Shown here piece by piece: positions 1 through 30,266 of a DNA stretch of 30,266 nt. The notes below the pieces were generated by a model. The model worked only from the letters and a program-made list of their open reading frames with translations. It searched no databases and was not told the origin of the DNA. How positions within the stretch are numbered: the first letter of the stretch is position 1; each line of letters starts with the position of its first letter. This DNA comes from Candidatus Raymondbacteria bacterium RIFOXYA2_FULL_49_16 (lineage in GTDB: Bacteria; Fibrobacterota; OXYB2-FULL-49-7; XYB2-FULL-49-35), in the NCBI GenBank assembly GCA_001789205.1, contig MFYT01000085.1:1-30266 (forward strand). Direction: 5' to 3'. The position numbers were made by a program, and so were the translations under genes.

Positions 1-72
1 TCCTCCCAAGCGCTACCGAGTGATTCGGCTAAATCTTGCTCGGGGAAACCTCCTTGTCTCCTTGATGATGAC
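1..72 (-). promoter_or_regulatory. Ribosome-binding-like sequences downstream of cheR
   Basis: Read on the minus strand, the stretch after the cheR stop has a strong Shine-Dalgarno-like run (AAGGAGACAAGGAGG, positions 49-63) with no start codon at a usable distance. A second one (GGGAGGA, 1-7) lies right at the window edge. The edge copy probably serves the next gene of the operon, which would start just outside the window; cheB or cheD would be usual after cheR. The inner copy has no visible client gene. Confidence 0.35.
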
Positions 73-957
73 TCATTGCCAGGTTAACCATTTAGACTCC
101 ATTGACTTGGCATAAATGGAAGGTTGAACATACTTAAAATCGTGTTTTACTCCAGTAAGCCCCTCGGAATGCCCTAAAAACAGATATCCGCCGGTATCCA
201 GATAATGATAAAATTTTGCTATCAGCTCCTGCTGGGTTGGTTTATCGAAATAGATAAGTACGTTCCTGCAAAAAATAACGTTAAGCGGGTTTTTAAATGG
301 GAATTCTTTCGCGATAAGATTCATGCGTCGGAACAAGGTTTTTTTCTTGACAAATTCCTTCACTCGATACCAATCACCGTCTTTTTCAAAATATTTTAGC
401 CGCTGGCCGGACGATACGGGTTTCAATTTTTCCTCATTATACACCCCATCTTCGGCTACCTTGAGCACATGGGTCGAGATATCCGTTCCCAAAATCATAA
501 CGTCATACGCGGTCATTTCCGGCCAGTATTCAAACATGGTTATAGCGAGCGAATACACCTCTTCGCCGGTGGAACATGCCGCGCTCCATATCCTGACCTT
601 ATTAAATTCCCGTTTTCTCATGCGCGCCTTGAGGTCTGGAATCACATTCCCTTCGAGAAAACTGAAGTGATGGTTCTCGCGGAAAAATTGGGTTACATTG
701 GTCGAAAGCGCGTCGAGCATTTCCACGACCTCGTGTCCGGACTTGTCTTCAATCGCGTATTTATAGTATTCCTTAAAAGATCCGAACCCGAAAGAGTGCA
801 GTCGTTTTGACAAACGGCTTTTAACCAGCGCTTTTTTATGCGACTGGATATTGATGCCGCATTTCTCATGAACAAAACCCCGTATAAGATCGAATTCAGA
901 ATCACTCAATTCGATTTCAATCGTTGCGGAAAACGCCTGCTGTCCAGATACCGACAT
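73..957 (-). CDS. cheR: Chemotaxis protein methyltransferase CheR
   Basis: This enzyme transfers methyl groups from S-adenosylmethionine to glutamates of chemoreceptors, setting adaptation together with CheB. At 294 residues it has the normal length. The N-terminal helical domain (about 15-90) ends in TNVTQFFRE, which is typical of CheR. The Rossmann methyltransferase domain follows, with the SAM-binding WSAACSTGEE, then GTDIS, then FCRNVLIYFD, and GHSEGL near the C-terminus. There is no C-terminal pentapeptide-binding TPR extension. The ATG at 957 follows an AAGGAT ribosome site. It is the last complete gene of the minus-strand chemosensory operon, separated from mcp by 63 bases that hold a strong hairpin. 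The identification is secure; only the cognate receptor set is unknown. Confidence 0.96.
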   Translation of the reverse strand: MSVSGQQAFSATIEIELSDSEFDLIRGFVHEKCGINIQSHKKALVKSRLSKRLHSFGFGSFKEYYKYAIEDKSGHEVVEMLDALSTNVTQFFRENHHFSFLEGNVIPDLKARMRKREFNKVRIWSAACSTGEEVYSLAITMFEYWPEMTAYDVMILGTDISTHVLKVAEDGVYNEEKLKPVSSGQRLKYFEKDGDWYRVKEFVKKKTLFRRMNLIAKEFPFKNPLNVIFCRNVLIYFDKPTQQELIAKFYHYLDTGGYLFLGHSEGLTGVKHDFKYVQPSIYAKSMESKWLTWQ

Positions 958-975
958 ACACCCATCCTTGTAACA

Positions 976-1008
976 AATTCCCTTGCGCCCAAACGGCGCA
1001 AGGGAATT
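976..1008 (-). terminator. Perfect 14-bp intercistronic hairpin between mcp and cheR
   Basis: The arms 976-989 and 995-1008 are perfectly complementary (AATTCCCTTGCGCC with its complement) around a 5-base loop. On the minus strand the stem is followed by AATTTGTTAC, which is only a weak T-tract. It could therefore be a leaky terminator that lowers cheR expression relative to mcp, or an mRNA 3'-end stabiliser. The cheR ribosome site begins only a few bases after it, so folding may also affect cheR initiation. Confidence 0.5.
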
Positions 1009-1020
1009 ACAATAAACGCC

Positions 1021-3264
1021 TCAGAAGCCCTTCATTTCCTCTTCCATGGGAATTATGTCATCGGCCGCTTTTTTAACTCCAACGCCTTTTACTGCGCGCG
1101 TTTTTCCCGGAAGCATTTGCTGCGGAGATCTCGGCTTTGGCTGCGCCGACTGATGCATAATATGGTGCTGCATGGGGCTTGACCCCTTCGCCTCTTTACC
1201 GCTGTTCGACAAGACAAAGGTATTGATCATGGCCTGCAATTCCTGGGACTGGGACGACATTTCCTCGGCAGCAGCCGCGGATTCCTCGGAATTGGCCGCG
1301 TTCTGCTGCACCACCTGATTCATCTGGTTCACAGCCACATTCACTTGCTCAATGCCCCTGTTCTGCTCACTGCTTGCGGCTGATATCTCTGCGATCAGGT
1401 CGTTTACCTTCTTAGATCCGTCGCCGATCTCTTTGAGAAATTTGGCCACCTCTTCGCTGATGGTGACTCCACCTTCAGCGTTCTTTACCGATTCTTCAAT
1501 GAGTTGCGCGGTATTTTTCGCAGCCTCAGCGCTGCGTTGGGCCAGATTACGCACCTCCTCGGCCACAACCGCAAATCCGCGGCCCGCTTCTCCGGCACGG
1601 GCCGCCTCAACAGCAGCGTTGAGCGCCAGCAGATTGGTCTGGAATGCGATTTCATCAATGGTCTTGACAATTTTGGCGGTTTCATCCGAAGACTTCTTGA
1701 TAAGTCCAATTGCCTGGGACATTTCACCCATGGCTTTGTTGCCCTGATCAGCGGATTTCTGCGCCGATGCCGCAAGGCTCTTGGCCTGATTTGCGCTTTC
1801 AGCGTTTTGCTTGGTCATAGCCGACATCTCTTCGAGACTCGATGATACTTCCTCAATGGAACTGGCCTGTTCCTGCGCGCCTTGCGACAGCGTTTGACTG
1901 CCAGCGCTGATCTGGTTACTGCCCGAGGCGACCTGTTCCACCGCAGTTTGAACTTGATTTAAAGCCATATCAATGGTCTTCAGCATGCTATTTATGTTTT
2001 CCACAAGCTGTCCGTATTTGCCGTCAAACTTTTCTGTTATTTGTTTCGTCAAGTCCTTTTTGGCAGCAGCTACCATACATGTTGTTACCGAATCGACCAA
2101 CCGGTCTGTTTCTTTCATCATTGTATCTATTTCAACGATATCCGTGACAAATTCCACGCCGCCAATCACTTCGTTTTTTTCATTCTGGAGCGGAGCGCCC
2201 GTGTATTGGATAGGTATCTTGGCTTGAGCATTGGGATTTGCCACAGTGCGCCCTGATGCGATGGCATTGTTCTGCATCGCCTGCTTGGTCCGGCACTCAG
2301 GAGTATTGCAATGGCTGGTTCTGAAGATATCAGCGCATTGCATTCCTTCGCATTCTTTTGGAGTCTTGCCCGCAAGCTTTGCGCCGGCTTCGTTCATGAA
2401 TATGACCCTCATGTTTTTATCCACTGCCATGACCGGCGTTGCGATCTTATTGAGCATATTAATCTTCTGTTTAATATTGCCAAGCATGGCTGAAAAGGCT
2501 CGTGCAAGCACACCAATTTCATCCGTGGAACGCGCTTCGATCACCTGATTAAGATCGCCTTCTGCCACACGGGTCGCGACATCCGCAAGTTTTCTCACCG
2601 GCCTGGTAATGGAAATCGTGAGAAACAGGCCCAATAGAAGCGCTACAATAAATCCAATGGCAATGGTGAGTGGCATAAGCCATTGGCTTGTCGCAACGCT
2701 CTCTTGCGCCGCCTTATCAACTAGTGCTATTAATTTGTCCAACGAAGCTCTAACTGCCATATATGCGTTCTTTGCCGGAGGCGCCAATTCATCGAGCAAT
2801 AGGCTGTCGAGAACAACCACCCTGGTGTCTTCCGTTGACGCACCGATTTGGAGAAGCCTCAGTTTTTCCTGGCAGTTTTTTACCATTGCATCATCGGCTT
2901 TTTGCCATGCCTCATGCAATTGAAGAAAATTGTTCCATTCAGCCTCTTCGTCACGGTTCTTATGCAAGGCTGCAAATTCCGATATTTTTTCAGGAATGAT
3001 CCTCTTGGCTTTTTCAATGCTCTCGAACTGGTCGTTAACAGTCTGCATATTCTTCCAGTAGCGTCGAAGCATGAGACCGCGTATTGCATACTGGACAGCG
3101 TTTTGCTGATCACCTATGGTCAGAAGCGACTGAACGCCGGGCAATTTATTGCCGCCAATGTCATTAATATTTGATATGCCAATTATTCCGATAAGTGCGC
3201 CAATGAGCGCTACGGCGAGAAATCCACCGATTAATTTTGGTCCGATTTTAATCGTGTTCATCAT
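1021..3264 (-). CDS. Methyl-accepting chemotaxis protein with periplasmic helical sensor, HAMP and Cys-rich PAS
   Basis: This transmembrane chemoreceptor controls CheA through CheW. TM1 is about residues 10-32, the periplasmic segment about 33-194 is mostly helical (4HB-like), and TM2 is about 195-218. HAMP spans about 219-270 and a cytoplasmic PAS about 268-380. The long signalling coiled coil follows, with the hairpin tip at about 536-572 ([19 protein letters not shown], then [17 protein letters not shown]). The PAS carries four close cysteines (C305, C310, C319, C324). The C-terminal tail of about 60 residues is charged and has no NWETF-like CheR tether. The start at 3264 has a near-perfect AAAGGAGGC site (3272-3280). 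Lying between cheW and cheR, it is the likely dedicated receptor of this system. Its ligand is unknown. Confidence 0.95.
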
Positions 3265-3302
3265 AAAGAGAGCCTCCTTTAGTTTTAAATAGTATCATAC
3301 TT

Positions 3303-3839
3303 TTATACATTGTCAGCAGTGGTTTGTATCTTTATAATATCCTCTTCAGTTAAAACCTTATCGATATCGAGTAAGATTTTGACCCCGCCCTTGGCCTTGG
3401 CCATACCTAAAATAAACTGCGTATCGAGTCCTGCGCCGAATTCTGGCGTATCTTCGATTTCTTGGGCTGTAATGTCTAATACTTCTGATACTGCGTCCAC
3501 CAATATGCCCATTTCCAAGGCCTCACCCGCTTTCTTGACCTCGACAACTATTATGCAGGTCTCCACTGTGTCTTCAAGGGCCTTCATGCCGAATTTAAGG
3601 CGTGTGTCCACTACAGGAATGACTTTACCGCGCAGATTGATCACCCCGCGTACCCAATCCGGAGTCCGGGGAATATGGGTAATATCCATAAGCCCGATGA
3701 TCTCCCTGACTTTCAATATCTCCAGACCATACTCCTCGTCTTCCAACCGGAAAGTCAGGTATTTTCCGGCCCGTTTGTCAGACGCGCCTTCTCTTTGGCC
3801 GCTTTTCTGTGCAACAGCCATGGATTCTGCTGACGCCAT
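3303..3839 (-). CDS. cheW: Chemotaxis coupling protein CheW
   Basis: This 178-residue scaffold links receptor tips to the CheA P5 domain. A charged extension of about 25 residues precedes one CheW/SH3-like domain (about 26-165), with the typical IMDITHIPRTPDWVRGVINL segment followed by RGKVIPVVDTRLKF. The length is slightly above the usual 150-170 residues because of the N-terminal extension. Its ATG shares one base with the cheA stop codon (TAATG arrangement) and has AAGGAGGA upstream, so translation is coupled to cheA. It is the only free-standing CheW here, and the P5 domain of CheA is the second CheW-like fold. The assignment is secure. Confidence 0.95.
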   Translation of the reverse strand: MASAESMAVAQKSGQREGASDKRAGKYLTFRLEDEEYGLEILKVREIIGLMDITHIPRTPDWVRGVINLRGKVIPVVDTRLKFGMKALEDTVETCIIVVEVKKAGEALEMGILVDAVSEVLDITAQEIEDTPEFGAGLDTQFILGMAKAKGGVKILLDIDKVLTEEDIIKIQTTADNV

Positions 3840-6499
3840 TATTCCTCCTTTGTATGAGTATAGGTGTTTGTTCCACTGTGTATTCCCTTTTTTACCGTTT
3901 CAAAGTTAATGTCCACCAACCCTTTCACATCCAGGATCAATCCGACGCGGCCATCCCCCAATATAGAGCACCCGGAAATGCCTTTTACATTACGAAAGTC
4001 CCCTTTAAGGCTTTTAATGACAACTTGCTGCTGGCCTACAATAGTGTCCACCATGATACCATAAGGCTTGCCCGCGTTCTCGATAATGATGATGATCGCG
4101 TTCCAGGGCTCAAAAACGGCCGGAGTTTCTCCGAACAATTGATACAGGCGAATGAGCGGAATGAGCGTACCCCGGACATTCACGACTTCTCCCTTGTTTT
4201 GGATGGTGGTAATATCACGTTGCGCTGGTTTGATGGATTCCTTGATGGCAATGACCGGCAATAAATACCGCTCATTGCCGACTTTCAGGATCATGCCATC
4301 AAGAATGGCCATGGTAAGCGGCAGCCGGACAGTGAACATGCTGCCTTTTCCCGGCTCGGAGCCAATAGCAACAGTGCCGCCCAGCTTTTCAATATTTTTC
4401 TTAACAACATCCATTCCCACGCCGCGGCCGGACACATCAGTCACTACTTTGGCAGTGGAAAACCCCGGCAGAAAAATCAAACCGAACAACTCCTGGTCAT
4501 CGAGCTTCATTTTAGCGTCGATTAAACCTTTTTCAATGGCTTTGCTCCGTACCGCTTCCCTGTCCAGTCCCTTGCCGTCGTCCTTTACCTCCAGAACGAT
4601 ATTTCCGCCCTGATGAAAAGCATTGAGGCGGACACATCCTGTTGCAGCTTTCCCTGCCGCGATCCGTTCTTCCGGTGTCTCAATACCGTGGTCAACGGCG
4701 TTCCTGATCATGTGCACCAAAGGATCGTTGATCTGTTCCACAACATTTTTATCAAGTTCGGTTTCCGCTCCTGTGATGACAAGATCGACCTTTTTTCTGG
4801 ATTTCATGGAAAGGTCCCTGATCAGCCGGGCCATTTTCTGGAATGTTTGCTTGACCGGCACCATGCGCAGCGACATGGCCACCCATTGGATATCACGTAC
4901 GATTTTGGTAAGATGCCCGGCGTTTTTCGATAGGACGGCATCCCGGCTGCCCACGATATGCGGATGCTGGGCAATCAGGGTCTGTGAAATGACCAACTCG
5001 CCCACAATGTCGATGAGATGGTCAAGTTTTTCCGTGGAAACTTTGACCGCGCCAATGTCCCCCTTGCTTGCGCTGTCCATCTGCTGGCGCAAAGCGTCAG
5101 ATATTCTTCGCGGCGTGACTTTTTCCTGTTCAATAAGGATTTGCCCGATTTTTTTTCCCATGTCTTCTCTGGCCTGCAGCGACAATGCCTCCGCTAAATC
5201 GGTCTTGCTGACCGCCTGCGCTTCGACCAGTATCTCCCCAACTTTCTTTTCCATCTGCATCGGAATATCCTGAACATTTACGGGAAACGGTCCGGCCTTC
5301 CGTTTGGCATCCAGCGTGCTTTGAATATTCTGGAGAAGCGCCTCAACTGCCGGATACTCATCGTCTGAAAACCCCGCGCCCTTTATCTGCTGTTCTAAAA
5401 GATTGTCCAGGCGCCGCAACACGTCCACCACCTCAAACACTAAGTCGATACCTTCACGGTCTATCGCGAGTTTACCGCTGCGTGCAAGGTCCAGAAAATT
5501 CTCGGTTGCATGGGAAATCCGGTTTATATGTTTCAGGGACAAAAAACCGGACACGCCTTTAATGGTATGCAGCGGTCTGAAAATTTCATTTAAAATATCC
5601 GTGTTTCCAGGATTGGTCTCCAATTCAAGGACCATGACCTCAATGCGTTCCAGATGTTCGCGCATCTCATGGATAAAGTCCGTATAAATGGAAATGTCTC
5701 CAATCTCCGTTGTATTGATTCTTTCCACCTCTCGTGTGGAAGGGGGTTCTGCGGCAGCTGATGCTGTCGCCGGGACAGATTTGAGCGTAGCTTTGAGCCC
5801 TGTGAGCATTTCTCCCTGGGCGGGAAAAAACTGTTCTATGGCAAGGAAGGGTGAGTTGCCGCACAGTTCAAAAGTCTTTTTCACCACATCCACAATGCTC
5901 AACAGGTCATTGGCTGTTTTACCGTCAATTGCTATTGGTTTTTCGCGCAGTATTGAAAAAACACCTTCAAAATGGTGCAAAAGCTCCGCAATACCCGGCA
6001 ACCCGGCAAAACCGGTCTCACCCTTGAGCGTATGAACAATCCGGAAAATTCCATTGATAAGATTGCTATTCAAACTGTCTTTTTCCAGCTCCAGGATGTT
6101 TTGTTCCAATTCTTCGATCATACTCATTGCACCGAGCGCATATTCACGAAGATCTTTTTCCTGGTCTAGCCCCAAAGCACGAATATTGGTTGAAACCAGA
6201 GGCTCGGAAGATTGACCGGAACCGTTCACTGCTCCTGGATCGGGAAGCGCGCCAACCTGTTTCTCCAGCGCAGTAATGGCTTTCTGTTTGTCCTTATATT
6301 CCCTCATGATAAAAGCTTCAAACGCTTCTTTCAATTCTGTCAAACGCGGCTGGTAAATAGTATCATTTGCTTGTGTTGCCAAGGCCAGCGCTTTTCCGGT
6401 TGCGGCAACCAGTTTTCCAACAGACGACAGATCAGACCATTCCACACTCGCCAATAGTAGTTTAAGGTCCTGGATCAGGGATGTAAGTGTTTCAGCCAT
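3839..6499 (-). CDS. cheA: Chemotaxis histidine kinase CheA with two HPt domains and an MshEN-like insert
   Basis: This is a dimeric kinase that autophosphorylates on its HPt domains and passes phosphate to receivers. At 886 residues it is longer than the usual 650-700. Order: an unassigned helical region (1-90); HPt1 about 115-215 with H156 in IVHTLKGETGF; HPt2 about 270-370 with H311 in PLHTIKGVSGF; and a tandem 24-residue repeat (419-442 and 450-473) of the form KVGEILVE..DLAEALSLQ that resembles MshEN c-di-GMP-binding motifs. Then come the dimerisation domain (about 484-550), the HATPase with N600 in HMIRNAVDHG, DDGKG (640-644) and GRGVGMD (691-697), and a CheW-like P5 (about 730-870). 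All catalytic motifs are intact. The gene lies 13 bases after the HTH-REC gene and overlaps cheW by one base. Confidence 0.95.
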   Translation of the reverse strand: MAETLTSLIQDLKLLLASVEWSDLSSVGKLVAATGKALALATQANDTIYQPRLTELKEAFEAFIMREYKDKQKAITALEKQVGALPDPGAVNGSGQSSEPLVSTNIRALGLDQEKDLREYALGAMSMIEELEQNILELEKDSLNSNLINGIFRIVHTLKGETGFAGLPGIAELLHHFEGVFSILREKPIAIDGKTANDLLSIVDVVKKTFELCGNSPFLAIEQFFPAQGEMLTGLKATLKSVPATASAAAEPPSTREVERINTTEIGDISIYTDFIHEMREHLERIEVMVLELETNPGNTDILNEIFRPLHTIKGVSGFLSLKHINRISHATENFLDLARSGKLAIDREGIDLVFEVVDVLRRLDNLLEQQIKGAGFSDDEYPAVEALLQNIQSTLDAKRKAGPFPVNVQDIPMQMEKKVGEILVEAQAVSKTDLAEALSLQAREDMGKKIGQILIEQEKVTPRRISDALRQQMDSASKGDIGAVKVSTEKLDHLIDIVGELVISQTLIAQHPHIVGSRDAVLSKNAGHLTKIVRDIQWVAMSLRMVPVKQTFQKMARLIRDLSMKSRKKVDLVITGAETELDKNVVEQINDPLVHMIRNAVDHGIETPEERIAAGKAATGCVRLNAFHQGGNIVLEVKDDGKGLDREAVRSKAIEKGLIDAKMKLDDQELFGLIFLPGFSTAKVVTDVSGRGVGMDVVKKNIEKLGGTVAIGSEPGKGSMFTVRLPLTMAILDGMILKVGNERYLLPVIAIKESIKPAQRDITTIQNKGEVVNVRGTLIPLIRLYQLFGETPAVFEPWNAIIIIIENAGKPYGIMVDTIVGQQQVVIKSLKGDFRNVKGISGCSILGDGRVGLILDVKGLVDINFETVKKGIHSGTNTYTHTKEE

Positions 6500-6512
6500 A
6501 ATACCTTTTTAA

Positions 6513-7103
6513 TTAGCTTGAAACAGCCTTTTTTGATGAAATAATATTATTTACCATGTTTGTTATTTCATTAAAGTTCAATGGTTTACCAAGCACATGG
6601 CGCGGTTTAAATTCATTCAAACGTTGAATATTTTCTTCTGTAGCTTCACCGGTAATAATAATAATTTCCGCATGTTTTGTTTTCTCGTTGTTTCTAATAC
6701 TCCGGCAAACATCAAAGCCATCAGTTTTAGGCATTTTTAAATCAAGAAAAATGACATCCGGAAGCAATGTCCCAGCCTTCACACAAGCATCGTATCCATC
6801 GTTAGCTGTTTCAATTATGAACTCTGTTGAAATATTCTGGACAGTGATAACAAGTAGATCCACTATAGATGGTTCATCATCACAAATAAGTATTTTCATT
6901 ATTTCATCTTTATGTAAAAGATCTAATGAAAGGTTATTTTCTTCTAAAAACCGCGCAAGATTATCGTATGATATTTTACGATAATTAGTTATAGGTGTTT
7001 TTATTGATTGTATTCTACCTGAAGTACAATAATTTTTTACAGTCCGTTCAGAAATACCTATTAGTTTGGCTATTTCCCCAGTTGAATAATACTCTTTTAC
7101 CAT
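6513..7103 (-). CDS. Response regulator with N-terminal MerR/excisionase-type HTH and C-terminal receiver
   Basis: This 196-residue protein has the reverse of the usual order: a winged-helix DNA-binding motif first (about 2-60, with YSTGEIAKLIGISERTVKNY) and a receiver after it (about 66-190). The receiver keeps the acidic pair (CDDEP), the phospho-acceptor in FLDLKMP, the Thr of IITGE and the Lys of GKPLN, so it should be phosphorylatable. The start chosen is the ATG at 7103; the reading frame can be extended to a TTG at 7112 but no better ribosome site is seen. It is the first gene of the che operon, 13 bases before cheA, and is the obvious CheA target within the window. Its position next to a promoter with a duplicated 16-bp repeat suggests autoregulation, which is inference. 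Confidence 0.9.
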   Translation of the reverse strand: MVKEYYSTGEIAKLIGISERTVKNYCTSGRIQSIKTPITNYRKISYDNLARFLEENNLSLDLLHKDEIMKILICDDEPSIVDLLVITVQNISTEFIIETANDGYDACVKAGTLLPDVIFLDLKMPKTDGFDVCRSIRNNEKTKHAEIIIITGEATEENIQRLNEFKPRHVLGKPLNFNEITNMVNNIISSKKAVSS

Positions 7104-7130
7104 AGAAACCAATCCATTTTTTTATGTAAA

Positions 7131-7162
7131 AAGCGGGCAAACAGGAAAGCGGGCAAACAGGA
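7131..7162 (-). repeat. Perfect 16-bp tandem duplication in the che operon leader
   Basis: Positions 7131-7146 and 7147-7162 are two identical copies of AAGCGGGCAAACAGGA (plus strand). They lie between the inferred transcription start (about 7166) and the HTH-REC start codon at 7103. This GC-richer block stands out in AT-rich surroundings. Its placement just downstream of the -10 box fits a repressor or regulator site, possibly for the HTH protein it precedes. A chance slippage duplication is the alternative. Confidence 0.6.
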
Positions 7163-7172
7163 AACAAAATTA

Positions 7173-7201
7173 ATTATACCAAAAAAAGGTTACTAATGCA
7201 A
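7173..7201 (-). promoter_or_regulatory. Sigma-70-type promoter of the chemosensory operon
   Basis: Read on the minus strand there is TTGCAT (7196-7201), a 17-base spacer and TATAAT (7173-7178). The -10 box is a perfect consensus match and the -35 box matches four of six. Transcription would start near 7166, about 60 bases before the HTH-REC start codon. No other equally good promoter precedes cheA, cheW, mcp or cheR, whose genes are closely packed. Confidence 0.65.
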
Positions 7202-7380
7202 TATTTAATTTTAGTTAACTCAAAGTTAATTTGGTCTGAAATAAATTTTATATACTATTAAAGGTAATCATAATGTATATCATAAATTTTGATATTTTAT
7301 TAGGATAAAACATACGCCATTTCTTGGATTATTGAGAACTCTTGCATATCTTTGTCAAATTAAATATCTTTGAAGTTATT

Positions 7381-8973
7381 ATGAATATATGGGCTTGGCC
7401 ACCCCTTGTGTCAGCAATTGTCTGTTTTTTCCTTGGCAGTTTTGTTTTTTTCAGTAATTCGCGACCGCTGATAAACAAGCTCTTTTTAAGCTTTTGTCTT
7501 CTCGCCGCATTTATCGCTTTTGCCCAATTCATGGCCCGTCAGTCGGAGAGTGCGGCAGGAGCTTTCTATTGGATAAAAGCCTACGCAACATGGCCAATTC
7601 TTCTAGCCCTTCAATTCCATTTCATTTTTCTATATATAAATACTGATAAGGTACTGAAAAGAGCAAACTTACTGGTTCATCCACTTGTTTACTTACCAGC
7701 ATTGTTCTTTGTCTATATACTTCTTTTCACGGATTCAATCATATCCGGGCCTATCAAGATGTATTGGGGATATACCGGCAGAATTTCAACACACTCCCTT
7801 ACAGCACTGGCACTTGGGTTTTGGTCTATTTTCATATCGTTTTCAACATTGTTCCTGTCCTTCCAACATTATAAGAACGCGAACACGCTTAAGATGAAAA
7901 AACAAGCGAAACTCATTACTATCGGTCTCTCTTTCAATGTTTTTACCAGTATTTTCACCGAGGCCCTGCCGCTTATGTTACAAATGCAAAAACCGGAAAT
8001 GACCGCCATGTTCGGTCTGGCTGTTCCTATTTTTTTCGGATATGCTATTAAAAAATATGACTGGTTGGCCCTGTCCCTTAATTCCCTGGGAGAACAGATT
8101 GTATCAAGCATATCCGACTGCCTCTTTGTAATTGATATGAATGGAAACATACACACAGTGAACCAGACCGCCGTGAATATACTGGGGTTTTCCCGCCAAG
8201 AATTGCACGGCCGTCCCATAGATATGGTAATCACATATACGGACATCGAGCGGCCATTCATGCCGAACGCTACCGCCAATTTGCACGCCAGCGGCGTCAG
8301 TGATATCAACGCTTTTCTGATTAAAAAAGACGGTAAAAAAACGCCGATTTCCCTTTCCACGTCCTTGATGGACGATGAGGACGGACGTTTCCAGGGCATT
8401 GTCTATATCGCAAAAGACATTACCCGGCGAATACAATTGGAGCAGGACATAAAGGAGATGGAACAACGCTTTCGGATGCTGTTTGATTCCGCACCAGACG
8501 CCTATTATCTGAACGACCTGACCGGAACCTTCATTGACGGCAACAAGGCCGCGGAGAGTTTATTGGGATATCCTAAGGAGGAGTTGATTGGGAAAAGTTT
8601 CCTGAAACTGAAGATATTAACACCAGTCCAGCTTCTCAAGGCATCTTCTCTTTTGGCAAGAAACGCCCTGGGTAAAGCCACAGGTCCGGATGAGTTCATT
8701 CTGACCCGTAAGGACGGCAGCAAAATTACCGCGGACATCAGGACATGCGTGATTAAAATCAAAGGCAAGCCTGTTGTCTTAGGAAGCGCCCGGGACATTG
8801 GCGAACGTAAAAAGACCGAGGAGGCGCTTCAGCAAAGCCTCAATGAACTCGAACTCTTTTCACACCGCACCATTGGCCGGGAAATAAGGGTCATTGAACT
8901 GAAGAAAGAAATCAATGTGCTGCTGCGTTCGCAGGGGCGGCCTGAAAAGTATACGACCAGCGATGAAGGATAA
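7381..8973 (+). CDS. 7TM-PAS-PAS membrane sensor without a kinase domain
   Basis: This 530-residue protein senses a signal but has no H-box or ATPase domain. Residues 1-225 are hydrophobic with about seven membrane helices, resembling the 7TM N-terminal region of some histidine kinases. Two PAS domains follow (about 238-352 and 360-480). The C-terminus (about 488-524) has FSHRTIGREIRVIELKKEIN followed by a short LLRSQGRPEKY tail. I recall similar tails at the end of PAS modules, before a kinase domain or a stop. The ATG at 7381 is preferred over an in-frame TTG at 7342 because it leads directly into the first hydrophobic helix. Only 5 bases separate it from the next kinase gene, so the two probably act as a split receptor-kinase. 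The AT-rich region upstream (7202-7380) shows no promoter I would call. Confidence 0.88.
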   Translation: MNIWAWPPLVSAIVCFFLGSFVFFSNSRPLINKLFLSFCLLAAFIAFAQFMARQSESAAGAFYWIKAYATWPILLALQFHFIFLYINTDKVLKRANLLVHPLVYLPALFFVYILLFTDSIISGPIKMYWGYTGRISTHSLTALALGFWSIFISFSTLFLSFQHYKNANTLKMKKQAKLITIGLSFNVFTSIFTEALPLMLQMQKPEMTAMFGLAVPIFFGYAIKKYDWLALSLNSLGEQIVSSISDCLFVIDMNGNIHTVNQTAVNILGFSRQELHGRPIDMVITYTDIERPFMPNATANLHASGVSDINAFLIKKDGKKTPISLSTSLMDDEDGRFQGIVYIAKDITRRIQLEQDIKEMEQRFRMLFDSAPDAYYLNDLTGTFIDGNKAAESLLGYPKEELIGKSFLKLKILTPVQLLKASSLLARNALGKATGPDEFILTRKDGSKITADIRTCVIKIKGKPVVLGSARDIGERKKTEEALQQSLNELELFSHRTIGREIRVIELKKEINVLLRSQGRPEKYTTSDEG

Positions 8974-8978
8974 CAGCC

Positions 8979-10172
8979 ATGATCTCTTCTGAATATATCA
9001 TAGAGACCATGAACGAAGCCTTGTTCATTGTAAAGATAGGCGGTGAGATTGAAATGGCGAATGCGTTTGCACACCGTCTCTTGGGATACGAAGCTAATGA
9101 ACTGACGGGAAAGGACATTGATACGATCCTGCTGGAAGAAGACACTCCAGTCCAAGGAGTGAAATTCGGCGATTATGTAATGAACTTCACCCCGAATAAA
9201 AAGGAAAGTTTTCTGCTGTCAAAGGGTATGAAGAAGATACCGGTTTCCTTTACAGCTTCGATTATACAAGAGCCCGACAGTGACATACAAAAGATCATAT
9301 GCATTGCGCAGGACATGGCCGATTGGAAACAAGTAGAGGAAACCCTGCGTGCGCATATGAGAGACTGTGTTCTTGCGCGTGCCGCGTCTCTGAGCATGAT
9401 GGAAGACGCCATGGAAGCGCGGGAGATGGCCGAGGCCGCGCACGCAAAGCTCCAAAAACTGAATCTGGAGCTCGAAGAACGCACGGCCCAACTTCAGGCG
9501 GCGAATAAGGAACTCGAGGCGTTTTCCTATTCGGTGTCGCACGATCTCCGAAGCCCATTACGGGCCATCAACGGATTCAGCAACGCGCTCCTCGACGACT
9601 ACAACGACAAGCTGGACGGACAAGGCAAAGACTACCTGCACCGTATCCGCAAGGCTTCCCAGAATATGGGGGTCCTCATCGACGCAATCCTGAAGCTTTC
9701 CCGAACAACGCGCTGCGTCATACATTCCGAAAGAGTCAATATGAGCGCACTGGCCGAGGAAACCGCGGCCGGACTCAGGCAGCTCCACTCCGACCGGACT
9801 GTCATATTCCGCATTACGCCCGGAATGGAAGCCATGGGGGACAAAGTCCTTCTGCGGCAGGTTTTGGAAAATCTCCTTGATAATGCTTGGAAATTCACGG
9901 AAAAGCAACCGCGGGCCGAAATCATTTTCGACACAACTGAACAGGATGGAAAACAGGTCTTTTTCGTCAAAGACAATGGCGCAGGATTTGACATGGCATA
10001 TGCGGAAAAATTATTTACGCCTTTTCAGCGTCTCCACTCAGAGCAAGAATTTCCCGGTGTCGGTGTTGGGCTGGCCAATGTCCAGCGAATCATCACCCGG
10101 CACAATGGAAGGATTTGGGCGGAGGGCTGGGAAGGAAAAGGCGCTACTTTTTATTTTACCATGCAATTATAA
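8979..10172 (+). CDS. PAS sensor histidine kinase, Cph1-like kinase module
   Basis: This is a soluble 397-residue kinase. A PAS domain (about 1-115) is followed by a coiled-coil linker (about 120-180) and a HisKA domain with H188 in FSYSVSHDLRSPLRAINGFS. The ATPase domain has N302 (NLLDNAWKF), KDNGAGF (331-337) and GVGVGLANV (360-368). This FSYSVSHDLRSPL class of DHp is typical of phytochrome-like kinases that pair with Rcp1-type receivers, and such a receiver is encoded 11 bases downstream. GAAGGA overlapping the previous stop serves as ribosome site. It has no membrane segment of its own, which fits it taking input from the upstream 7TM protein. Confidence 0.93.
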   Translation: MISSEYIIETMNEALFIVKIGGEIEMANAFAHRLLGYEANELTGKDIDTILLEEDTPVQGVKFGDYVMNFTPNKKESFLLSKGMKKIPVSFTASIIQEPDSDIQKIICIAQDMADWKQVEETLRAHMRDCVLARAASLSMMEDAMEAREMAEAAHAKLQKLNLELEERTAQLQAANKELEAFSYSVSHDLRSPLRAINGFSNALLDDYNDKLDGQGKDYLHRIRKASQNMGVLIDAILKLSRTTRCVIHSERVNMSALAEETAAGLRQLHSDRTVIFRITPGMEAMGDKVLLRQVLENLLDNAWKFTEKQPRAEIIFDTTEQDGKQVFFVKDNGAGFDMAYAEKLFTPFQRLHSEQEFPGVGVGLANVQRIITRHNGRIWAEGWEGKGATFYFTMQL

Positions 10173-10183
10173 GGGGCGTGTAC

Positions 10184-10633
10184 ATGGAAAGAAACAGACT
10201 CATCCTATTGGTGGAGGACAACCAGGACGACGAATTGTTGACATTAAGGGCGTTTAAAAAAAGCGCTATTCTGAATACGGTGATGGTGGTGCGCGATGGA
10301 GCAGAGGCCCTGGATTACCTTTTCAACGCAAGCGCCTTTTCGGTCAACGAACCACATCGCCTTCCCGAGGTCGTTCTGCTTGACCTTAAACTCCCCAAAG
10401 TCGACGGATTGGAGGTGCTTCGCCGCATCCGGGCAACAGAACGGACAAAACTTCTTCCCGTGGTGGTCCTGACATCGTCAAAAGAGGAAAGGGATGTTGT
10501 TGAAAGTTACCGCCTGGGCGCAAACAGCTACATCCGCAAGCCTGTGGATTACAACCAATTCGTCAATGCCGCCAACCACTTGGGCCTCTACTGGCTTGCC
10601 CTGAATGTGCCTCCGAACAGGGAGGCGCAATGA
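10184..10633 (+). CDS. Rcp1-type single-domain response regulator
   Basis: This 149-residue stand-alone receiver begins [19 protein letters not shown]. It contains the acidic pair E11/D12, the phospho-acceptor D67 in [13 protein letters not shown], the Thr/Ser of VLTSSK and K119 in [10 protein letters not shown]. The length and the C-terminal helix match the Rcp1/phytochrome-partner family, which has no output domain. The ATG at 10184 follows AAGGGGCG at 10171-10178. The upstream in-frame codons overlap the kinase gene and are unlikely to be used. It sits between a kinase and a hybrid kinase, so it may shuttle phosphate between the two. Confidence 0.93.
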
Positions 10634-12696
10634 GCAAAACGCTCCACGTATTGATAATTGAGGACTCCGAAGACGACGCCCTGCTGCTTCTTCGCGGTCT
10701 CGAAAGCCACGGATATCAACCCGTGTCGGAAAGAGTTGAAACCGCGGACCGCATGTACGCGGCAATAGACCATCAATCCTGGGACGTGGTCATATCGGAC
10801 CACCGCATGCCGCATTTCAGCGCCTTCGAAGCGCTTGCGGTGCTGAAAGAAAAGCAGCGGGACTATCCGTTCATCATTGTTTCGGGAGCGATTGGGGAAG
10901 AGACCGCGGTTGAACTCATGAAAATGGGTGCGCACGACTATATCATGAAGGACAATATCGCCCGGCTTTTTCCCGCTATTGAACGTGAAATGCAGGATGC
11001 CGAAGTCCGGAAAAAACGCAAGGACGCGGAACGGTCGCTTCAGGCGAGTGAAGAGAAATACCGGACCCTTGTGGAGACCATTCCGGACATCGTCTACCGC
11101 GTGGATCCCAACGGCGTATTTACCTTTATCAGCGAGTCTATTCATCAATTGGGATATGCGCCGGAAGACCTTATCGGCAAACATTTCAGTTCCATCGTAC
11201 GGCCGGACGAAGTCGCATTGGTCAGCCGTGCGCTTGTTCTGCCAAAATACAAAGGCCAAACCACTGGGGCCGGGAACGCTCCCAAACTGTTTGATGAAAG
11301 AAGGACAAAAGACCGGATAACACAAAACCTGGAGATCCATCTGCTTTCACATGCCTCCCGGACTGCATGTACGCAAGAAGAGCCGCTGCCGGAGCATTCC
11401 CCCCAGGTCTTCTCCGTATTGTTCGCATCGGGTTTGTACGACGACACGATAAGCAACCCGGACAAAAATTTCCTCGGTTCCATTGGAATAATCCACGATG
11501 TCACCGCGAAACACCGCGCGGAAAAGGAGCTCAAAGAGGCGAAAGAGAAGGCTGAAGCGGCAAGCAAGGCAAAAAGTCAGTTCTTAGCAAATATGAGCCA
11601 TGAAATCCGCACACCGTTGAACGGCATAGTGGGAATGGCCCAGCTTTTAGAGGGCACCGCGTTGACCAAGGAGCAGAAAGAATACCTGGAAGATATTATC
11701 GCGTCGGGAAGACTGCTGATCAGCATTGTCGACGAAATACTGGACCTATCAAGGATCGAGGCGAGAAAAATAGAATTACATAAAGCTCCCTTCAATTTCC
11801 ATAAAGCCATCTGCGAAATCAAGGACCTGTTGAGCGGAAGCGCACGGCAAAAAGGGTTGGAACTGTTTCTGGAAACAGCGCCAAACATTCCGGCGGACCT
11901 CGTTGGCGACCAAAGTAAGATAATGCAGATCTTTTCGAATGTAGTGCACAACGCGATAAAATTCACCGTGCAGGGCCGCGTAATGATAACCGTATCGGGT
12001 GAACGGGAAGGGAGCCTCTTTACCTGCCGCATCCTGGTCGAAGACACCGGTGTCGGAATCCCCAAAGACAAACAAGAAAAGATATTCGAGGAGTTCTACC
12101 AGGCGGACAGCCGGACGACCAAGGACTATTCGGGAATAGGTCTCGGATTATCAATCAGTCGGAAGTTGTTAAAACTGATGGGGGGCGATATAAGCGTTAC
12201 AAGCGTTCCTGGCCAGGGTTCGGCGTTCCGTATCACCCTTCCTCTAACAATCGCCGAAAACCTTCCCAACACAAACCCATCGAGGACAAACGCGCCTGTC
12301 TTATTGTATCCGGTCAGGATTTTAGTGGTCGAAGATCAGCTCATCAACGCGAAACTGTTAAAACGCATGCTCGAATTGCTTGGCGCCACAGTTCTTCTGG
12401 CCGCACACGGCAGCGAAGCATTGGACATATTGGGGAAAGAGGACGTGGCCATCGTCTTTATGGATTGTCAAATGCCGGTAATGGATGGCTACGAGGCGAC
12501 ACGCCGCATCCGGGACGCTTTTTCGAATGTGCGAAACCACGATGTCCCTGTCATCGCCATAACAGCTTTCGCCATGGAAGAAGACAAGGAAAAATGCCTG
12601 CAAGCGGGAATGAACGATTATATATCAAAGCCATTCCTGAAGAAAGACGTTGAAGCGGCATTACGGACATATGCCGCCCCCCGTAAAATGCCTTGA
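10630..12696 (+). CDS. Hybrid histidine kinase REC-PAS-HisKA-HATPase-REC
   Basis: This soluble 688-residue hybrid kinase starts in an ATGA overlap with the Rcp1-like gene. The N-terminal receiver (about 5-122) has D57 in VVISDHRMP. The PAS (about 140-298) carries an insertion near 205-258 containing [17 protein letters not shown]. The kinase core has H324 in [17 protein letters not shown]441, EDTGVGIP (471-478) and GIGLGLSIS. The C-terminal receiver (about 562-685) has D612 in [11 protein letters not shown] and K667. Both receivers look functional. A kinase that begins with a receiver can be switched by an upstream kinase, so the 8979-10172 kinase may feed it. No output domain exists in this operon, so the final target is encoded elsewhere. 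Confidence 0.93.
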
Positions 12697-12718
12697 AATT
12701 TTTGCGCTCAAGAGCAAT

Positions 12719-14218
12719 TCATTCTTGCTGCTGGGCGGCTTTCTCCAGGTTGATGATTTTTGTGCCTTCAAGATACTCTTTGACTTCGTATTTGGTGACA
12801 TGGTTCAGCTTCGTAGTTATTTCGGCAAAACGCATAACCTGTTCCTGAATGCGCTGCGCCCATTTTACGCTTTTGAGATCGGCCTTCACATTTTTAAGTA
12901 ACAGGTCGGTATAGCCCAGAATGGCCTGCAACGGCTGGTTGAGTTCATGGCATGCCGCGCCAGCCATCTCAAGCACGCCTGCCATGCGTTCAGCGTGGAG
13001 TTCCTGCGCTTCAGCCAATTTGCGCTGGGTAAGGTCTCGATTAAAAATAACGCATCCCCGGTACTGTCCTTCCGGCGTAAATAAGGCTTTAACTTTCCTC
13101 CAAACCGTAATACGGACACCGTCCTTGCGCACCATGATGGTCTCAAACTCATAAAACCCGTTGCGCCTGATTGTGTCCATGATCTGGTACAGACGGTCGT
13201 GGAATTGGACGGGGATGAGTTCTCTGAGCCCCTTGCCCACCACATCTTTCCAGCTATAACCCGTAAGGTCCTCGTGCATTGAATTGACGTCAATAACGCG
13301 GTCCTCGGCATCGATGATTTCTATGGCATCGGGTGCCGCCTCAAAGAGCATCCGGTAAATGGTTTCGCGTTCACGCGCTATTTCCTCAAACTGATGGCAC
13401 TCTTCCTCCACGCCAATGGCGCGCGAGATAATGCTCAGTACCTGTTTCTGGTCTTCGGTGAGTGCTGCACAGTTATTAAAGACCATGCAGATAATTCCTG
13501 TTGGCCGGTCAAAACTGAAAACCGGATAGCCAATGGAAACAGCCGTGGGTTTGTCCGCGCTGCTCTTCCGTTCCATGAGCGGGCACAATTCCTCAAGGTT
13601 GTCAAATACATAGGTGGTATCCATAGTAGCTTTCATGATAATATCGACGCACACATGGCCGCAGGGTATCTTGTTCACGAGTTGAGCGACAGGCGCGTTC
13701 CACTGCGCCTCTGTGACCATGTTTTCCCCTTGCAGTTTGTTGTAGAGCGCGTACGAGGCCCCAAGTACCCTGGCGCACATCTCGATAAGAATCGCGAGAT
13801 TATCGTGATAGTCATGACCCATGCTCACAAAAGCGTTATTGAGATCAATCAGGTTTTTTTCATACCGTTTGCGCACCGAGATATCGTTCACAATGGAATA
13901 GACCATGCGTTTGCCTTGTTCGGTAAAAAGGTGGCAATGCGCCTCAACTGGGGTCTTTTCATTGTTCTTTTTTATCAGAATGCGTTCGAATATGCCATCC
14001 CCATTTTTTACAAGGTCCGCTGTCTGCATGGCAAAAACGCCGGGCTCGTGTTCGAACGTAATGTCTGAAAAAGATCGCTGGCACAATTCCTCACGGGAAT
14101 ACCCAACCAGATCGCACGCGGCTTTGTTCACCTCGATAAACGGGCTGGGCATATTGCCGGGAAGCAGTTCAAAGACAAATTTAGCATACCTGCTGATTTT
14201 AAAAAAAGTCTGATACAT
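12719..14218 (-). CDS. PAS-GAF-PAS protein ending in an orphan DHp (HisKA) domain
   Basis: The 499 residues contain a PAS (about 15-118), a GAF-like domain (about 122-275, several cysteines), a second PAS (about 285-400) and a HisKA helical hairpin (about 405-470) with H424 in AACHELNQPLQAILGYTDLL. The protein ends about 75 residues after the histidine. There is no N-box, no DxGxG and no G2 box, and only 22 bases remain before the convergent neighbour, so the ATPase domain is really missing and not frameshifted. The C-terminal KYEVKEYLEGTKIINLEKA looks like a conserved finish, not a random truncation. GGAAGG precedes the ATG at 14218. It lies 46 bases after the REC-STAS gene and is the last member of that operon. 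Confidence 0.9.
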   Translation of the reverse strand: MYQTFFKISRYAKFVFELLPGNMPSPFIEVNKAACDLVGYSREELCQRSFSDITFEHEPGVFAMQTADLVKNGDGIFERILIKKNNEKTPVEAHCHLFTEQGKRMVYSIVNDISVRKRYEKNLIDLNNAFVSMGHDYHDNLAILIEMCARVLGASYALYNKLQGENMVTEAQWNAPVAQLVNKIPCGHVCVDIIMKATMDTTYVFDNLEELCPLMERKSSADKPTAVSIGYPVFSFDRPTGIICMVFNNCAALTEDQKQVLSIISRAIGVEEECHQFEEIARERETIYRMLFEAAPDAIEIIDAEDRVIDVNSMHEDLTGYSWKDVVGKGLRELIPVQFHDRLYQIMDTIRRNGFYEFETIMVRKDGVRITVWRKVKALFTPEGQYRGCVIFNRDLTQRKLAEAQELHAERMAGVLEMAGAACHELNQPLQAILGYTDLLLKNVKADLKSVKWAQRIQEQVMRFAEITTKLNHVTKYEVKEYLEGTKIINLEKAAQQQE

Positions 14219-14264
14219 CTACTGCCTTCCGGTAAAAATATTTCAACCCAGAAGGATCCCGATC

Positions 14265-15101
14265 TCACGCGCTAACGGCAGTAATTCCTTCATGGTCGAT
14301 AAATTCCTCTTCGTCGTGGTAAATCGTAATGACCCTGCCCAGATTGAGGTCCTGCAGTTTGCTCTTCAGATATGCATTTCCCGACACCAACCGCAAAACG
14401 CCCTTTTTTTCCTGTATCTGCTTCCAGAGAAAGACAATGGCGCCCATGCCAAAGTTGTTGATGAGGCGTACCTGGGTAAAATTGATCATGATGTTCAATA
14501 TGCCCTTTGCTAGGACCGATTCAACCGCGTCGCGCACTTTTAACGCTGCGTCGCTTACCAGCTCGCCCTTAACATCAACCACCACAAACCCGCCTAATTC
14601 ACGCGTTCTTATTGTCAGGTCTTTGTTCGTGTAGAAACTATGAGACACCGGGTTTGGCCTGATTTGACTGAGTTTTTCGATATATTTATTGAACGAATAC
14701 CGGTATTTACGTTCCTTTTCCATGAGATCTTCAATGCGTTTGAGCAGCGTGGCCGGGGCAAAAGGCTTGTCCAGATATTCCCTGCACCCGCGCTGCATCA
14801 GCTGGAGAAGAAGTTCCTTGTCGCCATAACCGCTCATGGCAAGCACAGGAAGGTAAATACTTTCGTTCTCAATGGCTTCCAGGAGCTGCACGCCGTTTAA
14901 TTCGGGCATTTGCACGTCCGTAATGAGCAAATCAATGATTTCGCCCCTGCTCTCGGAATTGACAATTTCATCGTACGCGGCGCGGCCGTTGTGCGTGGTA
15001 AGAACCAGGTGGCCGCTGTTCGACAGCACATCAAAAAGGTTTTGCCGCACAAAAGCGTCATCTTCGGCAATGACAATGCGAAGGGCGTGAGTTTGACTCA
15101 T
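14265..15101 (-). CDS. Receiver-STAS fusion protein
   Basis: This 278-residue protein has an intact receiver (about 7-125) with E13/D14/D15, D62 in LITDVQMPELNG, S90 and K112 in LDKPF. A short linker leads to an anti-sigma-factor-antagonist-like STAS domain (about 160-270). The STAS segment QVRLINNFGMGAIVFLWKQI aligns with the phospho-serine loop of SpoIIAA-like proteins. The usual D-S-S-G is replaced by N215-N216-F217-G218, so the phosphorylatable serine is absent. The output is therefore likely controlled by receiver phosphorylation and not by a serine kinase. Its ATG overlaps the stop of the upstream pseudo-receiver gene (ATGA). The partner (anti-sigma factor or other switch kinase) is not in this window. 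Confidence 0.9.
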   Translation of the reverse strand: MSQTHALRIVIAEDDAFVRQNLFDVLSNSGHLVLTTHNGRAAYDEIVNSESRGEIIDLLITDVQMPELNGVQLLEAIENESIYLPVLAMSGYGDKELLLQLMQRGCREYLDKPFAPATLLKRIEDLMEKERKYRYSFNKYIEKLSQIRPNPVSHSFYTNKDLTIRTRELGGFVVVDVKGELVSDAALKVRDAVESVLAKGILNIMINFTQVRLINNFGMGAIVFLWKQIQEKKGVLRLVSGNAYLKSKLQDLNLGRVITIYHDEEEFIDHEGITAVSA

Positions 15102-15490
15102 ACTTGGACTGCCTTTTTAACATAAAGACGGGCAATAACATCGGTCACTTCATTTATATTTACCGGTGGAATAAATTTGCAGAGAACGCTGCGTTTGACC
15201 GCCTGGGCCTGCAGGTCAACGGAATCGTTGTGAAGCACCGCGACAACTGGTACGCTGTTGCCATACAGATCGTGTAATGCATCAATGGCCTGCAGGCCAT
15301 CCATATCAGAGAGTAAAGTAGATATGACCGCTGCAAGTGGTTTGTGTTTCCTGAATTCAACGAGTAGTTCCCTGCCTTGGGAAAAAGCCTCTACCGCGAT
15401 ATCGAGCGATCCCATGCGTTCGACAAAATCGCGGATAAACGCGACATCGGTATGGGCTATATAAATAATTGATTTCTCTTTTTTATCCAT
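15098..15490 (-). CDS. Pseudo-receiver domain protein
   Basis: This 130-residue protein has the length and fold pattern of a single receiver, but the active site is gone. The beta-1 acidic pair is A12-H13 (YIAHTDVAF). The phospho-acceptor position is S57 in AAVISTLLSDMDGLQ, the Thr/Ser position is L86 and the conserved Lys-Pro is P108-P109 (KFIPPV). The hydrophobic pattern and the DMDG turn remain, which shows common descent. It is the first gene of a three-gene operon and overlaps the REC-STAS gene by four bases. It could work as a phosphorylation-independent dimerisation or adaptor module. A diverged active receiver seems unlikely because all five key positions are changed. Confidence 0.85.
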   Translation of the reverse strand: MDKKEKSIIYIAHTDVAFIRDFVERMGSLDIAVEAFSQGRELLVEFRKHKPLAAVISTLLSDMDGLQAIDALHDLYGNSVPVVAVLHNDSVDLQAQAVKRSVLCKFIPPVNINEVTDVIARLYVKKAVQV

Positions 15491-15730
15491 TTCGTGAAAA
15501 ACACCCTTCCAACGCCCTCAACGCAACGTGCGTGCCACAAAAACAGAGACTTGAAAACAATGGGGTTAGATTATAACACTGTGTAATGAAATGAGTTCCT
15601 GATAGATGAACAAGAGAAACCGTAGCCAAAAAGAGACGAAATTTAAGCTACAAATTCTGCTACGCGTTTTTTATCAGGCGGTTACGAGATGTTGCCCAAA
15701 AGAGACACGTTGCGTATGAGGTACGGGGAT
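15491..15730. other. Intergenic region without a recognised gene
   Basis: This is the first part of the 336-base gap between two minus-strand genes. Apart from the extended -10 candidate and a short inverted repeat (ACGCA-ACG-TGCGT near 15530) I see nothing. No convincing reading frame with a ribosome site is present on either strand. Confidence 0.5.
15570..15578 (-). promoter_or_regulatory. Extended -10 promoter candidate for the pseudo-receiver operon
   Basis: Read on the minus strand the sequence is TGTTATAAT, a match to the extended -10 element TGnTATAAT. It lies 79 bases upstream of the start codon at 15490. No good -35 box is visible (GAACTC at a 17-base spacing), which is acceptable for an extended -10 promoter. 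Confidence 0.4.
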
Positions 15731-15756
15731 GCCCGCTTCGACTACGCTCAGCGGGC
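15731..15756. repeat. REP-like hairpin, copy 1
   Basis: Arms GCCCGCT and AGCGGGC enclose a core that reads CTTCGACTACGCTCAG at 15736-15751. The core matches the second hairpin at 15795-15826 in inverted orientation. Cores of this type (CTTCGACTACGCTCAG / CTGAGCGGAGCCGAAG) are familiar to me as dispersed repeats in many bacterial genomes, which I cannot verify here. Confidence 0.6.
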
Positions 15757-15794
15757 GGCGCATTTGCATTTACGCCCTGGGCTGCTTAATGTGT

Positions 15795-15826
15795 ACCGCT
15801 GCCTGAGCGGAGCCGAAGGCAGCGGT
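15795..15826. repeat. REP-like hairpin, copy 2, abutting the activator stop codon
   Basis: Arms ACCGCTGCC and GGCAGCGGT form a 9-bp stem (10 with the adjacent T-A pair) around a core that on the minus strand reads CTTCGGCTCCGCTCAG. That is the inverted, diverged form of the copy at 15731-15756. It ends one base before the TAG of the sigma-54 activator gene. It may act as a transcript 3'-end or stabilising hairpin for that gene. There is no T-run, so it is not a canonical terminator. Confidence 0.6.
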
Positions 15827-17818
15827 CTATCCCCTGAAATTTTTTGGCGTTATCTTGAAATTCTGAAGAATTCTGTGGAACGAAGCGCGGTTAACACCCG
15901 CATGTTTTGCGCATTGGACAATATTGCCGTGGTATTTCTCCAGCAGGCCGGTGATATACTCTCGTTTGGCTGTTTCGAGATAATCATCGAGCGCTGGAAA
16001 TTTGTCCAAAGGCCCGCTGGTTTTTGTCTTGTATTTGATCTTCGAGGGAAGCTCGGCAAGAGTGATATCTCCGTCCGAGCTGAGCAAAAACATCTCAAAA
16101 AGCGTGTTTTCCAATTCCCTGATATTGCCCGGCCAGGGATATGCCAATAACCCGGCAAGTGCGTCGGCAGACACCCCTTTAATGGGAACCACAGGCTGGT
16201 TTGTGTTGAATTTCTTGATAAAATATTCAACAAGCAATGGAATGTCGCCTGTTCGGTCGCCTAGGCGCGGCAGTTCTATCTTCACCGCATTGAGACGGTA
16301 ATAAAGATCCTCCCTGAAGGTGTTATCAGCGATCATTTTCTCTAGGTCTTTGTTGGTAGCGGAAATGATCCTGACATCAACGGCCAATTCATCTTTTCCA
16401 CCTATGCGCCTAATCTTACGCTCCTGTATAACACGCAGCAGTTTTGCCTGGAGCTTATAGTTCAGGTCGCCTATTTCATCGAGAAACAATGTTCCGTGGT
16501 CAGCCCATTCAAAAAGGCCGCGTTTGGTCTGGAGCGCACCGGTAAAGGCGCCCTTTTCGTACCCAAAGAGCTCACTCTCAAGCAGGGTATCGGGCAGGGA
16601 CGCACAATTGACCGGAATAAATGCGTTGTTGCAGCGAGGACTTTCACGATGGATCGCATGCGCGGCAAGCTCCTTGCCAGTGCCGGTCTCGCCCACCACC
16701 AACAGGTTTGCGTCGCTTTTTGCCAAACGACTGATAAGTCCGCGCACTCCCTGCATGGCCGGACTGTCGCCCACCATGAGATCCGCAAACCGCGAATTGC
16801 TACCTTTTTCAGACAAACTCTTTTTCTTCGCCGTAAAGGTCTCGGCAACCACAGCGTTGAGGCCATTGAGATCAACCGGTTTTTTCATCACATGGTCAAT
16901 GTGCTTTTTCTTCGCATAGTGGCGCAGTTCCTGGTCGTTGAGAACGCCAGTGAGCAGGATGGTTTTAATATTGGGTAGATGGGCGCGCAGCTTCTCAATA
17001 AGCGCCACGCCATCCATGCCGGGCAATTTAAAGTCAATGATGCCAAGTTTGTACTTTGCGCCCACGAGGTTCTGCAAACATGTGGCCGGATCGTTGAACA
17101 CGTTGCACACATGCCCTTTTTCTTGTAAAATTTCCCTGAGCAGGTCGGCCAAAAACTGCTCATCGTCGACAATAAGGATCTCGGCATGCGCAGTGTTCGG
17201 AACGCGCGCTGCGCTGGAAAACGGCCGTACCGGCCCTGTCTCGGCCAAAGCGGCGGGATTGTTGAAGACAAGCTTTCTGATGGTATCGAGCAGGGTATTT
17301 GAACGCACAGGCTTGGCAATATATACCGTACGATCGTCGATGATCTTTTTAATTTCAGCCGACAATCCATAGCCGGTAAGCAGGATGATGTTGATGCGAG
17401 GATTTATCCCGCGCATGATCGCAAGGCATTCTATGCCGTTCATGTCCGGCATTTTCATGTCCAGGACCACTGCCGAGATACGTTCGTGCTCTTTTTTGAA
17501 ATGCTCTATTGCCGGCTGGCAATGGCCGAACAAGGCGCAAGGGATCTGCTCGTCGCTAAAAATATCGCCGAACATCTGGAGGAGCTGGACATCGTCGTCA
17601 ACTACCATGATTTCACCAAGCGACCTGGTATCGGCGGCATTGGGTGTTCTTGTGCCAGCAATTAATCTTGCGCCTTTTTCACACGTCGCCATAATGGTTT
17701 CAATGTAACCGAGAAGTTCGCTATTGGCCCCGGCCTTTTTCTGGAGCATCTCGGCGCTCAATAGAATAGACCCAAGTACATTATTCAGATCGTGAGGGAA
17801 ATCCGGCGTATATTCCAT
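15827..17818 (-). CDS. Sigma-54-dependent activator with N-terminal DHp stub and two receivers
   Basis: This 663-residue enhancer-binding protein opens sigma-54 promoters by ATP hydrolysis. Residues 1-55 form a helical hairpin starting FPHDLNNVLGSILLSAEMLQ, which looks like the H-box of a histidine kinase (H9) without any ATPase domain. Receiver 1 (about 68-185) has D120 in VVLDMKMPDMNG. Receiver 2 (about 212-330) has D262 in IIDFKLPGMDG and K313. The AAA+ domain (about 345-575) has GETGTGKE (376-383), GAFTGA (423-428), which contacts sigma-54, and Walker B FLDEIGD. A Fis-type helix-turn-helix is near 615-655. All motifs for activity are intact. The ATG at 17818 has no clear ribosome site. 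It is divergent from the 979-residue hybrid kinase. Confidence 0.93.
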   Translation of the reverse strand: MEYTPDFPHDLNNVLGSILLSAEMLQKKAGANSELLGYIETIMATCEKGARLIAGTRTPNAADTRSLGEIMVVDDDVQLLQMFGDIFSDEQIPCALFGHCQPAIEHFKKEHERISAVVLDMKMPDMNGIECLAIMRGINPRINIILLTGYGLSAEIKKIIDDRTVYIAKPVRSNTLLDTIRKLVFNNPAALAETGPVRPFSSAARVPNTAHAEILIVDDEQFLADLLREILQEKGHVCNVFNDPATCLQNLVGAKYKLGIIDFKLPGMDGVALIEKLRAHLPNIKTILLTGVLNDQELRHYAKKKHIDHVMKKPVDLNGLNAVVAETFTAKKKSLSEKGSNSRFADLMVGDSPAMQGVRGLISRLAKSDANLLVVGETGTGKELAAHAIHRESPRCNNAFIPVNCASLPDTLLESELFGYEKGAFTGALQTKRGLFEWADHGTLFLDEIGDLNYKLQAKLLRVIQERKIRRIGGKDELAVDVRIISATNKDLEKMIADNTFREDLYYRLNAVKIELPRLGDRTGDIPLLVEYFIKKFNTNQPVVPIKGVSADALAGLLAYPWPGNIRELENTLFEMFLLSSDGDITLAELPSKIKYKTKTSGPLDKFPALDDYLETAKREYITGLLEKYHGNIVQCAKHAGVNRASFHRILQNFKITPKNFRG

Positions 17819-18202
17819 GGTATTGATTTTAATGAATTACAGGGCCATAAATCAAGGATAATTTTGTATATATGTTTTCAGTGACTATATAAAACATTAG
17901 GGGAATTATTGGCATCTATGCATTTGCCGTACGGGCGTCATTCTGCTATACTGGCATCCATTTGTATTTTGTACGGGCGTCATTCTGCTATACTGGCATT
18001 TATTTGTATTTTGTACAGGCGTCATTCTGCTATACTGGCATTTATTTGTATTTTGTACGGGCGTCATTCTGCTATACTGGCATCCATTGATGAATGACGC
18101 CCCTACACATCCGCATATTATAACGCCCTAGCAAATGACCCGCACCATTCTTTCCCGCCCTTATCCATTGAAACAAATTATATATTATCAATTGTAAATC
18201 CC
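17819..18202. other. Divergent intergenic region holding a tandem repeat array
   Basis: The 384 bases between the divergent activator and hybrid kinase genes contain the 42-bp array (17911-18106) and AT-rich flanks. I searched for a sigma-54 promoter (GG and GC elements ten bases apart) and did not find a convincing one. No ribosome site is visible before either start codon. Confidence 0.5.
17911..18106. repeat. 42-bp tandem repeat array ending in an inverted copy
   Basis: Units start at 17929, 17971, 18013 and 18055, exactly 42 bases apart and nearly identical. Each begins GTACGGGCGTCATTCTGC and continues with TATACTGGCAT; one copy has GTACAGGC instead. A degenerate fragment precedes them (17911-17928). 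After the fourth unit the start of the repeat recurs in inverted form: arms 18055-18069 and 18092-18106 match at 14 of 15 positions. The period is a multiple of three, so a 62-codon frame (17909-18097) stays open with a 14-residue repeat. I treat that frame as a by-product. There are no spacers, so this is not CRISPR. Confidence 0.9.
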
Positions 18203-21142
18203 ATGCAAATACATCGCCTTTTTGGCCTACGGCTTTTCACGGATAATTCGATAAAAGCGCGCCTTATACGCACCTTCCTGCCCACTATTCTGCTGGTATC
18301 AACCGTCATCGGCCTTGCCTTTGTCAAATTGTACACAGCATATCCTGGCCTGAATCCTTTTATACTCATCGCTACCAGTATTTTTGTCATCATCATAGCT
18401 CTTGTTATTGCCATCTCCGTAATCGCCCGCCGAATCGGCAACGACCTGGACAGGGTAAAAAACGAGCTTATCACCAGCCGGCAGGCAATGGAAAAATCCC
18501 TGGAACGGCTCAATCTGGCTGCTGAGGCTGGGAATTTCGGTATCTGGGACTGGGATGTGAGAAAAAATGACCTGGTCTGGGACGATAAAATGTACAAGCT
18601 CTATGGCATAGGCAAAGACCAGTTCAAAGGCGAGTACGAGGTATGGCTTGCGGGACTGCATCCAGAAGATCGCGGTGCTGCCCAAAAAGCAGTGGACAAC
18701 GCGCTCTCTGGGAAAAAAGAGTACGATTTCGAATTCAGGATACTCTGGCCAAACCAGGAAGTCCGGGTGATCAAAGCCAATGGCAAAGTAATCCGTGATG
18801 CCAATGGCGCACCTGTTCGCATGATCGGCGTCAATTTTGACATTACCGAGCGCAGGGAAGCAGAAGTAAAACTTGTGCAAAGCGAACTCCGTTTTCGGGG
18901 ACTCTTTGAGAACATACCTGTTGGCGTTGCTGTATATGAAGTCAAAGATGGGGGAAAAGACTTCATATTCAAGGATTACAATCCTGCGGGTGAAAAACTG
19001 GACAATGACTCCCGCGAACGGCTTATTGGTAAAAGCATTTTTGAAATGCGGCCGGGTATTGAAAAATTTGGGCTTATCGAGACCTTCAGGCGCGTTTGGC
19101 AGACTGGCCAGCCAACCCGCCACCCAGTCACCCGATATACCGACAAAGTGATTTCAGGCTGGTACGACAACCTGGTATACAAACTCCCGTCCGGAGAAAT
19201 TGTGGCTGTGTTTGAGAATATCACGGACCTGAAAAGGGCGGAAATGGCACTCCGCGAAAGCGAGCAACGCTTCAAGTCCATTGTCGAAAATCTCAACGAT
19301 GCTTTCTACATCCACGACTTTGATGGAAACATCCTTGACTGTAATGAAAACGCCTGCCGCATACTCGGGTATTGTCGCAATGAGCTCATTGGTGCCACAT
19401 TGGATACCATCATCCCGCCTGGCCATACAGGCCTTTTCCACGACCGCATGCAAAAACTTGTCGATGAGGGTAAAATCTTTTTTGAAAACCAGGAAAGGCG
19501 CAAGGACGGCAAACTGATCCCTGTGCTGGTGAGCGCCCGTGTGGTTTCTCGTGAGGGAAATGGCATTGTCCAGAGTATTGTCCACGATTTTTCTGAACAG
19601 AAAATGATGCAGGACGCATTGCGCGCAAGCGAGGAGCGGTTCCGCGAACTTACCACCTTTGCGCCCGTTGGTATTTATCTCACGGATGAAAAAGGCGATT
19701 ACGCGTATGCGAACGAGGCGTGGCTGGCAATGGCAGGCCTTACCATGGAACAGGCAACGGGCAAAGGATGGGTGCGGGCGCTTCACCCGGATGACCGGGA
19801 GACCATAAGCGTTGCCTGGTACAAATCTGTGCAAAGTGACGAAACATGGAGATTCGAATACCGGTTCCAGACGCCCCAGGGCAAAATCAACTGGGTGGCT
19901 GGAACAGCGAAAAAAATCCTGGACAGCAAAGGCAATCGTGCCGGGTATATTGGGGCGAACCTCGATATTACTGAAAGAAAAAACAGCGAAAGCGATCGGC
20001 AGAAACTCGAACAGCAGCTCCAACAGACACAAAAGCTCGAATCGCTCGGTGTTTTGGCCGGCGGTATTGCGCACGATTTCAACAACCTGCTTGCAAGCCT
20101 TTTCGGTTACCTGGAGCTTGCCCGCAGATATGTCGCCGCTGACCAGGAACGAAGCGCTGATTTCCTTGATAAATCGCTGAGCGTCTTTGAACGCGCCAAG
20201 GGCCTTACCCAGCAGCTCCTCACCTTTTCCAAAGGCGGAGCGCCTATGAAAAAAAAGTGCGCGATCGCCCCAATTGTGCGCGACAGCATCTCATTTGCCG
20301 TGCACGGCACCACCGTTGCCTGTTCATTCAAAATAGACGCTGATCTCTGGTACTGTGATTTTGACGCGAACCAGATAAGCCAGGTCTTCAGTAATGTTGC
20401 CATAAACGCGCAGCAGGCCATGCCCATGGGAGGATCAATTACCGTGACTGCGGTGAATGTGATCCTGGCGCACGGTGATGTTGCTGAATTGCCCGCTGGC
20501 CGCTATGTCCGTTTTTCCATACGCGACACGGGCATTGGAATTCCCGAGGAAATACTCCCCCGCATTTTTGATCCGTTTTTCACAACCAAACAGAAAGGGA
20601 GCGGCTTGGGCCTTGCTATCAGCTATTCGATAGTAAAACGCCACGACGGCCATTTGGAGGCTGTCTCTGAACCGGGAAAAGGCACAGCGTTTATCGTGTA
20701 TTTGCCTGCCATTGCCTCCACCCAGGCGGACGCAGCGCAGGAAACTATTGAAATCAAGGCTGGTTCAGGCAGAATTTTGATCATGGATGACGAAGAGTGC
20801 GTGCGCGACGTTGCACTCGAAATGCTGGCTGGCATGGGATACGAGGCGCTTACTGTACAGGACGGCAAGGAGGCGATTGCCGCATGTAAAAAAGCGATGG
20901 CAGAGGGGACTCCATTCAAGGCGGCCATACTTGACCTTACAATACCCGGAGGCATGGGCGGCAAAGAGGCTGTTGGTGAATTAATAAAAACAACCCCGGG
21001 TTTGCTGGTTATAGCTTCAAGCGGTTATGCTGAAGACCCGGTTATGGCTGATCCGGGTGCATACGGTTTTTCGGACAAACTGGCCAAACCCTATCGTGTA
21101 GTGGATATGGCTGAAATTTTGGGGAAACACACCAGTGGTTAA
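18203..21142 (+). CDS. Membrane hybrid histidine kinase with four PAS domains and a C-terminal receiver
   Basis: This 979-residue kinase is anchored by two membrane helices (about 22-42 and 52-76) with almost no loop between them. It therefore senses mainly in the cytoplasm. PAS domains lie at about 105-220, 225-345, 350-470 and 475-595. The kinase core has H624 in [21 protein letters not shown]733 in [18 protein letters not shown] and GSGLGLAIS. The receiver (about 857-975) has the pair D862/D863, D911 in [13 protein letters not shown] and K962. The HDFNN type of H-box is the same class as the HDLNN stub in the divergent sigma-54 activator. The ATG at 18203 has no obvious ribosome site. Its stop codon overlaps the stop of the convergent EAL-HDOD gene by three bases. 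Confidence 0.94.
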
Positions 21143-22356
21143 TAGCCCATTTCTGCGTTTACCAGACGGGCCCATTTGAGCGCCTCGAGATACGCGTCAC
21201 GGATGTCCGAAGGTTTGTTGTGCGAATAGTCCATAACCTTGTCCCAATCGCCCTTTTCATAGGCAAGCACGCAGTCCAATTCCTCGCCCAGTCTTCCCTG
21301 GTGCTGCAACAGGGCCGTGTTGATCTCATCTGAAAACGAAAGCGACGAGAGCACCTCGGCAAGCGGCAGGTCGAGGAGTGAATCGAGCACCGAGAAAAGT
21401 CCCACGGTAAAATCGGTCTCCGTGTCTTTTTGCTTCTGCTTCTGTTTTTGCGCCAGAAGCTCGCACATATGCGCGCGTACCATGGCGGTATGCATGAGTT
21501 CGTGCGGTTTTTCCTCGATTTTTGAAAGAAAGAGGAGACTCACCCATGCCTGCACCTTTTTAATACCTAGAAGCGTAAGCGCCTGACGTATTGACTGCAC
21601 CTTCACGGGCCTGGTGTAGTAGGCGGAATTGATGAGTCGCAGCAGCTTGTAGCTGAGCGATACGTCCTGCTTTACTATATTTTCGAGTTCCTGGAACTCA
21701 ATATTAGGATTGTGCAATTCAGCCAGCAGGCGCAGGGTATTCAGCCGCATGGCAGGCATTTTGCGACCGCGCACCACATTGGGCTTGCAGAGGAAATAGC
21801 CCTGGAAAAAATCAAAACCAAGCCCCTTGCACAAGTCAAAATCCTCTATGGTCTCGACTTTTTCAGCAAGCATCTTGACATGATGTTTCCTGAATTCCGT
21901 GATATATTCGCGCAGCCGGGAACGTTCAACGGCCATAAGATCTACTTTGACTATATCGGCGATATCCAGAAAGGGGCCCAGGTTTTCGGGAGAAACCACA
22001 TCGTCGAGCGCGATCTGATATCCGCGCGAGCCAAAGGTCTTGAGCGCCTCGACCAGCGCCTTGTCCATGATGTTGCTCTCAAGAATTTCGAGCACAACCC
22101 GGTCCTTGGCAATGGGCAGGGGGTATTTTTCAAGTACAAAGCTGCGGGTAAGGTTGATAAAGGCAAGACCATCGCCCACCAGCCGTTCGAGGCCGATCTC
22201 CATGAAGGTGTTGAGAATGACCTGCGAAGTTGCCTGGTCGCCGTCCATAATGTCGGCCTTGGTGTCAGTCTCATATTTCCTGAACAGGAGCTCGTATCCG
22301 AAAATATTGAGCTGGCGGTCAAAAATGGGCTGGCGGCCGACAAATACCTCGAGCAT
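21139..22356 (-). CDS. EAL-HDOD signalling protein (YuxH-like), probably non-catalytic
   Basis: The 405 residues contain an N-terminal EAL-like domain (about 1-195) and a C-terminal HDOD domain (about 200-390). The EAL motif reads ELL (GYELLFR), the later DDFGTG loop reads DDVVSPEN, and AEGVE reads AEKVE, so c-di-GMP hydrolysis is unlikely. FFQGYFLCKP is retained. The HDOD part has KLLRLINSAYY and the QALTLLGIKKVQAWV segment, and includes a low-complexity KQKQKQK run. The start MLEVFVGRQPIFDR at 22356 is chosen because family members begin this way; the frame extends to 22452 without similarity. It is likely a protein-interaction hub, not an enzyme. It converges on the hybrid kinase gene with overlapping stops. 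Confidence 0.92.
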   Translation of the reverse strand: MLEVFVGRQPIFDRQLNIFGYELLFRKYETDTKADIMDGDQATSQVILNTFMEIGLERLVGDGLAFINLTRSFVLEKYPLPIAKDRVVLEILESNIMDKALVEALKTFGSRGYQIALDDVVSPENLGPFLDIADIVKVDLMAVERSRLREYITEFRKHHVKMLAEKVETIEDFDLCKGLGFDFFQGYFLCKPNVVRGRKMPAMRLNTLRLLAELHNPNIEFQELENIVKQDVSLSYKLLRLINSAYYTRPVKVQSIRQALTLLGIKKVQAWVSLLFLSKIEEKPHELMHTAMVRAHMCELLAQKQKQKQKDTETDFTVGLFSVLDSLLDLPLAEVLSSLSFSDEINTALLQHQGRLGEELDCVLAYEKGDWDKVMDYSHNKPSDIRDAYLEALKWARLVNAEMGY

Positions 22357-22586
22357 AATAAGAGAAAATACTAAATGGCCCGGGCAGTGTAAACAACGGC
22401 GTGCAACAAGGGCTCGAAGTTGCGCTGGAGAATAAATCCCCAGATGGCGCACTTTTCTGGAATGCCCCCATAGGGGGTCTAATTCTCAGTGCATTGGGGG
22501 GGGATCATCCATGGCAACAGGCAAAATCACACCCATGCGGGCCGTGTAATTATCTATATTTATATCATAATAGCAAAAGCAAAAAC

Positions 22587-23894
22587 ATGGCCATTCAACG
22601 CCGTTCCTTTATCCAGGCGCTTGTGTCAGCGGCCCTTTTTATACTTGCCGCGCCCGCCACGCTTATGCGCAAGGTAGTGTCCGCCGCCCAAAGCGACGAT
22701 GCGGGCAAAAACCTGCCCGGACAACCAAGGTCACGGTCTTCTATGGACAGGCCTGGCGTGGCCATTGAGATGTGTCCGGATTACGACCCCATTCATGTGT
22801 ACCGCGCAATATGCAAGGCCCTTGAATCAATCCAATTTGCCGTGCCCTCAGGAAAAAAAATCCTCCTGAAACCAAATATCATGGCGCAAAACACGCCTGA
22901 TCAGGCGGCCTCCACCCACCCGGCAGTGGTTGAGGCGGTCTGCCGCATCTTCTTTGAAAAAGGCAACACCCTGACAATTGGCGATTCATCGGCTTTTTAC
23001 CAGGGCGGCGGCACCCGGCGCGGGTTTGAGACAACCGGGATTGGAGACGCTGGCCGCAAATACAACGCGCGCATTCTGCCCTTTGAGGCCACGCGGCTCA
23101 GAAAGATAACCAGCGGCCATGTTTTGAACCCCCTGTATGTCACTGAGGCGCTTTTTGAACATGACTTGGTGGTCAACCTTCCAAAATTGAAGGTGCACCG
23201 GCTTGCCCGCTATTCAGGCGCGTTGAAAAACATGTTTGGATGCGTTCCCGGCGGCGCAAAACAGCTCTATCATACATTGTTCCAGGAGCAACCCGATTAC
23301 CAAGAATTCTGGGGTAAACCACTGGTCGATGTATATGAGACCGCACGGCCCGGCCTTACCATCATGGACGCCATTATTGGTTTGGACAAGGACGGACCAG
23401 CGGCAAACGGCGAGCCCCGGGCCACCGGCGTGGTGGCCGCGTCTGAGAACGGCGCTGCACTCGATGTGGTAATCTGCGGAATAATCGGGTTCGACCCCTA
23501 TTGGGTGCCCGCGGTGCGCGAAGCAATTGCGCGCAACCTGGTTATTCCTTCACGTATTAACACAATCGGTTCCGCGCCCCTTGTCCCCTATGCCAAACTT
23601 TCGGACCTTGTCAAAAAAAAGGGGCTATTTAAAAAACTTGACAACCATGTGTTTGAGCAGTTTATCATGGAGCCGCGGATACATACATCCGCCTGCTCCA
23701 AATGCGGCGTGTGCATAGAAGCGTGCGCGCCGCAGGCAATTGCCGCTGGCCAGAACGGGTTCCCCCGCATTGACTATAGGTCCTGTATCAGGTGCTACTG
23801 CTGCGAAGAATACTGCGCTGCGGGCGCCATTTCCCTTCACGGAGGCGCAACAAACCATATTGTCCGCGGCGTGCGGCGCATCATAGGACTCTAA
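22587..23894 (+). CDS. Tat-exported DUF362 protein with C-terminal 2x[4Fe-4S] ferredoxin domain
   Basis: This 435-residue protein starts MAIQRRSFIQALVSAALFIL, a twin-arginine signal followed by a hydrophobic stretch, so it should be exported folded with its clusters. The DUF362 region (about 40-370) includes KILLKPNIM, NLPKLKVHRLARYSGALKNM and a GLDKDGP loop. The C-terminus has two complete CxxCxxCxxxC sets (ACSKCGVCIEAC and SCIRCYCCEEYC), each able to bind a [4Fe-4S] cluster. The ATG at 22587 is preferred to the frame's earlier start at 22401 because the Tat signal begins there. Its partner is unknown, and a role in periplasmic electron transfer is inference. The 230 bases upstream hold a G8 run (22496-22503) and no promoter I trust. 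Confidence 0.88.
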   Translation: MAIQRRSFIQALVSAALFILAAPATLMRKVVSAAQSDDAGKNLPGQPRSRSSMDRPGVAIEMCPDYDPIHVYRAICKALESIQFAVPSGKKILLKPNIMAQNTPDQAASTHPAVVEAVCRIFFEKGNTLTIGDSSAFYQGGGTRRGFETTGIGDAGRKYNARILPFEATRLRKITSGHVLNPLYVTEALFEHDLVVNLPKLKVHRLARYSGALKNMFGCVPGGAKQLYHTLFQEQPDYQEFWGKPLVDVYETARPGLTIMDAIIGLDKDGPAANGEPRATGVVAASENGAALDVVICGIIGFDPYWVPAVREAIARNLVIPSRINTIGSAPLVPYAKLSDLVKKKGLFKKLDNHVFEQFIMEPRIHTSACSKCGVCIEACAPQAIAAGQNGFPRIDYRSCIRCYCCEEYCAAGAISLHGGATNHIVRGVRRIIGL

Positions 23895-23929
23895 GATTCC
23901 CGCCCAACCTCACCTAAAAGGCAGTAAGT

Positions 23930-24982
23930 CTAACAGGCAGCGCAGAAACTGCCATGCGCGTGCAGCAAAAGCTCCTCGGTCTCTTTCCAGCCCATGCACG
24001 CATCGGTAATGGAAACCCCATAACGGAGCTTGGCAAGATCGGGTACGAGTTCCTGGCTGCCGGGAAAAAGATTACTCTCAAGCATGAATCCGATGATTGA
24101 TTTCCCTCCCGCAAGCCGTTGCCGCAGAACCTCCCTCAGCACCGTTGCCTGTTCCTCGTGCTTTTTCCTGGAATTGGCGTGACTGCAATCGAGCATGAGC
24201 GCTGGATTGAGTTTCGCCTGGCGCAGCCGCTCTTCAGCATCGCTGATGCTGGCGTCATCGTAGTTGGGACGCGCCCTGCCCCCGCGTAATATCAAGTGGC
24301 AGAAGGGATTGCCGCGCGTTTTTACCACGGCCGTACGGCCGTTCTGGTCAATGCCCAGAAAACTGTGCGCATGGCGCGAAGACTCCATGGCGTCGAGTGC
24401 CACCTGCAAATTGCCGTCAGTACTGTTTTTAAATCCCACGGGCATTGAAAGGCCGCTCGCCATTTCGCGATGCGTCTGCGATTCCGTGGTACGCGCGCCA
24501 ATGGCCGCCCAACTGATCAGATCGGACGTGTATTGGGGGACAATGGGATCGAGCATTTCCGTGGCAACAGGCAGTCCTTGCGATACGATCTTGATAAGAA
24601 TGCGGCGCGCGAGGGCAAGACCGTACGCCATGTCCTCAGACCCGTCCAGATACGGGTCGCTGATAAGCCCTTTCCAGCCCACTGTGGTCCGGGGCTTTTC
24701 AAAATATACGCGCATGACCACATACATGCTGCGCGCTACCTTCTTCCGCAGCTCGTTGAGCCGTGCGGCATAGTCGAGGGCAACGGATTCATCGTGTATG
24801 GAGCATGGCCCCACAATGGCCAGCAGGCGGGCGTCCTTGCGCATAAGGATTCTTTTAACGGTTTCACGGCTTGCATAAACCGCGGTGTGCACCGCCTCTT
24901 TTACGGGAAGCTGTTTCTTTAATTTTACCGGAGGAACAAGCGGCGCTATTCCCGCGATATTTACATTTTGAATACGTCTCAT
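23930..24982 (-). CDS. 3-deoxy-7-phosphoheptulonate (DAHP) synthase, class I AroF/G/H type
   Basis: This enzyme condenses phosphoenolpyruvate and erythrose-4-phosphate in the first step of aromatic amino acid synthesis. At 350 residues it has normal length for the family. Hallmarks are GPCSIHD, MRVYFEKPRTTVGWKGL, SDPYLDGS, GARTTESQTHREMASGL, MPVGFKNSTDG, DCSHANS, MLESNLFPGSQ and YGVSITDACMGW. These cover substrate- and metal-binding Cys, His, Glu and Asp positions. The ATG at 24982 sits in an ATGA overlap with the upstream paaK stop; a TTG at 24988 is possible but weaker. The AroF/G/H class is normally feedback-inhibited through its N-terminal region; which amino acid inhibits this one I cannot tell. 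It is the last gene of a seven-gene operon. Confidence 0.94.
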   Translation of the reverse strand: MRRIQNVNIAGIAPLVPPVKLKKQLPVKEAVHTAVYASRETVKRILMRKDARLLAIVGPCSIHDESVALDYAARLNELRKKVARSMYVVMRVYFEKPRTTVGWKGLISDPYLDGSEDMAYGLALARRILIKIVSQGLPVATEMLDPIVPQYTSDLISWAAIGARTTESQTHREMASGLSMPVGFKNSTDGNLQVALDAMESSRHAHSFLGIDQNGRTAVVKTRGNPFCHLILRGGRARPNYDDASISDAEERLRQAKLNPALMLDCSHANSRKKHEEQATVLREVLRQRLAGGKSIIGFMLESNLFPGSQELVPDLAKLRYGVSITDACMGWKETEELLLHAHGSFCAAC

Positions 24983-26298
24983 CCGCAATACGCCTCGTTT
25001 CTCTGGTCCACCACCCGCACGGCCTTGCCCGTTGAGACAGGGAGCGCACCGGGCTCGTGAAGTTCAACGACCGGATTAACCAGTATTTCGGATTTGAGCA
25101 GATGTTTGAGGTGGTTCCGCAACTTTTCAAGCGCCACGAATTCACCGGTAAACGCCTCGGGCGCCACCTCGGTTTTGACCGTAAGCCGGTCAAGGGACGC
25201 CTGTTTGTCGAGGTATATCTGGTAATTTGTGCCTACTTCAGGCACTCTCATGAGCACCGCCTCTATCTGCGAGGGAAAGATGTTCACGCCATTCACGATA
25301 ATCATATCGTCGGAACGGCCCTTGATACGGGCAATGCGGCGATGCGTACGGCCGCAGGCGCATTGGCCCTCCTCAATAACGGTCAGATCGCGCGTTCGGT
25401 ATCTGAGTATTGGCGTTGCCTGGCGCGTAAGCGCGGTCAGCACCAGTTCCCCTTCCCTGCCCGGGCCAAGCGCCTCAAGCGTTCCGGGATCCACGATTTC
25501 GGCATAATAACTGTCTTCCCACACATGCATGCATTCCTTGGCAATACATTCAAAGGCCACGCCCGGTCCGTTCATTTCGCTTAGGCCATATGAATTGTAG
25601 ACGTCGATGCCAAAAAGCGATTCTATTTTTCTCCGTATGCCTTCGGAATGCGGTTCGGCGCCCACATAGGCCTTTGTTAAACAGAGGTCCGAAAGCGTGA
25701 GCCCCTCCTTTTCAATTTCACCGAACAAATGGAGCAGATAGCTTGGCGTGGCATGCACGGCAGTGGTGCGAAAATGGCGCATAAGCTGGAGCTGGCGCGG
25801 CGTATTGCCCGAACCAGACGGAATCACCATCATGCCAAGCAGTTCAGCGCCATAGTGCAGGCCAAGCCCGCCGGTGAAAAGGCCGTAGGTCATCATGTTC
25901 TGGAACACGTCGCGTTGTGACGCGCCAGTGGCCGCAAGCGACCGTGCGCACAGGTTTGCCCATCGGGCAATGTCGTCGCGCGTGTGGTAGACCGCTGTTG
26001 GCGTGCCGGTTGTGCCGCTGGACGTATGGAGCCGGATCACATCGTCCGTATTGACAGCAAGAAAACCATAGGGAAAACCCTGGCGCAGATCATCCTTAGT
26101 GGTATAGGGAATTTTTCGGACATCGCCAAACGACGCGATGTCGTTGCCCGATAAAACGCCCGCTTGGGAAAGGCGTTTTTTATAGAACGGTGTTTTAAGG
26201 GCCTGGTCAATTGTTGCGCGGAGTCTCTGAAGCTGGAGCGCCTCAAGCTTTTCACGGCAAAGGGTCTCGACCTCTTTTTCCCAGAAAACAGCGCTCAT
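24979..26298 (-). CDS. paaK: Phenylacetate-CoA ligase family protein (second complete copy in the operon)
   Basis: This AMP-forming enzyme activates an aryl acid such as phenylacetate or indoleacetate to its CoA thioester. The 439 residues contain the adenylate loop HTSSGTTGTPTAVYHT, YGLSEMNGPGV, RYRTRDLT, the hinge IKGRSDDMIIVNGVNIFPSQ, and the C-terminal lysine motif STGKAVRVVD. A Cys-rich CACGR lies before the hinge. The start MSAVFWEKEVETL at 26298 is preferred over an upstream in-frame codon at 26334, which would overlap the ACT gene. Only 4 bases separate it from the ACT gene and it overlaps the DAHP synthase start, so the three are translationally coupled. The exact aryl substrate is not predictable from the sequence. 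Confidence 0.93.
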   Translation of the reverse strand: MSAVFWEKEVETLCREKLEALQLQRLRATIDQALKTPFYKKRLSQAGVLSGNDIASFGDVRKIPYTTKDDLRQGFPYGFLAVNTDDVIRLHTSSGTTGTPTAVYHTRDDIARWANLCARSLAATGASQRDVFQNMMTYGLFTGGLGLHYGAELLGMMVIPSGSGNTPRQLQLMRHFRTTAVHATPSYLLHLFGEIEKEGLTLSDLCLTKAYVGAEPHSEGIRRKIESLFGIDVYNSYGLSEMNGPGVAFECIAKECMHVWEDSYYAEIVDPGTLEALGPGREGELVLTALTRQATPILRYRTRDLTVIEEGQCACGRTHRRIARIKGRSDDMIIVNGVNIFPSQIEAVLMRVPEVGTNYQIYLDKQASLDRLTVKTEVAPEAFTGEFVALEKLRNHLKHLLKSEILVNPVVELHEPGALPVSTGKAVRVVDQRNEAYCG

Positions 26299-26302
26299 GG
26301 GT

Positions 26303-26734
26303 TTACAGGCTCTTGATCTCGGACTCTGTGACAATTTTTATGCCGTTCTGCTTTAACGCTGCCACGGCATTGTCAGCATTGTCGAACCTGAATACGAGCA
26401 ACGCCTGGTCCGACCTTTTCTCAACAAACCCGTACATGTATTCGATATTGACATTATTGTCCGTTATGGTCTTCAGCACCTCGGCAAGACCGCCCGGCTT
26501 GTCGGCGACCTCGATTGCTACAATGTCCGTTGTGCTGGCCACAAAGTTCTTCGATTTAAGGAGCGCAAGCGCCTCCTGGGGTTTGTCCACCACCAACCGC
26601 ATGACGCCAAAATCGCCTGTTTCAGCAATATTGAGCGCCCTGATGTTAATCTTGTTGTTCCCCAGGAGCGATGTTACCTCGTGGAGCCTGCCTTTCCGGT
26701 TCTCGAGAAAGATCGATATCTGCATGATTTTCAT
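26303..26734 (-). CDS. Tandem ACT-domain regulatory protein
   Basis: The 143 residues form two ACT domains (about 1-68 and 70-140) and nothing else. The first begins MQISIFLENRKGRLHEVTSLL and the second has VAIEVADKPGGLAEVLKTI with the typical glycine-rich ligand turn. ACT pairs usually bind amino acids at domain interfaces. Small proteins of this kind are commonly encoded beside paaK and indolepyruvate oxidoreductase genes. GGGAGGA (26739-26745) is a strong ribosome site. It lies between two paaK genes. The likely role is sensing an aromatic amino acid and modulating a ligase or the DAHP synthase, which is inference from context. Confidence 0.92.
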   Translation of the reverse strand: MKIMQISIFLENRKGRLHEVTSLLGNNKINIRALNIAETGDFGVMRLVVDKPQEALALLKSKNFVASTTDIVAIEVADKPGGLAEVLKTITDNNVNIEYMYGFVEKRSDQALLVFRFDNADNAVAALKQNGIKIVTESEIKSL

Positions 26735-26762
26735 CTGGTCCTCCCATTCAGTGTACTATTCC

Positions 26763-28064
26763 TTATAGGGTACGCTTGTCAATGACCCGTTTGGCCTTGC
26801 CTTCGCTGCGTTGTATGGTCTTGGGTTCAACGAACCGGATCTTGGCGTTTATGCCCAAAACCGACTCCATTTCACGGGCTATCTTCTGTTTCAGGTTTTC
26901 GAGCACTTTTATTTCATCTGAAAAAAACGGCTCCTCTATTTCGACCTGTATTTCAAGGTCGTCGAGACCACCAACGCTCCGCTCAACAATGAGCTGGTAG
27001 TGGGGTTGCACTCCCTCAATGCCCAGCAGCACATGCTCTATCTGCGAGGGAAACACGTTAATGCCCCGGACAATGATCATGTCGTCGGTCCGGCCCCGCA
27101 CCTTGCTCATGCGGGGTGAAGTGCGGCCGCACACGCACTGTTCGTAATTGATGCTTACTATATCGCGCGTGCGGTACCGCAGGAGCGGAATACCCTGTTT
27201 GGTAAGCGTGGTAAAGACCAGTTCACCGTACTCTCCTTCGGGCATGGCGTTTCCTGTGACCGAATCAATGACCTCGGGATAGAAAACATCGGAACAAATG
27301 TGCATGCCGCATTTGTGCGCGCATTCCTGCGAAACGCCGGGGCCGGTTATTTCCGAAAGCCCGTAGATGTCAGTGGCCAGCATGTTCCACGCCTGCTCAA
27401 TCTCTGTCCGCATGGTATCGCTCCAGGGTTCGGCGCCAAAAATGCCGATTTTCCAGCTGCTTGCGCGTGGGTCCAGGCCCATTTCGCGCGCTTCATCGAG
27501 CATGTAGAGTGTATAGCTGGGCGTGCAGCAAAGGATGCGCGGCTGAAAATCGGTCATGAGTTTGAGCTGCCGTTTTGTCTGTCCCGATGACATGGGAAGT
27601 ATGGTGCATCCCAGCTTGAGCGCGCCATAATGCAACCCGAGACCGCCGGTAAAAAGGCCATAGCCATAGGCAATCTGTATCATGTCGCCCGGAACGCCGC
27701 CCGCGCACGCAATGGCCCGCGCAACCACCTCGCTCCAGAGGTCAAGATCGTCTTTCGTATAGCCAACGACCGTGGGATTTCCAGTGGTACCGCTCGAAAC
27801 ATGTATTTCGCTGATCTCGCTGACAGGCCTTGAAAAAAGTTTGAAGGGATAGTTGTCGCGCATGTCCTCTTTGGTCGTGAAGGGCAAATTGACAATATCG
27901 TCTATTGATTTGACGCTGGCGGGGCCAATACCATGCTGGTCAAGTTTTTTCCGGTAGACCGGATTATTATCATAGATATAGGCAACAAGCTTTTTCAAAC
28001 GTTCGGACTGGAGGTTTTTCAGCTCCTCCCTGCCCATGCATTCAATTTTTTCGTTGAATATCAT
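26763..28064 (-). CDS. paaK: Phenylacetate-CoA ligase family protein (first complete copy in the operon)
   Basis: This 433-residue ATP-dependent aryl-CoA ligase has VSSGTTGNPTVVGYTKDD, YGLSEITGPGVSQEC, RYRTRDIVSINYEQCVCGRT, VRGRTDDMIIVRGINVFPSQ and the C-terminal RSEGKAKRVID. The ATG at 28064 is chosen because AAGGGA lies at the correct distance upstream; the frame's other Met at 28079 has no such site. It starts 23 bases inside the end of iorB, so it is translationally coupled to the oxidoreductase. That coupling suggests its CoA product is the IorAB substrate, or the reverse. It is clearly diverged from the other copies, so a different substrate preference is possible. Confidence 0.94.
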   Translation of the reverse strand: MIFNEKIECMGREELKNLQSERLKKLVAYIYDNNPVYRKKLDQHGIGPASVKSIDDIVNLPFTTKEDMRDNYPFKLFSRPVSEISEIHVSSGTTGNPTVVGYTKDDLDLWSEVVARAIACAGGVPGDMIQIAYGYGLFTGGLGLHYGALKLGCTILPMSSGQTKRQLKLMTDFQPRILCCTPSYTLYMLDEAREMGLDPRASSWKIGIFGAEPWSDTMRTEIEQAWNMLATDIYGLSEITGPGVSQECAHKCGMHICSDVFYPEVIDSVTGNAMPEGEYGELVFTTLTKQGIPLLRYRTRDIVSINYEQCVCGRTSPRMSKVRGRTDDMIIVRGINVFPSQIEHVLLGIEGVQPHYQLIVERSVGGLDDLEIQVEIEEPFFSDEIKVLENLKQKIAREMESVLGINAKIRFVEPKTIQRSEGKAKRVIDKRTL

Positions 28065-28557
28065 GCGATTTCCCTTCATGTAATCCGTTTAGAAACGCCT
28101 CCTGGTTCTCACTTTGCGCACGCGTAAAGACCTGCGCCAGCGCCGCAAGCCACACAGCAGTGGATAACGGCAGAAAGGCGCTCAGAACTCCCATAATGAA
28201 TGTATTGACAAACCTTTTGTCCGGGACTTTTTGCACAGCCCTGTCGATAAACAGCGTAAGATCAAGACCACCTTTTTTAAGAAAATGTTTCAGCCGTTCA
28301 GTTTCCTCGGCGTGGAAGCTGACGAGAATATCGGCTTTCCCAGGCATAATAAGCGGCGAATGGACTGTTTTGCCAAACCGGAGGTGGGAATCGACCGACC
28401 CGCCCCTCTGAGACATGCCATGCACCTCTGATTTTCTGACCTGGAAGCCCGAGAGCATTGCGGCAATGCCGCAGATCTCGGATGCCTTGAGCACGCCTTG
28501 GCCGCCAATGCCACAGAAGAGGATGTTGGTGGGTGAAGTTATTTTTTCAGTATGCAT
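28042..28557 (-). CDS. iorB: Indolepyruvate ferredoxin oxidoreductase, beta subunit
   Basis: This is the gamma-domain-type subunit (171 residues) of the enzyme that interconverts aryl-pyruvate plus CoA and arylacetyl-CoA plus CO2 with ferredoxin. It shows ILFCGIGGQGVLKASEI, the conserved SEVHGMSQRGGSVDSHLRFG, and SFHAEETERLKHFL. The start MHTEKITSPTNIL at 28557 is preferred because it overlaps the iorA stop by 19 bases, as is usual for iorAB, and because the upstream extension has no family similarity. It is slightly shorter than the common 190-200 residues. It pairs with the iorA gene directly upstream. Confidence 0.94.
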   Translation of the reverse strand: MHTEKITSPTNILFCGIGGQGVLKASEICGIAAMLSGFQVRKSEVHGMSQRGGSVDSHLRFGKTVHSPLIMPGKADILVSFHAEETERLKHFLKKGGLDLTLFIDRAVQKVPDKRFVNTFIMGVLSAFLPLSTAVWLAALAQVFTRAQSENQEAFLNGLHEGKSHDIQRKN

Positions 28558-30083
28558 GGATGCCTCGTTATAATTACTGAAAGCAGCCCCTCTTTCAGCC
28601 GTTTTTCCACCAGTTCTTCCAATTCCCGGTGTTTGCACGGATCTATGACATCAACCGTATCAGCCCCGCAGACCGCGCAGATGTCCTCAATCCTGAGCAG
28701 TTTTGTGTCCTCTCCCTTCAGGGTCTTTCCAGTGCCTGGATGTTCCTGGCCGCCGGTCATGGCCGTGATCGCGTTGTCCATTATGATAAGCAGGCCCTTT
28801 GATTTGTTGTAGGCCGCGTTTATAAGTCCGGTAATGCCCGAATGGACAAAGGTTGAATCGCCGATGACACCGATGACCGATTGCCCCGGAGCTCCCCTGC
28901 GCAGACCTTCGGGAAAGGTGATGCCGCCTCCCATGCAAATACAGGAATGGAGCGCGCTATAGGGCGGAAGCGCGCCCAGGGTATAGCAGCCTATATCGCC
29001 CGCGATAAACGCGTTGAATTTTTTGAGTGCATGAAAGACAAAATGGTGGGGGCACCCGGCGCACAGCGAGGGCTTGCGCACCGCGGCCGGCGCATCGGTT
29101 TTCTTTTTTCCCGTGACAATGGCAGGGATATACTCGGGCCGCAATTCGCCAATGCGGTACGATGGATGTTTTGCCCTGAATTTTATTTTGAGCGCGTTCA
29201 GCTGCGTCTCGAGAAAGGGATCGAGCTCCTCGACCACGACAAGTTCCCGTACCGATTTGGCAAAGGCCCTTATCTTTTTCTCGCACAGGGGATAGAGCAT
29301 GCCCAGTTTGAGGATAGCGGCGTCAGGATAGTGGTCGCGTACATAGGCGTGGCTCACACCCGAGGTAATAAACCCGAGCTTTGCCGGGCCCTTCTGGACC
29401 TGGTTAAACCTGGCTGTCTCGGCAAACCGGGCCAGCGCAACCAGGCGCTCTTCAACTTTGATATGGCGCATATAGGCATTTTTCGGGACCATCACATATT
29501 TGGCCATGTCGCGCACCAATGGCCGCGTTTGCGCCTCAGTGCGCTCCCCAACAGGCACGTTCTGTTTGGCGTGCGCAGTGCGCGTGGTCATGCGGAAGAG
29601 CACTGGTGTATCGAACCGTTCGCTCAGGACAAAAGCCTCTTGGATAAACCAATGGGCCTCGGCAGCGTCCGCAGGCTCAATAAGGGGCGCCTTGCCAAAG
29701 ATGCTGACCCAGCGCGTGTCCTGTTCGTTCTGCGAAGAGTGCAGGCCAGGGTCGTCGCATACAACAGCCACAAACCCCGCGTTGATCCCCATGTAGACCG
29801 AGGTCATAAAGGGATCCATGGCAACATTGAGCCCCACATGCTTGCTCGCGTACAAGCTGCGCGCGCCGCCTATGGCAGCTCCATAGGCAACCTCGTAAGC
29901 GACTTTCTCATTGACCGACCACTGCGCGTCAATCTCCGTATATGTCGCTATGTTTTCCAGAATTTCAGTGGATGGCGTGCCTGGATACGCCGCAGCCACC
30001 CGCAACCCGGCCTCCCACGCCCCCCGCGCCAGCGCCTCGTTGCCCGAATACAAAAATTGCTGCTTTTTCTCTATTTTATTCAT
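28539..30083 (-). CDS. iorA: Indolepyruvate ferredoxin oxidoreductase, alpha subunit, lacking the ferredoxin domain
   Basis: This is the large TPP-binding subunit, 514 residues. The N-terminal pyrimidine-binding part has YPGTPSTEILENIA, NEKVAYEVAYGAAIGG and DDPGLHSSQNEQDTR. The C-terminal TPP part has SLCAGCPHH, FIAGDIGCYTLG, GDSTFVHSGITGL and MDNAITAMTGGQEHPGTG. Standard IorA proteins are about 580-650 residues and end with two [4Fe-4S] ferredoxin motifs. This one stops at RHPCILKK, just before they would begin, and iorB starts inside its end, so the ferredoxin domain is truly absent. The ATG at 30083 has no clear ribosome site. It lies 60 bases after the partial paaK stop. Confidence 0.95.
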   Translation of the reverse strand: MNKIEKKQQFLYSGNEALARGAWEAGLRVAAAYPGTPSTEILENIATYTEIDAQWSVNEKVAYEVAYGAAIGGARSLYASKHVGLNVAMDPFMTSVYMGINAGFVAVVCDDPGLHSSQNEQDTRWVSIFGKAPLIEPADAAEAHWFIQEAFVLSERFDTPVLFRMTTRTAHAKQNVPVGERTEAQTRPLVRDMAKYVMVPKNAYMRHIKVEERLVALARFAETARFNQVQKGPAKLGFITSGVSHAYVRDHYPDAAILKLGMLYPLCEKKIRAFAKSVRELVVVEELDPFLETQLNALKIKFRAKHPSYRIGELRPEYIPAIVTGKKKTDAPAAVRKPSLCAGCPHHFVFHALKKFNAFIAGDIGCYTLGALPPYSALHSCICMGGGITFPEGLRRGAPGQSVIGVIGDSTFVHSGITGLINAAYNKSKGLLIIMDNAITAMTGGQEHPGTGKTLKGEDTKLLRIEDICAVCGADTVDVIDPCKHRELEELVEKRLKEGLLSVIITRHPCILKK

Positions 30084-30119
30084 TGTGGATAGAAAATAAA
30101 TATCATGCCCTGCTTTTTT

Positions 30120-30154
30120 CTACTATCTACTGCCTGCTGTCTGCTATCTTCTAT
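30120..30154. repeat. Degenerate heptanucleotide tandem repeat
   Basis: Five consecutive 7-base units run from 30120 to 30154: CTACTAT, CTACTGC, CTGCTGT, CTGCTAT and CTTCTAT. They span the paaK-iorA intergenic region and run into the last codons of the partial paaK gene (encoding DRR and the stop). Variation is mostly transition-type within a fixed CTnCT frame, which suggests an old slippage array. Confidence 0.65.
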
Positions 30155-30266
30155 CAATCACCCGCTTGGCCTTTTTTCCCGGTTCATGGATAAATGACCC
30201 GGGCTCCACGAATATGACCTTGGCCGTTATATTAAGTTCCTGTTTAATATGGCGGGAGATATCAGC
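30144..30266 (-). CDS. paaK: Phenylacetate-CoA ligase family protein, C-terminal end only (cut by window edge)
   Basis: Only the last 40 codons and a TAG are inside the window. The translation begins ADISRHIKQELNITAKVIFV and ends HEPGKKAKRVIDRR. It matches the C-terminus of the complete paaK at 26763-28064 (INAKIRFVEPKTI, GKAKRVIDKRTL), including the conserved GKKAKRV lysine segment. This makes a third paaK in the same operon, immediately before iorA. Nothing can be said about the rest of the protein. Confidence 0.88.
   Translation of the reverse strand, partial: ADISRHIKQELNITAKVIFVEPGSFIHEPGKKAKRVIDRR

Follow-up and report, generated by a model that had tools for sequence, protein, structure and literature searches.

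A cross-phylum class of DHp proteins without an ATPase domain, and a member encoded beside a REC-STAS fusion and a pseudo-receiver in a Candidatus Raymondbacteria genome

We found that the third of three genes lying in series on the minus strand of the window (the whole stretch of 30,266 nucleotides analysed here) encodes a histidine kinase-like protein belonging to a class spread across phyla, whose members keep the phospho-acceptor histidine of the DHp domain and end in a conserved tail in place of the catalytic ATPase domain. The gene in front of it encodes a receiver fused to a STAS domain, and the first of the three a receiver-like protein. The reading that we tentatively favour, while giving it somewhat less than an even chance, is that the DHp protein is a branch of a split histidine kinase and that Asp62 of the REC-STAS protein replaces the serine switch of STAS proteins, in an operon linked to sigma54.

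The ORF check returned the three genes at the coordinates first stated (table 1). The co-directional, tightly packed layout given in the preliminary description was reproduced: the pseudo-receiver and REC-STAS genes overlap by four bases (ATGA), 46 bases separate the REC-STAS gene from that of the 499-aa protein, and all three frames are intact. The Pfam scan and the residue alignment also agree with its claim that each gene lacks a standard part of its family. Each lack alone is uncommon rather than remarkable, since pseudo-receivers account for ~6% of the receivers of bacteria (PMC12632262) and 3.66% of all HisKA proteins have no HATPase (PMC3591291). The label "silent", which had been attached to the set, is misleading, because one REC and one DHp domain retain every residue needed for phosphotransfer.

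Table 1. Positions of the three genes, their key residues and neighbouring features in the window.
Feature	Positions	Strand	Remark
Convergent hybrid kinase, REC-PAS-HisKA-HATPase-REC	10630..12696	+	Nearest complete kinase; candidate trans donor, by position only
PAS-GAF-PAS-DHp gene, catalytic ATPase absent	12719..14218	-	499 aa
Conserved C-terminal tail TKYEVKEYLEGTKIINLEKAA, residues 475-495, in place of ATPase domain	12734..12796	-	From class comparison
H424 codon, HELNQPL	12947..12949	-	Invariant in 50/50 class members
REC-STAS gene	14265..15101	-	278 aa
D62 codon, predicted REC phospho-acceptor	14916..14918	-	Position computed from ORF
Pseudo-receiver gene	15098..15490	-	130 aa, stand-alone
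sigma54-type promoter site, TGGCAC-N5-TTGC	15523..15537	-	32 bases upstream of pseudo-receiver start codon
Inverted repeat, 10-base perfect arms, directly after activator gene	15795..15826	-	Possible terminator
sigma54-dependent activator: DHp-like N-terminus (PHDLNNVLG), two REC, AAA+, weak Fis-type HTH	15827..17818	-	HisKA E 0.0011, HTH_8 E 0.024, both below cut-off

In the 499-aa protein, Pfam detected HisKA (E 6.3e-8), two PAS domains and a weak GAF domain (E 0.0099, below cut-off), and gave no hit to HATPase, in agreement with the earlier claim that the third gene has no kinase ATPase. A lost ATPase could not be accommodated, because only 22 bases lie between the stop of its gene and that of the convergent hybrid kinase gene. 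A frameshifted or truncated kinase was considered and rejected, since these 22 bases are too short for an ATPase remnant and class members end at the same residue. The C-terminal 99 residues match a 219-aa REC-DHp protein at 43.5% identity, encoded on a plasmid of Desulforapulum autotrophicum. A DHp-terminal profile was built from this pair and four more sequences and used in wide searches, in which the last ~95 residues of the 499-aa protein matched a cross-phylum class made of a DHp domain and a tail with the consensus KYxTKxYxxxxKIIDIDxSS. Every protein hit by the profile at better than ~1e-18 stops no more than 14 residues from where the profile does. The first ordinary kinase appears at 8.7e-17 and continues for 311 residues, and the weaker hits mostly continue for 95-384 residues. 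Four weaker hits end early, within ~20 residues (L165, L122|3-1583, L138 and L195); among these, L165 and L122|3-1583 do so by locus end or reading frame, and L138 is a short REC-DHp protein. In the Myxococcota members read, 4-76 residues follow the tail, and HATPase is still absent.

The class was found in a Desulforapulum plasmid, in many Desulfobacterota, in ~30 genomes of the window's own phylum, and in 41 of 112 Myxococcota genomes at E <= 1e-15; the 499-aa protein is its sole member in its genome. The N-terminal parts vary and include REC, PAS, REC-PAS, HDOD-PAS, HAMP and beta-propeller-PAS. The phospho-acceptor histidine is invariant in the 50 distinct members compared, the window protein included, and their tails keep Tyr/Phe482, Ile/Met488, Asp/Asn490 and mostly Ser495. 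Judged from these comparisons, the lack of an ATPase is not damage but a state conserved throughout a class, because proteins from several phyla end at the same point with the histidine kept. Archaeal response regulators built in this way are described as never studied experimentally (PMC5847659). These nonenzymatic histidine kinase-like proteins ("possible incomplete histidine kinase" in P2CS) resemble the window protein in their N-terminal PAS/GAF domains and a C-terminal HisKA that has the histidine and no HATPase; that study describes them for archaea, and its available part mentions neither the tail nor the pairing with a downstream kinase seen in Myxococcota (PMC5847659). In a recurrent cluster of the phylum, the tailed class is represented by HAMP-DHp proteins (L230-L241). 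These membrane-bound proteins were set aside as evidence on partners: they are uninformative because the one locus scanned, L239, has metabolic and envelope genes rather than signalling genes as neighbours (a patatin-Omp85 protein, AA_kinase-PUA, an aldehyde dehydrogenase family protein, PRA-CH and alanine racemase).

Of the 30 Myxococcota loci read, 22 have a complete HisKA-HATPase kinase gene immediately downstream of the class gene and in the same orientation (18 at first reading and four more once the loci were extended), although these are not 22 independent events because some loci are close relatives. No kinase was found in the fetched stretch of the other eight loci, which reached up to ~5 kb (one stretch was shorter). 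This gene order favours trans-phosphorylation and lends indirect support to the kinase in trans proposed in the preliminary description. In Desulfobacterota, most class members have no adjacent kinase. The kinases nearest to the operon in the window are convergent or divergent, and none lies inside it. Separation of the two halves of a kinase has precedents: split HisKA/HATPase pairs of EnvZ are functional in vitro, and CheA3/CheA4 of Rhodobacter sphaeroides are a natural case, the acceptor and ATP-binding parts being on different proteins in both (PMC3591291). The acceptor of CheA is a P1/Hpt domain, whereas the window acceptor is a DHp domain, its kinase gene would lie outside the operon, and its trans-phosphorylation is putative. 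Elsewhere in the window, at 7342-10172, a 7TM-PAS-PAS gene stands five bases ahead of a PAS-HisKA-HATPase gene of the same orientation; the two represent either a sensor kinase split between two genes or a single gene interrupted by a frameshift. A chemosensory cluster with CheR, a HAMP-PAS chemoreceptor, CheW and a CheA with two Hpt matches occupies 73-6499.

The REC-STAS protein matched both of its domains in Pfam (REC 7e-22, STAS 6.4e-13) and scored 48.4 bits against TIGR00377, under the cut-off of 53.45. Its receiver is complete (E13, D14, D62, S90 and K112), so the designation of D62 as an intact phosphorylation site stands. In the motif D-S-S-G of SpoIIAA and RsbV, the phosphorylated residue is the first serine (Ser58 of SpoIIAA). 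The STAS domain of the window protein reads NNFG at this motif (INNFG for MDSSG), with asparagine for the phospho-serine. Ser or Thr occupies the phosphosite in 33 of the 36 STAS domains aligned from this genome; the window protein is one of the three exceptions, which bears out the reported loss of the serine. In this protein an aspartate switch seems to have taken the place of serine phosphorylation. The solved structures closest to the STAS domain are TM1081 (1.3e-5) and SpoIIAA (7e-5). Like these anti-sigma factor antagonists and RsbV, the window protein has a STAS domain; unlike SpoIIAA and RsbV, it has this domain fused to a receiver and carries Asn at the phosphosite, and neither a gene for an RsbW-type kinase nor one for a sigma factor was found beside the operon among the window genes scanned. 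RsbW-type domains are present on other contigs of this genome. The genome has undergone a large STAS expansion, with 57 matches to the domain, several of them paired in tandem, against only seven RsbW-type HATPase_c_2 matches over the cut-off.

Among the fetched sequences, the STAS half is nearest to other STAS domains of the same genome. The REC half is near the receivers of REC-SpoIIE phosphatases encoded beside RsbW-STAS fusions (L208, L209). It also resembles the receiver of REC-HisKA-HATPase proteins (L334, 44%), so the STAS-side logic of the receiver is not fixed by its ancestry. REC-SpoIIE/PP2C regulators with RsbW-STAS partners, whose receivers in genomes G249 and G213 are 37% identical to that of the window protein, share with it a receiver input to a STAS-type partner switch; in those systems the receiver controls a phosphatase that acts on a separate STAS protein, whereas here it is fused to the STAS domain itself. 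A model of the whole REC-STAS protein from its single sequence reached a pLDDT of 48 and was set aside. At two loci in other genomes of the phylum (L344, G068:C46; L339, G076:C271), a HATPase-STAS fusion comes after a receiver protein of ~400 aa, as at the REC-SpoIIE loci L208 and L209. Elsewhere in the genome of the window, at G000:C100:9478-12386 (L345:979-3887), a STAS-PAS-PAS-HisKA-HATPase gene comes after a gene for a lone receiver, and a divergent STAS gene adjoins; the parts are of the same kinds as in the window operon, fused differently and with the ATPase present.

The 130-aa protein was detected by Pfam as Response_reg at E 2.6e-5, under the curated cut-off. Its model has the (beta-alpha)5 receiver fold with a pLDDT of 89.7 and matches receivers in Foldseek at E 1.8e-9, and is supportive rather than independent, because the underlying alignment included the window's true receivers and may favour a receiver fold. 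Alignment to the receiver of REC-STAS places H13/T14 at the acid pair E13/D14, S57 at the phospho-aspartate D62, L86 at Ser90 and P108 at Lys112. All the catalytic positions are thus replaced, as the preliminary description had claimed for the first gene. Bacterial pseudo-receivers such as CmrT and FrzS likewise combine a receiver fold lacking catalytic residues with a place beside two-component genes (PMC12632262); compared with them, the window protein is a stand-alone domain adjoining a REC-STAS gene.

In front of the three genes, TGGCACGCACGTTGC at 15537-15523, read on the coding strand, is the window's only perfect match to TGGCAC-N5-TTGC, the consensus for sigma54. The number expected is 0.12, an optimistic figure because the pattern was picked after the sequence was seen. 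Allowing one mismatch gave 4 matches against 3.2 expected in the window, so that the perfect match alone carries weight. The adjacent activator is a likely local regulator of the operon, and its N-terminus possibly represents a second ATPase-less DHp domain beside it, to go by the PHDLNNVLG motif. The inverted repeat between the two may end the activator transcript and so separate the activator from the operon. Synteny of this activator with REC-kinase loci was considered and rejected; there is no special synteny, because its best matches are unrelated sigma54 regulators. The sigma54-type site, the adjoining activator with its DHp-like start and the 57 STAS domains are new relative to the preliminary description.

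The same three genes were sought elsewhere. No second REC-STAS protein came up among 166 other genomes of the window's phylum or 148 genomes of the phylum of a Desulfuromusa genome (Desulfobacterota-type), and a pattern scan covering 84,980 species genomes gave none either. These searches scored only the top candidates or required conserved short patterns, so they show that the protein is rare and not that it is absent elsewhere. The orthologue candidates with long alignments (L201-L209) all proved to be receivers without STAS (plasmid hits H2-H16 were not individually checked); L208 and L209 are in fact REC-SpoIIE genes adjoining HATPase-STAS genes. The preliminary description had named a neighbourhood not conserved in relatives as a result that would refute its proposal, and for the neighbourhood this is what the searches gave; from these comparisons a conserved three-gene system is not supported. 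The pairing of REC-STAS with the DHp protein gets no support from co-conservation, because the fusion was seen in one genome only; it is read here as lineage-specific. A literature search on REC-STAS, or on histidine kinases without a catalytic domain in trans, found nothing specific.

Several other explanations of the set have to be weighed. The DHp protein might be a dedicated phosphatase or phosphate sink, removing phosphate from REC-STAS~P or another receiver in response to a PAS/GAF signal, which we consider rather unlikely. The residue at H+4 is polar in all 50 class members (Gln in 35, the window protein among them, and Asn in 15), which speaks for this role. Kinases with the HELNQPL motif, FixL for example, may nevertheless act as phosphatases. 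A phosphatase role for HisKA proteins without HATPase was also proposed by Galperin and colleagues (PMC5847659). At the Desulfobacterota locus L223, a REC-DHp protein is accompanied by a lone receiver, an Hpt-like stand-alone sequence (AHSLKG), a REC-HD-GYP protein and a hybrid kinase (the Hpt and HD-GYP assignments were made by eye); the DHp-terminal protein there need not be the phosphotransfer element, because the Hpt-like sequence, the receiver and the hybrid kinase stand alongside. On the other hand, Asn or Thr at H+4 is needed for the phosphatase activity of tested HisKA kinases, and an Asn-to-Gln change there abolished that of CrdS, while in four tested HisKA kinases the Glu at H+1 was needed for kinase and not for phosphatase activity (PMC3510030). 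An acceptor is favoured over a phosphatase because the Glu is kept in 49 of the 50 members and H+4 is mostly Gln, and since this Glu serves the kinase reaction, its conservation suits a DHp domain that is phosphorylated in trans by a separate catalytic domain.

It is distinctly improbable that the DHp protein works only by binding receivers, as a dimerising scaffold or a competitor, and that no phosphoryl group is passed on. Pseudo-kinases and pseudo-receivers that act by binding are known or proposed (DivL; CmrT: PMC12632262), and the operon itself includes a pseudo-receiver, but a phospho-acceptor histidine invariant across phyla is not expected of a pure scaffold. The three genes, unrelated or decaying, might also have come together only recently and have no joint function. 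This view draws on the restriction of REC-STAS and its neighbourhood to this genome, on the solitary position of the DHp-terminal protein there, and on a pseudo-receiver with no close relative among the fetched sequences (the nearest at 4e-7). It is nevertheless improbable in our judgement, as the frames are intact and tightly packed with a perfect sigma54-type site in front, and the DHp form is a selected, cross-phylum form and not a truncation.

According to the split-kinase reading that we prefer, the three genes probably form one operon, transcribed from the sigma54-type promoter and controlled by the adjacent activator. Its last product would be a soluble PAS/GAF sensor that provides, in its DHp domain, the acceptor half of a split histidine kinase. 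H424 would be phosphorylated in trans by a complete kinase, for which the convergent hybrid kinase is the best candidate, and the phosphoryl group would pass from H424 to D62 of REC-STAS. Binding of the STAS domain to its partner would then be switched by the state of Asp62 in its own receiver, since the serine target of an RsbW-type kinase is absent. Through binding to the DHp or REC domain, the pseudo-receiver may tune these interactions. An intact receiver beside a lost STAS phosphosite, set against the 33 domains that keep Ser or Thr, counts for this reading; the position of the nearest kinases outside the operon, and the lack of an RsbW-type kinase or sigma factor alongside, count against it. 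A broader proposal, which we regard as doubtful but worth stating, is that the tailed DHp domains make up a distinct cross-phylum family of split-kinase acceptors, that the tail is functional, for example in docking the partner kinase, and that one member has here been wired to an aspartate-switched STAS domain.

With these results, HisKA proteins without ATPase, so far "incomplete kinases", become a class that can be defined by its sequence signature and its conserved end point, and that in Myxococcota has a kinase gene recurring next to it. The Myxococcota gene pair makes the split-kinase idea directly testable, and the REC-STAS protein offers a natural experiment in which an aspartate switch seemingly stands in place of the serine-phosphorylation switch.
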